58,768 nt of DNA, taken from assembly GCA_003989075.1 (NCBI GenBank), contig RXIX01000007.1:1-58768 (forward strand). Direction: 5' to 3'. Positions 1 to 58,768 of this stretch are shown in pieces. A program made the translations under genes and the position numbers. This DNA is from Candidatus Competibacteraceae bacterium (GTDB lineage: Bacteria; Pseudomonadota; Gammaproteobacteria; Competibacterales; Competibacteraceae). Every line of letters starts with the position of its first letter. The stretch's first letter is position 1. The notes below the pieces were generated by a model that worked only from the letters and a program-made list of their open reading frames with translations, was not told the DNA's origin and did no database searches.

Positions 1-11
1 ACCGCCGTGCC

Positions 12-1883
12 ATGGCCACTCCATACACTCTGAATCAATATCCCTGGTGGAAATACCTGCTCATCGGGCTGGTAATGCTCTGGGGACTGCTTTTTGCGCT
101 GCCCAATCTGTTTGGCGAAGACCCGGCGGTGCAGATCTCCGGCACCCGCGAAACCATCCAGATCGATGCCGCTCTGCGTGACCGGGTAGTCGGCCTGCTT
201 GATGCCGACCGCCTGTCCTACAAGCGCACGGAACTGGAAAACGGGCGTCTGCTAATCCGCTTTGCTGACTCGGAACTGCAGCTCAAGGCTGCCGATATCC
301 TCAAGGACCGCCTTGGCCGCGATTACGTCGTGGCCCTGAACCTTGCCTCGGCAGCCCCGGGTTTCATGCGCGCGCTCGGCCTGAATCCGATGTATCTCGG
401 TCTAGACCTGCGCGGCGGCGTGCATTTCCTGATGCAAGTGGATATGGACGCCACCGTCAAGCAGATCGAGGACAGCTACGTTGACGAAATTCGCAGCCAG
501 TTGCGCAATGACAAGGTGCTGTATGCCTCAGTCGGACGCGCGGCCGGCGGTGGTGTGCGGGTCGAGTTCAAGGACGGCGCCGAGCGCGACAAGGCCGCTA
601 CGCTGCTGCGCAAGAACCTGTCCAACCTGACCCAGAGCGAGCCCGATGCGCTCAGCCTGCTGCTCAAGCTCAGCGAGCCTGAGATCAAGGAAAAGCGCGA
701 TTTTGCCCTGCAGCAGAACATCACCACTCTGCGCAACCGGGTCAATGAACTCGGCGTCGCCGAACCCATCATCCAGCAGCAGGGTGCTGACCGCATCGTC
801 GTGCAGTTGCCCGGCGTGCAGGATACTGCCCGCGCCAAGGAAATCCTCGGCGCGACCGCCACGCTGGAATTCCGCCTCGCTGACGAGGAAAACGACTGGG
901 ATCAGGCCGCCAGCAGCGGGCGCATTCCGGTCAACTCACGCCTGTACAAGGATCGCAACGGCCGGCCGGTGCTGCTGCAAAAGCGGGTGATGCTGACCGG
1001 CGACTCGATCGTCGACGCCGCTTCCGGACTCGACCAGCAAAGCGGCGGCGCGGCGGTGTTCGTCACCCTGGATGGCAAGGGCGCCAAGCGCTTCGAGGAC
1101 GCCACCAAGGACAATATCGGCAAGCGCATGGGCGTGGTGTTCATCGAAAACAAGACCGAAACCAAGCGCATCAACGGTGAGCTGAAAAAGACCGCCTACA
1201 CCGTCGAGGAAGTGATCAACGTCGCCACCATCCGCGACCGCCTCAGCCGGCGCTTCCAGATCACCGGGCTGGACAGCACCCGCGAAGCCCGCAATCTGGC
1301 GCTGCTGCTGCGCGCCGGCGCCCTGGCCAGCCCGATTGAAATCATCGAGGAACGCACCGTCGGCCCGAGCGCAGGCAAGGAAAACATCACCCAGGGCTTC
1401 AACGCCGCGGCGCTTTCACTGCTGGTGATCGCCGCATTCATGACCTGGCGCTATAACCGCTTTGGGCTTATCGCCAGCGCCGCGCTGGCCGCCAACGTGG
1501 TGCTGCTGGTGGCGGCGCTGTCGATGCTGCAGGCCACGCTCACCCTGCCTGGCATTGCCGGCATCGTCCTGACCATGGGCATGGCAGTCGATGCCAACGT
1601 ACTGATCTATGAACGTATCCGTGAAGAATTGCGGAACGGCAACACCCCGCAGGCAGCGATTCACGCCGGTTTCGACCGGGCCTTCGACACCATTCTCGAC
1701 TCCAATCTAACCACGCTGATCGCCGCGATCATGCTGTTTGGCTTCGGCACCGGCCCGATCAAGGGCTTCGCGGTTACCCTCAGTATCGGCATCATGACCT
1801 CGATGTTCACCGCGGTCACCGGGTCGCGGGCGCTGGTGAATCTTCTTTACGGCGGCCGCAAGCTGCAAACCCTGTCGGTCTGA
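12..1883 (+). CDS. secD: SecD, protein translocase subunit
   Basis: Inner-membrane subunit of the SecDF(-YajC) complex, which uses the proton gradient to help pull exported proteins across after SecA/SecYEG translocation. The 623 residues match the family length (about 615). One N-terminal membrane segment (about residues 13-31) precedes a large periplasmic region. The conserved YLGLDLRGGVHF block is near residue 127, and five further membrane segments fill the last 170 residues, with the MGMAVDANVLIYERIREE block typical of SecD TM4. The ATG lies 11 bases into the window, so the promoter and any yajC/tgt upstream are outside it. secF follows after 19 bases, indicating an operon. Confidence 0.97.
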   Translation: MATPYTLNQYPWWKYLLIGLVMLWGLLFALPNLFGEDPAVQISGTRETIQIDAALRDRVVGLLDADRLSYKRTELENGRLLIRFADSELQLKAADILKDRLGRDYVVALNLASAAPGFMRALGLNPMYLGLDLRGGVHFLMQVDMDATVKQIEDSYVDEIRSQLRNDKVLYASVGRAAGGGVRVEFKDGAERDKAATLLRKNLSNLTQSEPDALSLLLKLSEPEIKEKRDFALQQNITTLRNRVNELGVAEPIIQQQGADRIVVQLPGVQDTARAKEILGATATLEFRLADEENDWDQAASSGRIPVNSRLYKDRNGRPVLLQKRVMLTGDSIVDAASGLDQQSGGAAVFVTLDGKGAKRFEDATKDNIGKRMGVVFIENKTETKRINGELKKTAYTVEEVINVATIRDRLSRRFQITGLDSTREARNLALLLRAGALASPIEIIEERTVGPSAGKENITQGFNAAALSLLVIAAFMTWRYNRFGLIASAALAANVVLLVAALSMLQATLTLPGIAGIVLTMGMAVDANVLIYERIREELRNGNTPQAAIHAGFDRAFDTILDSNLTTLIAAIMLFGFGTGPIKGFAVTLSIGIMTSMFTAVTGSRALVNLLYGGRKLQTLSV

Positions 1884-1902
1884 GCGCGCAAGGACAACCG
1901 CC

Positions 1903-2841
1903 ATGTGGAAATTCGACTTTTACAACACGAAAATCGACTTCATGCGCTGGCGCAGGCTGGCGATGGGCTGGTCGATCGCGGTGCTGCTGATCGCGGTGGG
2001 CTCACTGCTGATCCGGGGCATGAACCTGGGGCTGGACTTCACCGGCGGCACGGTGATCGAGGTACAGTACCCGCAGCCGGTGGAAATCCCCACGGTGCGC
2101 GCAACTCTGGCCGGAGCCGGTTTCGGCGATGCCCAGACCCAGCACTTTGGCACCGTCCGTGAGGTGCTAATCCGCATTCCACCGCATGATCAGCGCAATG
2201 CCGCCACCCTGAGCAACGAGGTGCTGCATGCCCTGCAGGCCGCGCCCGACGGCAGCGGCGCAACTCTGGTGCGCGCCGAGTTCGTCGGCCCGCAGGTAGG
2301 TCAGGAACTGGTGGAACAGGGCGGCCTGGCGGCGCTGGGCGCACTGGCTGGCATTCTGGTCTACGTCATGTTCCGCTTTGAATGGCGTCTGGCGGTGGGC
2401 ACCATCGCCGCGACCGTGCATGACGTGCTCTTTACCATCGGCTGGTTCTCGCTGTTTCAGATTGAATTCGACCTGACCGTGCTGGCGGCGGTGCTGGCGG
2501 TGATCGGCTACTCGGTTAACGATACTGTGGTCGTGCTGGACCGCATCCGCGAGAACTTCCGCAAGCGGCGTAAGGGCACAGTGGTCGAGATCATGAACGG
2601 TTCGATCAACGAAACCCTGTCGCGCACCACCATGACCAGCTTCGTGACCCTGCTCTCGGTGATCGTGCTGTACTTCTTTGGTGGCACGGTGATGCGCGGC
2701 TTCTCCATCGCCATGATCATCGGCATTGTCGTCGGCACCTATTCGTCGATCTACATCGCCAGCGCTACGGCCCTGTACCTGGGCATCAGCCGCGAGGATC
2801 TGCTGCCCCGCGCCAAGGAAGCGACGGACGAACAACCCTGA
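1903..2841 (+). CDS. secF: SecF, protein translocase subunit
   Basis: Partner of SecD in the SecDF proton-driven secretion factor. The 312 residues have one N-terminal membrane helix (about 20-40), the GLDFTGGTVIEV block in the short periplasmic P1 domain, and a five-helix C-terminal RND-like region with GYSVNDTVVVLDRIRENFR. The ATG is 19 bases after the secD stop, preceded by an AAGGACA-type ribosome-binding site. Length and motif order are those of gammaproteobacterial SecF, and nothing is missing. Confidence 0.97.
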   Translation: MWKFDFYNTKIDFMRWRRLAMGWSIAVLLIAVGSLLIRGMNLGLDFTGGTVIEVQYPQPVEIPTVRATLAGAGFGDAQTQHFGTVREVLIRIPPHDQRNAATLSNEVLHALQAAPDGSGATLVRAEFVGPQVGQELVEQGGLAALGALAGILVYVMFRFEWRLAVGTIAATVHDVLFTIGWFSLFQIEFDLTVLAAVLAVIGYSVNDTVVVLDRIRENFRKRRKGTVVEIMNGSINETLSRTTMTSFVTLLSVIVLYFFGGTVMRGFSIAMIIGIVVGTYSSIYIASATALYLGISREDLLPRAKEATDEQP

Positions 2842-2899
2842 GACCACGACCGGGACCTCCGAGTGGGTCCCGACGCCGCAGCTACCGCGCTCTGCAGCC

Positions 2900-3217
2900 T
2901 CAGCGCGGATTACGCGTCTCGCTGATTGGATCAGGATCATCAAGGCGCGCTTCCACCTGATGATCGTGCGTGCTGTCCGGGCCGTGCAGCAGATCGCTCT
3001 CCACACCGCGAATGACCAGGCGGGCCCAGACCGTAGCCGCCAGCCACAGCAGCACGCCCCCCAGCAGCAGCCCTGCGCTGCTGTCAGCAAGGCCATAAGC
3101 GATGGCGGCCAGACTGGCCAGCCAGAACACGCCAATCGGCGCTGCCGTATGCGCTGCAGCACCGTAGTGCACAACAGCAGCCGGCGGAGCCAGCAAAGCG
3201 ACCAGGGTTCTCTTCAT
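2900..3217 (-). CDS. small membrane protein, unknown function
   Basis: A 105-residue protein convergent with secF. I chose the ATG at 3217 because GGAGGAACC sits just upstream, whereas the longer open frame to 3358 has no such site. The sequence starts MKRTLVALLAPPAAVV and is hydrophobic over about residues 3-80 (two or three membrane helices, with GVFWLASLAAIAYGLADS and AGLLLGGVLLWLAATVWARL). The tail is short, charged and soluble. I do not recognise a named family with certainty; the layout resembles small inner-membrane proteins of unknown role. The good Shine-Dalgarno and clean hydrophobic pattern support a real gene. Confidence 0.65.
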   Translation of the reverse strand: MKRTLVALLAPPAAVVHYGAAAHTAAPIGVFWLASLAAIAYGLADSSAGLLLGGVLLWLAATVWARLVIRGVESDLLHGPDSTHDHQVEARLDDPDPISETRNPR

Positions 3218-3459
3218 GACATGGTTCCTCCACGGGATTTGGCTTAAAGTAATAGCCTGGGATTTGAGGGCAACGGGGCAATTTAAGATGCCACGCGGGT
3301 TCCCGGCCCTCGCACAACAATAGCCGCAAATGACCGCGCCCGCCCGGCCCCGCTCCATGCATGCGGTTCCCCGCCCGGCGACTGCCGCGAAATTCAGCGG
3401 CGCGGTCGCACGAAACGCACTACGATCCCCTAATGATTCTCATGCCGTAGGAGGCCTGC

Positions 3460-4623
3460 ATGAACATCAAGAAAGCGTTGGTGGTGGACGATTCCAAGGT
3501 CGCCCACCTGACCTTGCGCAAACTGCTGCTGGAACGCAGCATCGAAGTAGACTGGGTTGGGTCGGGCGAGGACTGCATCAAGTATCTGGACAACAAATGC
3601 CCCGACATTATCTTCATGGACGTGATGATGCCCGGCATGGATGGTTTCGAAACCAGCCGCGCCATCACCAGCCAGAGTCGTTCAGGCGCCGCACCGATTG
3701 TCATGTGCTCGGCCAACGCCACCGATGAAGACAAGCGCGATGCCAAGGACAGTGGCGCAGTCGGTTTTCTTTCCAAGCCCTACACCCCGGATCAGCTCGA
3801 TGCGGTGCTGGCCATGGTCGACACCGGAACCGGCGCTATTGCCATTGAGGAAACAACGACGCCGACGATGCCCAAGCCGCTGATCGTCGAGAAGGAAGCA
3901 CCCGCTGCACCCGCACCCGCACCCGCACCGACGCCTGCGCCAAGCCGCGCACCGCTCAGCCTGGAACCCGCCATCAGCGGCGGCGAGGTCGAACAGATCG
4001 CCGAGCGCGTCGCCTGGGCTGCCGCCGAAAAGGTGTCGCGCGACATCATCCAGGAAATGGTGCCCAACCTGACCCGTGAGATCGCCATGCAGGCTGCCCG
4101 CGGCGTCGCCGAGGATCTGGGCCGGCGGGCCGCGCATGCTGCCGTACGGGCTGCACAGGAAGCGGCCAAGCAGGTCGCGACCGAAATAGCCCGTGGCACT
4201 GCCGAGAAAACCGCGCGCTCCGCCGCACAGGAAAGTGCCCGCGCCGTGGCCGAGCAGGCCGCCCGCGAAGTCAGCGAAGGCGTATCGCAGCGCAATGTCG
4301 CCCGCGGCCTGGAAATGAACCGCGACGAGCTGCTCAAGGAAATCGAGACCCAGGTCGGTCGCCAGGCCCGGGAAGCACTCGGCATGCTGACCGGATCGGC
4401 GGAGTTCAAGCAGCAGGTGGTCCAAATCGTGCGCAGCGGCATCCAGCCGGTGATCGAGACCATCGCGCGCGAAACCGCCGAGCGCACCGTACAGCAGTCC
4501 GGCCAGCAGTCCGGTGCCGACAGCGCCTCGGCCTCGCGGGCCACCCTGGCGCTGGTCGTGGGCCTTATCGCCCTGCTCGGCGCCGGCGCGGCTATTGTCG
4601 GCGCCGTGCTCAAACTGTTCTAG
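3460..4623 (+). CDS. response regulator with alanine-rich coiled coil and C-terminal membrane anchor
   Basis: Residues 1-122 are a complete CheY-like receiver: acidic pair D10/D11, phospho-acceptor D54 in IIFMDVMMPG, and K106 in LSKPY. After a Pro/Ala/Thr linker (about 130-165), residues 170-350 form a highly alanine-rich, charged amphipathic region with repeated AA..VA.EIARGTAEK-type units, predicted to be a long helix or coiled coil. The last 25 residues (ATLALVVGLIALLGAGAAIVGAVLKLF-like) are a single hydrophobic helix at the very C-terminus, so the protein looks tail-anchored. TAGGAGG lies 5 bases before the ATG. No histidine kinase is adjacent. No DNA-binding output domain is present; signalling presumably occurs at the membrane by protein contact (inference). 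Confidence 0.8.
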   Translation: MNIKKALVVDDSKVAHLTLRKLLLERSIEVDWVGSGEDCIKYLDNKCPDIIFMDVMMPGMDGFETSRAITSQSRSGAAPIVMCSANATDEDKRDAKDSGAVGFLSKPYTPDQLDAVLAMVDTGTGAIAIEETTTPTMPKPLIVEKEAPAAPAPAPAPTPAPSRAPLSLEPAISGGEVEQIAERVAWAAAEKVSRDIIQEMVPNLTREIAMQAARGVAEDLGRRAAHAAVRAAQEAAKQVATEIARGTAEKTARSAAQESARAVAEQAAREVSEGVSQRNVARGLEMNRDELLKEIETQVGRQAREALGMLTGSAEFKQQVVQIVRSGIQPVIETIARETAERTVQQSGQQSGADSASASRATLALVVGLIALLGAGAAIVGAVLKLF

Positions 4624-4682
4624 GCTGCCACCGCCGCGCCCGGTGGCAAGGCGCGGCGGCCATTGACCCTGCCGAGACACCC

Positions 4683-6428
4683 GTGCACCCATTCCCTGCC
4701 TTGCGATCCATGCGATTCATCCATCTGCCGTGGGTGCTGCTGGGTCTGCTGCTCCTGCTGCGCGCCGCCGGAGCCGAACCGGCGCTCTACAATGCCCGCG
4801 ACCGTCTGCACCCGGTGCTGGCCAGCCAGGGCATGGTGGTCAGTCAGGAAGCGCGCGCCAGCCAGATCGGTCTGGATATCCTGCGCCAGGGTGGCAATGC
4901 CGTCGATGCGGCGGTAGCGGTCGGTTTTGCCCTGGCCGTCACGCTGCCGCAGGCCGGCAATCTCGGTGGCGGCGGTTTCCTGCTCAGCTACGATGCCGCC
5001 ACACAGCACAGCGAAGCGATCGACTTTCGCGAAACCGCACCGGCGGCCGCCCGTCGCGATCTCTACCTGAACGCGCAGGGCGAGGTGGATACCGCCCGCA
5101 TCCGCTACAGCCATCAGTCGGCAGGCGTGCCGGGCACGGTGGCCGGACTGGCGCTGGCGCATGCCCGCCATGGACATCTGCCCTGGCGACAACTGGTCGA
5201 ACCGGCGGCGCGGATGGCGCGGCAGGGCCTCGTAGTCGATACCGAACTGGCACAATCGCTGCGCAACGCCCACGGCCATCTGGCACCCTGGCCGGCGAGC
5301 CGCGCCATTTTCCTCAAGGCTGATGGTAGCGCCTATGCGCCCGGCGATACCCTGGTACAGGCTGATCTGGCCGCCTCACTGCAACAGATCGCCGAACACG
5401 GTCCCGATGCGTTCTACCGAGGCACGATCGGGCAGCAACTGGTCGCCGATCAGCAGGCGCATCAGGGCCTGATCAGCCTGGACGACCTGAAGAACTACCG
5501 GGCCATCGTGCGCGAACCAGTGCGCGGCCAGTATCGCGGCTACGCGATCGTCACCATGCCGCCGCCCAGTTCTGGCGGCGTGCATCTGGTGCAGATGCTC
5601 AATATCCTGGAAACCTGGCCGCTGGCCGAACTCGGCCATAACAGCGCCGCCACGATTCACCGCATGGCCGAGGCGATGAAACTCGCCTATGCCGATCGCA
5701 GCGAATATCTCGGCGATCCCGATTTCGTCAGCGTGCCGGTAGCCGGCCTGACCAGCAAAGCCTACGCCCGGCAACTGGCAGCGCAGATCGATCCACAACG
5801 GGCACGGCCTGCGGCAGGCATCAAGCCCGGCCAGCCGCCAGGCGCGGAAAGCACCCAGACCACCCACTACTCGATCATGGATCGTGATGGCAACGCCGTA
5901 GCCGTCACCTACACCCTCAACCTCGCCTATGGCTCGGGCATCGTCGCTGCCGGCACCGGCATCCTGCTCAATAACGAGATGGACGATTTCGCTGCCAAGC
6001 CTGGCGCACCTAATGCCTTTGGCCTGATCGGCGGCGCCGCCAACGCCGTCGCGCCCGGCAAGCGCCCGCTCAGCTCAATGACCCCAACGCTGGTATTCAA
6101 GGACGGGCAGGTGCTGCTGGTCACCGGCAGCCCCGGCGGCAGCCGCATCATCACCACGGTGCTGCAGATCGTGCTCAACACCATCGATCACGGTCTGAAC
6201 ATCGCCGAGGCCACGGTAGCGCCGCGCGTGCATCATCAGTGGCTGCCGGACGAATTGCGCGTCGAGGAAGGACTCAGCCCGGACACCCTGCGCCTGCTCA
6301 AGGAGCTGGGCCATACGGTGGTGGTGCAGGACACCATGGGCAGTACCCAGAGCATCGTACATACGCCCAGCGGTCTGCAGGGCTTTCCCGACAGCCGCCA
6401 GCCGGGTGGCCGGGCTGCGGGCTATTGA
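4683..6428 (+). CDS. ggt: gamma-glutamyltranspeptidase (glutathione hydrolase)
   Basis: Secreted enzyme that cleaves the gamma-glutamyl bond of glutathione and transfers or hydrolyses the glutamyl group. The proenzyme self-cleaves into large and small subunits. A signal peptide is evident after the ATG at 4710 (MRFIHLPWVLLGLLLLLRAAGA), so this ATG may be the true start rather than the GTG at 4683. The nucleophile is the first threonine of TTHYSIMDRDGNAVAVTYTL (T393 counted from the GTG). The LLNNEMDDF, KRPLSSMTPT and GSPGGSRIITT blocks of the active site follow in order. The 581 residues match the family. It is 59 bases after the response regulator on the same strand and probably separately transcribed. 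Confidence 0.95.
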   Translation: MHPFPALRSMRFIHLPWVLLGLLLLLRAAGAEPALYNARDRLHPVLASQGMVVSQEARASQIGLDILRQGGNAVDAAVAVGFALAVTLPQAGNLGGGGFLLSYDAATQHSEAIDFRETAPAAARRDLYLNAQGEVDTARIRYSHQSAGVPGTVAGLALAHARHGHLPWRQLVEPAARMARQGLVVDTELAQSLRNAHGHLAPWPASRAIFLKADGSAYAPGDTLVQADLAASLQQIAEHGPDAFYRGTIGQQLVADQQAHQGLISLDDLKNYRAIVREPVRGQYRGYAIVTMPPPSSGGVHLVQMLNILETWPLAELGHNSAATIHRMAEAMKLAYADRSEYLGDPDFVSVPVAGLTSKAYARQLAAQIDPQRARPAAGIKPGQPPGAESTQTTHYSIMDRDGNAVAVTYTLNLAYGSGIVAAGTGILLNNEMDDFAAKPGAPNAFGLIGGAANAVAPGKRPLSSMTPTLVFKDGQVLLVTGSPGGSRIITTVLQIVLNTIDHGLNIAEATVAPRVHHQWLPDELRVEEGLSPDTLRLLKELGHTVVVQDTMGSTQSIVHTPSGLQGFPDSRQPGGRAAGY

Positions 6429-6592
6429 CCCCGACTCGTACCGGGCCGCGTGGCTAACTCGACAGCCCCAAGGGCTTGTGGTTAGACTCCAGCATTCGCC
6501 CGCTCACCGTCCGTTCCGTCGTCCCGGCCCCGTATCCGGTACGATCCGCCGCGGCGGCGACCTTCCGATTCCGCATTTTCAGGTATGCACGC

Positions 6593-7783
6593 TTGAACGC
6601 CGATTTTCAACGCATCAAACGCCTGCCGCCCTACGTCTTCAACATCGTCAACGAATTGAAGGCCCAGGCGCGCGCCCGCGGTGAGGACATCATCGACTTT
6701 GGCATGGGCAACCCTGACCAGCCCACGCCCAAACATATCGTGGATAAGCTGGTCGAAGTCGCCCAGCGCCCGGACACCCACCGCTACTCGGTATCGCGCG
6801 GCATCCCGCGCCTGCGCCGCGCCATCTGCAACTGGTACCAGACCCGCTACGCCGTAGATCTCGACCCCGAGTCCGAGGCCATCGTCACCATCGGTTCCAA
6901 GGAAGGCCTGGCGCATCTGGCGCTGGCGACCCTCGGTCCGGGCGATGCAGTGCTGGTGCCAAACCCGGCCTACCCGATTCATCCCTATGGCTGCGTCATC
7001 GCCGGCGCCGATATCCGCCATGTGCCGCTGCTGCCGGGCGTGGACTTCTTCGCTGAACTGGAAAAGGCCATCAAGGACTCCTGGCCGCGGCCGAAAATGC
7101 TGGTGCTGAACTTCCCGGCCAACCCCACTACACAATGCGTCGAGCTGGAATTCTTCGAGAAGGTCGTCGCCATCGCCCGCGAGCATGAAATCTGGGTGAT
7201 TCACGATCTGGCCTATGCCGACTTGGTGTTCGATGGCTACGTCGCACCCTCGATCCTGCAGGTGCCCGGTGCCAAGGACATCGCCGTGGAATTCTTCACC
7301 CTGTCCAAGAGCTATAACATGCCCGGCTGGCGGGTTGGCTTCATGTGCGGCAATCCGACCCTGGTCGCGGCACTCGGACGGATGAAGTCCTATCTCGACT
7401 ATGGCATGTTCACCCCGATCCAAGTGGCGGCCATCGCCGCACTGGAAGGGCCGCAGGACTGCGTGAGCGAAATCTGCGAGCTGTACCGCAAGCGCCGCGA
7501 CGTGCTCTGCGACGGGCTGAACGCACTCGGCTGGGCAGTGGAAAAACCCAAGGCCACCATGTTCGTCTGGGCACCGATCCCCGAGCCATACCGGCCGCTG
7601 GGCTCGCTGGAGTTCTGCAAGAAACTGCTCGCCGAGGCCAAGGTCGCGGTGTCGCCGGGCATCGGCTTTGGGGCCTATGGCGATGACCATGTCCGCTTTG
7701 GCCTGATCGAAAATGAACACCGCACCCGGCAGGCGCTGCGCGGCATCCGCGAGATGCTGCGCAAAGACAGCCGGGACAGCTAA
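6593..7783 (+). CDS. alaC: alanine aminotransferase AlaC (class I/II PLP enzyme)
   Basis: PLP-dependent fold-type I aminotransferase converting pyruvate plus glutamate to alanine, closely resembling AlaC/YfdZ ([17 protein letters not shown] near the start, [15 protein letters not shown]). The PLP lysine lies in [17 protein letters not shown], the cofactor-binding NFPANPTT and DLAYADLVF blocks are present, and the C-terminal arginine region is [11 protein letters not shown]. The open frame extends to 6476, but the upstream residues do not resemble the family. I place the start at the TTG at 6593 (396 aa) with a weak CAGGT upstream, so the start is uncertain. It is followed by hom after 39 bases, a common pairing in gammaproteobacteria. 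Confidence 0.9.
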
Positions 7784-7822
7784 ACCTTTTCCCCTGACGA
7801 CCGCGACCGGAGTTTGAATCCC

Positions 7823-9145
7823 ATGAGTGCATATCCTCCCGTAAAAGTTGGCCTGCTCGGCCTGGGCACGGTCGGCGGCGGCGTCACCCGTGTGCTGGCG
7901 CGCAACGCCGAGGAAATCAGCCGCCGTGCCGGGCGCGAAATCGCCATTACCCACGCCGCTGCCCGCAATCTCGACACCACCACCGCCAACACCGGCGGGA
8001 TGAAACTGACCGGCGAGGCGCTGGAAGTGGTCGATGATCCCGAGGTGTCGATCATTGTTGAACTGATGGGCGGCTATGAACCGGCGCGCAGCCTGGTGCT
8101 GCGGGCGCTGGCCAACGGTAAACATGTGGTCACCGCCAACAAGGCGCTGATCGCCCGGCATGGCAACGAAATCTTCGCCGCCGCGCGCGCCAATGGCGTC
8201 ATGGTCGGCTTCGAGGCGGCGGTCGCCGGCGGCATCCCGATCATCAAGGCGATCCGCGAGGGCCTGGCCGGCAACCGCATCGAATGGGTAGCCGGCATCA
8301 TCAACGGCACCGGCAACTTCATCATGACCGAGATGCGCGACAAGGGCCGCGACTTCCCGGACGTGCTCGCCGAGGCCCAGGCGCTCGGCTATGCCGAAGC
8401 CGATCCGACCTTCGATGTCGAGGGCATCGACGCCGCTCACAAGCTGACCATTCTCGCCTCAATCGCCTTTGGCATTCCGCTGCAGTTCGACAAGGTCTAC
8501 ATCGAAGGTATCAGCCGCATCACCCGCGAAGATGTCGCCTACGCCGAAGAACTCGGCTACCGCATCAAGCACCTCGGCATCGCCTGGCGTGACCAGCACG
8601 GTGCGCAACTGCGGGTGCATCCGACCCTGATCCCGCAACGGCAACTGCTGGCCAGCGTCAATGGGGTGATGAATGCGGTGCTGGTGCAGGGTGATGCCGT
8701 CGGGCAAACCCTTTATTACGGCGCCGGCGCCGGTGCCGACCCGACCGCCTCGGCGGTGGTGGCCGATATCGTCGATGTGGTGCGCACCCTGACCGCTGAT
8801 CCCGACAACCGCGTCCCGCATCTGGCCTTCCAGCCTGATGCCCTGTCCGATCTGCCGGTGCTGCCGATCGAAGAGGTGGAAACCGCCTATTATCTACGCC
8901 TGCAGGCTCTGGATCGCCCCGGTGTGCTGGCCGACGTGACCCGGATCCTCGCTGACCGCGGCATCAGCATTGAGGCGATCCTGCAGAAGGAACCCCTGCC
9001 CGGCGCCAGCGATGCGCAGATCATCCTGCTCACCTATGAGGTCAAGGAGCGCTGGATGAACGAAGCGATTGCCGCCATCGAAGCGCTGGACAGCATCCAT
9101 GCCCCGGTGACCCGGATCCGCCTGGAGCACCTGGGCCTGGAGTGA
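7823..9145 (+). CDS. hom: homoserine dehydrogenase
   Basis: NAD(P)-dependent reduction of aspartate semialdehyde to homoserine, in threonine/methionine/isoleucine synthesis. The Rossmann motif GLLGLGTVGGG is at the N-terminus, then the catalytic-domain blocks VTANKALIARHG, EAAVAGGIPIIKAIREGLAGN, INGTGNFIMTEM and EADPTFDVEGIDAAHKL. A C-terminal ACT domain (about 350-425, LRLQALDRPGVLADVTRIL) provides feedback regulation. The ATG at 7823 has GGAG 10 bases upstream; the in-frame TTG at 7814 is less likely. Unlike the usual hom-thrC order, thrC does not follow; the next gene overlaps the hom stop by one base. Confidence 0.96.
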   Translation: MSAYPPVKVGLLGLGTVGGGVTRVLARNAEEISRRAGREIAITHAAARNLDTTTANTGGMKLTGEALEVVDDPEVSIIVELMGGYEPARSLVLRALANGKHVVTANKALIARHGNEIFAAARANGVMVGFEAAVAGGIPIIKAIREGLAGNRIEWVAGIINGTGNFIMTEMRDKGRDFPDVLAEAQALGYAEADPTFDVEGIDAAHKLTILASIAFGIPLQFDKVYIEGISRITREDVAYAEELGYRIKHLGIAWRDQHGAQLRVHPTLIPQRQLLASVNGVMNAVLVQGDAVGQTLYYGAGAGADPTASAVVADIVDVVRTLTADPDNRVPHLAFQPDALSDLPVLPIEEVETAYYLRLQALDRPGVLADVTRILADRGISIEAILQKEPLPGASDAQIILLTYEVKERWMNEAIAAIEALDSIHAPVTRIRLEHLGLE

Positions 9146-10161
9146 TGAGCGCAACTACGCTGCACCTGGTCGTTCCGGGGCTGACCGGACCGCGGCCAAT
9201 CGACCGCGCGCCGACGGCACCCGCCCTGGAATGGTTGCTGGCGCGCGCCCGCTCACATGCGGTAGCCGCCGACCCCGAAAGCCTGCTGCTGCAACTGTTC
9301 GGCCTGCCGGTCGCTGCTGAAGTCGAGCAACCGGTAGCGGCGCTGACCCGGCTCGGCGATGGCGGCGCTGTCGATGGCGAAGGCTGGTGGCTGCGCGCCG
9401 ACCCGGTGCATCTGCGCGCCGATCTGCATGGCGTGCTGCTGGCCGATGCCCGGGCGCTGGCCATCGACGCCACCGAAGCCGCCCTGCTGGCCGCCGCCTT
9501 CGATCACACCTTCGCCACTGATGGCCTGCAACTGGACGTGCCGCATCCGCAGCGCTGGTACCTGCGCCTGCCTGCTGATCCGGGCATTCGCACCCGACCG
9601 CTGGCCGAGGTGATTGGCCGCGACATCAATGCCCTGCTGCCGCAGGGTTCGGCGGCGCGGCGCTGGCGCACCCTGATGACCGAGGTGCAGATGCTGTTCC
9701 ACGCCCACCCGGTCAACCGGGCGCGGGAAGAACAGCAATTGCCCCTGCTCAACGGCCTGTGGTTCTGGGGTGGTGGTCCCTGCCCGGTCAGCGCCCAGGC
9801 GCCTGCAGCCGGTCTCTATGCCCGCGATCCACTGGCGCGTGGCCTCGCGCACCTGGCCCAGGCAGCGATTCAGCCCCTGCCTGACGACGCCGCCGACTGG
9901 CGCGCGATCAGCGACGATGAACCGAGCAGCCTGGTGCTGCTCGATGCCACCCGCTACGACCCGATTGATGATGATGCCCCGGCCTGGGCGGCGCGGGTTG
10001 CCGAACTGGAACGCGACTGGTTCGCGCCGTGCCGACAGTGGCTGGAGCGTGGCGAACTGGCGGCGCTGCATCTGTATCCGGGCAATGGCTGCTGCTACAG
10101 CGTGAGCCCTGCCGCGCGCTGGCGATTCTGGCGCCGCGCCCGGTCACTGAGCGCCTACTGA
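9145..10161 (+). CDS. COG4255/RpfE-like protein, related to cofactor-independent phosphoglycerate mutases
   Basis: A 338-residue soluble protein whose ATG overlaps the hom stop codon (TGATG); a GTG three bases upstream is also possible. The central block NGLWFWGGGPCP, with N-terminal LHLVVPGLTGP and C-terminal SLVLLDATRYDPIDDD regions, is the pattern I associate from memory with the COG4255 family (Xanthomonas RpfE type), annotated as ApgM-like or of unknown function. The metal-binding residues of true phosphoglycerate mutases are not obvious, so I do not assign an enzymatic role. Its stop overlaps the end of convergent queG by 7 bases. The family call rests on motif memory only. Confidence 0.7.
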   Translation: MSATTLHLVVPGLTGPRPIDRAPTAPALEWLLARARSHAVAADPESLLLQLFGLPVAAEVEQPVAALTRLGDGGAVDGEGWWLRADPVHLRADLHGVLLADARALAIDATEAALLAAAFDHTFATDGLQLDVPHPQRWYLRLPADPGIRTRPLAEVIGRDINALLPQGSAARRWRTLMTEVQMLFHAHPVNRAREEQQLPLLNGLWFWGGGPCPVSAQAPAAGLYARDPLARGLAHLAQAAIQPLPDDAADWRAISDDEPSSLVLLDATRYDPIDDDAPAWAARVAELERDWFAPCRQWLERGELAALHLYPGNGCCYSVSPAARWRFWRRARSLSAY

Positions 10162-11234
10162 GCCTGCCCCGGGCGCATCTGTTCCGCCAGCGCCCAGGCC
10201 ACATGCTCGCGCACCAGTTCCGCAGGATGCGCCTGCTGCGCCCGCAGCGCCTCGACAATGTCCGCCGCACGCGGTGCATTGCCCAGAGCCACGGCGCAGT
10301 TGCGCAGCCAGCGCACATGGCCAATCCGGCGGATGGCGCTGCCTTCGGTGTTGCGCAGAAACCTTGCCTCGTCCCAGCCGAACAGCTCGATCAGCGCCGG
10401 CGCATCCAGGCCGTGGCGGACACGAAAATCCACTTCCGTACTCGGCTGGGCGAAGCGGTTCCACGGGCAGACCAGTTGGCAATCGTCGCAGCCGTAGATG
10501 CGGTTGCCGATGGCACGGCGAAACTGCAGCGGAATCGGTCCGTGCAGTTCGATAGTGTGGTAGGAAATGCAGCGGCGGGCATCGACCCGATACGGCGCCA
10601 CAATCGCCCCGGTCGGGCAGGCATCCAGACAGGCCCGGCAGCGCCCGCAGTGCGCACGGGCCGGTGCATCCACGGGCAGCGGCAGATCGACATAGATCTC
10701 GCCCAGAAAAAACCAGGACCCGGCGCGGCGATCGAGCAGATTGCTGTGCTTGCCGATCCAGCCCAGGCCAGCCTTTTCCGCCAGGGCCTTTTCCAGCACC
10801 GGCGCACTATCGACAAATACCCGGTAGCCAAATGGACCCAGCGCGGCGGTGATGCGCTCGGCCAATTGTTGCAACCGCCGGCGCAGCAGCTTGTGATAAT
10901 CGCGGCCCAGGGCATAGCGCGACACATAGCCCTGGCGCGGATTGCGCAGCACTGCCCAGGCTTCAGCGGCGTGAGGAAAATAATCCATGCGCGCCGTGAT
11001 CACCCGCAGTGTACCGGGTACCAGTTGCGCCGGCCGGCTGCGCGCAAGCCCATGGCGGGCCATGTATTCCATCCCGCCATGACAACCGGCCGCCAGCCAG
11101 TCGAGCAGCCGCGCTTCGGCCAGGGTCAGGTCGATATCGGCGATGCCGATGTACTGAAAACCGAGTTGCCGCCCCCAACTCTTAATGGCAGCAGCAAGCG
11201 TAGCGGGCAGGATATCCGGTGCGGCGACGGGCAT
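10155..11234 (-). CDS. queG: epoxyqueuosine reductase QueG
   Basis: Cobalamin- and Fe-S-dependent last step of queuosine tRNA modification (epoxyqueuosine to queuosine). The 359 residues from the ATG at 11234 match the family. The N-terminal substrate/cobalamin domain contains GMEYMARHG and YALGRDYHKLLRRRL. Two [4Fe-4S] motifs follow, CGRCRACLDACPTGAI and CDDCQLVCPWN, and then the C-terminal HEAT-like repeats with AELVREHVAWAL. The open frame continues upstream into nnr antisense and is not meaningful. It is divergent from nnr with 70 bases between the starts, as in many proteobacteria. Confidence 0.95.
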   Translation of the reverse strand: MPVAAPDILPATLAAAIKSWGRQLGFQYIGIADIDLTLAEARLLDWLAAGCHGGMEYMARHGLARSRPAQLVPGTLRVITARMDYFPHAAEAWAVLRNPRQGYVSRYALGRDYHKLLRRRLQQLAERITAALGPFGYRVFVDSAPVLEKALAEKAGLGWIGKHSNLLDRRAGSWFFLGEIYVDLPLPVDAPARAHCGRCRACLDACPTGAIVAPYRVDARRCISYHTIELHGPIPLQFRRAIGNRIYGCDDCQLVCPWNRFAQPSTEVDFRVRHGLDAPALIELFGWDEARFLRNTEGSAIRRIGHVRWLRNCAVALGNAPRAADIVEALRAQQAHPAELVREHVAWALAEQMRPGQAQ

Positions 11235-11304
11235 GGCAGCGGCTAGAATTGGTTTATTGAGCGGCGTATTGTGCCCTCTCTCATCGCGACCGAGGAGATG
11301 CTCC

Positions 11305-12792
11305 ATGCGCGAATTGCCGTTTGAACTGTACCGCGCCGCCCAGGTGCGGGAGCTGGATCGCATTGCCATTGAAGAGCGCGGCATTCCCGGCGCGGTGCTG
11401 ATGGGCCGGGCCGGCGCGGCTGCGTTTGCGCTGTTGCGCCAGCGCTGGCCGGGCGCGCGGCGCATCGTCGTACTTTGCGGCGGTGGCAATAATGGCGGTG
11501 ATGGCTATGTGGTGGCGCGACTGGCCCGGCTGGCGGGGCTGGATGTGCGGGTGCTGGCGCTGGTTCAGATTGAGCGCCTGCGCGGCGATGCCCTGGGTGC
11601 CGCCCGGGACGCCAGTGCCGCCGGCGTGCCGATCATACCGTTCAGCATTCTGGCTCTGGCCGGGGCCGAACTGATCGTCGATGCCCTGTTCGGCACCGGC
11701 CTGGAACGCGAGGTCACAGGTCCCGGGCGCGAGGCCATCCGGGCCATCAATGCCCAGGAGACGCCCGTTCTGGCGCTGGATCTGCCCTCCGGTCTGCATG
11801 CCGATACCGGCGCTGTACTCGGTGAAGCGGTGCGTGCCACGGCCACCATCACGTTCATCGGCCTGAAACAGGGCCTGTTCACTGCTCAGGGACCGAGCTG
11901 CTGCGGCGACTTGCACTTTGCCGATCTGGAGGTGCCGGAGGATATCTACCCGGCGCTGCATCCGGCCAGCTGGCGCTATGCCGGGGACGATCTGCCAAAG
12001 CTGCTGCCGCGCCGCCCGCGCAGCGCCCACAAGGGCCAGTTCGGCCATGTGCTGGTGATCGGTGGCGATCTGGGTCTGGCCGGTGCGGCGCGTCTGGCCG
12101 GGGAAGCGGCAGCCCGGTGTGGAGCCGGCCTGGTCAGCGTCGCCACCCGCGCCGCACATGCCGGGCTGCAGGCGGCAGCACGTCCCGAGCTGATGTTCCA
12201 GGGAATTGAACAGGCCGAGGCGCTTGCGCCGCTGCTGGATCGCGCCAGCGTGATCGCGATCGGGCCGGGGCTGGGGCGCGGTGACTGGGGGCGCCTTATG
12301 CTGCGCGCGGCGTTGAGCAGCGATCTGCCCCTGGTGGTGGATGCCGATGCCCTGAATCTGCTCGCGGTCGCGCCCGAGTTCCGCGATAACTGGATTCTGA
12401 CGCCGCATCCCGGCGAGGCGGCCCGCCTGCTGAAGATGACCCCCAGCGAGGTCGAAGCCGACCGCTTCACCGCCGTTGAAGAGCTGGCGCTGCGTTTTGG
12501 CGGCGTAGCGGTGCTTAAGGGCGCCGGCTCGCTGATCGCCAGTCGCGGCGAGGGGCAAGTGGCGCTGTGCACGGCGGGCAACCCGGGCATGGCCAGTGGC
12601 GGCATGGGCGATGTGCTGACCGGAGTGATCGCCGCGCTGCTGGCGCAGGGCCTGAATCCGTTCGTGGCAGCCCGGGCCGGGGTCTATGTGCACGGGCGGG
12701 CCGGCGACCGGGCGGCGATGGCCGGTGGCGAACGCGGTCTGCTGGCCGGCGATCTGCTCAACTTCCTGCGTCAGCAGGTCAACCCGGACTAG
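11305..12792 (+). CDS. nnr: bifunctional NAD(P)H-hydrate epimerase / ADP-dependent dehydratase
   Basis: Repairs damaged NAD(P)H hydrates. The N-terminal YjeF_N epimerase domain (about residues 1-215) has GGGNNGGDGYVVARL and LFGTGLEREV. The C-terminal ribokinase-like dehydratase domain (about 225-495) has VIGGDLGLAGAARLAGEAAAR, DADALNLLA, TPHPGEAARLL and GNPGMASGGMGDVLTG. The ATG at 11305 is preceded by GAGGAG. It forms an operon with tsaE, whose ATG is 7 bases after this stop. Confidence 0.96.
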   Translation: MRELPFELYRAAQVRELDRIAIEERGIPGAVLMGRAGAAAFALLRQRWPGARRIVVLCGGGNNGGDGYVVARLARLAGLDVRVLALVQIERLRGDALGAARDASAAGVPIIPFSILALAGAELIVDALFGTGLEREVTGPGREAIRAINAQETPVLALDLPSGLHADTGAVLGEAVRATATITFIGLKQGLFTAQGPSCCGDLHFADLEVPEDIYPALHPASWRYAGDDLPKLLPRRPRSAHKGQFGHVLVIGGDLGLAGAARLAGEAAARCGAGLVSVATRAAHAGLQAAARPELMFQGIEQAEALAPLLDRASVIAIGPGLGRGDWGRLMLRAALSSDLPLVVDADALNLLAVAPEFRDNWILTPHPGEAARLLKMTPSEVEADRFTAVEELALRFGGVAVLKGAGSLIASRGEGQVALCTAGNPGMASGGMGDVLTGVIAALLAQGLNPFVAARAGVYVHGRAGDRAAMAGGERGLLAGDLLNFLRQQVNPD

Positions 12793-12799
12793 AACGACG

Positions 12800-13249
12800 A
12801 TGCTGGACTGCCTGCTTGACGACTGCGCTGCGACTGAATGGCTCGGCGCGCAGCTGGCCGCGACCCTGACGCCCGGCTGCGTACTGTACCTGCAGGGCGA
12901 CCTGGGCGCCGGCAAGACCACCCTGGTGCGCGGCCTGCTGCGGGCACTGGGCCATGCCGGCACGGTGAAAAGCCCCACCTACACCCTGGTGGAGCCTTAT
13001 CAGCTGCAGGATTGGCGGCTGTTTCACTGGGATCTGTACCGGCTGGCCGATGCCGAGGAACTGGAATTTCTCGGCCTGCGCGACCAACTGGATGGCGAAG
13101 CGGCGCTGCTGATCGAATGGCCCGAGCGCGGCCTGGGCGAACTGCCGGCGGCCGATCTGATCATCAGCCTTGGCTATGCCGGTGCCGGGCGCGCGGCCCG
13201 GCTGGAGGCCTGCTCGCCGCGCGGCGCAGGAATGCTGGCTCAACTCTAG
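12800..13249 (+). CDS. tsaE: TsaE, tRNA threonylcarbamoyladenosine biosynthesis ATPase
   Basis: P-loop ATPase that works with TsaB/TsaD to make t6A37 in ANN-decoding tRNAs. The 149 residues are the family length. Walker A is GDLGAGKTTLVRG (about residues 36-48), followed by the TsaE signature VKSPTYTLVEPY, then FHWDLYRL and LIEWPERG. The start is the first ATG after nnr; no strong Shine-Dalgarno is visible, consistent with translational coupling to nnr. amiB/mutL, often next in other gammaproteobacteria, are not here; the next gene (dksA) is convergent. Confidence 0.95.
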   Translation: MLDCLLDDCAATEWLGAQLAATLTPGCVLYLQGDLGAGKTTLVRGLLRALGHAGTVKSPTYTLVEPYQLQDWRLFHWDLYRLADAEELEFLGLRDQLDGEAALLIEWPERGLGELPAADLIISLGYAGAGRAARLEACSPRGAGMLAQL

Positions 13250-13277
13250 GTTGCAACCGGCACGCACGCCCCGGAGA

Positions 13278-13697
13278 TCAGGCCGCCTGGCTTTTTTCCT
13301 TCTGCTCTTCGAGATGCTTGCAATCGATGCACAATTCGGCGGTCGGCCGCGCTTCCAAACGGCGCAGGCCGATTTCGATACCGCAGGCTTCGCAATAACC
13401 GTACTCGTCGATCGACAGGCGGTTCAGCGCCTTGTCGATCTTGCGCAGCAGCTTGCGCTCACGGTCGCGGGCGCGCAAGGCTATCGAGAATTCCTCTTCC
13501 TGACTGGCGCGATCATTGGGATCAGGCAGATTCAGCGGCTCATCCTGCAGATTACTGACGGTGCGCCGCCCCTCCTCCATCAGCTCCTGCTTCCACGCCA
13601 CCAGAATGCTGCGGAAGTGGGCTTTTTGCCGGTCATTCATATACTCCTCGCCCTCTTCAAGAACATAGGGCGCGAATTCCGCAAGCTGGTCGGTCAT
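13278..13697 (-). CDS. dksA: RNA polymerase-binding transcription factor DksA
   Basis: Secondary-channel RNA polymerase regulator that acts with ppGpp at rRNA and amino-acid promoters. The 139 residues contain the coiled-coil tip motif DPNDRA (the DxxDxA pattern) and the four-cysteine zinc finger CEACGIEIGLRRLEARPT... LCIDC. The ATG at 13697 is preceded by AAAGGAGG; the open frame runs on to 13910 but the upstream residues look non-coding. The gene is convergent with tsaE (28 bases apart) and has a long (about 490-base) upstream region. Confidence 0.96.
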   Translation of the reverse strand: MTDQLAEFAPYVLEEGEEYMNDRQKAHFRSILVAWKQELMEEGRRTVSNLQDEPLNLPDPNDRASQEEEFSIALRARDRERKLLRKIDKALNRLSIDEYGYCEACGIEIGLRRLEARPTAELCIDCKHLEEQKEKSQAA

Positions 13698-14184
13698 AGC
13701 GATCCTCCTTTTGTATTCTTGGACGGTGTGTGCAAGCACGCGCCAGCTCGGTACGCAGTTGCGCCGGGTTGACGGGTGCGCATCACAGCACAAATCATTC
13801 CGGATTGGAACCGGCATGCTGTGACTGCGAAGGACTCCATGGAAGGAGGACGACCCCCGAGTCCGGGTTGCGTAATACGGTGGAGCGGAGGACGCGAGGG
13901 TCATGATCATTTTGTTTCACCGGGCCATTCGAGCTTCATTGGGCTATACTCTTCAACAGGTTAGGGTTGCTGGTTGCGCGAACAAGTCTCGGAGTACCGC
14001 GTAAAACCCGCCGAGCGTAACGTTGCGAAAGCAGTAGGGGCGGTAGGCCCCGAACTTAAGCGCCCCTCGACAGGCTCAGGGCGAACGTGGAGTGGCAAAG
14101 CCTCCTGTCGATGTTTCGGCGGGGCCATGTTGAAGCGCGAATTGATCGGGTTGATCAGTCGAGAGTGGATCAAGACAAAATCAA
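13698..14184. other. long non-coding stretch upstream of dksA
   Basis: About 490 bases between the dksA start and the znuA stop, both genes being on the minus strand. It should hold the dksA promoter and leader, but I cannot fix a convincing -35/-10 pair. Open frames in it (for example 13974-14285 plus) have no ribosome-binding site and no recognisable protein. At 14061-14087 it carries a dispersed-repeat-like sequence, listed separately. No tRNA or riboswitch was recognised. Confidence 0.5.
14061..14087. repeat. dispersed intergenic repeat-like sequence
   Basis: The sequence CGACAGGCTCAGGGCGAACG (within 14068-14087), preceded by CGCCCCT, matches from memory a short repeat commonly scattered between genes of high-GC proteobacteria. 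Only one copy is in this window, so repetition cannot be shown here. Confidence 0.35.
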
Positions 14185-15156
14185 TCACGATGAAACTCCA
14201 AAGGATGCGTCCAGACAACCGCGCAGGGCCGCGCCCAAGCCCTGCAGCAGTTGAAAATAGGCGTCGGGACCGGCCGGCAGCGTAGCGCCCAGCGGATCGA
14301 GCACACCTGTCCGGGCGCCACTGCCGGCAATAACCGTCTCGACCAGCGCCGGCTGGAACTGCGGCTCACTGAACACGCAACGCACCTTAAGATCGCGAAT
14401 GCGCGCCTGAATCGCCGCTACCCGCTTTGCACCGGGACGCTGTTCCGGATTCAGCACCACCGAACCGACTGCATTCAAACCATAGCGCCGCTCGAAATAC
14501 TGATAGGCATCGTGAAAAACGATGTAGGGCTGCTGCTGAACCGGTGCCAGTTCGGTCGCCAACTGCTGATCGAGCGCCTGCAGCCGCGCCACCAGAGCGG
14601 CGCCATTGCGCTGATAATCGCCACGGTGCGCCGGATCAACCTCGCCGAGCACGGCCACGATGCGCTCGACCATGACCACCGCGTTGCGCGGGTCCAGCCA
14701 GATGTGCGCATCGCGCCCGCCAGCTTGCTCATGCTCATGCCCGTGCTCATGATCGGCCCCATGCGCATGGGCTTCCCAGGCACCACCCTCGCGCAGTAGC
14801 AGCACCGTCATTCCGGGCGTCTCCAGAAAAGCCACCGTGCGCAGCTTGCCCCTGGCATTATCAAGCGGCTTGACCAAGAAGGTTTCCAAATCCGGCCCGA
14901 CCCAGAACAGCGCATCGGCGGTCGCAATGGCACGCACATCCGACGGGCGCAGGTTGTAATCGTGTGGCGAGGCGCTGCCGGGTACCAGCAGCAGCGGGGC
15001 AGCCACGCCCTGCATCACCCCCGCCACCAGCGCATGCACCGGCTTGATGCTGGCCACGATCTGCAGTTCAGCGGTCCGGGCCAGCAGGGGCGCCAACAGC
15101 AGCAACAGGCCCAGACCCAGGGGCGGCAGGGCGAACATCTTCAAGTTCAAGCGCAT
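14185..15156 (-). CDS. znuA: ZnuA, zinc ABC transporter periplasmic binding protein
   Basis: Captures zinc in the periplasm for the ZnuBC importer. The 323 residues start with a signal peptide (LPPLGLGLLLLLAPLLARTA). Cluster A-I features are visible: the binding-site histidine in the SASPHDYNLRPSDV block, a His/Asp-rich loop HAHGADHEHGHEHEQ (about residues 129-143) characteristic of zinc-specific members, AHIWLDPRN, and FHDAYQYFERRYGL. The start is the ATG at 15156, with an ATG six codons later also possible. It diverges from zur-znuCB across a region with two Zur-type palindromes, so it is probably zinc-repressed. Confidence 0.95.
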   Translation of the reverse strand: MRLNLKMFALPPLGLGLLLLLAPLLARTAELQIVASIKPVHALVAGVMQGVAAPLLLVPGSASPHDYNLRPSDVRAIATADALFWVGPDLETFLVKPLDNARGKLRTVAFLETPGMTVLLLREGGAWEAHAHGADHEHGHEHEQAGGRDAHIWLDPRNAVVMVERIVAVLGEVDPAHRGDYQRNGAALVARLQALDQQLATELAPVQQQPYIVFHDAYQYFERRYGLNAVGSVVLNPEQRPGAKRVAAIQARIRDLKVRCVFSEPQFQPALVETVIAGSGARTGVLDPLGATLPAGPDAYFQLLQGLGAALRGCLDASFGVSS

Positions 15157-15173
15157 GGGATTTTCCCTGGTTA

Positions 15174-15205
15174 TGTTATAGAATAACTACTGTTATAAAA
15201 TAACA
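15174..15205. promoter_or_regulatory. two tandem Zur operator palindromes between znuA and zur
   Basis: Box 1 (15174-15188) reads TGTTAT-AGA-ATAACT and box 2 (15191-15205) reads TGTTAT-AAA-ATAACA. Box 2 is a perfect 6-3-6 palindrome and box 1 has one mismatch. Their centres are 17 bp apart. This matches the gammaproteobacterial Zur consensus (core GTTATA..ATAAC). They sit 18 bp from the znuA ATG and 32 bp from the zur ATG, placed to repress both transcription units and to autoregulate zur. Confidence 0.88.
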
Positions 15206-15236
15206 CATTTACCTGCCCGTCAAGCTGGAGTCCCGT

Positions 15237-15728
15237 ATGTCACTCCCTGACTCTCTTCCCTGCCCTGCGGCGGCCCGTGCGCAACAGGCGCTCGCTGAGG
15301 CGGAAACCGTTTGCCAGCAGCGCGGCTCGCGCTTGACCGATCTGCGGCGGCGGGTGCTGGAGATCATCTGGAACAGCCCGGCACCGCTCGGCGCCTACGC
15401 CATCCTTGACGTGCTGCGCGATGATGGCCGACCCGGTGCGCCGCCCACCGTATACCGGGCGCTGGATTTCCTGCTCGATCAGGGCCTGATTCACCGGCTG
15501 GCGTCGCTGAACGTGTTCACCGGCTGCCATCAGCCCGGCACGCAGCATGGCGGCCAGTTCCTGATCTGCCGCGACTGTGGCCGGGTCGATGAACTGGATA
15601 ACGCCACCCTCGACGGGCTGTTGCAGGCCGAGGCCACCGCGCGCGGCTTCACCGTTTTTGCCCAGACCGTGGAAATGCTCGGCCGCTGCCCGGACTGCCC
15701 AGCGGAGATCACTACCGATGGACGCTAA
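15237..15728 (+). CDS. zur: Zur, zinc uptake regulator (Fur family)
   Basis: Zinc-sensing repressor. The 163 residues include a winged-helix DNA-binding half ([28 protein letters not shown], then [19 protein letters not shown]) and a C-terminal dimer/metal half with structural cysteines in CRDCG and CPDC and the [13 protein letters not shown] histidines. First gene of zur-znuC-znuB; the znuC start overlaps its last codons. Zinc rather than iron specificity follows from the operon. Confidence 0.94.
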
Positions 15729-16476
15729 GGTTCTGCTCACCGTTCGCGACATCGATTTTGCCATTCGTGGCCATGCCATCCTGCAGTCGGTCAGTCTGCA
15801 CGTTGCCCGCGGCCAGATCGTGACCCTGATCGGCCCCAACGGTGCTGGCAAATCCACCCTGGTGCGTATCGTGCTGGGCCTGCGGCGGCCGAGCGCCGGC
15901 CACGTCGAACTGCTGTCGGGCGCGCGCCTCGGCTACATGCCGCAGCGGCTGGTATTGGACCCGACCCTGCCGCTCACGGTGCAACGCTTCGTCACCCTCG
16001 GCACACCCGCGCCCCGGGCCCGAGTCCAGGCACTGCTGGCTGAGGTCGGTGCCGCCCAGGTGATCGATAGCCCGGTGCAGGCGATCTCCGGCGGCGAACT
16101 GCAGCGGGTGCTGCTGGCGCGGGCGCTACTGCGCGAGCCGGACCTGCTGGTGCTCGATGAACCGATTCAGGGCGTAGATCTGACCGGCCAGTACGAGTTG
16201 TACGATCTGATCAGCAACCTGCGCCGACAGCGCGGTTGCGGCATCCTGATGGTGTCGCATGAACTGCATCTGGTCATGGCCACCACTGACCAGGTGGTGT
16301 GTCTGAATCGCCATGTGTGCTGTTCCGGGCATCCCGACCACGTCGCCCGCGATCCGGCCTATCTGGCCCTGTTTGGCCTGGATGGCGCGCGGCGACTGGC
16401 GATCTATCACCATCAACATAATCACCATCACGACCTGCACGGTACGGTGGTGACGGATGACAAGCCCCATGGATGA
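15718..16476 (+). CDS. znuC: ZnuC, zinc ABC transporter ATPase
   Basis: ATPase of the zinc importer, 252 residues from the ATG at 15718, which overlaps the end of zur by 11 bases. Walker A is GPNGAGKST, the ABC signature SGGELQRV, Walker B LLVLDEP, and the switch histidine is in MVSHELH. The C-terminal tail is histidine-rich ([12 protein letters not shown]), which may buffer zinc near the pore, as seen in several ZnuC proteins. The stop overlaps the znuB start by 20 bases. Confidence 0.95.
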
Positions 16477-17266
16477 TTTTCTGCTGCGCGCCCTGCTCGG
16501 CGGACTGGGTGTGGCCCTGGCCACCGGTCCGCTGGGCACCTTCATCGTCTGGCGCCGCATGGCCTATTTCGGCGATACCCTGGCGCATTCCGGGCTGCTG
16601 GGCGTGGTGCTGGGCGTGGTGCTGGGCATCAATCCGGAACTGGGCGTGGTCAGCACCTGCCTGCTGGTGGCACTGGTGCTGGTACTGCTGCAACGCCAGC
16701 GCGGTCTGGCCACCGACACCCTGCTCGGCATTCTCGCTCACACCACCCTGTCGCTGGGCATGGTGACCCTGGCGTTTATGGAAACGCTGCGCATCGATCT
16801 GGTCAGCTATCTGTTCGGCGACATTCTGGCGGTCAGTCGCGCTGATCTGTACTGGATCTGGGGCGGGGCGACCCTGGCGCTGGCGGCACTGGCGTTGCTG
16901 TGGCGACCACTGCTGGCGGCCACGGTTCACGAGGAACTGGCGCAGGTGGAAGGGGTGCCGGTATTCGCGGTGCGACTGGCGTTCATGCTGCTGATCGCCA
17001 TCGTCATCGCGGTGGCGATGAAGGTCATCGGCATCCTGCTGATCACTTCGCTGCTGATCATTCCGGCGGCGACGGCGCGGCGCTTTGCCGGTTCGCCGGA
17101 GGGCATGGCATTGCTGGCCAGCGTCATTGGCTGCCTGGCGGTGGGCGCAGGCCTGGCGGCTTCGCTGTACTGGGATACCCCCGCCGGACCGTCGGTGGTG
17201 GTGGCAGCAAGCACGCTGTTTGGGCTAAGCGCGCTGCTGTCAGGGCGCGTCAGGCCAGATCGCTAG
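16457..17266 (+). CDS. znuB: ZnuB, zinc ABC transporter permease
   Basis: Membrane channel of the zinc importer; 269 residues with about eight hydrophobic segments. Typical ABC-3 family blocks are present: [26 protein letters not shown] near the N-terminus, [13 protein letters not shown] in the middle and [23 protein letters not shown] late. The start is ATG 16457, with ATG 16469 as an alternative; both overlap znuC, indicating translational coupling. Confidence 0.95.
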
Positions 17267-17656
17267 CTCGACGCCTGAAGCCATCCGCCGCTGTGCAGCT
17301 CATGTCTGGGCATGCATTCAACCACGTTTACACCGATTCTGATTTAACAAACGGCGGCGCATTTTTGTTGTGCAATGCGGAATTTACGTCGCCTGATCTA
17401 AAAAAATCAGGCTTTGCAGCTGCTTAATCGCCTAATATGCTTTTCTAGGGTGTTTATTCTAACCACCATCGCTACAGTAGGCTGCAAGGCGGATTCGAAC
17501 ACTGGCTCTATCTGGCCTGGACAGGCGCATCCCGCCGCGAGTGAATGAACCGCTCGCCGATCCGCCCATTGGATTACGCATAATAAGGGAAGGGAATGCC
17601 CGGCACCGATGGAGACGGACCCACCGTTCCGGAGTCTTTGCACAGGAGGTCGAGCG
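17267..17656. other. non-coding stretch between znuB and the phasin gene
   Basis: About 390 bases, visibly more AT-rich around 17320-17480 than the flanking genes. It includes an inverted repeat GCCTGAT (17393-17399) / ATCAGGC (17407-17413) with an A-rich loop. There is no T-run after the stem, so a znuB terminator is not proven. It ends in the AGGAGG ribosome-binding site (17644-17649) of the phasin gene. No RNA gene recognised. Confidence 0.4.
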
Positions 17657-17992
17657 ATGACGTACCAACACTTGCAAAAGCGGTTGCGCGAAGCGCGCCA
17701 GGTGGAAGAAACCCTGGCCATGGCCAGTCAGATCTGGCTGGCGGGACTGGGCGCGCTGGCCCGGGCGCAGCAGGAAGGCAGCGCCTTTTTCGATGAACTG
17801 GTCGAGTGTGGCGAGATCATGGAAGCGGTCGAGGGCGATGATCTGCGCGAACTGAAACGGCTGGCGCGACTGGTGCTCGCCAGTCAGAACCCCGCCGATC
17901 AGCACGCAGCGCCGACCGCCGCCGATATTAAAAGCCTGGCCGAGGCCATCCAGCAGTTCGATCCGCATCTAAGCGAACTGGAACTGCGCTAA
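17657..17992 (+). CDS. phasin-like polyhydroxyalkanoate granule-associated protein
   Basis: A 111-residue, helix-forming protein. The block QIWLAGLGALARAQQEGSAFFDELVE is the hallmark of the PhaF/PhaI phasin family, which coats PHA granules. It is shorter than most members and lacks the Lys/Ala-rich DNA-binding tail of PhaF. The C-terminus is a second, unrelated-looking acidic helix (PTAADIKSLAEAIQQFDPHLSELELR). AGGAGG lies 8 bases before the ATG. No PHA synthase is in the window. Function is by family resemblance; the granule role is inferred. Confidence 0.8.
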   Translation: MTYQHLQKRLREARQVEETLAMASQIWLAGLGALARAQQEGSAFFDELVECGEIMEAVEGDDLRELKRLARLVLASQNPADQHAAPTAADIKSLAEAIQQFDPHLSELELR

Positions 17993-18024
17993 GGCAATCA
18001 GGCCAGCCGCCACGGCAGTCCATC

Positions 18025-20568
18025 CTAGCGTTCGCGCAAGGCCCGCCATGGCGACTGCGCCAGTGCCGGGCGCACCCCCAGCAGGCCCGCCAGCCCGACG
18101 CCCAGCAGGCCAGCACCACCACCCAGCAGCCAGATCCACGGGCTACCGTGATAGGGGAAATCGAAGACCTGCACAGCCAGCCCATAGCCAGTCAGGGTGG
18201 CGGCCGCCGCTGCCAGCAGACCGGCCAGCAGGCCCAGGGTCGCGAATTCCGCCAGCAGGCTTTGCCGCACCACCGCCCGGCGTGCTCCGAGAGTGCGCAA
18301 CACTGCGCTTTCAAAACAGCGCTCATCCTGAGTAGCCTGGATCGCCGCATACAGCACCACCAAGCCCGCCGCCAGGGTAAACAGGAACACATACTCGACC
18401 GCTGCGATCACCCGGTCCATGATCTCGCGGACCTTGCCCATCAGCGCCTCGACATCCAGCACCGTCACCGCCGGATACTGGCGCACCAATTCCGCCAGTA
18501 GCGCCTTTTGCCCAGCCGGCAGGTGGAAGCTGGTGATCCAGGTGGCCGGATAGTTCTCCAGCACTCCAGGCGGGAACAGGACAAAGAAGTTGGCGCGGAA
18601 CGAATCCCATTCGACCTTGCGCAGGCTGAGCACACGCGCACTGACCGTCTGCCCGGCCACCTGGAAGTGCAGCGTGTCACCCAGGGCAATCCCTAGTTCC
18701 TTGGCCAAGCCCTCCTCCACCGAAGCTACACCCTGACCATGCTCGGCAACCGTCCACCAGCGCCCGGCCAGAATACGGTTATCTTCCTGCGGGCGCTCCG
18801 CCCAGGACAGATTGAACTCACGCTCGATCAGGCGCTTAGCCCGTGGATTCTCGTAATCATCCGGCCCAACCGTCCGGGCGTTGATCATGGTCAGCCGCCC
18901 GCGCACCATCGGAAACAGCTCCGCACCCTCCAGACCGTGGCCGTGCAAAAAAGCCTGCACCCCAGCCCGTTCGTCGGGCTGAATGTTGATCAGGAAATGA
19001 TTGGGCGCATCGGCAGGCAGCTTATCGCGCCAGCTCGTCAGCAGATCGGTACGCACCACGGTCAGCAACAGCAGCGCCATCAGTCCCAGCCCCAGCGCCA
19101 CCACCTGCACCGCGCTGCCCGGGCCACGCCGGGCGATATTGGCCAACCCGAAACGCCAGGCCACGCCCACCCGGCCGCGCAGCAGGCTCAGACTCTTGAC
19201 CAATCCCCAGGCCGCCACGGTCAGCACCAGCACCGTCCCAGCCACGCCGGCGCAGACATAGAGGGCCAGACGCCATTCGCCCGCCTGCCAGACCAGCAGC
19301 GCCACGGTCGCCAGCACCGCCGGACCGTAGAGCGCTAGAAGACGTGGATTGACCGGCCCCAGATCGCGGCGCAAGACCCGCAGCGGCGGCACTTCGCGTA
19401 GCCGCAGCAGCGGCGGCAGACCAAAACCGAGCAGGGTAATGAAACCGGTGGCCAACGCCGGCAGCAGCGGCTGCCAGGATGGCGGCGGCAATTGCGTGCT
19501 GCTGACCAGCGTGCCGAGCAGAGCACTTAGCCCGTGCTGGGCGACATAACCGAGCAGCAGTCCGGCCACGCCCGCCAGCGTCGCCAGCAGCAGCAGCTCC
19601 AGCGTGAACAGGCGCACGATCAGCGCCTCGGTCGCGCCCATGCAGCGCAGAATCGCCACGCTATCCCAGTGGCGGCCAGCAAAGCGGCGCGCCGCGATGG
19701 CCACGCCCACCCCGGCCAGAATCACGCTGACCAGCGCCGCCAGATGCAGAAAGCGCTGCGCCCGTTCCAGCGCCACGCGCAGTTCGGCGCGGGCCTCGCG
19801 CACACCCTGCACGCGCTCACCGGTTGCCAGCCGCGGCATTGCCCAGCTTCTGAACGTGTCCAGCGCCGCCGGCGTTCCGGCCAGCAGCAGACGGTAATCG
19901 ACCCGACTGCCGGGCTGCACCAGCGCGGTCGAGGGGATATCAGCCAGATTCATCAACAGCCGCGGCGCGATGCTGAACAGATCACCACCCCGATCCGGCT
20001 CATCGGCCAGCACCGCCGCCACCCGCAACTGCCGCGCACCGACCTCGACCGCAGCACCGACCTCGATCCGCAACACCTGCAGCAGACGTTCATCCAGCCA
20101 GACCGTACCGGGTTCGGGAATTGCGTCGGCCAGCCGGTCCGGTGCGAACGGCGCGGCGCTGATGCGCAAACCGCCACGCAGTGGATAGCCCGGCCCGACC
20201 GCCTTGACCTCGGCCAGTTGCGTCTCCTCACCGGCCAGCACCACACTGCGAAAACTCAGGGTCTCCGCCGTTTGCAGGCCCTGCTGCCGTGCCGCATCGG
20301 ATAGGACTGGCTGCAGCGGATTGGGCGCGGCGATGACCAGATCGGCGCCGAGCAGCTCACTGGCCTTGCGCTCCATGGCCAGTTGAATCCGGTCAGTAAA
20401 CAGGCCAACCGCAGCAACGCTGGCCACCGCGATCAGCAGCGCTAGCGCCAGCACCCGCAGTTCACCCGCCTGGATATCGCGGCGCAGCGCGCGCAGACTC
20501 ATGCGCAGCACCCTGCGCCAATCGCGGGCGGCCGGATCGGTACGCCGGATCGCAGCAGCGGGATTCAT
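18025..20568 (-). CDS. ybbP: YbbP-type ABC transporter permease (FtsX-like)
   Basis: Large (847 aa) MacB/FtsX-family permease with two FtsX repeats. An N-terminal membrane helix lies near residues 30-50 (LRVLALALLIAVASVAAVGLF), then a large periplasmic domain. Membrane clusters follow around 260-480, where the GVAGLLLGYVAQHGLSALLG and LGFGLPPLLRLREVPPLRVLRRDLG blocks lie, and again near the C-terminus. The ATG at 20568 overlaps the stop of the upstream ATPase gene (ATGA), showing a translationally coupled pair. In E. coli ybbA-ybbP sit beside tesA, as here; the substrate is not established. Confidence 0.92.
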   Translation of the reverse strand: MNPAAAIRRTDPAARDWRRVLRMSLRALRRDIQAGELRVLALALLIAVASVAAVGLFTDRIQLAMERKASELLGADLVIAAPNPLQPVLSDAARQQGLQTAETLSFRSVVLAGEETQLAEVKAVGPGYPLRGGLRISAAPFAPDRLADAIPEPGTVWLDERLLQVLRIEVGAAVEVGARQLRVAAVLADEPDRGGDLFSIAPRLLMNLADIPSTALVQPGSRVDYRLLLAGTPAALDTFRSWAMPRLATGERVQGVREARAELRVALERAQRFLHLAALVSVILAGVGVAIAARRFAGRHWDSVAILRCMGATEALIVRLFTLELLLLATLAGVAGLLLGYVAQHGLSALLGTLVSSTQLPPPSWQPLLPALATGFITLLGFGLPPLLRLREVPPLRVLRRDLGPVNPRLLALYGPAVLATVALLVWQAGEWRLALYVCAGVAGTVLVLTVAAWGLVKSLSLLRGRVGVAWRFGLANIARRGPGSAVQVVALGLGLMALLLLTVVRTDLLTSWRDKLPADAPNHFLINIQPDERAGVQAFLHGHGLEGAELFPMVRGRLTMINARTVGPDDYENPRAKRLIEREFNLSWAERPQEDNRILAGRWWTVAEHGQGVASVEEGLAKELGIALGDTLHFQVAGQTVSARVLSLRKVEWDSFRANFFVLFPPGVLENYPATWITSFHLPAGQKALLAELVRQYPAVTVLDVEALMGKVREIMDRVIAAVEYVFLFTLAAGLVVLYAAIQATQDERCFESAVLRTLGARRAVVRQSLLAEFATLGLLAGLLAAAAATLTGYGLAVQVFDFPYHGSPWIWLLGGGAGLLGVGLAGLLGVRPALAQSPWRALRER

Positions 20569-21359
20569 GCCCGCGCCCCAGCAGCGGAACGCGCCCGCAG
20601 GCGGCCTTCGTCCAGTTCCAGCACCCGGTCGCAATAGGCGGCCAGCTCCGGATCATGGGTCACCAGTACCAGGGTGGTGCCCTGCTCGCGGTTCAGTGCG
20701 AACAGCAAATCAATGATGCGCTGGCCGGTTTTATGATCGAGATTACCGGTCGGTTCATCGGCAAACAGCACATCCGGATTGCCGGCAAAGGCGCGGGCGA
20801 TGGCTACCCGCTGCTGCTCGCCACCGGACAGTTGCGTCGGGTAATGGCGGGCACGGGCCTTGAGGCCAACCCGCTCCAACAGCTCCAGAGCCTGACGGCG
20901 GGCATCGCTTTGACCGGCCAGCTCCAGCGGCAGCATGACGTTTTCCAGCGCCGTCAGACCATTAAGCAGCTGGAAGGACTGAAACACGAAGCCGACCCGT
21001 TGCGCCCGCAGCAACGCCCGCCCATCCTCATCAAGGCTGTTCAGATCGACGCCGGCCAGCCAGACCCGGCCGGTACTCGGTGTATCCAGCCCGGCCAGCA
21101 GGCCAAGCAGGGTTGACTTGCCCGAACCGGAAGCACCGATCACCGCCACGCATTCGCCACGGGCAATCGCGAAGCCGATATCGGCCAGGATCACCAGCGG
21201 TCCCTCAGGGCTGGACACCTGCTTGCCAAGCTGTTCTACCTGGATAATCGGCGGGTGTGGTGCGGGCAAGGCAGCGGAACAGTTGTCCAAGTCCAGCGCA
21301 CTGGGTACGCTGATGACGGGTGTCAGAGTGGCCGATGGTCCCGCCTGATCCAGAGGCAT
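20565..21359 (-). CDS. ybbA: YbbA-type ABC transporter ATPase
   Basis: LolD/MacB-like ATPase partner of the adjacent YbbP permease. Walker A is GASGSGKST, signature [13 protein letters not shown], Walker [12 protein letters not shown], and the switch histidine is in [10 protein letters not shown] take the ATG at 21359 (GGAG upstream), giving 264 residues; an ATG at 21419 would extend into the divergent tesA gene. Even from 21359 there are about 35 extra N-terminal residues compared with the usual 228-residue protein, so the real start may be later. Confidence 0.92.
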
Positions 21360-21400
21360 GGTCAGGTTCTCCGATGAGTCCAATACTGCCTGCGAAGACG

Positions 21401-22096
21401 ATGAACACGACGCATTCACGATGGTTTTCCCTGTGGTTGCTGGCGCTGGTGAACCTGCCCGGCAGCTTGGCCCATAGCAGCGAGGGACCGGTGATCTTGA
21501 TTCTGGGTGACAGTCTAAGCGCCGCCTATGGCATTCCGGTCGAGCAGGGTTGGGTCAGCCTGCTGCAGCGGCGCCTGGCGGAACGCGGTTTTCCGCACCG
21601 GGTGGTCAACGCCAGCATCAGCGGCGACACCACCAGCGGTGGCCTGAGTCGCCTGCCGGCGGCGCTGCAGGCCCACCATCCTGCTCTGGTGCTGCTGGAA
21701 CTGGGTGCCAATGATGGCCTGCGCGGTCAGTCGCTAAGCCTGATGGCCGACAACCTCGGGCGCCTGATCGAGCTGTCGCGACAGGCCGGGGCGCGGGTGC
21801 TGCTGGCGGAGATGCGCATTCCGCCCAATTATGGCCCGCTGTATACCCAAAAGTTTCAGGCCACCTTCGCCAGCGTCGCCGAGCATTACGATGTGCCGCT
21901 GCTGCCGTTCCTGCTTGATGGCGTGGCCGGCAACCCGGCGCTGATTCAGGATGATGGTCTGCATCCACACGCCGGGGCACAGCCGCGCATTCTCGACAAC
22001 GTCTGGCGGGTACTGGAACCGCTGCTGCGCCCGGCCACCGATGCCGCCGCGCCGGCCGCGGACGCTACACGATCAGCGGTTCCGGCTCCAGGCTGA
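21401..22096 (+). CDS. tesA: TesA, periplasmic acyl-CoA thioesterase I / lysophospholipase L1 (SGNH hydrolase)
   Basis: Secreted GDSL/SGNH esterase. A signal peptide follows the ATG at 21401 ([17 protein letters not shown]). Block I is [12 protein letters not shown] (nucleophile Ser), block II has the [12 protein letters not shown] glycine, block III LGANDG (Asn), and block V DGLHPHA (Asp/His). The 231 residues include a short Ala/Pro-rich C-terminal extension. It is divergent from ybbA with only about 40 bases between the starts, the conserved gammaproteobacterial arrangement. Its 3' end overlaps convergent murB by 32 bases. Confidence 0.94.
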
Positions 22097-23093
22097 TGCC
22101 AAAGCGCGCCCGCACTGCGTCCTGAATCGCCCCGGCCAGACGCAGCACGTCGGTGCCGCGTGCGCCACCGCGATTGACCAGCACCAGCGCCTGCTGTTCA
22201 TAAACGCCGGCCGGACCGAGGTTTTTACCCTTCCAGCCGCACTGCTCAATCAGCCAGCCCGCAGCCAGCTTGACCGTGCCATCGGCCTGTGGATAGTGCG
22301 GCAGTGCGGGATACGCAGCGGCCAGGATAGCGAAGGTGGTAGCATCGACCAGCGGGTTTTTGAAGAAGCTGCCGGCATTGCCCAGCTGCGCCGGGTCGGG
22401 CAGTTTGCGCTGCCGGATGGCGATCACCGCATCGGCAACCGCGCGCGCATTCAGCGTCGCAGGGTCGAGAGGATCCAATTGCCGAGCCAGTTCGGCATAG
22501 CCGAGCACCGGCTGCCAGCGCTTAGGCAGGCGAAAGGTGACCGCAGTGATCAGATAGCGTCCGGCGGCCTGCTTGAAGCGGCTATCGCGATAGGCAAAGT
22601 CGCAGGCAGCGCGATCAAGGCGCAGCGTGGCACCGTCGTCCAGGTCGATAGCCTCGACCTGCCATAGCCGCTCCGCCACTTCCAGCCCATAGGCGCCAAT
22701 ATTCTGGATTGGGGCCGCACCGACCGTGCCGGGAATCAGCGCCAGATTTTCCAGCCCCGGCCAGCCCTGCGCCAGCGTCCAGTCGACAAAGGCATGCCAG
22801 TTCTCCCCAGAGCCGGCCCGCACATACCAGGCGTCCGCATCCTCCGCGCAGAGTTCCCGCCCGGCAATGCATATGTGCAGCACCAGCCCGGCAAAATAAT
22901 CGCTCGCCAGTACCAGATTGCTACCGCCACCGAGGATCAGGCGGCGCCCCTGCCACTCCGGCCATGTCCTCACGGCGGCCAGTTGCGCCGGCGCATGGAT
23001 AGCGACAAAACCAGCCGCCCGGCCGGGCAGGCCCAGGGTGTTCAGAGTATCCAGCGGCACATCACGGCTCAGCAGAGGTTCGGCAACAGGCAT
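22065..23093 (-). CDS. murB: UDP-N-acetylenolpyruvoylglucosamine reductase MurB
   Basis: FAD- and NADPH-dependent reduction giving UDP-N-acetylmuramate for peptidoglycan. The 342 residues from the ATG at 23093 (a GTG at 23111 is in frame) follow the E. coli-type (type I) MurB. FAD-binding blocks are [12 protein letters not shown] and [27 protein letters not shown]. The catalytic serine lies in [11 protein letters not shown] and the C-terminal glutamate in LEPEPLIV. Its last 32 bases overlap the convergent tesA end. Confidence 0.95.
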
Positions 23094-23137
23094 GGCAGCA
23101 GTGTCCAGCACAGCAGTTCGGCAGGGTCAACGGAGAC

Positions 23138-23168
23138 GCAAAAAACCCGCCACGCGGGCGGGTTTTGG
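23138..23168 (-). terminator. rho-independent terminator of rpoH
   Basis: On the minus strand, AAAACCCGCC (23157-23166 read in reverse) pairs with GGCGGGTTTT (23142-23151) around a 5-base loop, and the transcript runs into a T-tract (23138-23146). It lies 14 bases after the rpoH stop and before murB on the same strand, so it separates the two units. Confidence 0.85.
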
Positions 23169-23181
23169 CGCAGACAGGCTT

Positions 23182-24054
23182 TCACACCGGCGCGGGCACG
23201 GCGGCGCGCAGTTTTTTCATCGCGCTGTTTTCGATCTGGCGAATACGCTCGGCGGATACCTTGTACTCGGCGGCCAGCTCGTGCAGGGTCGGCTTGTCAT
23301 CGCTCAGCCAGCGGCGGCGCACGATGTCCTGGCTGCGCGCATCCAGACATGCCAGCGCCGCGCTCAGGCGACTGGAGGTCTGCTCGTCCCAGTCATCCTG
23401 CTCCAGGGCCATGGCCGGATCGGCCTGCTCATCGCGCAGATAGGCAGCGGGAGCAAAGCTTTCCTCCTCGTCGCCATCCGCTTCCGGCGCCGGATCAAAG
23501 GCAACATCGTGACCGCTCAGGCGCGCTTCCATCTCCAGCACCGACTCGGCGCTGACGCCCAGATCGTGGGCGACCCGTTGCACTTCCTCGCCATTAAGCC
23601 AGCCCAGACGCTTCTTGGCGCCGCGCAGCTTGAAGAACAGTTTGCGCTGCGCCTTGGTGGTGGCGATCTTGACGATGCGCCAGTTGCGCAGAATGAATTC
23701 GTGAATTTCAGCACGGATCCAGTGCACCGCGAACGACACCAGCCGCACGCCATGCGCCGGATCAAAGCGCTTGACCGCCTTCATCAAACCGACATTGCCT
23801 TCCTGGATCAGATCGGCCAGTGGCAGACCGTAGCCCATGTAGCCACGGGCGATATGCACGACGAAGCGCAGATGCGCCATGATCAGCCGCTGCGCTGCTT
23901 CCAGGTCGTTGCGCAGCTGCAGCCGCCGGGCCAGTTCCTGCTCTTCCTCGGCACTCAGAACCGGTACGCGATTGACCGCCTGGATATAGTTTTCCAGGCT
24001 GTCGACCAGCGCCGGCAGTTGCTGCATGCGGGGAACCAGAGCGGTTGTCGTCAT
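23182..24054 (-). CDS. rpoH: heat-shock sigma factor RpoH (sigma-32)
   Basis: Alternative sigma factor for heat-shock genes; 290 residues. Region 2 contains [38 protein letters not shown] and [24 protein letters not shown]. The RpoH-specific box is [13 protein letters not shown], and region 4.2 ends in [28 protein letters not shown] chose the ATG at 24054, with GGAAGG at the right distance; the ATG at 24060 sits directly on the ribosome-binding site. Upstream a CIRCE element overlaps the promoter. In many relatives ftsYEX precedes rpoH; here ftsY is directly upstream with ftsE and ftsX absent. Confidence 0.96.
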
Positions 24055-24133
24055 CGTCATCCCTTCCTTCAACCTGTACACCTCTTGCACAGGGCTCGCG
24101 GACCGAACCCCTCATATCATTCATTCAGAGTGA

Positions 24134-24163
24134 ATTTTAGCACTCTCACGCAGAGAGTGCCAA
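24134..24163 (-). promoter_or_regulatory. rpoH promoter overlapped by a CIRCE (HrcA) operator
   Basis: The minus strand carries TTGGCACTC-N9-GAGTGCTAA (24163 to 24137). This is one base from the CIRCE consensus TTAGCACTC-N9-GAGTGCTAA with the exact 9-base spacer. The same bases supply a sigma-70-type promoter: -35 TTGGCA (24158-24163), 18-base spacer, -10 TAAAAT (24134-24139). HrcA binding would therefore cover the promoter. The element ends 83 bases before the rpoH start codon. hrcA itself is not in the window. Confidence 0.88.
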
Positions 24164-24229
24164 ACCCGGTGGCAAGTTCCGCGCGGCAAAGGAGCCATAC
24201 CCGGATCGGCCTGCACCTGCACCCTGACT

Positions 24230-25306
24230 TCAAGCCTCGGCGCGCTCATCAAGCAGGGCGGCGACGAACTCGGCGGCATCAAAGGGTCGCAAATCGTCGA
24301 TACCCTCGCCGACACCGATGAAGCGAATCGGCAGGCCAAGACGCCGGGCGATGGCAAAGACGATGCCGCCTTTGGCAGTGCCGTCGAGCTTGGTCAGTAC
24401 CAGACCAGTGACACCGACTGCCTGATGAAACTGCACGGCCTGGCTGAGCGCGTTCTGCCCGGTGCTGGCATCCAGCACCAGCAGCACCTCATGCGGTGCG
24501 GCCGGATCGGTCTTAGCAATGACCCGCTTAACCTTTTTCAGTTCCTCCATCAGGTTCGACTGCGTGTGCAGCCGCCCAGCGGTATCGGCGATCACCACTT
24601 CGACCGCCCGCGACCGCGCTGATTGAATGGCGTCATAGATCACCGAAGCGGAATCGGCGCCACTGCGCTGGGCGATCACGGGAATGTGGTTGCGCTCGCC
24701 CCACACCTGCAACTGCTCGACGGCAGCGGCGCGGAAGGTATCGCCGGCCGCCAGCAGCACGGAATGGCCGGCGTGCTGCAGGCGCTGCGCCAGCTTGCCG
24801 ATAGTGGTGGTTTTTCCCGCACCGTTGACCCCCACGGTGAGAATCACATAGGGCCGCGCCTCACCAGGCTGCCAGGGCTGTTGACAGGGTTTCAGCAGAG
24901 CCAGCAGCTCTTCACGCAACGCCTGCAACAGCGCCGGCACGTCGCCCAGTTGCTGGCGCGAGATGCGTTCGCCCAGGCGCTGTATCAACTGCTCGGTCAG
25001 CTCCACGCCGACATCAGCCAACAGCAGGCGGCTTTCCAGCTCTTCCAGTGCCTCATCGTCCAGCTTGCGCCCCGAAAACAGGCTCGACAGCCCCGATACC
25101 AGGTTCTGGCTGGTGCGCCGCAGGCGATCGCGCAACCGGGTCGGATGTTCGGCGTGCGCGGCATCCCCGGCCGACATTGCAGCCGGGTCGGGCGCGGCAT
25201 CCCTGCGAAAGGATGGCAGGCGAATCGGACGGTTCAACACCTCGAACAGGCTGGGCTTTTTCGGCGGGGCGGCGGTATCGTCGGCATCGGACTTGAAATC
25301 GGTCAT
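24230..25306 (-). CDS. ftsY: signal recognition particle receptor FtsY
   Basis: SRP-type GTPase that docks ribosome-SRP complexes at the membrane. The 358 residues have a short, weakly acidic A domain (about 1-60) and an NG domain. G1 is [15 protein letters not shown], the [11 protein letters not shown] insertion-box region follows, then DTAGRLHT (G3) and [10 protein letters not shown] (G4/G5 region). It is shorter than the 497-residue E. coli protein because of the reduced A domain. It is divergent from the M16 peptidase operon and upstream of rpoH on the same strand. Confidence 0.96.
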
Positions 25307-25407
25307 GGGGAATTCATCATGGCGGTCAGAAAGGAGGGAACTTATCGTACCATTTCAGTCTGTCACACTGTTTCACCCCGGAACGTCTCCTGGCCCCGCT
25401 CACCCCG

Positions 25408-26796
25408 ATGACCATCACCATGCACCGCTCCGCCCTGCTGCTTTGCACCCTGCTGCTACCGATGGGCGCGCCCGCTTTTGGCGCCACCCCGGTCCAGGTC
25501 TTTACCCTCGACAATGGTTTGAAAATCCTGGTCCGCGAGGATCACCGCGCCCCGGTGGTGGTCTCGCAGGTCTGGTACAAGGTCGGCTCCAGCTATGAGC
25601 CGAGCGGCCTGACGGGCATCTCGCATCTGCTCGAACACCTGATGTTCAAGGGCACGCCCACGGTGCCCGCTGGCGAATTCTCGCGCCTGATCGCCGCCAA
25701 TGGTGGTGATGAAAACGCCTTCACCAGCCACGACTACACCGCCTATTTCCAGACTCTTGAGAAGGAGCGCCTGGAACTGAGCTTTCGCCTTGAAGCGGAC
25801 CGCATGCGCCACCTGCTGCTCAAGCCCGAGGACGTGGCCAAGGAAGCCCAGGTAGTTGCCGAGGAACGGCGCCTGCGCACCGAGGATCAGCCCGAGGCCC
25901 TGACCGGGGAGCAGTTTCAGGCGACCGCCTATCTGACCAGTCCCTACCGGCAGCCGGTCATCGGCTGGATGCAGGATATCCAGGCTATCAGCCCGGGCGA
26001 CCTGCAGCGCTGGTACCAGCAGTGGTACGCGCCCAATAACGCCACGCTGGTGGTGGTCGGCGATGTCGAGGCGGCTCAGGTGCGCGATCTGGCAAGCAAA
26101 CACTTCGGACCGCTGCCACCGAGCACCCTGACGCCGCCGCGCTCGGTGGCGGAATTGCCACAGCAGGGTGAACGGCGCATCGTGGTCAAAACGCCCGCCG
26201 AAGTACCGGCGGTGATGCTCGGCTACAAGGTGCCGACCCTGAAAACCGCCAGCACCGACTGGGAACCCTATGCCCTGGCGGTGCTCGATGGCGTACTCAA
26301 TGGCGGCAACAGCAGCCGCATCAGCCGAAACCTGATTCGCGGTACGCAGGTCGCCGCTGCCGCCAGCACCGACTACAACCCGACCGCACGCCTGGATGAC
26401 CTATTCACCCTGAGCGGCAACCCGGCGCCGGGCCGCAGCAGCGCGGAACTGGAAAAGGCCCTGCGCGCCGAGGTCGCGGCATTGCGCGAGACACAGGTCA
26501 GCCCCGAGGAACTGGCACGGGTCATCGCCCAGGTGGTGGCCAGCGATGTCTATGAGCAGGACTCGCTGTTCTATCAGGGGATGCGCTTGGGCATTCTGGA
26601 AACGGTCGGTCTGGGCTGGAACCGGCTCGATGATTATGTACAGCGGATCCAGGCAGTCACGCCGGAGCAGGTGCGCACGGTCGCCCGCCAGTATCTGACT
26701 GACGATCGCTTGACCGTGGCCATACTGGAACCGCTGCCCCTGGAAGGGCGGCGCCTGCCACAGGCCGGTACTGCCACCGATCACATGATCCGCTGA
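25408..26796 (+). CDS. M16 family zinc peptidase (catalytic member of a pair)
   Basis: Pitrilysin-like metallopeptidase, exported (signal peptide SALLLCTLLLPMGAPAFG). The inverted zinc motif HXXEH is intact as HLLEH (about residues 74-78), followed by the downstream glutamate region of the family and the GVLNGGNSSRISRNL block of the C-terminal half. The 462 residues form one two-domain half-clamshell. The next gene encodes a second M16 protein without the zinc motif; such pairs form an active/inactive heterodimer. Location between ftsY and rsmD is conserved in Pseudomonas and relatives. Confidence 0.92.
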   Translation: MTITMHRSALLLCTLLLPMGAPAFGATPVQVFTLDNGLKILVREDHRAPVVVSQVWYKVGSSYEPSGLTGISHLLEHLMFKGTPTVPAGEFSRLIAANGGDENAFTSHDYTAYFQTLEKERLELSFRLEADRMRHLLLKPEDVAKEAQVVAEERRLRTEDQPEALTGEQFQATAYLTSPYRQPVIGWMQDIQAISPGDLQRWYQQWYAPNNATLVVVGDVEAAQVRDLASKHFGPLPPSTLTPPRSVAELPQQGERRIVVKTPAEVPAVMLGYKVPTLKTASTDWEPYALAVLDGVLNGGNSSRISRNLIRGTQVAAAASTDYNPTARLDDLFTLSGNPAPGRSSAELEKALRAEVAALRETQVSPEELARVIAQVVASDVYEQDSLFYQGMRLGILETVGLGWNRLDDYVQRIQAVTPEQVRTVARQYLTDDRLTVAILEPLPLEGRRLPQAGTATDHMIR

Positions 26797-26849
26797 TCCG
26801 GCTGCATCCGCCGTTTTGCCTGGCCTATCTTGCAAAGGATAACCGACTG

Positions 26850-28217
26850 ATGTCCATAAAATTCATGCGCTCCGGCCTGCTCGCCGCCGTGCTCATGCTG
26901 GTCTCCGGCCTGGCCGCCGCCGTGCCCGATATTCAACATTGGCGCAGCGCCAATGGCGTAGCGGTCTACTTCATTCCCACCCGGGAACTGCCGATGGTGG
27001 ATGTACAGGTGCTGTTCAGCGCCGGCTCGTTTCGCGATGGCAGCCAGCCTGGTCTGGCCAGGCTGACCTGTGCCCTGCTCGAAGAAGGCGCCGGCGACTG
27101 GTCAGCGGATGTCATCGCCGACCGCTTCGATCAGGTCGGTGCCCGCTTTGCCACCAGCTCACGACGCGACGCCGCCGCGGTGACGCTGCGCAGCCTCAGC
27201 GATCCGCGCTATCTGCAACCGGCGGTCGAAACCGTCGCCCGGCTGCTCAGGGAACCCAGCTTCACCCCGGACGCGATCGAGCGGGTGCGCCAGCAGATGC
27301 TGACCGCGCTGCAGGAACGCGCCCAGTCGCCCGGCGCCATCGCCCAGGACACGTTTTTCAAAACCCTGTACGGCGAGCATCCCTACGCCACGCCGCCCGA
27401 TGGCACACCGGCCAGCCTGAACAGCATCGACCGTGCCGCCATCGTCGATTTCCACCGCCGCCACTACAGCGCCGCCAATGCCGTAGTCGCCCTGGTGGGC
27501 GATCTGGACCGGCCCGCCGCCGAGCAACTGGTCAATACTCTGGTCGGCGGTCTGCCGCCGGGTGAAGCAGTGCCACCGCCGCCACCGGTAACACCGCTGG
27601 CCGCCAGCCGGACCGTGCGCGTTGCCTACCCCTCGACGCAAAGCCATATCCTGGTCGGTCAGGTCGGCGTCAAGCGCGCCGATCCCGATTACTACGCGCT
27701 GTATCTGGGCAATCATGTGCTCGGCGGCAACGGCCTGGTGTCGCAACTGGCGCAGGAGATTCGCGAAAAGCGTGGTCTGGCCTATGGCGCCTACAGTGCC
27801 TTCACGCCGATGCGCGAGGCCGGACCGTTCCTGATCAACCTGCAAACCCGCAATGATCAGGTCGATACCGCGCTCAGTGTCACCGAAACCACCCTGCGTA
27901 CCTTCAGCACTGACGGGCCACCGCTGCAGATCCTCCAGGAAGCCCGCCAGAACATCACCGGCGGCTTTGCCCTCGACATCGCCAGCAACAGCAAGCTGGC
28001 CGGCGCGCTGGCCGGGATTGCCTTCTACGGGCTGCCGCTGGACTACCTGAGCAGCTACATCGCGCGCATGAACGCCATCAGTCCCGAACAGGTCCGCGCC
28101 GCCTGGCGGGGCCATGTCCAGCCGGAACGCCTGCTGACGGTGATTGTCGGCGGTACAGCTACGCCCGCGACGGCGACCCCAGCAGCCGCTCCCACCACCG
28201 CACCGGCCGGCTCATGA
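26850..28217 (+). CDS. M16 family peptidase-like protein, non-catalytic partner
   Basis: 455 residues with a signal peptide (MRSGLLAAVLMLVSGLAAA). It has M16 architecture, but where HXXEH is expected it reads LARLTCALLEEGAG, so both zinc histidines are missing. The LAQEIREKRGLAYGAYSAF block, which in M16 B-type subunits binds substrate, is well conserved. It follows the catalytic M16 gene by 53 bases and its stop overlaps rsmD (ATGA). An Ala/Pro/Thr-rich tail ends the protein. Confidence 0.9.
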   Translation: MSIKFMRSGLLAAVLMLVSGLAAAVPDIQHWRSANGVAVYFIPTRELPMVDVQVLFSAGSFRDGSQPGLARLTCALLEEGAGDWSADVIADRFDQVGARFATSSRRDAAAVTLRSLSDPRYLQPAVETVARLLREPSFTPDAIERVRQQMLTALQERAQSPGAIAQDTFFKTLYGEHPYATPPDGTPASLNSIDRAAIVDFHRRHYSAANAVVALVGDLDRPAAEQLVNTLVGGLPPGEAVPPPPPVTPLAASRTVRVAYPSTQSHILVGQVGVKRADPDYYALYLGNHVLGGNGLVSQLAQEIREKRGLAYGAYSAFTPMREAGPFLINLQTRNDQVDTALSVTETTLRTFSTDGPPLQILQEARQNITGGFALDIASNSKLAGALAGIAFYGLPLDYLSSYIARMNAISPEQVRAAWRGHVQPERLLTVIVGGTATPATATPAAAPTTAPAGS

Positions 28218-28792
28218 AGCCACGCGCCCGGCCCGCCAACCTGCTGCGCATCATCGGCGGCCAATGGCGCGGCCGGCGACTGGCCTTTCCCGACCTGCCC
28301 GGACTGCGCCCCACGCCAGACCGGGTGCGGGAAACCCTGTTCAACTGGCTGGCGCCGGTGCTGCCGGGCGCACGCTGCCTGGACCTGTTCGCCGGCAGTG
28401 GCGCACTCGGCATCGAGGCCCTGTCGCGCGGCGCCGGCGAAGTGGTGTTCGTTGAATGCCAGCCGCTGGCGGCACGCATGCTGCGCGACAATCTGGCCAG
28501 TTTGCACGCGACCGCGGCACGGGTTGAACAGGCCGATGCCCTGCACTGGCTGCGTGCACCGGCTGCACCGTTTACCATCGTGTTGCTCGACCCGCCCTTT
28601 GCCGAGCAACTGCTGGAGCCGGCCTGTGCGGCGCTGGAACACGGCGGCTGGCTGACGACACCGGCCTGGATTTATCTGGAAGCGGCCGCCGCCGCACCCG
28701 CTCCGGTCTGGCCCACCCAATGGACCCTGCACCGGGAAAAAACCGCCGGCGCGGTCACTTACCGGCTGTTGCACCGGGCTGGCGATACCTGA
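28214..28792 (+). CDS. rsmD: 16S rRNA (guanine(966)-N2)-methyltransferase RsmD
   Basis: SAM-dependent methyltransferase modifying G966 of 16S rRNA. The 192 residues include LRIIGGQWRGRRLAFPDLPGLRPTPDRVRETLFNWL, SAM motif I LDLFAGSGALGIEALSRGA, and the catalytic motif IV LLDPPF. The ATG overlaps the M16 stop codon. coaD follows after 90 bases, as in E. coli relatives and Pseudomonas. Confidence 0.95.
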   Translation: MKPRARPANLLRIIGGQWRGRRLAFPDLPGLRPTPDRVRETLFNWLAPVLPGARCLDLFAGSGALGIEALSRGAGEVVFVECQPLAARMLRDNLASLHATAARVEQADALHWLRAPAAPFTIVLLDPPFAEQLLEPACAALEHGGWLTTPAWIYLEAAAAAPAPVWPTQWTLHREKTAGAVTYRLLHRAGDT

Positions 28793-28812
28793 GGGATCCT
28801 TGACATTCGTGG

Positions 28813-29392
<580 letters not shown>

Positions 29393-29419
29393 CGTGAAGG
29401 GCGTGGGCCGCGCCCATGA

Positions 29420-29728
<309 letters not shown>

Positions 29729-29757
29729 GTCAACCGTCACCTCCCGTATCATAGCTG

Positions 29758-29789
29758 CCGTTCATGCCAAGACACCCTGGCATGAACGG
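29758..29789. terminator. strong stem-loop between convergent ferredoxin and potD-like genes
   Basis: CCGTTCATGCCA (29758-29769) is a perfect 12-bp inverted repeat of TGGCATGAACGG (29778-29789) with an 8-base loop. It lies between two convergent genes and lacks a clear T-run on either side. It probably acts as a bidirectional transcript end or 3' stabiliser (inference). Confidence 0.55.
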
Positions 29790-29800
29790 GTACACTACTC

Positions 29801-30835
29801 TCAGCGACCTGCCTTCAACCGCTGCCAGTAGCGGTCATAAATCGTCAGCGCATCGCCAACATCGGCCTGGAAATCAGCCTTGCTCAGATCCGCATCGGTC
29901 GGATACAGCGCGCGGTTATTGCGCATTTTCTCCGGCAGCAACTGAATGGCCGGCAGGTTCGGCGAAGAATAGCCCACCTCCTCGTTGATCTGCTTGGCGA
30001 TTTCCGGACGCAGCACGAAATCGATGAACTGATGCGCGGCATCGACATTCTGAGCACCAGCGGAAATGACCAGACTGTCGATCCACAGCGTCGCGCCTTC
30101 CTCGGGATAGCTGTATTGCAGCTTGGGATTTTCCAGGCTGCCCTGATACACCTCGCCATTCCACAGCATGCCGGCTACGACCTCATTGGCCAGGAACTTG
30201 GTTTTAGGCGATTCGGAATCAAATACACGCACATTCGGCATCAATTCAACCAGCTTCTCATAGGCAGCGCGAATCTGGTTCTCATCGGTGGTATTGATCG
30301 AATAGCCCAGCGTTCTCAGGCCTATCGAAAAGACTTCACGCATGTCATTCAGCAGCAGCAGCTTGTTCCTGTAGGCCGGATCCCATAAATCAGCCCAGCG
30401 TTTCAACTGGCCCGGCGCAACCTTGTCAGCGTTATAACCAATGCCGGTTGTGCCCCACAGATAGGGAATGCTGTAATCATTGTTAGGATCGTAGGACTGA
30501 TTCAACAGGCGCGGGTTGAGATTGCCAAAATTGCTCAGCTTGCTGCGGTCGATTTTCTGCAGCAGGCCCTCGCGGCGCATCCGGTCCACATAATAGGTGG
30601 ATGGCACTATCAGGTCATAGCCCACCCCCTTGACCGTCTTGATCTTGGCGTACATCACCTCGTTGCTGTCATAGGTTGAGTAGCGCACCGGAATGCCGGT
30701 TTCCTTAGTGAACTGGCGCAGCACTTTCTTGGGCAGATATTCCGACCAGTTGTAAAGTACCAAAGTCGGTTTTTCAGCAGCACTAACAACACTGGCGCAC
30801 AGCAGCAGCGCACCGGCAAACAGCGTTCTGAGCAT
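29801..30835 (-). CDS. polyamine ABC transporter substrate-binding protein (PotD/PotF family)
   Basis: Periplasmic spermidine/putrescine-binding protein, 344 residues with signal peptide (MLRTLFAGALLLCASVVSAA). Family blocks are LVLYNWSEYLPKKVLRQFTKETGI, YDLIVPSTYYVDRM, IPYLWGTTGIGYN and a late VGYSSPN. The ATG at 30835 has GAGGATC upstream. No permease or ATPase genes are adjacent, so it is an orphan binding protein. It could serve a remote Pot system or a signalling role; I cannot distinguish spermidine from putrescine preference. Confidence 0.9.
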   Translation of the reverse strand: MLRTLFAGALLLCASVVSAAEKPTLVLYNWSEYLPKKVLRQFTKETGIPVRYSTYDSNEVMYAKIKTVKGVGYDLIVPSTYYVDRMRREGLLQKIDRSKLSNFGNLNPRLLNQSYDPNNDYSIPYLWGTTGIGYNADKVAPGQLKRWADLWDPAYRNKLLLLNDMREVFSIGLRTLGYSINTTDENQIRAAYEKLVELMPNVRVFDSESPKTKFLANEVVAGMLWNGEVYQGSLENPKLQYSYPEEGATLWIDSLVISAGAQNVDAAHQFIDFVLRPEIAKQINEEVGYSSPNLPAIQLLPEKMRNNRALYPTDADLSKADFQADVGDALTIYDRYWQRLKAGR

Positions 30836-30964
30836 ATCGGGATCCTCGTGGGTAGGGGGGGTGAGTGAGTGTAGCAGCCTGCTCCGCCGAGAAAAGCCTA
30901 TCGCACCGGTCAAGGACTATGCTTGAGCGAGCATGCATTTTATCGACCCTCCGGGAGCATTTTC

Positions 30965-31627
30965 ATGACAGCAACCCCTCCACCCCATGGCCTGCGCGTC
31001 CTGCTGGCCGGGGCCTCCGGCCTAATCGGCGCTCACTGTCTGGAGCTGCTGCTGGCCGATGAGGCCATTGCCGCGGTCATCGTGCTGGCCCGTCAGCCGC
31101 TGGGGCGCGTGCACCCCAAGCTGCGCGTGCAGGTGCTTGATTTTGAAAATCTACGCGATCAGGCACCGCCCTTTGCAGTCGATGTTGCCCTGTGCTGTCT
31201 GGGCACGACCCAGCGCGCCGCCGGTTCACCCGAGGCCTTTGCGCACGTTGACCATATCTATGTCGCCGAGCTGGCGCGGCTGGCGGCGGCGCGGGGTGCG
31301 CAGCGCTTTGTCATGGTGTCGGCAGTGGGCGCCGATCCGGCCTCGCCGGTGCTGTATAACCGGGTCAAGGGCCGCGCCGAGGCAGCCGTCAGCGAACTGC
31401 CGTTTCGCAGCGTGCATCTGCTGCGGCCCTCGCTGCTGCTCGGCGAGCGTCGTGAAACGCGGCCGCTGGAGGATTGGAGCAAGCTCTGGGCGCCGCTCTG
31501 GTCGTGGCTGCTGTGCGGGCCACTGCGCCGCTATCGGCCAACGCGGGCAACGGATGTCGCAGCGCGGATGGTGGCGCTGGCCAAGGATGAAAGCGACGGC
31601 GTGCAGGTGCACTACTTCACCGCTTGA
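30965..31627 (+). CDS. atypical SDR / NAD(P)-binding oxidoreductase
   Basis: 220 residues with an N-terminal Rossmann motif VLLAGASGLIGAHCLELLL, then LCCLGTTQRAAGSPEAFAHVD and FVMVSAVGADPASPVLYNRVKGRAE. In the last block the YxxxK-like YNRVK replaces the classical SDR catalytic motif. It resembles the HTATIP2/YbjT-like group (NAD(P)H-binding, usually of unknown substrate). The ATG at 30965 follows GGGAG. It is divergent from the polyamine-binding protein gene and convergent with pfp. Confidence 0.8.
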   Translation: MTATPPPHGLRVLLAGASGLIGAHCLELLLADEAIAAVIVLARQPLGRVHPKLRVQVLDFENLRDQAPPFAVDVALCCLGTTQRAAGSPEAFAHVDHIYVAELARLAAARGAQRFVMVSAVGADPASPVLYNRVKGRAEAAVSELPFRSVHLLRPSLLLGERRETRPLEDWSKLWAPLWSWLLCGPLRRYRPTRATDVAARMVALAKDESDGVQVHYFTA

Positions 31628-31700
31628 CATGCCCACTTGAAAGGCATTGCATACCCCGGCCTTCATCCTGCATGGCAAAAGGCTGGGTGTGAAAACGGCC

Positions 31701-31730
31701 GCAGGCCCACACCTTATGGCATGGGCCTGC
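31701..31730. terminator. stem-loop between convergent SDR and pfp genes
   Basis: GCAGGCCCA (31701-31709) pairs with TGGGCCTGC (31722-31730). On the minus strand the stem is followed by GGCCGTTTTC, a weak T-run, so it most likely terminates pfp transcripts. Confidence 0.5.
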
Positions 31731-31789
31731 AGAGTTTATGACGTCCAGTCCCGCAGGCGCGGCACTGAACAGTTGCGACCGGTGGATGC

Positions 31790-32992
31790 TCAGCCCAAGG
31801 GCGGCGCCATCAGCCGTTCATATTCGGGCATGGCGCCGAGCAGCGGCCGCGCGTAGCGGATGAACTCCTCGGTGACGTTGTTGCCGGCGGCGTTCATGAA
31901 GTTGTCCGGCATGCTCTTGGTTTCCCTGGCCACGGTTTCCAGCGGCGTCAGGAAGTAGTCAACCGAATAATCACCGGTGCGGCGGATCGCCACCGAGCCA
32001 TCGACGTTGTTCCAGATCGCGAACTGGGCCGCCTTTTCGCCGACTTCGCGGGCCTCGGCCTGATCGACTTCGGAAACGATGCCGACGAAGCTGCGCTGCA
32101 GATAGCCAAACGTATCGGCACGCACCCGGCTGACCTTCAACTCGGCCTTGACCAGATCGGCGAGCAGGTCGCCGAGGGCGCCGGTGCCGGACAATTGCAC
32201 GTTGCCGTGCGCGTCACGCTCGCCTTCACCGAGCAGCTCGGTGATCATCGGCTGGCCCGTTTCGCCGACGATGCCTTCGGAAACCGCGACGATGCAGCGG
32301 CCGTGGCGCTTGTAGACCTGATCGACATCGGCCAGGAACTGCTCCTTGCGGAAGGTGCGCTCTGGCACATACACCAGATGCGGGCCGTCATCCTCGTACT
32401 TGCGCGACAATGCCGAGGCGGCAGTCAGGAAGCCAGCGTTGCGACCCATGACCACGGCGATGTAGATTCCCGGCAGGGAGCGGTTATCGAGATTGGCGCC
32501 GGCAAAGGCCAGCGACACGAAGCGCGCCGCCGAACCATAGCCCGGGCAGTGATCGGTCACGCGCAGGTCGTTGTCGATGGTCTTGGGGATGTGAATGCAG
32601 CGCAGCTCGTAGTTGGCGGCAGCAGCATTCTCGTTGACGATGCGCACGGCGTCGGCCGAGTCATTGCCACCGACGTAGAAGAAGAAGCGGACGTTGTACT
32701 TGATGCAGGTCTTGAAGATCCGCTCGCAGTACTCGGCATCCGGCTTGTCGCGGGTCGACAGCAGCGCGGAACTTGGGGTACAGGCGACCCGCTCCAGGTT
32801 ATGGGTGGTGGCCTGGGTCAGGTCGACGAAATTCTCGTTGACGATGCCACGCACACCGTGCAGCGCGCCATAGACCCGGCCGACTTCCGGGAACTTGCGT
32901 GCTTCCAGGACCGCGCCGACCAGACTCTGGTTGATGACGGCCGTGGGGCCGCCACCTTGCGCGATCAAGACGTTACCGACCATTTTTGCCAT
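31790..32992 (-). CDS. pfp: pyrophosphate-dependent 6-phosphofructokinase
   Basis: Reversible PPi:fructose-6-phosphate phosphotransferase of glycolysis/gluconeogenesis. The 400 residues from the ATG at 32992 contain LIAQGGGPTAVINQSLVGA, the nucleotide/PPi site GGNDSADA (Asn/Asp in place of the ATP-PFK glycine), the catalytic PKTIDNDL, VMGRNAGFLTAASAL, and a C-terminal LQRSFVGIVSEVD. The open frame extends upstream into antisense of the M23 gene and should be ignored. The PPi type rather than the ATP type supports an autotroph, methanotroph or storage-polymer lifestyle (inference). Confidence 0.94.
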   Translation of the reverse strand: MAKMVGNVLIAQGGGPTAVINQSLVGAVLEARKFPEVGRVYGALHGVRGIVNENFVDLTQATTHNLERVACTPSSALLSTRDKPDAEYCERIFKTCIKYNVRFFFYVGGNDSADAVRIVNENAAAANYELRCIHIPKTIDNDLRVTDHCPGYGSAARFVSLAFAGANLDNRSLPGIYIAVVMGRNAGFLTAASALSRKYEDDGPHLVYVPERTFRKEQFLADVDQVYKRHGRCIVAVSEGIVGETGQPMITELLGEGERDAHGNVQLSGTGALGDLLADLVKAELKVSRVRADTFGYLQRSFVGIVSEVDQAEAREVGEKAAQFAIWNNVDGSVAIRRTGDYSVDYFLTPLETVARETKSMPDNFMNAAGNNVTEEFIRYARPLLGAMPEYERLMAPPLG

Positions 32993-33109
32993 TAATGCCC
33001 CCACTGAGCAAGAAAAGGATTGGATTGCCAGAAGATTTAAGAACATGCGGCGCGCCGTTGCAAGCGTGACCAGGCAGCGCGCTGCCCTGTTACCCCGGGA
33101 AAATGTGCC

Positions 33110-34075
33110 ATGAGTCTGCTTTTTACTCTCATCAGCCCAGACCGGCAGCGCTGGCGCGGTATCTTTTGGGTGCTGGTGTTCGCGCTGGCGCTGGTGCCGT
33201 TCGCGCCTGCTGCGCGCACTCTCTACAGCTATCAGGATGACCATGGCAATCGGGTGTTCACCGACCGGCCACCAGCAAGCGGCATACCGGTCGAGACCCG
33301 GCCACTGGCCGTACAGGAACTGCCGACGCGGATCAGCATCCGCAATCGCGGCAGTTCCGAACAGCCGGTGCTCAGCGTGATCAACGACTATTACGGGCCG
33401 ATCGAAGTGGAAATCAGCGCACCCACGCTGGAGAACATGCGCGCCGAACCCGCCTTGCCGGTGCGACTGGTGGCGCCGGCCCGCGCCGAAACCGTGGCGG
33501 TGCGCCTGTATCCACTCGGCCCGCACTGGCGCTATAACTATCAGGCCCGCGCCGTGCTCGGCGATCCGGCTGCCGTGCATCGCCCCGAACAGCCCTACGC
33601 ACCACCCTTTGCGCCCGGCGCGCGCTTCGTCATCAGTCAGGCATTCAACGGCACCTTCAGCCACCAGCATCCACAAAGCCAGTACGCAGTCGATATCGCC
33701 CTGCCACTGGGCACCCCGGTGCGCGCCGCTCGCACCGGGGTGGTGATGGAGGTGGCCGGCGATTTCCTTGATGGCGGCGCCGATCCCAAATACCAGAGCC
33801 GGGCTAACGCCGTACGCATTCTGCACATCGATGGCACCATGGCGGTGTACGCTCACCTGCAGCCCGATTCGATCCGCGTCGCTCCGGGTCAGGCGGTACG
33901 GGTCGGTGATTGGCTGGCCAATTCCGGCAACACCGGCTTTTCCACCGGCCCGCACCTGCACTTTGCTGTGCAGCGCAATGCCGGCCTGGAACTGATCTCG
34001 GTGCCCTTCGTCTTCGCCGGTCCCGGCGGCCACGAAGTCCAGCCGGTCACCGGCCTGCTGCTGGTCGCGCCCTAG
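33110..34075 (+). CDS. M23 family metallopeptidase with N-terminal DUF4124-like domain
   Basis: Predicted secreted or membrane-anchored cell-wall endopeptidase, 321 residues. A hydrophobic N-terminus (IFWVLVFALALVPFAPAA) leads into a DUF4124-type stretch (LYSYQDDHGNRVFTDRPP). The LytM domain occupies about residues 165-315. The HLHF zinc motif is intact (TGPHLHFAVQ); the upstream motif is QYAVD with histidines 8-10 residues before the Asp instead of the canonical HxxxD. Its 3' end (from 34038) belongs to the 292-bp direct repeat whose second copy is at 44853. Confidence 0.88.
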   Translation: MSLLFTLISPDRQRWRGIFWVLVFALALVPFAPAARTLYSYQDDHGNRVFTDRPPASGIPVETRPLAVQELPTRISIRNRGSSEQPVLSVINDYYGPIEVEISAPTLENMRAEPALPVRLVAPARAETVAVRLYPLGPHWRYNYQARAVLGDPAAVHRPEQPYAPPFAPGARFVISQAFNGTFSHQHPQSQYAVDIALPLGTPVRAARTGVVMEVAGDFLDGGADPKYQSRANAVRILHIDGTMAVYAHLQPDSIRVAPGQAVRVGDWLANSGNTGFSTGPHLHFAVQRNAGLELISVPFVFAGPGGHEVQPVTGLLLVAP

Positions 34076-34329
34076 CGGGTATCCGCACCCGGCCCCGGGA
34101 CTACCAGCCCTCATCATCCTCCACCGTCACAAAAAAACGCGCAACCAAACCGGACGAGGCCCATGCATATCATTTGCCGCACCCTGTTCCTCATTGCCCT
34201 GCTGTTCTCGGGACTGCTCAGCCAGGCTTATGCCGACCCGCGCAGCCCGACGTCCTGCGCAATTGCCAGCAACGCCATCACGCTTGACGGTGGCACCCTG
34301 TATTACAGCGCCGCCGGTAACGGTCCACA
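34038..34329. repeat. left copy of the 292-bp direct repeat bounding the island
   Basis: Spans the last 12 codons of the M23 gene, the 87-base spacer and the first 56 codons of an alpha/beta hydrolase. The same stretch recurs at 44853-45144 with equal length. My hand alignment finds roughly two dozen differences, concentrated in the spacer (about 92% identity). Immediately after 34329 the sequence switches to IS256-family transposase (antisense). Confidence 0.93.
34163..34329 (+). pseudogene. 5' fragment of the alpha/beta hydrolase gene (truncated copy)
   Basis: Encodes the signal peptide and first 56 residues of the hydrolase that is intact at 44978-45895 (MHIICRTLFLIALLF versus MHTICRTLFLTALLF; ending AAGNGPQ). 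At codon 57 it runs into antisense IS256 sequence. The open frame continues to 34558 as a chimeric 131-codon frame with no homology. The lipase nucleophile and the rest of the fold are missing, so it is non-functional as a hydrolase, though a small exported peptide could still be made. Confidence 0.9.
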
Positions 34330-34738
34330 AGCCGAGAATGTCGCGCGTGCCATCCGGCTGGATGCCCAGGGCCAGATAGATCGCCTTAGTGCGGACAACG
34401 GGGCGATGATCGTGTCGTCAAAACCGGTGAAGCGCCGCTCGTGCTTGGGGATCAGGATCAGCTCGCAGCAACCGTTGCGGGCTGGTCGCCGCCCGCTGGG
34501 CAGCCCAGGGGGTGCGTCAGCTCCGCTCCCAGGGCGCGCTCGATCGGCGCCTTCTTGAAGGCTATCGACACGGCATTCACGGCCTCGGCGGTCATCGACC
34601 CGCTCACGAATGGCTCGATCAGTTCCTTCGGGATGCTCGGCAGCTCAGGGGCTGCCACCTTCTTCCTGCTCGTCTTGTTCGGCATACTCGCTCCTCGGCA
34701 ACAGGGTATACCTCACACACAAAATTCAGGACAGGCTC
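34330..34738 (-). pseudogene. IS256-family transposase, 5' end and interior with deletions
   Basis: Minus strand. The start is at 34685 (MPNKTSRKKVAAPELPSIPK), then the family N-terminus MTAEAVNAVSIAFKKAPIERALGAEL. The sequence then jumps to the LILIPKHERRFTGFDD block and again to KAIYLALGIQPDGTRDILG, stopping at the 292-bp repeat. Internal segments between these blocks are deleted. Upstream (34712-34738) lies the IS terminus, CCTGTCCTGAATTTTGTGTG read inward. The matching C-terminal part is 10 kb away at 44492-44852. Confidence 0.85.
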
Positions 34739-34851
34739 ATTCAGCCAGCAGCTCTTCAGGTATTTCGTGCTTCTTCTTGCTCATCGTGACTCCGCACAAG
34801 TCGGCAGTCTCCTCCAAAATCCGTTTACACAAAATTCTGCACACCCTCCTG
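34737..34851 (-). mobile_element. 5' end of a second IS256-family element, interrupted
   Basis: A terminal-repeat-like sequence (reading inward on the minus strand GGTGTGCAGAATTTTGTGTA, about 34826-34849) is followed by a start at 34784 for MSKKKHEIPEELLAE, the typical N-terminus of another IS256 transposase. After 15 codons it is cut by the end of the first IS256 copy. It is therefore a nested insertion; only about 115 bases remain. Confidence 0.7.
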
Positions 34852-34903
34852 GAAAACGTTGATCCTGTCAGTCTAGAGCACCCAAATTTGAACCACTACC
34901 GCT

Positions 34904-35121
34904 TGTGGCGATCGGTTAAATATGAGGAGGTGTACCCCAACGACTACGACACGCCGGATGATGTCTATCACGGCATGCACCGGTACTTCGAGTTCTACAA
35001 CCATCAGCGCCCTCATCAGGCACTGGACTATCGAACAACCGCCGAAGTCCGACAGGGCCATCGTCCTGTCACCAAGACCTAGATGTACTACCTGTAAATT
35101 CAATCAAAAGTCGTCTGGACA
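34904..35121 (+). pseudogene. 3' end of an IS3-family transposase (OrfB C-terminus)
   Basis: Plus-strand frame LWRSVKYEEVYPNDYDT then YFEFYNHQRPHQALDYRTTAEV, the conserved C-terminal end of IS3-family DDE transposases, with a stop at 35080-35082. The right terminus is probably near 35121, where the minus strand reads TGTCCAGACGACTTTTGATT. The catalytic DDE domain upstream is absent. Confidence 0.8.
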
Positions 35122-35127
35122 ATGGAA

Positions 35128-35162
35128 TCTAATTCAATCCATTGATTGGGTATTGGATTAGA
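35128..35162. promoter_or_regulatory. 35-bp dyad upstream of the aldo/keto reductase gene
   Basis: TCTAATTCAAT (35128-35138) and ATTGGATTAGA (35152-35162) are inverted repeats with one mismatch, around a central CCATTGATTGG that is itself nearly symmetric. Located 73 bases before the aldo/keto reductase ATG. It may be an operator for the island's first gene or a leftover mobile-element end. Confidence 0.4.
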
Positions 35163-35234
35163 CTGGGAACAGGGTTCATCAGAACCTCAAAAAACCGAGG
35201 CTATAAAACCGCAACCCATTAGGAGCACAAAGCC

Positions 35235-36101
35235 ATGAAACAACGCGAACTCGGCAACACCGGATTAATGTTCAACGCGATTGGCTTGGGTGCCATGCCA
35301 TTATCCATCAGCGGCCGGCCCGCCGCAGCGCAGGCGTTCGCGGTCATCGAAGCGTTCGTCGCCGATGGGGGCAATTTTATCGACACCGCCAATGTATACG
35401 GTCTGGACGATGACGATATCGGCCACAACGAGCGGCTGATCCGACAGGCGCTAGAGCAACTTGGCGCGAGCGACAAAGTTCTAGTCGCCACCAAGGGTGG
35501 ACTGCGCCGCCCGGGCGGGGCCTGGGTGGTGGACGGTGATCCCGACTGGTTGCGGCAGTCCTGCGAGCACAGCCTGCAGGCGCTGCAAACCGACTGCATC
35601 GGCCTGTACCAGCTTCACGCCGTCGATCTCAAGGTAGATTTCCGCCGCTCGCTGGAAGCGCTGGTCGCGCTGAAGGAGGAAGGCAAGATCCGCCATATCG
35701 GGCTGTCCAACGTCAGCCCTGCCCAACTGGAACAGGCGCTGCAATTCACCGTAATCGCCTCAGTGCAGAATCGCTGCAACCTTTTCGACCGGCGAGATTT
35801 CCACAACGGCCTGATCGATTTCTGCCGGGCACGGCGGATTACCTACATCCCCTACAGCCCGGTCGGCGGGCATCACGGTCATGTCCGTCTTGGCCAGGAA
35901 CCCCTGCTGCAACAACTGGCCGCCAAGTATCAGGCCTCCCCGCACCGCATCGCACTGGCCTGGCTGCTGCACAAGGGCTGGCACATCCTGCCGATCCCGG
36001 GTGCCAGCCGGGTCGCCAGCATCCGTGACAGTCTGCAAGCAATGGATCTGAATCTGGGCGCCGAGGATATCGCCGCCCTCGACCAGCTTGCCGAGCAATA
36101 A
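35235..36101 (+). CDS. aldo/keto reductase
   Basis: 288-residue NADPH-dependent (beta/alpha)8 oxidoreductase. The catalytic tetrad is visible: D50 and Y55 in FIDTANVYG, K87 in VATKGG, H128 in LYQLHAVD. The C-terminal cofactor segment is ILPIPGASRVASIRDSL. TAGGAG precedes the ATG by 10 bases. First gene of the island cargo, 92 bases before otsA on the same strand. The substrate is unknown; reduction of sugar-derived or reactive aldehydes is plausible beside sugar metabolism (inference). Confidence 0.9.
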   Translation: MKQRELGNTGLMFNAIGLGAMPLSISGRPAAAQAFAVIEAFVADGGNFIDTANVYGLDDDDIGHNERLIRQALEQLGASDKVLVATKGGLRRPGGAWVVDGDPDWLRQSCEHSLQALQTDCIGLYQLHAVDLKVDFRRSLEALVALKEEGKIRHIGLSNVSPAQLEQALQFTVIASVQNRCNLFDRRDFHNGLIDFCRARRITYIPYSPVGGHHGHVRLGQEPLLQQLAAKYQASPHRIALAWLLHKGWHILPIPGASRVASIRDSLQAMDLNLGAEDIAALDQLAEQ

Positions 36102-36193
36102 TTTAGTGGGTCGGGTCGCTGAGTGTTTCCGGCGCGCCCGTGAATCAGCAGCACCCTATATCTCCTCTTCTCTTTTCTCTGGAACCATCGCCC

Positions 36194-38470
36194 ATGGCGT
36201 ATAAATTCTCATTTCACCTGCCCAACTCGGTGCGGATGGGCCTGCTGATCGCTGCGCTGATCGGCTTGTTCATTGGTGCGCTGGCCTGGTTTCAGATCGA
36301 ACGCGAACGCCGCAACGATCTGGAGGAGATGGATCGCCGTGCCTACGTCATCGCCCATCAGATGGCTTATCCAGCGCAAGTGGCGTTGCAACTGCCGGAC
36401 AGCGAGGCCGTGACCGCGTTCGGCTCCATGCTGGAAGGCTACCGGCGACTGATCGGATTGGCGGTTTACCGCACCGACGGCCGGCTGGTCGCCGCCGGCA
36501 AGGGCGTCGCCGATTTTGCCGACGTATTGCAGCAGGCGGTGGGCAAGACCCAGGCGGAAAGGAAGGATACCGTCGAAATCCGGCGCACAGCCGATGCCCA
36601 CATTCACCTGCTCGTCTCGGTAATCCGTGCGCCCGATGGCCAGCCACAGGGCGCGCTAGCGGTGCTGCACGATCTGGTAGGCCTAGACGAACGGGCCACG
36701 CACCGGCAGGCGTTATTCGGATTCTGGATCGGGTTCATCGTACTGTCTTTGCTGATCCTGACCGTGGCCGGTGCCTGGGTACTGTATGACCGGCCGCTCA
36801 ACCGGCTGGCGGAATGGATGCGCCGGCTGCGCACCGACGACGAGGTCGGGGCGCCACCCATCGAGCTGCCTGTAGCGCGGCTGGCCAGCGAAAGCGACCG
36901 GCTGGCGGCTTTGTTCCGGACGGCCCGCACCGCCCATCAGGCGCAGGCACGGGCAGTGGTGCGCGCCGACAACATCTGGACCCGTGATCGGCTGCGCGCC
37001 CATGTCGTGGACTGTCTGCGCGGCGGTCAGTTGCTGGTGGTCAGCAACCGCGAGCCCTACATGCACGAACTGCGCGACGGCAAGCCCCGGCTGATCATGC
37101 CCGCCGGCGGGCTGGTCACCGCTCTGGACCCGGTGCTGCAAGCCTGCGGCGGGGCCTGGGTCGCCCACGGTTCCGGCGAGGCCGACCGCCAGATGGCCGA
37201 TGCCCAAGGTCGCTTGGCGGTCCCGCCGGATGATCCGACTTACACCCTGCGGCGGGTGTGGCTGAGCCGGGAAGAAGAACAGGGGTATTACTACGGCTTC
37301 GCCAACGAGGGTCTATGGCCGCTCTGCCACCTGGCCCACGAGCGGCCGATCTTCCGGGCCAGTGACTGGGAGCACTACGTTCGCGCCAACCGCCGTTTCG
37401 CCGATGCGACGCTGGAGGAAGCCGGCTCTGGCCCGGCGGTGGTGCTGGTGCAGGACTATCAGATGGCGCTGGCGCCGCGTTTTCTGAAGGAGAGCCGCCC
37501 CGATCTGGCGGTAGGCATCTTCTGGCACATCCCCTGGCCCAATCCGGAGGCGTTCCGCATTTGCCCTTGGGCGCCGGATTTGCTGCGCGGTCTGTTGGGC
37601 GCCGACCTGATCGGCTTCCATCTCCAGCAGCATTGCAACAATTTCCTCGATACCGTGGACCGGATGATCGAGGCGCGGTTGGACTGGGACCACTTCGCGG
37701 TGGAACTGCAAGGTCATACTTCGCGGGTGCGACCGTTCCCGATCAGCGTTGAAAGCTGGGCCGAGCGCCATGTCCTGACCGGCGCGGATCTGGAGCGGCA
37801 AATTTCCGATCTTCGACAACGTTACGAGCTGGGCGATCTGCGCCTCGCGGTCGGCGTGGATCGTATTGACTACACCAAGGGCCTGACCGAGCGGTTCCGC
37901 GCCGTGGCCCGGTTTTTCGAACGCTGCCCGAACTACCGGGGGCAATTCACTTTCGTGCAACTGGGCGCGCCCAGCCGCACCCACATCCCCCGTTACCGCA
38001 ACTACATCAGCGAACTGGAGGCGCTAGCCGACGACATCAACTGGCGGTTCCAGACGGAGTCCTGGAAACCGATCCGCTTCCTGGTCGGCCATCACGACGG
38101 CGTTACGGTGCACGCCTTCCTACACATGGCCGAGATCGGCATCGTCAGCTCGCTGCACGACGGCATGAACCTGGTGGCCAAGGAATTCGTCGCCGCCAAA
38201 CCGGACCTCGACGGGGTGCTGATTCTGTCCGAATTCGCCGGCGCGGCCCGCGAACTGAGTGATGCGCTCATCATCAACCCCTACGATACTGAGCAGTTCG
38301 CCGAGGCCATTCGCCGGGCGCTGGAAATGTCGCCGGCAGAACGCCAGGAACGCATGGCCCGGATGCGGCGGCAGGTGGAGGAACACAATATCTATCGTTG
38401 GGCCGCCAACTTCCTGACCGATCTGACCGCCGTGCCGATCTCGAACCCACAGACCCAGGAGATCGCCTGA
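36194..38470 (+). CDS. otsA: membrane-anchored trehalose-6-phosphate synthase with N-terminal periplasmic sensor and HAMP-like linker
   Basis: 758 residues from the ATG at 36194 (a GTG at 36140 is in frame). Residues 12-33 and 174-197 are membrane helices flanking a periplasmic sensor-like domain of about 140 residues. A HAMP-like linker follows (about 198-250). From about 279 comes a complete GT20 domain: LLVVSNREPYM, the GGL loop (PAGGLVTALDPVL), QDYQMALAPRFL, HIPWPNPEAFRI, VDRIDYTKGLTERF (phosphate-binding Arg/Lys) and SLHDGMNLVAKEF. It makes trehalose-6-phosphate from UDP-glucose and glucose-6-phosphate. The otsB ATG overlaps its stop (TGATG). A receptor-like N-terminus suggests activity tuned by an external signal such as osmolarity (inference). 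Confidence 0.9.
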   Translation: MAYKFSFHLPNSVRMGLLIAALIGLFIGALAWFQIERERRNDLEEMDRRAYVIAHQMAYPAQVALQLPDSEAVTAFGSMLEGYRRLIGLAVYRTDGRLVAAGKGVADFADVLQQAVGKTQAERKDTVEIRRTADAHIHLLVSVIRAPDGQPQGALAVLHDLVGLDERATHRQALFGFWIGFIVLSLLILTVAGAWVLYDRPLNRLAEWMRRLRTDDEVGAPPIELPVARLASESDRLAALFRTARTAHQAQARAVVRADNIWTRDRLRAHVVDCLRGGQLLVVSNREPYMHELRDGKPRLIMPAGGLVTALDPVLQACGGAWVAHGSGEADRQMADAQGRLAVPPDDPTYTLRRVWLSREEEQGYYYGFANEGLWPLCHLAHERPIFRASDWEHYVRANRRFADATLEEAGSGPAVVLVQDYQMALAPRFLKESRPDLAVGIFWHIPWPNPEAFRICPWAPDLLRGLLGADLIGFHLQQHCNNFLDTVDRMIEARLDWDHFAVELQGHTSRVRPFPISVESWAERHVLTGADLERQISDLRQRYELGDLRLAVGVDRIDYTKGLTERFRAVARFFERCPNYRGQFTFVQLGAPSRTHIPRYRNYISELEALADDINWRFQTESWKPIRFLVGHHDGVTVHAFLHMAEIGIVSSLHDGMNLVAKEFVAAKPDLDGVLILSEFAGAARELSDALIINPYDTEQFAEAIRRALEMSPAERQERMARMRRQVEEHNIYRWAANFLTDLTAVPISNPQTQEIA

Positions 38471-39279
38471 TGCCGCCCGTTATCGCAACTCTTCTGGAAC
38501 GTCTCACTGCCGCCTACCAGCGCGGCGAGCGGCTGGTCCTGATCTTCGATTACGATGGGACGCTGACCCCACTGGTGGCGCATCCCAGCCTAGCCCATCT
38601 CGATCCGGCATTACGTGACGTGCTGGCCCGGCTGGCTGCGATGCCCCGCGTCACGGTCGGTGTGATCAGCGGGAGGGGACTGGATGATCTCATCGGCATG
38701 GTCGGTCTGGAGGGACTCAGCTACGGCGGCTCCACTGGCCTGGAACTGGAACTGGCTGGGGAACGTCGCATTCCCACCGAAGCTTTGGAAAGTCGCACTC
38801 TGTTCGATGCCCTGCGCGCTGTCTCTGAAATCTGCCTGACGGCCTATCCGGGTGCCTGGATGGAGAACAAACCATTCGGTTTCACTGTCCATTACCGGCA
38901 ACTGGCGCCGGACCGCATCGAACCACTGCGGACCGAAATGGCAGATTTGCTGGAACCGCACGCCGCCGGCCTACATGTTCTGGACGGACCGTTGGCCATC
39001 GAGGTAGTGCCAGCCATCGAACGGGACAAGGGCACAGCGTTGCGCGCCATCGTCGCCGCCTGTGGCGAACCGGCCACCGTGCTGTACGCCGGCGACGCAG
39101 CCAACGATGCGCGGGCGCTGGCGGCAACCGCAGAGCGGGGCGGCATCGCGCTGGGCATCGGCCCCGCGCCGCCATCGGAAGCCGTTTATCGCCTGCCCGA
39201 TCCCGCCGCCCTCGCCGAATTGTTGGTCGGACTGGCCGATGCCTTGATCAACACGCGTCCGTCAATCACCCCGCCCTGA
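38470..39279 (+). CDS. otsB: trehalose-6-phosphate phosphatase
   Basis: HAD-superfamily phosphatase giving trehalose; 269 residues, start overlapping the otsA stop. The nucleophile motif is DYDGT (D27, D29), the second motif VISGRGLDDL, then ENKPFGFTVHYR of the cap region, and the final AGDAANDARAL aspartates. The stop codon lies inside the CGCCC-TGAA-GGGCG hairpin that opens the IscB/omega-RNA element, so the last few codons may have been altered by that insertion; the family length is nevertheless preserved. Confidence 0.94.
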   Translation: MPPVIATLLERLTAAYQRGERLVLIFDYDGTLTPLVAHPSLAHLDPALRDVLARLAAMPRVTVGVISGRGLDDLIGMVGLEGLSYGGSTGLELELAGERRIPTEALESRTLFDALRAVSEICLTAYPGAWMENKPFGFTVHYRQLAPDRIEPLRTEMADLLEPHAAGLHVLDGPLAIEVVPAIERDKGTALRAIVAACGEPATVLYAGDAANDARALAATAERGGIALGIGPAPPSEAVYRLPDPAALAELLVGLADALINTRPSITPP

Positions 39280-39285
39280 AGGGCG
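39272..39285 (+). repeat. left-end hairpin of the IscB element
   Basis: CGCCC-TGAA-GGGCG, a 5-bp perfect stem with a tetraloop at the junction between otsB and the omega-RNA region. Short palindromes near the ends, with no target duplication, are characteristic of IS200/IS605-type elements. The exact left boundary cannot be fixed without an empty site. Confidence 0.6.
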
Positions 39286-39553
39286 AGGCTTGTAGTGGAT
39301 AAAACCACAAGTCTGGGTTGACCAGCCTAAGCCGTAACCAACCGGCTACGTTGCAACGAAGTACAAGACCGACGCCGGAGCGCTTCCTCAACTCCGGCCT
39401 CTCGAAGCGGCAGATGCAGACACGCGACCGGGTAAGCACGAAACGGTTTGTCGCCAGGCGAAAGCTAAAGCTGCGTTGCAACATGGGCGAGGGGAGCGAA
39501 GCCGCAAGGCTTCCGTCACCAGGCGCGTAAGCGCATTGCTGGAGAGAAGAAAG
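39286..39553 (+). ncRNA. HEARO / omega RNA associated with IscB
   Basis: The 270 bases directly upstream of iscB lack a credible protein but are rich in nested complementarity. There is an initial hairpin closed by CTTG../CCACAAG (39289-39311) and GGTTG/CAACC (39316-39320 with 39339-39343). GTTGCAAC occurs at 39350-39357 and again at 39475-39482, and being self-complementary the copies can form a long-range helix. Inside it, GCCGGAG/CTCCGGC (39374-39380 with 39392-39398) has a loop CGCTTC that pairs with GAAGCG at 39404-39409, a pseudoknot. GAAGCC-GCAA-GGCTTC (39498-39513) and GCGC-GTAA-GCGC (39523-39534) follow. This position and architecture match HEARO RNA, the guide-carrying omega RNA of IscB. 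Confidence 0.85.
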
Positions 39554-40927
39554 ATGGCTGTTTTTGTCTTGGATAGACACCAAAAGCCGCTGATGCCGTG
39601 TAGCGAGAAGCGGGCCAGGAAATTACTGGCGTGTGGACGCGCCCGGGTCCATCGACTGATGCCGTTTTCCATTCGACTGGTGGATCGGACGGTCAACGAA
39701 AGTGTTTTACAACCGGTCAAGATTAAACTGGATCCTGGAAGCAAGACGACGGGAATGGCTTTGGTGCGTGAATCTGAAACGATTGACGACGCAACGGGTG
39801 AAATTCACACCACGGTTCATGTTTTAAATTTGTTGGAGCTTCATCATCGCGGTCAACAAATTAGCGAGTCATTAACGGCCCGGCGGCAAATGCGAAGGAG
39901 ACGGCGTAGCAAGCTACGCTATCGAAAGCCCCGGTTCCTGAATCGTGGAAACAAAAGCAAAGGCTGGATCGCCCCCAGTCTGCAACATCGAATCGATACG
40001 GTCAGCGCATGGGTCAACCGCTTTCAACGGCTGGCCCCGATCACCGGGATTGCTCAGGAATTAGTCCGGTTTGATGCGCAACAAATGGAGAACCCAGAAA
40101 TCAGCGGGATTGAATACCAACAGGGAACCCTGGCTGGTTTTGAAACCCGTGAATACCTGCTGAATAAGTGGGTGAGGGAATGCGCTTATTGTGGGGCCAG
40201 GAGCGTTCCTTTGCAGATTGAGCATATTCACCCCCGCGCTCGTGGCGGCAGTAACCGGGTAGCCAATCTGACCCTGGCCTGTCAGCCCTGTAATCAGCAG
40301 AAAGGCGCTCAAGAAATTGAGGTCTTTTTAGCAAAAGACCCAAAACGATTAGCGCGGATTCAGGCGCACGCGAAAGCCCCACTCAAGGACGCGGCAGCGG
40401 TTAATTCAACCCGCTGGGCGTTGTTTAACACGCTCAAAAGCACGGGCGTTCCGGTCACTACGGGGTCAGGTGGGCGCACTAAATTTAATCGGGCGCAACT
40501 TCAAATTCCAAAGACCCATGCACTGGATGCGGCCTGTGTAGGAAATATAGAGGCGATCCAGGGTTGGAAAAAACCCACTTTAGCGATTAAAGCGACGGGA
40601 CGCGGCAGTTATCAGCGAACTCGACTCAATGCCTATGGATTCCCGCGCGGCTATCTGACTCGACAGAAACGCATTAAGGGATTCCAAACCGGGGACATGG
40701 TGAAAGCCGAAGTCACCAAAGGCAAGAAAACCGGTTCCTATCTTGGGCGTGTTGCCGTTCGTGCCTCGGGAAGTTTCAACCCTCAAATCGCGCAAGGGGT
40801 GGTTCAAGGCGTTGGCTATCGATACTGCAAAGTTATTCAACGTGCGGATGGTTATGGCTATTCGCAACTCGGCACATTCCAAAAAGAAGCCGAACTTCGT
40901 TCGGCCCGCTCTGCCTCCCCGGCGTAA
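39554..40927 (+). CDS. iscB: IscB, RNA-guided HNH/RuvC nuclease of IS200/IS605-type elements
   Basis: 457 residues, all hallmark parts present. The N-terminal PLMP domain is VFVLDRHQKPLMPC, and RuvC-I is IKLDPGSKTTGMAL (D60). The arginine-rich bridge helix is RRQMRRRRRSKLRYRKPRF (about 110-128), and RuvC-II lies in QELVRFD (E169) followed by NPEISGIEYQQGTLAGF. The HNH domain has zinc cysteines C210/C213 and C243/C246 and the catalytic IEHIHP (H224). RuvC-III is THALDAACVG (H322, D325), and a C-terminal omega-RNA/TAM-interaction region follows. The ATG at 39554 follows GGAGAG. Composition is clearly more AT-rich than the neighbours. No TnpA is nearby. It looks catalytically intact for both strands. 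Confidence 0.95.
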   Translation: MAVFVLDRHQKPLMPCSEKRARKLLACGRARVHRLMPFSIRLVDRTVNESVLQPVKIKLDPGSKTTGMALVRESETIDDATGEIHTTVHVLNLLELHHRGQQISESLTARRQMRRRRRSKLRYRKPRFLNRGNKSKGWIAPSLQHRIDTVSAWVNRFQRLAPITGIAQELVRFDAQQMENPEISGIEYQQGTLAGFETREYLLNKWVRECAYCGARSVPLQIEHIHPRARGGSNRVANLTLACQPCNQQKGAQEIEVFLAKDPKRLARIQAHAKAPLKDAAAVNSTRWALFNTLKSTGVPVTTGSGGRTKFNRAQLQIPKTHALDAACVGNIEAIQGWKKPTLAIKATGRGSYQRTRLNAYGFPRGYLTRQKRIKGFQTGDMVKAEVTKGKKTGSYLGRVAVRASGSFNPQIAQGVVQGVGYRYCKVIQRADGYGYSQLGTFQKEAELRSARSASPA

Positions 40928-40936
40928 ACGCCGGGG
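40917..40936 (+). repeat. right-end hairpin of the IscB element, containing the iscB stop
   Basis: CCCCGGCG-TAAA-CGCCGGGG, an 8-bp perfect GC stem (40917-40924 with 40929-40936). The iscB stop codon TAA (40925-40927) is in the loop. It is probably the right-end palindrome of the IS200/IS605-type element and may also terminate transcription. Host sequence resumes shortly after it, before treS. Confidence 0.7.
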
Positions 40937-41009
40937 TCTCTCGCGGAGAATCCGATGAAATCGTTCCAGGAGCACGATTTCCACTCACTCGAACATTCAA
41001 GAGGTGCGC

Positions 41010-44000
41010 ATGTCCCGTAATCGCAAGAGCTGGGCTGGTGTCGAGGATCCGCTCTGGTACAAAGACGCCATCATCTATCAGCTGCACGTCAAGGCGTTCG
41101 GCGACAGCAGCCAGGATGGTTTCGGCGATTTCCGAGGCCTGATCCAGCGCCTGGACTACCTCCAGGAACTGGGGGTGGATACCCTGTGGCTCATGCCCTT
41201 TTACCCTTCGCCGCTGCGGGACGACGGCTATGACATTTCCGACTATCAGAATGTTCATCCCGATTACGGCACACTCGCCGACTGCCGGGCCTTCATCCAC
41301 GAGGCCCACGCCCGGAATCTTAAGGTTATCACCGAACTGGTGATCAACCACACGTCCGACCAACATCCCTGGTTCCAGACCGCGCGCCGTGCCCCGCCTG
41401 GTTCGCTGGAACGAAATTTCTATATCTGGAACGACGACGACCGGAAGTTTCCGGAAACCCGTATCATTTTCACCGACACCGAGACCTCCAACTGGGCCTG
41501 GGACCCGGTAGCCAAGCAGTACTACTGGCACCGGTTCTTCTCCCACCAGCCGGACTTGAACCACAACAATCCGGCGGTGGTGAAGGCGGTAATCAAGGTC
41601 ATGCGCTTCTGGCTAGATCTGGGCGTGGACGGGCTGCGGCTGGACGCCATCCCCTATCTGTGCGTGCGCGAGGGCACCTCCAATGAGAACCTGCCGGAAA
41701 CCCACTCGGTGATCAAGCGAATGCGGTCGGTGGTGGACCGGCATTACCGCAGCCGCCTGTTTCTAGCCGAGGCCAACCAGTGGCCGGAGGACGTGCGCGA
41801 CTATTTTGGCGACGGTGACGAATGCCACATGGCCTACCATTTCCCACTGATGCCGCGCATGTTCATGGCCATCGCCCAGGAAGATCACTATCCCATTTTC
41901 GAAATCCTCGAACAGACCCCTGATATTCCTGAGAATTGTCAATGGGCGATCTTCCTGCGCAATCACGACGAGTTGACGCTGGAAATGGTCACCGACCGAG
42001 AGCGGGACTACATGTATCGCACCTACGCTGCCGATCCGCGTATGCGCGTGAACGTCGGCATCCGCCGCCGGCTGGCACCCCTGCTGGACAATGACTCCAG
42101 CAAGATCAAGCTAATGAAAAGTCTGTTGCTGTCGATGCCGGGCACTCCGATCATCTACTACGGCGACGAAATCGGCATGGGCGACAACTTTTACCTGGGC
42201 GACCGCAACGGCGTGCGCACCCCGATGCAATGGAGTCCCGACCGTAACGCCGGTTTTTCCCGTGCCGACCCACAACTACTGTACCTGCCGCCGATCATGG
42301 ATCCGATCTATGGCTATCAGGCGGTCAACGTGGAAGCCCAACAGCGCGAACCCGCCTCTCTGCTCAACTGGATGAAGCGCCTGATCGCGGTGCGCCGGTC
42401 CTGTCAGGCGTTCGGGCGCGGGCGGCTGGACATGCTGCGGCCCGGCAACCGCAAGATTCTGGCTTATGTCCGCACTTACGGCGATGAAACGGTGCTGTGC
42501 GTGGCCAATCTGTCGCGTTCCGCACAGCCGGTGGAACTCGACCTCAAGCCGTACAAAGGGCAGGTTCCAGTGGAAATGCTCGGTCAGACCGCCTTTCCAC
42601 CGATCAGCGAGTTGCCGTATCTGCTCACGCTGCCCCGCCATGGATTTTATTGGTTCCGGCTAACCCAGGCCGCACCGCCCGCCTGGCACGAGGACACGCT
42701 ACCGGGCCTAGAATTGCGAGTACTGGTCCTGTTTCATGGCTGGAAGAGTTTTTTCGTCGATCAGGTCGAGCCCGGACGACGGGCGATGGCGGCGGCCCTG
42801 CACGAACGGCTGGTCCGGGAGGTTTTGCCGGCGTTCCTGCCGACCCAGCGCTGGTTCGCCGGCAAGGGTGGGCACATCGAAAAGGTCGAGTTCGAGAAAT
42901 ACGATATCTGGCCCGACCGCAGCGAGTGGTTGTTGGCGCGCATCCGGGTCTGGCTGGCCGGACGACCCGAGCCGCAGGATTATGGGCTGCCGCTGGCGCT
43001 GGCGTGGGGGGACAATAGCGACGAAAAACTCCGACCACTATGGCCCTACGCCTTGGCCAAGGTACGGGTCCGGGCCAAGATGGGGCTACTGTACGGCGCG
43101 TTCGCCGATGAGCGGTTCTGTCAATATCTGGTCGGTATGATCGCGCGCAGCGCCCGCTTGCCACTGGGCCAGGGTTGGCTGCGCTTCTCCGCCACGCGGC
43201 TGTTCGCTGACCTGGCCGGCGATGCCCCCGAATCGTTGCCGGCCAAGCGGCTGGCATTGGACAGCAGCAACACCACCATCGCCTTCGGCGACCGGCTGCT
43301 GATGAAAGCCTATCGCCGCTTGCAGCCTGGAATTAACCCCGAACTGGAAATGGGCCGTTTCCTGACGGAAATCGGTTTCCCCAACATCGCGCCACTGGCT
43401 GGCGCGCTCGAGTATGAAAGCGAAGATGGCGACAGCACGACGCTGGTGTTGCTGCAAGGCTTCGTCGCCAATCAGGGCGATGCCTGGAGCTATACGCTGG
43501 ATTACCTCAAACGTTTCCTGGACGATTGCCGGCAAGGAATGGAAACGGTTAGCGCCGCCGGCGCCAGCGCCCATGCTTCCTATCTGCTGTTCGCCGCCAC
43601 CCTGGGCCGACGCACCGGGGAATTACATCGGGCGCTGGCGCAAACAACCGGTGACTCAGCTTTCGATCCCGAACCGATCTCGGCGACCGACAGCGCGGAA
43701 TGGTCGGACCAAATCCGTGGGGAGATAAAAACGACTTTCGAGCGGCTGGAACAGATCCTAAGCCGGCTTCCGGAACCGGCGCGGTTACTGGCCGAACAGA
43801 TTCTGGAGTTGCGAAGCGTGGCCTCCGCACGGGTGGCGCAAATCGAGGCGTTAACCCTGCAAGCCATGAAGACTCGTTATCACGGCGACTACCACCTTGG
43901 CCAAGTGCTGGTGGCCAGGGATGACGTCATCATCATTGATTTCGAGGGCGAACCATCGCGGTCGCTGGCGGAGCGCCGCGCCAAGCATTCGCCGTTGCGG

Positions 44001-44357
44001 GATGTAGTCGGCATGTTGCGCTCCTTCAACTATGCCGCACATGCTGCCCTGCGCCAAGCCACCGCCGATGGAACCTGCGATCCGGCAACATTTTTACCGC
44101 ATGTCAACGATTGGGAACGGCAAACCCGGGCCGCGTTTCTGGAGGGTTACGTCGAAGCCGTGGGGAATAGTCCAGGATATCCCACCGATCCCGATCAGGT
44201 GAACGTATTGCTGGAACTGTTTACCCTCGAGAAGGCCTGTTATGAGTTGCGTTACGAACTGGATAACCGCCCTGACTGGGTTTCCATTCCCCTGGAGGGA
44301 TTATACGAACGATTGTCCTGCGAAACGCAGCATATGCCGCGATGCAATAACCTATGA
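41010..44357 (+). CDS. treS: trehalose synthase (maltose isomerase)-maltokinase fusion
   Basis: 1115 residues. Residues about 12-550 are GH13 trehalose synthase (WYKDAIIYQLHVKAFGDSS, DGYDISDYQNV, catalytic Asp in VDGLRLDAIPY, Glu in LFLAEANQWPEDV, FLRNHDELTLEMV). Residues about 570-1110 are maltokinase (LPAFLPTQRWFAGKG, and the kinase motif HGDYHLGQVLVARDDVIIIDFEGEP). The enzyme interconverts trehalose and maltose and phosphorylates maltose to maltose-1-phosphate, the substrate of GlgE for alpha-glucan synthesis; glgE is not in the window. GAGG lies 5 bases before the ATG at 41010. It was probably co-transcribed with otsAB before iscB inserted. Confidence 0.95.
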   Translation: MSRNRKSWAGVEDPLWYKDAIIYQLHVKAFGDSSQDGFGDFRGLIQRLDYLQELGVDTLWLMPFYPSPLRDDGYDISDYQNVHPDYGTLADCRAFIHEAHARNLKVITELVINHTSDQHPWFQTARRAPPGSLERNFYIWNDDDRKFPETRIIFTDTETSNWAWDPVAKQYYWHRFFSHQPDLNHNNPAVVKAVIKVMRFWLDLGVDGLRLDAIPYLCVREGTSNENLPETHSVIKRMRSVVDRHYRSRLFLAEANQWPEDVRDYFGDGDECHMAYHFPLMPRMFMAIAQEDHYPIFEILEQTPDIPENCQWAIFLRNHDELTLEMVTDRERDYMYRTYAADPRMRVNVGIRRRLAPLLDNDSSKIKLMKSLLLSMPGTPIIYYGDEIGMGDNFYLGDRNGVRTPMQWSPDRNAGFSRADPQLLYLPPIMDPIYGYQAVNVEAQQREPASLLNWMKRLIAVRRSCQAFGRGRLDMLRPGNRKILAYVRTYGDETVLCVANLSRSAQPVELDLKPYKGQVPVEMLGQTAFPPISELPYLLTLPRHGFYWFRLTQAAPPAWHEDTLPGLELRVLVLFHGWKSFFVDQVEPGRRAMAAALHERLVREVLPAFLPTQRWFAGKGGHIEKVEFEKYDIWPDRSEWLLARIRVWLAGRPEPQDYGLPLALAWGDNSDEKLRPLWPYALAKVRVRAKMGLLYGAFADERFCQYLVGMIARSARLPLGQGWLRFSATRLFADLAGDAPESLPAKRLALDSSNTTIAFGDRLLMKAYRRLQPGINPELEMGRFLTEIGFPNIAPLAGALEYESEDGDSTTLVLLQGFVANQGDAWSYTLDYLKRFLDDCRQGMETVSAAGASAHASYLLFAATLGRRTGELHRALAQTTGDSAFDPEPISATDSAEWSDQIRGEIKTTFERLEQILSRLPEPARLLAEQILELRSVASARVAQIEALTLQAMKTRYHGDYHLGQVLVARDDVIIIDFEGEPSRSLAERRAKHSPLRDVVGMLRSFNYAAHAALRQATADGTCDPATFLPHVNDWERQTRAAFLEGYVEAVGNSPGYPTDPDQVNVLLELFTLEKACYELRYELDNRPDWVSIPLEGLYERLSCETQHMPRCNNL

Positions 44358-44491
44358 GTTCCAGGACTTTCGCTTGGCGTTTCAACTAATTGATTTTCTG
44401 GGTAGTGAATCACTGAGGAGAGCAGGTTAAATTGTACTGATGCAAGAAGAGTTGGATGACGCTCTCATGCATTTGAAGGGATTTGGAGAAG
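44358..44491. other. non-coding stretch after treS
   Basis: About 130 bases between the treS stop and the IS256 terminus, AT-richer than the genes, with no recognisable feature. AGGACTTTCGCTT at 44362-44374 matches the first bases of the palindromic element at 49485, but the rest does not match. Confidence 0.4.
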
Positions 44492-44852
44492 AGTGTCAGA
44501 ATTTCTGTGTATGAGGTAGTTTGAGACGAATCCCCGAGAGGTTCGTCGGATTTGATGTTACGGGATCGACCGGGTAAAACGATCGTCATACAGAATAGCG
44601 AACGGATTCATTGCCTCCTTCCAGTCCCTGGCAGCCCGTCCCCCGTCGGTGGTGATGTTGCGCAGGGCCAGCTCTATCAGCTGAGTGGCGGCATCGTCAT
44701 TCGGGAAGTGTCCCCGGGTCTTGATGATCTTGCGCAAGCGGGCATTGACGCTTTCGATCGCGTTGGTCGTATAGATCAGCGTGCGGATTGGCGGCGGGAA
44801 GGCAAAGAACGGCAGGTACTGACTGCCGTGCAGATCGGCTTGACTCAAAAAA
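44492..44852 (-). pseudogene. IS256-family transposase, 3' end fragment
   Basis: Minus strand. Reading from about 44820 it encodes FFAFPPPIRTLIYTTNAIES, then NARLRKIIKTRGHFPNDDAA, LALRNITTD and MNPFAILYDDRFTRSIP with a stop at 44558. This is the conserved C-terminal 90 residues of IS256 transposases. The IS terminus is at about 44492-44517 (GTGTCAGAATTTCTGTGTAT read inward). It complements the 5'/interior part at 34330-34738; about 95 residues between the two parts are missing. It abuts the right 292-bp repeat at 44853. Confidence 0.88.
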
Positions 44853-45144
44853 TCCAGCCGGTCACCGGCCTGCTGCTGATTGCGCCCTAGCGGGTATCCG
44901 CACCCGGCCCCGGGACTTCCAGCCTCCCTTAATCTTTCACCGTACAAAAAAACGCGCAACCAAACCGGACGAGGCCCATGCACACCATTTGTCGCACCCT
45001 GTTCCTCACCGCCCTGCTGTTCCTGGGACTGCTCAGCCAGGCTTATGCCGACCCGCGCAGCCCGACGTCCTGCACGATTGCCAGTAACGCCATCACGCTT
45101 GACGGCGGCACCCTGTATTACAGCGCCGCCGGCAACGGTCCACA
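44853..45144. repeat. right copy of the 292-bp direct repeat bounding the island
   Basis: Contains the last 12 codons and stop of the M23 gene (here without the rest of the gene), the spacer, and the first 56 codons of the intact alpha/beta hydrolase. Same length as the copy at 34038-34329, about 92% identical by eye. Divergence includes silent and replacement changes in the signal-peptide codons. Confidence 0.93.
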
Positions 45145-45895
45145 GGTGTTATTGCTGCATGGCCTGTTCGCACAGAAGGAACAATGGAACGAGATGCTCT
45201 GCCGGCTCGCTGCCGCCGGTTACACAGCGCTGGCGCCGGATCTGCCCGGCTATGGCAAGAGCGTCGATTTTCCCTTGGGCGATTACGCACTGGAACAGCA
45301 GGTTCTGCGTCTGCGCCAATTCCTGGACGCGCTCGGCACGGCCCGGATTGATCTGGCGGGTAATTCGATGGGTGGCGCGATTGCCGCGCTTTACGCACAG
45401 CGCTATCCGCAGCAGGTGCGCACGCTGGCCTTCATTGGCTCGCCCCTGGGCGCTACGGACTGGAGTTTGCAGGTCAAGGAGGCGATTTATCAGGGCATCA
45501 ATCCGTTCATTCCGATTGATCATGCCCAGCTTGATTTGGAACTGCGCCTGCTGTTTGTCAGTCCGCCGAACGTCCCGGATACCGTCAAGGACGCCCTGAT
45601 CAGGGATTATGTCGAACGCAACCGCCACTATCAGCAGGTCTGGGATATCGTCAATCTTTACGACACCCTGCTCGCCGTGCCACTGCGTCTGCGCCTGCCG
45701 ACGCTGATTCTCTGGGGACAGAAGGATGCCATTTTTGCCGTTCAGGGTGCCGAGCGGCTGCGCGCCCGCCTGCCGCGCAGCACCCTGGTGCGCCTGCCAA
45801 ACGCCGGTCATCTGCCGCATCTGGAAAATCCCGAGGAGACCGCGACAGTCTATCTCGGCTTCCTGAAAAGCTATTCCGGTTCCGGCTGGCGCTAG
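44978..45895 (+). CDS. exported alpha/beta hydrolase
   Basis: 305 residues with a signal peptide (FLTALLFLGLLSQAYA, cleavage probably after AYA). The oxyanion region is LLLHGLFAQ, the nucleophile S130 in AGNSMGG, the acid in LILWGQKDAIF, and the histidine in LPNAGHLPHLENPE. It belongs to the large abhydrolase_1 family (esterase/lipase/haloperoxidase-like); the substrate cannot be predicted. Its 5' 167 bases are duplicated at 34163. Before the island arrived it would have followed the M23 peptidase gene by 87 bases. Confidence 0.9.
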   Translation: MHTICRTLFLTALLFLGLLSQAYADPRSPTSCTIASNAITLDGGTLYYSAAGNGPQVLLLHGLFAQKEQWNEMLCRLAAAGYTALAPDLPGYGKSVDFPLGDYALEQQVLRLRQFLDALGTARIDLAGNSMGGAIAALYAQRYPQQVRTLAFIGSPLGATDWSLQVKEAIYQGINPFIPIDHAQLDLELRLLFVSPPNVPDTVKDALIRDYVERNRHYQQVWDIVNLYDTLLAVPLRLRLPTLILWGQKDAIFAVQGAERLRARLPRSTLVRLPNAGHLPHLENPEETATVYLGFLKSYSGSGWR

Positions 45896-45908
45896 TCGGC
45901 GACGACGA

Positions 45909-46856
45909 TCAGCCCGGCAGCGGTTGCGGCGGCAATTCGCTGCTCGGGTCCTGATGAATCAGGATATCGGCATTCGGATAGACGCTCATCAGCGCCGCTT
46001 CCACTTCATCGGCCACCCGGTGCGCCTCGACCAGCGGCATCTGATCATCCAGCATCAGGTGCAACTGAATGAAATAGGTCTGTCCGGAACGCCGGGTACG
46101 CACATCGTGCACACCGCGCACCAGATCATGACTGCGCACGATCTCGCGAATCCGCGCATGCACCTCGGGTGGCAATTCGCGATCCATCAGCAACTGAATC
46201 GACTCGTAACCGATATGCCCAGCGCTGTACAGGATGTACACGGCAATGCCGATGGCGAACAGCGGATCGACCATTGGCCAGCCGAGCATCGCCAGACCCA
46301 GCGCTACGATGGTAGCGCCATTGGTCAGCAGGTCGGTGGCATAGTGCAGGGCGTCGGCGCGAATGGCGGTCGACTGGGTGCGGCGAATCACATGGTGCTG
46401 AAACAGCAGCAGCAGCGCGGTCGCCAGAATCGAAAACAGCAGTACGCCCACCCCGATCAGCGCATCATTCAGCGGCTGGGGATGCAGCAGGCGATCAACG
46501 GCATGCAGAATCAGGAACAGCGCTGATCCGGCGATGAACGCCGCCTGCACCAGGCCCGCCAGCGGTTCGGCCTTGCCATGACCAAAACGGTGCTCGCGAT
46601 CCGGCGGCTGCAGCGAGTAATGCACGGCCAGCAGGTTAATGATCGAGGCCGCAACATCCATCATCGAATCGATCAGTGAAGCCAGTACGCTGACCGAACC
46701 GGTCAACAGCGCCGCCACCAGCTTGCCGGCAATCAACAGCAGAGCGGTGCCCACCGAGGCATAGGTCGCCAGCCGCAGCAGGCGGCCGGCCTGATCCGAC
46801 GACAGCAGGTTTGCCGAAGAAGAGTTTTGCGCAGTTTGCGCAGAGAGATCAGTCAT
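45909..46856 (-). CDS. cation diffusion facilitator (FieF/ZitB-like metal exporter)
   Basis: 315 residues, six membrane helices. The metal site in TM2 is SLIDSMMD (DxxxD), TM5 carries HYATDLLTN (HxxxD), and HRFGHGKAEPLAG follows TM2 as in FieF. The C-terminal cytoplasmic domain contains VRGVHDVRTRRSGQTYFIQLHL and LIHQDP. It exports divalent cations (zinc, iron, cadmium or manganese) in exchange for protons. The DxxxD/HxxxD pattern is of the FieF type; the exact metal is not decidable. Convergent with the hydrolase and divergent from ptsP. Confidence 0.92.
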   Translation of the reverse strand: MTDLSAQTAQNSSSANLLSSDQAGRLLRLATYASVGTALLLIAGKLVAALLTGSVSVLASLIDSMMDVAASIINLLAVHYSLQPPDREHRFGHGKAEPLAGLVQAAFIAGSALFLILHAVDRLLHPQPLNDALIGVGVLLFSILATALLLLFQHHVIRRTQSTAIRADALHYATDLLTNGATIVALGLAMLGWPMVDPLFAIGIAVYILYSAGHIGYESIQLLMDRELPPEVHARIREIVRSHDLVRGVHDVRTRRSGQTYFIQLHLMLDDQMPLVEAHRVADEVEAALMSVYPNADILIHQDPSSELPPQPLPG

Positions 46857-47034
46857 GAGGTGTTATCCGTCGCAAGTACACGCTGCGGAGGAGTGATCAG
46901 GAAAGAAGGTTTGGAAAGAAGTCTAGTTTATCCAAGTTTCCTGGATCGCTGGTGAAACTTTGGCCTGGATTGTGCACCTTAACTGTGCAGAACCCCAACC
47001 GCCGCAGCGCCGCGGTTTCAGGAGGTCCATCACT

Positions 47035-49413
47035 ATGCATCCAGGCCTCGCCGCACCCACGCTCGCGCTATCCCCGCCCCTGCTGGTGATGGCCTATGCC
47101 GCGTTGCGTATTCTTTCCCGCCGCAAGGAAGACCGCCGCATGCTCGAAACCCTGCGCCGCATCGTTCAGGATGTCAGCGCCGCGCCCGATCTGCCCAGTG
47201 CGCTGGCACTCACCGTTAACCGCATCCGTGATGCCATGGGCGTTGCCGCCTGCACCGTCTACCTGAGTGATGAGGACAACCGCGAACATGTGCTGATGGC
47301 CACCGCCGGCCTGAATCCACAGGCCACAGGTCAGGTGCGGCTGCCGCGCCACATCGGTCTGGTGGGCCTGGTCGCCACGCGCCAGGAGCCGATCAACCTT
47401 GAGGATGCGCCGCGCCATCCGCGCTTCCACCCGGTCGATACTGTCGGCGAAGATGACTACCACGCGTTTCTCGGCGCGCCGCTGATTCAGTATCGACGGG
47501 TGCTGGGCGTGCTGCTGGTTCAGGATCGTGCCGTACGCCACTTTCAGGCGCATGAGGTCGATTTTCTGGTCACCCTGGCCGCGCACTTGGCCGGCATTCT
47601 CAATCACGCCCTGCTCAGCGGCGCCACGCAGGCCCTGCTCAACCCGCTGCGCGACAGTCGCTATACCCTGCAAGGTGTCGCCGGCGCACCGGGCGTGGCT
47701 ATCGGGACGGTCACCATTCCGCATCTGCTGGCCGATCTGGACGATGTGCCGGACCGTCCCGCCACCGATCCGCACGCTGAAGCCGCGGCCTTTCGCGCCG
47801 CCATCGCTACGGTCGAGGAGGAACTGCGCCGCGCCAGTGAACGCCTGGCGCCACTGCTGCCGCCGACCGAGCAGGCGCTGTTCACCGTCTACCGAATGCT
47901 GCTGAGCAGCGACAGCCTGCTCTCTGAAACGCTGGCCGGCATCAGGGCCGGTCACTGGGCGCCAGCGGCCTGGCGCGACGCGGTGCTGTCGCGGGCGCGG
48001 CTGCTGGAACAGGCCGAGGATCCCTATCTGAGCACCCGCGCCGAGGATATCCGCGATCTGGGGCGGCGGGTTTTGAACCAGTTGCGCGAACGGCCCGTGG
48101 ACAGACCGCTGGCACCCGCGACCCGCCATGTGCTGGTCGCCGAGGAGATGAGCGTTGCCCATCTGGCAGCAGTGCCACCGGAACGGCTTGCCGGCATTGT
48201 CTGCCTGCGCGGCTCGGCCCTGTCGCATGTTGCCCTGCTGGCGCGGGCCATGGGCGTGCCGGCGGTGATGGGTCTGGGTGACCGGCCACTCGGGCGTTTT
48301 GAAGGCTGCGAGATCATCGTCGATGGTGATCAGGGGCGGGTGCATCTCAATCCCGATGCCACACTGCGCGCTGAATACCAGCACTTGATCAGCGCCGCGG
48401 CGGAGCTGGCAGCGGAACTGGCGACGCTGCGCGATCTGCCGGCAACCACCCAGGATGGCCATCATATACCGCTCTATGCCAAGGCTGGCCTGCTTAGCGA
48501 CATCGCCACCGCTCAGGCCAGTGGCGCCGAGGGGATTGGCCTGTATCGCACCGAATTTGCCTTCATGGTGCGCGAATCCTTCCCCAGCGAGGAGGAACAG
48601 GCGCAGATTTACCGCCAGTTGCTGGCGGCCTTTGCTCCCGCGCCGGTGGTGATGCGCACCCTGGATATCGGCGGCGACAAGAGCCTGCCCTACTTCAGCA
48701 TCGAGGAGAAAAATCCCTTTCTCGGCTGGCGCGGCATGCGCTTTACCCTGGATCATCCCGAGCTGTTCCTGACGCAACTGCGCGCCATGCTGCGCGCCAG
48801 CATCGGGTTGAATAATCTGCGCATCCTGTTCCCGATGATCACGACCGTCGAGGAGGTCGATGATGCGCTGACCCTGTTAGCGCGGGCGCAAGCTGAACTG
48901 CGTGAGGAAGGCCATGCGTTCAGCCGGCCCGAAATCGGGGTGATGATCGAAGTGCCGGCAGCGGCCTGGCAGGCGGGACAACTGGCGCGGCGGGTCGACT
49001 TTCTGTCGGTGGGCACCAACGACCTGACCCAGTATCTGCTGGCGGTGGATCGCGATAATGCCCGGGTCGCGGCGCTGTACGATAACCTGCACCCGGCGCT
49101 GCTCAAGACCATCGCCCACATCATCGCCGCCGGTCACGGCGCCGGCCGGCCGGTGAACCTGTGCGGGGAAATGGCCGCCGATCCAGGCGCGGCGGTGCTG
49201 CTGCTGGGCATGGGTGTAGATAGCCTGAGCGCCAGCGCGATCTGCGTGCCGCGGGTGCGCTGGGCGATTCGCAGTTTCAGCCTTACTGAAACCCAGGCCT
49301 TGGCTAAGCAGGCGCTGGCCCTGAACACCGGGCGTGCGGTGCGCGAGCTGCTCAATGCCGCCCTGCGGCAGGCCGGTCTGGGCGCTCTGGTGCGCGATCA
49401 CACCAGCGGCTGA
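47035..49413 (+). CDS. ptsP: PtsP, nitrogen-PTS enzyme I (GAF-containing PEP-protein phosphotransferase)
   Basis: First kinase of the nitrogen phosphotransferase system. A GAF domain (about residues 50-200, ACTVYLSDEDNREHVLMATAGL) is followed by the PEP-utiliser N-terminal domain, the phosphohistidine segment LRGSALSHVALLARAMGVPAV, and the PEP-binding barrel with GIGLYRTEFAF, MIEVPAAAW, GTNDLTQYLLAVDR and NLCGEMAADP. The ATG at 47035 has AGGAGG 8 bases upstream and gives 792 aa with an unusual hydrophobic N-terminus. The in-frame ATG at 47140 (MLETLRRIVQDV) gives the canonical 757 aa and also has an AAGGAAG. rppH, usually upstream, is absent. Confidence 0.93.
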   Translation: MHPGLAAPTLALSPPLLVMAYAALRILSRRKEDRRMLETLRRIVQDVSAAPDLPSALALTVNRIRDAMGVAACTVYLSDEDNREHVLMATAGLNPQATGQVRLPRHIGLVGLVATRQEPINLEDAPRHPRFHPVDTVGEDDYHAFLGAPLIQYRRVLGVLLVQDRAVRHFQAHEVDFLVTLAAHLAGILNHALLSGATQALLNPLRDSRYTLQGVAGAPGVAIGTVTIPHLLADLDDVPDRPATDPHAEAAAFRAAIATVEEELRRASERLAPLLPPTEQALFTVYRMLLSSDSLLSETLAGIRAGHWAPAAWRDAVLSRARLLEQAEDPYLSTRAEDIRDLGRRVLNQLRERPVDRPLAPATRHVLVAEEMSVAHLAAVPPERLAGIVCLRGSALSHVALLARAMGVPAVMGLGDRPLGRFEGCEIIVDGDQGRVHLNPDATLRAEYQHLISAAAELAAELATLRDLPATTQDGHHIPLYAKAGLLSDIATAQASGAEGIGLYRTEFAFMVRESFPSEEEQAQIYRQLLAAFAPAPVVMRTLDIGGDKSLPYFSIEEKNPFLGWRGMRFTLDHPELFLTQLRAMLRASIGLNNLRILFPMITTVEEVDDALTLLARAQAELREEGHAFSRPEIGVMIEVPAAAWQAGQLARRVDFLSVGTNDLTQYLLAVDRDNARVAALYDNLHPALLKTIAHIIAAGHGAGRPVNLCGEMAADPGAAVLLLGMGVDSLSASAICVPRVRWAIRSFSLTETQALAKQALALNTGRAVRELLNAALRQAGLGALVRDHTSG

Positions 49414-49437
49414 TGGAACAAACCACGCCGGCCATCC

Positions 49438-49479
49438 ACGAAAAAACCGATGCGGCCATAGTCCGCACCGGTTTTTTTA
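49438..49479 (+). terminator. rho-independent terminator of ptsP
   Basis: AAAAAACCG-a-TGCGG (49441-49455) pairs with CCGCA-CCGGTTTTTTT (49463-49478), giving a long stem with a 7-base loop and a T7 tract. The A-rich 5' side makes it usable in both directions. Confidence 0.85.
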
Positions 49480-49484
49480 ATGCA

Positions 49485-49595
49485 GGACTTTCGCTTACCT
49501 GACTTTTTCCGTCATACCCGCGAAAGCGGGTATCCATTCTTTTCAACAAGCTACTGGATTCCCGCATACGCGGGAATGACGAAAAGCGAAAGTCC
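49485..49595. repeat. 111-bp palindromic (MITE/REP-like) element
   Basis: Outer arms GGACTTTCGCT (49485-49495) and AGCGAAAGTCC (49585-49595) are perfect inverted repeats. Inside are two hairpins, CCCGC-GAAA-GCGGG and CCCGC-ATAC-GCGGG, flanked by CGTCAT/ATGACG and ATCCA/TGGAT, so the whole unit is symmetric. The GTCAT.CCCGCG..GCGGG.ATCCA core is a widespread dispersed repeat type. It lies between the convergent ptsP and hsp20 genes. Confidence 0.8.
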
Positions 49596-49647
49596 CGTAA
49601 TGTTTGCGCGCCGGGGCCGCGTCAACCGTGTCCCGGCGCCGGTTCGC

Positions 49648-50088
49648 TCAGCTTTCGATGCTGATCCGCCGCGGTTGCGCCGCTACGCTCTTGGGCACAA
49701 GAACTTCCAGAACGCCATCCTTGCACTTGGCCGATACCTTCTCGGCATCAACCGCCTCCGGCAAGGCAAAACGGCGCAGGAAGCTGCCGCGCACCCGCTC
49801 AACGCGGCGATATTTCTCGGTTTCCTCATGGGTCTCGGTGGAGCGCTGGCCCTTCAGGGTCAACACGCCATTCTCCAGGGTGATATCAATATCCTTGGCC
49901 TCGACCCCCGGCAGATCGGCATGGATTACGAAGCGGCTGGGTTCTTCCTTGATGTCCACCGCCGGCGCCCAATCCGCCAGCAGTTGCCCGCTCTCATCTT
50001 CGCCAAGGCGGCCACTGTCCAGTAGCCGGTTTACCTCCCGCTGCAGTTGATTCAGCAGGTTAAACGGTTCATAGCGCATCAGTGTCAT
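49648..50088 (-). CDS. small heat-shock protein (Hsp20 / alpha-crystallin family)
   Basis: ATP-independent holdase; 146 residues. The N-terminal arm is LMRYEPFNLLNQLQREVNRLL, and the alpha-crystallin domain (about 40-130) has VDIKEEPSRFVIHADLPGVEAKDIDITLENGVLTLKGQR, FLRRFALPEAVDAEKV and KDGVLEVLVPK. The C-terminal IXI-type oligomerisation motif is ISI. GAGGAG lies 8 bases before the ATG at 50088. A strong sigma-32 promoter precedes it, tying it to the rpoH in this window. Confidence 0.95.
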   Translation of the reverse strand: MTLMRYEPFNLLNQLQREVNRLLDSGRLGEDESGQLLADWAPAVDIKEEPSRFVIHADLPGVEAKDIDITLENGVLTLKGQRSTETHEETEKYRRVERVRGSFLRRFALPEAVDAEKVSAKCKDGVLEVLVPKSVAAQPRRISIES

Positions 50089-50151
50089 GGCATGATCTCC
50101 TCATGTTTCCAGTTGCGGCATTCTCGGGAATGCCTCTTGCCTTTGCCGGTA

Positions 50152-50179
50152 AAATGGGGGCGAGACGATGATTTTCAAG
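50152..50179 (-). promoter_or_regulatory. sigma-32 heat-shock promoter of hsp20
   Basis: On the minus strand: -35 CTTGAAA (50173-50179), 13-base spacer, -10 CCCCATTT (50152-50159). This matches the RpoH consensus CTTGAAA-N11-16-CCCCATnT at every fixed position. The transcript leader then contains a perfect hairpin GGCATTC/GAATGCC (50117-50134) and the short palindrome CATGA-GGAGA-TCATG that places the ribosome-binding site in a loop. Confidence 0.88.
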
Positions 50180-50252
50180 AGTTCGCTCCCGCTTTTGCGC
50201 TAAGCTAGCCAGCGCTCCGCATCACCCCCCAGACCGCACCCGGAATGCTCCG

Positions 50253-53200
50253 ATGGCCGAATCCGCACTGTTTATCTGCCACGCTCCTGCCGATGCCGCC
50301 TTTGCCCGGGATTTGGGTCTGGCGCTGGAAACCAGTCGATTCAGCGTCTGGCGCGACACGCGCAATGCCCGCGGCGGCGACCGGCCGGTTTCCGAAGTGC
50401 GCTGGGCGATCGAACAGGCCCGGCAGGTACTGGTGGTGATCAGCCTGAACACCGGCGATTCGGCCTGGCTGCGCCGTGAAATCGAAATCGCCCAGGACAC
50501 CGAGCGCCGCCGGGCTGATCACTATCGGGTGATCCCTCTGCTGCTGCCCGGCGTCGACAGCAGCGTGCTTGCCCAGTGGTTCACGCCCCTGCCGCGCACC
50601 ACGCCGATCACGCTTGGCACCGATGGTCTGGGTGCGGCGCTGCCGGCGCTGCTCAAGGCGCTGGGCGGCATGCTGCCCGGCAGCGATCCGGAGCGCACCG
50701 CCACGCCACCGGCACATCTGGAACTGCACCTGGAAACCGCGCCGGCGGATGCGGCACAACCCTGGCGCCTGCGTGCCCAGTTTCAGCCAGTCGACCCTGC
50801 CGCCGCGCCCCTGACCAGCGAATGCCTGTTGGGTCCATTGTCATCACCGGCGCCGGAGATTGTGCACTGGTATCTGCACAGTCACCCACGTTGGCCCACC
50901 GATACGCTGCGCCAGTTCGCCCGTAACAGCGACACCCTGCTGGCGCACTGGGGTCAGCGCCTGCACCGGGCTACACTCGCAGCACCGCCGCTGCGTGACC
51001 TGGTCGCCGCCTGGCGTCAGGATGGCGCGGGACGGGAATGCAGCCTGAGCCTGCGCGCTGCCGTTGACGATCCGGCTGCTGCGCTGCTCGATCTGCCCTG
51101 GGAATTGCTCCACGATGGCAGTGCCTTCCTGCTGCAGAGCAAACAGCCAGTGCAAATTCAGCGCCGGCTGAGCGGTGGCGGCACAGGGGTGATGCCGGCA
51201 GCGGTCCCCCTGCGCATCCTGGCGATCAGCCCACGTCCGGACGCTGAACCGACCGGCCACCCCGATTACCGGCGCAGCGCACTGCCACTGCTGGATGCCG
51301 TCGACCGTCTCGGCGATCTGCTCGACCTGGAGGTGCTGAACCCGCCGACCCTGACGACGCTGGAACAATGCCTGAACGAGGCCTGGGCCAGCGGCCGACC
51401 GTTCAGTGTCCTGCACCTGGATGGCTATTGCCACGCCAGCACCAGCGAAGGCGCTACATTTGCCTTCGAATCCAGCTACGACCTGCACGCGCCGCTGTGC
51501 CGCGACGCGCATTTCGTGCCGTTCAGCGCCCTGGCGACGCTGCTGGCCACTTATCGCATTCGTCTGGTCAGTCTGGTCGCCGGGCAGGATGGCGCGGACG
51601 CAACGGCCCCCCATGCGCTGGCCGAACTGCTGCTGCGCGCTGGCATCGCCAGTGTCATGGTCCTGCATCCCGATACACCGGCACACACCCTGTCGCGCTT
51701 CTGGACGGCCTTCTGCGAGGAACTGCTGCGCGGCGCGCGCCTCAGCCAGGCCCTGTTCGCCGGGCAGCGCCGCCTGGCCGGGGACAGCTATCGCGCGCCT
51801 GGACTGGGTGGTGGTGGCGTACACCTGCTGGACTGGTTCGCCTTCCGCCTTTATCGCGGCGAGCATGACCCGCGCCTGCTGCTGCGCCCACCGCTGGAGC
51901 TGTGGCGGCGGCTGCAGGCGCGCCCACCTCTGACACCCCTGGCCAATCTGCCGGTGCCCGCCAACTGTTTTGGCCGCGGTCGTGAACTGCTGCTGATCGA
52001 GCGCCTGTTCGAGAATCAGGCCGCGGTTTTCCTGCGCGGTCCCGGCAGCATCGGCAAGACCACCACAGTAGCGGCGCTGGTCGACTGGCTGCGCCGCTGC
52101 GGCCGCTATCGCCATGTCGCCTGCGTGCGCGGCGGCGATATCAGCGAGGTACGCGCCCTGCTGGATACGCTGGGTCAGCAGTTGCTGCCCGAAGGCAACC
52201 GCTGGTCGGTCAGTCGCTATCCCACCCAGTGGCAGGCCCAGGAATACCTGCGGCAAACCCTGCGCGAGCAGCCGGTGCTGATCATCCTCGACCAGATGGA
52301 ACGCTGGCCCTCGGAGAATGATGAAGCCTTCGATCAGTTCTGGCGCGAGCTGCTGCATGCCCTGCCCGGCCTGCGTCTGCTGGGGATGGGCCGCTGCGGG
52401 CCGCCCTTCTTCGCCCAGCCCTGGCTGGAAACCATGCTGGCACCGCTCGATGAGGAAGATGCCCTGGCGCTGCTCAGTCAGGCCCTGATCAGCGCCGGCG
52501 AGATGCCACCGGCCGCCGACAGTGGCCGCAACACCGCTGAGCTGTTCCGCATTGCCACCCTGGCTGGTGGCTCTCCGGGTGCCCTGGTGCGCCTGGCCCA
52601 TGAAATCAGCGTCTCCGGCATTGCCGGTACGCTGGAACGGCTGCGGCCACTGCGCGCCGAGCTGCTGCGCATGCACGAGGATGATCCGCAGTGGCCTCAT
52701 TATCTGGGTCTGGAACTGGCGGTGCAGCGCCTGCCGCTCGACGACCGCCAGCAGTTGCCGATCCTGGCCTTTTTCCGCGAGGGCGCCAACCGCCTGGCCC
52801 TGGGCCGCGCCCTGGATCTGGATACCCAGGCGGTGCAGGCGCTGGGCGAGCGTCTGGTAACCCTGCAACTGGCCGAGGATCGCGGCCATGGCCACCTGTG
52901 GATCGACCCGGCGCTTTCCCAGCATCTGAGCAGCCACCTCAACGGCACGCAGCGCACCACCTGGCGGGCCCGCTGGCGCAGTGGCATGGAATATCTGCTG
53001 CAGATGCTCTACCAGCAGTATTTCAAGGACAACACCCGCACCCTGCGCCTGCTGCGCCTGGAACTAGGCAACCTGCTGGCACTGCTGCGCGATAGCCAGC
53101 ACCAGTCGGAACCGGAGCGCACCGCGCAACTGGCCTCCCGCCTGGAGCAGCTGTTCGCCAACCTCGGCACCCCGAAGGCACTGGCTGAAGTGACCGCCGC

Positions 53201-54557
53201 TCGCGAACGCGCCGGACTGGCCCTGCAGGGCTGGAGCCGGGCGCGCTTCGACACCGAGCGGCTGCGCATCGAACGGCTGCGCGATGAGAGCGCCCTGGAT
53301 GAAGCCTTGCGTGCCGCCCGCCATCTGCTGCGCCAGACCCAGGACGCCGGTCCCGAGGCCTATCCCGGTGCCCCCTACGATCTGGCCCATGCCCATTTCC
53401 TGCTCGGCAAGCTGCTCAAGCAGGCCAATGCTGCCGAAGCCGCAGTCCGTGAGCTGAGCGAAGCCCGGCAGCGCTTCCAGACCCTGGCCAGTGCTGGCAA
53501 TACCAGTGCCGGCCGCATGGCAGCGGTAGCCGATGCCGAGAATGGCGATTGCCTGACCTATCTGCGCCGCCTGCAGGAAGCCGCCGCCGCCTATGAGGCC
53601 GCCCTGGAACATGCCGGCGCCAACCAGCACAGCCCCACTGTAGCCACCCATCGCATGCAACTGGGTCTGGTACGCCAACGTCAGGGCCATTACGCCGCGG
53701 CGGCCACCCTTTACGAAGCCGCCCGACAGACCTTTGAACTGCTCGGCGATCCGGAAAACACCGCCCAGGCCTGGCGCCAGCTCGGCATGGCGCGCAAGCT
53801 CGACGGGCAACTGCTACCCGCGCTGCAGGCCTGCCAGCAGGCGCTGTATCTCTACGAGCGCCAGCGCAATCGCCCGGGCATCGCCGAAACCCTCGGTGAA
53901 CTTGGCCACCTGCATCAGACGCTGAACCAGCTTGAGGAAGCGGTGCTGGCCTATCGGCGCATGGCTGAGCTGTACGCACAGCTGGGCGATGGGCGCGGCG
54001 AGGAAGCCAGCCGCAACAAACTGGCCAACGTGCTGATCCAGCTGCGGCGCCATGACGAAGCCCGCCAGGAACTCTACCGCGCCAGCGAGTGCAACCTGCC
54101 CGACAGCGCCACAGCCCGCAACTGGGCGATCCGCCGCGGTCTGCGCGATGTCGGCCAGTCGGTGCAGGACACGGATGTCGCCGACCAGGCGCGGCGGCAG
54201 GCCATCCAGAAATATCTGGCCTATCGGCGCGCGGGCGGTGAAAACACCCATCCCGGCGCCAAGCTGTGCGCGCAAATTGGTGATGCGATCCGTGCCGGCG
54301 ATACCAGCGCCCTGGCCGCGCGCCTGGAACAAACCGCCGCCAGCCCCAACGTGCCGACCGCTGGCCGCCTGCTGCTGGACAAACTGCGGGCGATCCTGGC
54401 CGGCTCGCGCGACCTGGCACTGGCCAGCGACCCGAACCTGCATTACCAGTACGCGGTCGAGTTGCAACTGTTGCTGGAAGGTCTGCAGCGCCCGACGGAG
54501 ATTCAGTCCGCCTCCACCGGATCAGGCGATCTGCCGCCCGCGATCAACGGCAAGTAG
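50253..54557 (+). CDS. TIR - degenerate CHAT - STAND NTPase - TPR multidomain protein
   Basis: 1434 residues in four parts. (1) TIR domain, about 1-140: ALFICHAPADAAFARDL, VWRDT, VLVVISLNTGDSAWLRREIEIA; the expected NADase glutamate is E76. (2) CHAT (caspase-like) region, about 170-550, with LLDLPWELLHD typical of CHAT. The catalytic His block reads HLDGYCH (DGHG expected) and the Cys block reads LVSLVAGQDG (NACxSG expected), so both catalytic residues are replaced. (3) STAND/NB-ARC-like NTPase, about 560-800: Walker A RGPGSIGKTT (about 596), Walker B VLIILDQ (about 675), LLGMGR. (4) TPR-type helical repeats (about 1010-1290) and a helical tail. A ligand-sensing, oligomerising immune or stress protein is the family expectation; the trigger and output here are unknown. 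Confidence 0.85.
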   Translation: MAESALFICHAPADAAFARDLGLALETSRFSVWRDTRNARGGDRPVSEVRWAIEQARQVLVVISLNTGDSAWLRREIEIAQDTERRRADHYRVIPLLLPGVDSSVLAQWFTPLPRTTPITLGTDGLGAALPALLKALGGMLPGSDPERTATPPAHLELHLETAPADAAQPWRLRAQFQPVDPAAAPLTSECLLGPLSSPAPEIVHWYLHSHPRWPTDTLRQFARNSDTLLAHWGQRLHRATLAAPPLRDLVAAWRQDGAGRECSLSLRAAVDDPAAALLDLPWELLHDGSAFLLQSKQPVQIQRRLSGGGTGVMPAAVPLRILAISPRPDAEPTGHPDYRRSALPLLDAVDRLGDLLDLEVLNPPTLTTLEQCLNEAWASGRPFSVLHLDGYCHASTSEGATFAFESSYDLHAPLCRDAHFVPFSALATLLATYRIRLVSLVAGQDGADATAPHALAELLLRAGIASVMVLHPDTPAHTLSRFWTAFCEELLRGARLSQALFAGQRRLAGDSYRAPGLGGGGVHLLDWFAFRLYRGEHDPRLLLRPPLELWRRLQARPPLTPLANLPVPANCFGRGRELLLIERLFENQAAVFLRGPGSIGKTTTVAALVDWLRRCGRYRHVACVRGGDISEVRALLDTLGQQLLPEGNRWSVSRYPTQWQAQEYLRQTLREQPVLIILDQMERWPSENDEAFDQFWRELLHALPGLRLLGMGRCGPPFFAQPWLETMLAPLDEEDALALLSQALISAGEMPPAADSGRNTAELFRIATLAGGSPGALVRLAHEISVSGIAGTLERLRPLRAELLRMHEDDPQWPHYLGLELAVQRLPLDDRQQLPILAFFREGANRLALGRALDLDTQAVQALGERLVTLQLAEDRGHGHLWIDPALSQHLSSHLNGTQRTTWRARWRSGMEYLLQMLYQQYFKDNTRTLRLLRLELGNLLALLRDSQHQSEPERTAQLASRLEQLFANLGTPKALAEVTAARERAGLALQGWSRARFDTERLRIERLRDESALDEALRAARHLLRQTQDAGPEAYPGAPYDLAHAHFLLGKLLKQANAAEAAVRELSEARQRFQTLASAGNTSAGRMAAVADAENGDCLTYLRRLQEAAAAYEAALEHAGANQHSPTVATHRMQLGLVRQRQGHYAAAATLYEAARQTFELLGDPENTAQAWRQLGMARKLDGQLLPALQACQQALYLYERQRNRPGIAETLGELGHLHQTLNQLEEAVLAYRRMAELYAQLGDGRGEEASRNKLANVLIQLRRHDEARQELYRASECNLPDSATARNWAIRRGLRDVGQSVQDTDVADQARRQAIQKYLAYRRAGGENTHPGAKLCAQIGDAIRAGDTSALAARLEQTAASPNVPTAGRLLLDKLRAILAGSRDLALASDPNLHYQYAVELQLLLEGLQRPTEIQSASTGSGDLPPAINGK

Positions 54558-55984
54558 CGCGCCCGCAAGCGCTCCCGGCAGCGTTCGAAGGTACTGCTGA
54601 TGCAGGTCGCGTTGCGAATCCGTTCCAGTTGCGGCCAGGTCGCCCGCTCACCGCTGCGGATGAATTCGACGATGCGCTCGGCGCTGGGATTGGCGAACAC
54701 GTCGAACAGGGTTCCCACCCAGGAGGGTGGCACAATGGTGATATCGCCGCTGTAGTTCTGATCGGCCATGGAATAGGCCTTATCGAGCAGCAACCCGAGG
54801 GCATGCGAGTCGACGTTCTGTCGCGCCAGATCCAGCAGATGCCGGGTATAGAGGTGCACGGTCGAGCCCATGATCTGCCGGGTGAACGGCAACAGGCCCT
54901 TGCGGGGCTTGGCTTCGCGCAGGAAGGGCACGATATGCGGATTGGTCTGGCTGACAATGTAGTGATTGACGTTGTGCATGCGTGCCACCCGCAGCATCGG
55001 CAGGTCACTGTTGAGAGTACCGTCCACCCACTTGTCATTGGGCATGTAGGGCACCACGATGCCTTTGAAATCCTTGGCCTCGAGCATCACCGCCGGGAAG
55101 ACACCGGGAATCGCGCAGGATGCCAGGGCGGCGCGGCGCACCAGCACGTTGGGCGCACTCAGATAGTTCAGCAGGCGCGAATGCTGGTGGGGCCGCGCCG
55201 GCGAGACGGGAATGTTGATGATGCGCCCGGTGCGATCAAAGGCTTCCTCGAAACTCAGCGCGTCAACGTTCTCCTCGATGCAGCGTTCCAGCTGACCGGC
55301 ATCCATCAGCGCGCCGCCACGGAGCAGATTGCGAAAGCCCAGGCTGCGCCAGGCATCCACGGCGAAGGAATGCGGCTCGAACAGCCGCGCCAGCTCGGCA
55401 TCGGTGCGGGTACCGAGCATGGCGGCGATGATGGAACCGGCGCTGGATCCGGAAATCACCCGCGGCAACAGGCCCTCGCCATGCAGCGCCTTGATCACGC
55501 CCAGGTGAAACAGGCCCAGCGTGGCACCGCCGCTGAGCATCAGCGCCGAACGGCCAAAGCTCTGCGCGGTGCGCTCGAAAAAGCGCAGTTTGGCCGGCGC
55601 GGGAAACTCCGGATATTCGCCATCGCACAGCTCATCCAGCGCAGTCGCAACCTCCTGGAGATACTCGCTCAGCAACAGCTTGGTGCCAAAGCGGCATTGC
55701 GTATAAAGGGCCGGGTTGGCCATGTTGCCCAGATTACCGTGTAGCCCCTCGTGCAGGCTGAACACCCGCCGCGTCACGTCGCCATGCTGGCGCAGTTCGC
55801 GCAGTTCCAGCAGCCGCGCCCGCAGCAGCCGATAATCATAGTCAGGCGATTCGTCGTCCTGTTTCCACGCCTCGGCGCCGGAGATGCGGTCGTGCTCCTG
55901 TGCCGCAGCGGACCATTCGGCATAATCCTCGGCTTGGTTCATGGCGATTTCGCAATTCTGCAAGGCACGGCGGTGAGCATTCAT
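54503..55984 (-). CDS. patatin-like phospholipase with DUF3336 N-terminal domain
   Basis: 493 residues from the ATG at 55984 (ATG 55942 also possible; no strong ribosome-binding site at either). The N-terminal DUF3336 region is DYAEWSAAAQEHDRISGAEAW and YDYRLLRARLLELRELR. The patatin fold follows: glycine loop LSGGATLGLFHLGV, nucleophile GSSAGS (GxSxG), and catalytic Asp in KWVDGTLNSDLP. It resembles the SDP1/TGL-type bacterial lipases that are widely conserved and probably act on membrane or storage lipids. Its 3' end overlaps the TIR-STAND gene by 55 bases, tail to tail. Confidence 0.9.
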   Translation of the reverse strand: MNAHRRALQNCEIAMNQAEDYAEWSAAAQEHDRISGAEAWKQDDESPDYDYRLLRARLLELRELRQHGDVTRRVFSLHEGLHGNLGNMANPALYTQCRFGTKLLLSEYLQEVATALDELCDGEYPEFPAPAKLRFFERTAQSFGRSALMLSGGATLGLFHLGVIKALHGEGLLPRVISGSSAGSIIAAMLGTRTDAELARLFEPHSFAVDAWRSLGFRNLLRGGALMDAGQLERCIEENVDALSFEEAFDRTGRIINIPVSPARPHQHSRLLNYLSAPNVLVRRAALASCAIPGVFPAVMLEAKDFKGIVVPYMPNDKWVDGTLNSDLPMLRVARMHNVNHYIVSQTNPHIVPFLREAKPRKGLLPFTRQIMGSTVHLYTRHLLDLARQNVDSHALGLLLDKAYSMADQNYSGDITIVPPSWVGTLFDVFANPSAERIVEFIRSGERATWPQLERIRNATCISSTFERCRERLRARYLPLIAGGRSPDPVEAD

Positions 55985-56122
55985 GGATAGCGCAATCCAG
56001 TTGGCATGGCACGGTCTGTGGATGGGCTTTTCACATAGCAAGAAAAACGCACCCTGTCATGGCCAAACCGGCTTACTTGTTCCGCAATTGCATCACCACG
56101 CCGCCCACCCAGGATCACGCTC

Positions 56123-56992
56123 ATGAAGGACCGGTATCTGCTGCTTGCCCTCGGCCGCCACCCCTTACGTTTTGCCTGGCGGGTACTACACCGCTTTTAC
56201 ACCAATCGTGGCACTCTGCTGGCCAGCGCCATCGCCTACCATGCCCTGCTATCCGTGGTACCGCTGGTGATTCTGCTGCTCGTAGCACTATCGCATGTGG
56301 TCGAAACACCGGCCCTGCTCAGCACCCTGCAGGGCTATCTGGAACATCTGGTGCCAGGTGAGACCGAGCTGATCCTGGCACAGGTCGCGCAGTTTCTCAG
56401 CCAGCGACGCAGTCTAAGCTGGACCATGGCCTTGACCCTGCTGCTGTTCAGCGGTGCGGCTTTTGCCGTGCTCGAAAATGCCCTGAGGGTGATCTTCGCC
56501 CACCGCCATCTCAACAACGGTCGCCATCCCCTGCATTCGCTCCTGCTGCCCTATGTGTATGTGCTGCTGTTGGGCGGTGGTCTGCTGGTAGCCACGGTGC
56601 TTAACAGCGCGCTGCAGGCTCTGGCAACCCGTGGCGATATCCAGCTGCTCAGCTGGACCTGGTCGCCGGGCAGCTTACTGGTGGGGCTGCTTTATCTGGT
56701 GAGCGTCGGTGGGCAGGTGGCTGCGCTGACGCTGATCTATCAGCTGATGCCAGCAGGCCGGATGCCTTGGCGGCATGCGCTGATCGGTGGCAGCGCGGCG
56801 ACTCTGCTTTGGGAGGCGGTACGCAGCGTTCTGGTGTGGTACTACGCGCACCTGTCAAAGGTGAATGCGATCTACGGCTCTCTGGCCGGGGTGATCATCG
56901 TGCTTATGACGCTGTATGCCATCAGCCTGATCATCCTGATCGGCGCGCAGGTCATCGCGGAGTATGAGCAGATGGAAATGGGCCGGGATTGA
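56123..56992 (+). CDS. YihY/BrkB (UPF0761) family inner-membrane protein
   Basis: 289 residues with about six membrane helices. Family blocks are RFYTNRGTLLASAIAYHALLSVVPLVILLL near the N-terminus, then WTMALTLLLFSGAAFAVLENALRVIF, LIYQLMPAGRMPWRHALIGGSAATLLWE and AIYGSLAGVIIVLMTLYAISLIILIGAQVIAEYE at the end. Once annotated as ribonuclease BN in error; the true role is unknown. Divergent from the patatin gene by 138 bases and convergent with the ROK kinase. Confidence 0.92.
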   Translation: MKDRYLLLALGRHPLRFAWRVLHRFYTNRGTLLASAIAYHALLSVVPLVILLLVALSHVVETPALLSTLQGYLEHLVPGETELILAQVAQFLSQRRSLSWTMALTLLLFSGAAFAVLENALRVIFAHRHLNNGRHPLHSLLLPYVYVLLLGGGLLVATVLNSALQALATRGDIQLLSWTWSPGSLLVGLLYLVSVGGQVAALTLIYQLMPAGRMPWRHALIGGSAATLLWEAVRSVLVWYYAHLSKVNAIYGSLAGVIIVLMTLYAISLIILIGAQVIAEYEQMEMGRD

Positions 56993-57009
56993 AATGGCCT
57001 GCGCATGCG

Positions 57010-57951
57010 CTAGGCCTTGCGTGCCGGCCATAGCCAGGCCGCGCCGCGCACACCGCTGGAATCGCCATGCCGGGGGGGCAGGAGCTGTGTATCGACCCGA
57101 TCGGAAAACACATAGTCGCTCCACAACGCCGGCACCGTGTCGTAAAGCCGGCTGATCTGCGACAGTCCCCCGCCCAGCACAATCGCCTGCGGATCCAGTA
57201 CGTTGATAATGCTGGCCAAGGCGCGGGCCAGACGTCCTTCGTAACGCTCCAGGGTCGACTCGGCAATCGCATCACCGGCCACCGCCGCCGCAGCGATTAC
57301 CGCGACACTATCGGCTTCACCACCGTGCAACCGGTAATCACGCACCAGCCCGGGACCGGACAGCCAGGTTTCGATACAACCATGCTGTCCACAATAGCAG
57401 GCAGGTCCCGGCAGCTCGCCATCACCGGCCCAGGGCAGCGGATTATGACCCCACTCACCGGCAATGCCATTCGGACCACTGAGCAACTGGCCACCAATCA
57501 CGACACCGCCACCCACGCCAGTCCCGAGAATCACGCCAAAGACTGAAGTTGCGCCCGCTGCCGCGCCATCCCGCGCTTCGGACAGGGCAAAGCAGTCGGC
57601 ATCATTGGCAAAACGCAGCGGTCGACCCAGCAGTGCCTCAAGATCACGATCCAGCGCCTGATCATTCAACCAGACCGAATTGGCATTCTTGACCAGACCG
57701 CTCGCCGGTGACAGCGTGCCGGGCATGCCAATGCCCACCCAGGCACGGCGACCCAACTCACTTTCCACAGCCTGCACCAAGGCGGTGATGGTTTGCAGAG
57801 TCGCTGCATAATCATGGCGTGGGGTTGGTACCCGGCGCCGCGCGCGCACTGCGCCATCGATTTCCAGGGCAAGGATTTCTATTTTGGTACCACCCAGATC
57901 AATCCCGATATGCAAGTCAGCAGCGGTATTTGCAGCAGCGACATTGGACAT
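57010..57951 (-). CDS. ROK family sugar kinase (fructokinase/N-acetylglucosamine kinase type)
   Basis: 313 residues. The N-terminal ATP motif is IGIDLGGTKIEILAL, the sugar-binding ENDA-like segment is FANDADCFALSEA, then FGVILGTGVGGGVVI and IAGEWGHNPLP. The ROK zinc motif CYCGQHGCIETWLSGPGL (H...CxCGxxGCxE) and a late VLGGGLSQ complete the family. It most resembles Mak/YajF fructokinase and NagK; I cannot separate fructose from GlcNAc specificity by eye. Single gene, 18 bases from the convergent yihY-like stop. Confidence 0.88.
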   Translation of the reverse strand: MSNVAAANTAADLHIGIDLGGTKIEILALEIDGAVRARRRVPTPRHDYAATLQTITALVQAVESELGRRAWVGIGMPGTLSPASGLVKNANSVWLNDQALDRDLEALLGRPLRFANDADCFALSEARDGAAAGATSVFGVILGTGVGGGVVIGGQLLSGPNGIAGEWGHNPLPWAGDGELPGPACYCGQHGCIETWLSGPGLVRDYRLHGGEADSVAVIAAAAVAGDAIAESTLERYEGRLARALASIINVLDPQAIVLGGGLSQISRLYDTVPALWSDYVFSDRVDTQLLPPRHGDSSGVRGAAWLWPARKA

Positions 57952-58116
57952 CGATACTTAACCTCGATAGGCGGTAATGGGCTGTGCCATTGATTCTAGA
58001 CGGAAACGGCCCGTTCTCCATTCGGCAGAAAATAGCTGTCCGTAAGCGACGGGTCCGTCATGCAATACAAGGGATGGGAGGAGCTACGTTATCGTAGCTG
58101 AAGGATTTCAGGTGTT

Positions 58117-58145
58117 ACAAAAAACCCCCTTTTGGGGGGGTTTTG
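58117..58145 (-). terminator. terminator of the rRNA operon
   Basis: Downstream of 5S on the minus strand: a run of Cs, AAAA loop, GGGGG, then TTTTTTG. A second small hairpin AGCTAC-GTTATC-GTAGCT (58082-58099) lies beyond it. Confidence 0.85.
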
Positions 58146-58154
58146 GGGATAGGG

Positions 58155-58270
58155 GCCTGGCGATGACCGACTTTAGCATGAGTACTCTCATACGATCATA
58201 GGCGCTGCGTGGTTTCACGGACGAGTTCGGGATGGGATCGAGTGGTTCCCACGCGCTAAGGTCGCCAGGC
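58155..58270 (-). rRNA. rrf: 5S ribosomal RNA
   Basis: The minus strand begins GCCTGGCGACCTTAGCGCG (from 58270) and ends GGTCATCGCCAGGC (to 58155), giving the closing helix I. The conserved loop segment CCATCCCGAACTCG and the GAGAGTA region are present. The length of 116 is normal for a gammaproteobacterium. It follows 23S after a spacer of about 119 bases. Confidence 0.96.
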
Positions 58271-58389
58271 TGAAAGGGGTGTAGGAGGTGCGCTGCATGA
58301 GCATAAGGAAAGGGTTACGCGGCGTTGCGAGTTTGAAGCAAGGCTTTTCTGGGCTTTTGCTCTAGGACCCAAAAGGCTTGGGTGTTAGA

Positions 58390-58768
<379 letters not shown>

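What the first reader, a model, noticed from the sequence alone, without database searches (positions are those of the whole stretch)
50253..54557. TIR / pseudo-CHAT / STAND / TPR protein: candidate undescribed defence or cell-death sensor
A single 1434-residue protein combines an N-terminal TIR with its candidate NADase glutamate (E76), a CHAT domain that has lost both catalytic residues (HLDGYCH instead of DGHG, LVAGQDG instead of NACxSG), a STAND NTPase and a TPR sensor array. In known systems either TIR or CHAT is the effector; here the dead CHAT between TIR and NTPase looks like a scaffold or an allosteric relay. I know of no characterised system with this order.
Basis: partly seen in the sequence, partly recalled or inferred. 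Interest (0 to 1): 0.75.

Follow-up and report, generated by a model that had tools for sequence, protein, structure and literature searches.

The report
Core TIR switch, dead caspase-like domain
A large immune-receptor-like bacterial protein, with an apparently intact TIR enzyme part and an evolutionarily disarmed caspase-like part, turns out not to be a mobile anti-virus gene but a fixed gene of a family of wastewater bacteria, almost always back-to-back with a heat-shock chaperone gene, which hints at an inbuilt stress or cell-death switch.

Summary
ORF 50253-54557 encodes 1434 aa with TIR, CHAT, STAND NTPase and TPRs, by sequence and predicted fold. TIR E76 (WxxxE) is invariant in 26 orthologues; the CHAT Cys is lost in 26/26, the His in 25/26. 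The host is Candidatus Competibacteraceae.

The interpretation changes. This is not an accessory defence gene. In nine genera it occurs in 30 of 33 genomes, at one locus, under strong purifying selection (dN/dS mostly 0.10-0.17), and its divergence tracks its neighbours'. It is divergently paired with an hsp20 gene bearing a sigma-32-type promoter in 26 of 27 loci, although other neighbours vary.

The domain order is not unique: other Pseudomonadota have it, mostly with both effectors' key residues intact. This clade is a derived, fixed version that lost CHAT catalysis on a long stem branch but kept the fold.

Most likely mechanism (inferred): TPRs sense a conserved cue, the STAND module oligomerises, the TIR acts on NAD; dead CHAT is a structural relay. 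No activity or trigger has been shown. New variant of a known kind.

The parts
50253..54557 (+). TIR / pseudo-CHAT / STAND / TPR gene, 1434 aa
50253..50672 (+). TIR domain, residues 1-140
   Evidence: Pfam TIR_2; fold matches Z about 15
50466..50480 (+). WxxxE motif, W72 to E76 (candidate NADase glutamate)
   Evidence: E76 26/26 and W72 25/26 orthologues; aligned with AbTIR
50697..51890 (+). CHAT fold, residues 149-546, catalytically dead
   Evidence: dN/dS 0.14-0.20 in close pairs
51426..51428 (+). Y392 in place of the catalytic His (DGHG of relatives)
51582..51584 (+). G444 in place of the catalytic Cys (EACQSA of relatives)
51948..52967 (+). STAND NTPase and winged-helix region, residues 566-905
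   Evidence: Pfam AAA_16/NB-ARC below cut-off; 6mfv match
52038..52061 (+). Walker A GPGSIGKT, residues 596-603
   Evidence: K602 26/26
52278..52292 (+). Walker B LIILD, residues 676-680
   Evidence: D680 26/26
52968..54152 (+). TPR superhelix, residues 906-1300; residues 1261-1300 (54033-54152) are the most conserved stretch of the protein
54153..54488 (+). conserved C-terminal tail, residues 1301-1412
49648..50088 (-). hsp20 gene, divergent partner
   Evidence: adjacent in 26 of 27 orthologous loci with upstream DNA, 155-176 bp apart
50151..50179 (-). sigma-32-type promoter of hsp20 (CTTGAAA, 13-15 bases, CCCCAT)
   Evidence: TTTCAAG invariant; pattern found in 24 of 26 loci
50193..50206 (+). 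conserved box TTTTGCGCTAAGCT, probable -10 region of the main gene (TAAGCT 50201-50206; inference)
   Evidence: box found in 26/26 loci
46960..49413 (+). ptsP-like gene (EI of a PTS with GAF), frequent but not universal neighbour

Best explanation
It is a single-polypeptide, NLR-like switch fixed in the Competibacteraceae. It belongs to a wider set of TIR-CHAT-STAND-TPR proteins, most of which keep both effector domains intact, but its clade lost CHAT protease residues on its stem and kept the CHAT fold as a structural or relay module. Shown by sequence and predicted structure: the four modules, conserved TIR E76 and Walker residues, loss of the CHAT dyad, purifying selection, vertical inheritance at one locus, divergent pairing with hsp20. 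Inferred: the protein rests autoinhibited; the conserved TPR end binds a conserved cellular ligand or partner rather than a variable phage antigen; the STAND module exchanges nucleotide and oligomerises; clustered TIR domains hydrolyse or convert NAD+, giving dormancy, death or a signal. Coupling to heat-shock or proteotoxic stress through the shared promoter region is suggested, not shown.
For: Domains and folds. E76, K602, D680 26/26 and AbTIR alignment. CHAT dyad lost in all orthologues, kept in most relatives. dN/dS mostly 0.10-0.17. Orthologue in 29 of 38 other family genomes, i.e. 30 of 33 genomes of nine genera counting its own, at the same locus; divergence correlates with neighbours. 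Hsp20 pairing 26/27 and conserved intergenic region. Absence from viral contigs.
Against: No NADase activity, oligomer or ligand has been shown. Conserved WxxxE does not prove catalysis. The sigma-32 promoter also serves hsp20 where the gene is absent, so co-regulation is unproven. Synteny can persist by descent alone. Walker B is LDQ where relatives have LDN, so ATP hydrolysis may be altered.
Confidence: 0.5

Rival explanations
1. An anti-phage abortive-infection sensor, Avs-like in logic, retained as a core gene because its TPRs recognise a phage feature that cannot easily change; the TIR is the effector.
For: TIR, CHAT and STAND modules are typical of bacterial conflict systems (PMC7159879, PMC10907252, PMC8195603). 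PADLOC's best matches are TIR parts of defence proteins.
Against: No defence gene was recognised beside it; vertical, near-universal presence; hyperconserved sensor end; PADLOC matches cover only the TIR and single TPR stretches.
Confidence: 0.22
2. A non-lethal regulatory or assembly scaffold: the TIR acts by self-association rather than NAD cleavage, and the protein organises a stress or signalling complex with Hsp20 or another partner.
For: Core-gene behaviour, conserved TPR end, dead CHAT; hsp20 neighbour.
Against: The full set of TIR positions, including WxxxE, is invariant although a scaffold would not need it.
Confidence: 0.2
3. A decaying remnant of a dual-effector defence protein with no present function.
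For: Loss of CHAT catalysis; two loci split by frameshifts (L074, L076).
Against: dN/dS mostly 0.10-0.17; intact frame in nearly all genomes; the two splits lie at different places and fit assembly errors.
Confidence: 0.03

Closest known systems
TIR-CHAT-STAND-TPR proteins of other Pseudomonadota and paralogues in Competibacteraceae (loci L159, L160, L163, L077, L081; uncharacterised)
   Same: same domain order over the full length at 31-42% identity
   Different: those keep DGHG and EACQSA and the TIR glutamate; none of the examined loci has an hsp20 match near it
TIR-AP-ATPase-TPR proteins of VMAP ternary conflict systems (PMC7159879)
   Same: N-terminal TIR, STAND/AP-ATPase, C-terminal TPR
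   Different: no CHAT described between them; encoded in multi-gene conflict loci
Thiohalocapsa DGR 2 target with CHAT and TIR (PMC10907252)
   Same: CHAT and TIR in one protein
   Different: a retroelement-diversified sensor; the present gene has a hyperconserved sensor end
Csx29 (TPR-CHAT of Craspase)
   Same: CHAT fold, Z 18.8 over 303 residues
   Different: active protease of a CRISPR effector; here the dyad is lost and TPRs are C-terminal
Plant TIR-NLRs (RUN1, ROQ1, RPP1)
   Same: TIR on an NTPase switch with a repeat sensor; TIR fold match
   Different: LRR sensor, no CHAT; relation is by analogy of logic, not by descent of the whole protein
Avs/AVAST and bNACHT antiphage STAND proteins
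   Same: STAND switch with effector and repeat sensor (general knowledge)
   Different: no PADLOC Avs match; not in a defence island

Membership tests
Catalytic TIR NADase | TIR fold | tested here: met
   Z about 15 to SPARTA, RUN1, SARM1 TIRs
Catalytic TIR NADase | glutamate in the WxxxE position | tested here: met
   E76 in 26/26 orthologues, aligned with AbTIR
Catalytic TIR NADase | NAD+ cleavage | not testable with these tools
   needs biochemistry
CHAT protease | CHAT fold | tested here: met
   Pfam above cut-off; Z 18.8 to Csx29
CHAT protease | His-Cys dyad | tested here: not met
   Y392 and G444; Cys lost in 26/26, His in 25/26 orthologues
STAND / AP-ATPase NTPase | Walker A and Walker B | tested here: met
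   K602 and D680 26/26
STAND / AP-ATPase NTPase | overall STAND-TPR fold | tested here: met
   6mfv_A E 4.5e-12 over 730 columns
STAND / AP-ATPase NTPase | ligand-induced oligomerisation | not testable with these tools
   needs structure or biophysics
Avs (AVAST) antiphage system | match to an Avs profile | tested here: not met
   no Avs model among PADLOC matches at E up to 1
Accessory defence-island gene | patchy, horizontally exchanged, beside other defence genes | tested here: not met
Csx29 / Craspase | Cas7-11 partner and N-terminal TPR | not tested
   the window was not scanned for Cas7-11; the TPRs are C-terminal here
Heat-shock (sigma-32) regulon member | sigma-32 promoter on the gene's own strand | tested here: not met
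   found only towards hsp20

The most novel reading that the evidence does not exclude
A TIR-based NLR-like receptor fixed as a core gene and tied to proteostasis: together with its divergent Hsp20 partner it monitors heat or protein damage and triggers NAD-dependent dormancy or death, with a former caspase-like effector converted into the relay.
Probability: 0.18. Interest if true: 0.82.

Novelty: new variant of a known kind. Interest (0 to 1): 0.6.

Why it matters
Bacterial TIR and NLR-like proteins are mostly studied as mobile anti-phage genes. A family-wide, vertically inherited one with a hyperconserved sensor end and a heat-shock neighbour makes it testable whether such proteins also became physiological death or stress switches in bacteria. 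It also gives a clear case of a caspase-like protease turned pseudo-enzyme inside a protein whose relatives keep both effectors, useful for studying how dead enzymes become regulators. The hosts are abundant glycogen-accumulating bacteria of wastewater plants.

Tried and rejected
Mobile-element origin: no relative in viral contigs, only two distant CHAT matches among plasmid records. A sigma-32 promoter for the main gene itself: none on its strand. Empty-site comparison in the genera without the gene: their hsp20 lies in other surroundings and their ptsP is a paralogue of about 50% identity, so no clean empty site could be shown. One or several CHAT losses: parsimony gives four changes on the tree, but a tree that joins the core clade with L124/L125 is not rejected (p-AU 0.155). 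Literature: no paper on a TIR protein of Competibacter and none found describing this exact architecture; the library holds open-licence papers only.

Full report
Observation. The ORF is real, at 50253-54557 on the + strand, 1434 aa. Pfam finds TIR_2, CHAT and TPR_12 above curated cut-offs and AAA_16, AAA_22 and NB-ARC just below theirs. AlphaFold2 models built on alignments of orthologues place a TIR fold at residues 1-140 and a two-lobed CHAT fold at 149-540; the closest solved structures are Csx29 (Z 18.8), SAVED-CHAT (17.8) and separase (17.0). The C-terminal half is best matched by the STAND-TPR protein 6mfv and by LGN/Pins TPRs.

Catalytic residues. In an alignment of 22 relatives and a larger motif table, TIR E76 is present in all 26 orthologues; W33, D35 and H10 are also invariant and W72 is kept in 25. 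E76 aligns with the WxxxE glutamate of the NAD+ hydrolase AbTIR. The CHAT His of DGHG has become Y392 and the Cys of EACQSA has become G444. In the orthologues the Cys is lost in 26/26 and the His in 25/26 (L056 keeps DGH but lacks the Cys). Both catalytic loops are among the least conserved parts of the CHAT core: 0.48 and 0.34 mean pairwise identity against 0.645 for the whole core.

Host and distribution. Named relatives are Candidatus Competibacter, Contendobacter and other Competibacteraceae, with a few MAGs whose record names point elsewhere and are probably mislabelled. A search of 38 other genomes of the family finds the orthologue in 29, mostly at 60-66% identity. By genus it is in 30 of 33 genomes of nine genera, own genome included, and in none of six genomes of four further genera. 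The three gaps are two fragmentary genomes (75% and 58% complete) and one in which hsp20 begins 120 bases from a contig end. G005 carries a 42% relative at another place, and some genomes also carry a 33-37% paralogue with an intact CHAT dyad. Distances of the gene and of its neighbours correlate (Mantel r 0.81 ptsP, 0.68 hsp20, 0.91 cation efflux, 0.97 patatin). This is vertical inheritance of a fixed gene.

Selection. Pairwise dN/dS of the whole protein is 0.10-0.17 in the closer pairs and 0.24 in the most distant pair that could be measured. In the closer pairs CHAT has 0.14-0.23, the TPR end and tail mostly 0.04-0.09 (up to 0.13), and the linker 141-200 about 0.2-0.8. The most conserved stretch is residues 1261-1300. 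The pseudo-CHAT is constrained as a fold, and the sensor end is conserved rather than diversifying.

Locus. hsp20 is divergent in 26 of 27 orthologous loci that have upstream DNA, the exception being L056, with 155-176 bp between the two starts. The next genes vary: ptsP is present in about half of the loci with enough upstream DNA, and patatin, yihY or other genes follow downstream. The shared region has a sigma-32-type promoter towards hsp20 (invariant TTTCAAG; pattern in 24 of 26 loci) and a conserved box TTTTGCGCTAAGCT towards the main gene, probably its -10 region (inference). The sigma-32-type promoter is also upstream of hsp20 where the main gene is absent, so it does not by itself show that the main gene is heat-induced.

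Origin. Other Pseudomonadota hold full-length proteins with the same order at 31-34% identity, mostly with intact CHAT dyad and TIR glutamate. Two relatives (L166, L167) have no TIR. L124 and L125 (family f117) lost both CHAT residues, and L162 and L165 lost the Cys alone. The Competibacteraceae clade is well supported with a stem of about 1.0-1.24 changes per column. Parsimony puts CHAT inactivation at four places on the tree, though a joint loss with the f117 pair cannot be excluded. For the tree, one relative (L158) with an in-frame stop was read as two joined pieces. The simplest history, inferred from extant sequences, is a dual-effector ancestor, loss of the protease, fast change on the stem and later strong constraint.

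Mechanism. From general knowledge of NLR and STAND proteins: the TPR end senses, the STAND module switches and oligomerises, and the TIRs act on NAD+. The dead CHAT could hold TIR and STAND apart or transmit the conformational change. The trigger is unknown; the conserved sensor end and the hsp20 neighbour favour an internal stress cue over a variable phage antigen. None of these steps has been measured.

Known work. TIR-AP-ATPase-TPR proteins are described in VMAP ternary systems (PMC7159879), a CHAT plus TIR protein in Thiohalocapsa as a retroelement-diversified target (PMC10907252), and inactive NTPase modules in conflict systems (PMC8195603). No paper found in the searched library describes the present architecture or its fixation as a core gene.

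Verdict. Real and well defined, but not a defence-island system. It is a new variant of the known STAND/NLR-like kind, of interest because it is fixed in a family, partly disarmed and paired with a heat-shock chaperone gene.

Noticed in passing
window 49490-49600: A palindromic dispersed repeat of about 110 bp with some 40 near full-length copies in the own genome, lying between ptsP and hsp20.
   Followed up: partly
window 50117-50134, minus strand (hsp20 5' leader): A 7-bp hairpin GGCATTC/GAATGCC between the sigma-32 promoter and the ribosome-binding site of hsp20; across 21 loci 89% of cells pair, with both-sided changes at four of seven pairs. It may be an RNA structure that controls hsp20.
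   Followed up: partly
window 54503-54557: The convergent patatin-like ORF (54503-56041, minus strand) overlaps the 3' end of the main gene by about 55 bases.
   Followed up: no
own genome G000:C8:31890-32126 (locus L154): A second, short CHAT match in a 123-aa frame with one in-frame TAG, perhaps a remnant of another CHAT gene.
   Followed up: no
loci L124 and L125 (family f117): TIR-CHAT-STAND-TPR proteins that also lost both CHAT residues, with a change in the TIR W/D positions but E kept; in both an ankyrin-repeat-like ORF lies just upstream on the same strand.
   Followed up: partly
loci L162 and L165: Relatives that lost only the CHAT Cys, each in a genome that also holds a copy with an intact dyad.
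   Followed up: partly
loci L074 and L076: The gene is split by frameshifts at different places (about residues 548 and 930), probably assembly errors.
   Followed up: no
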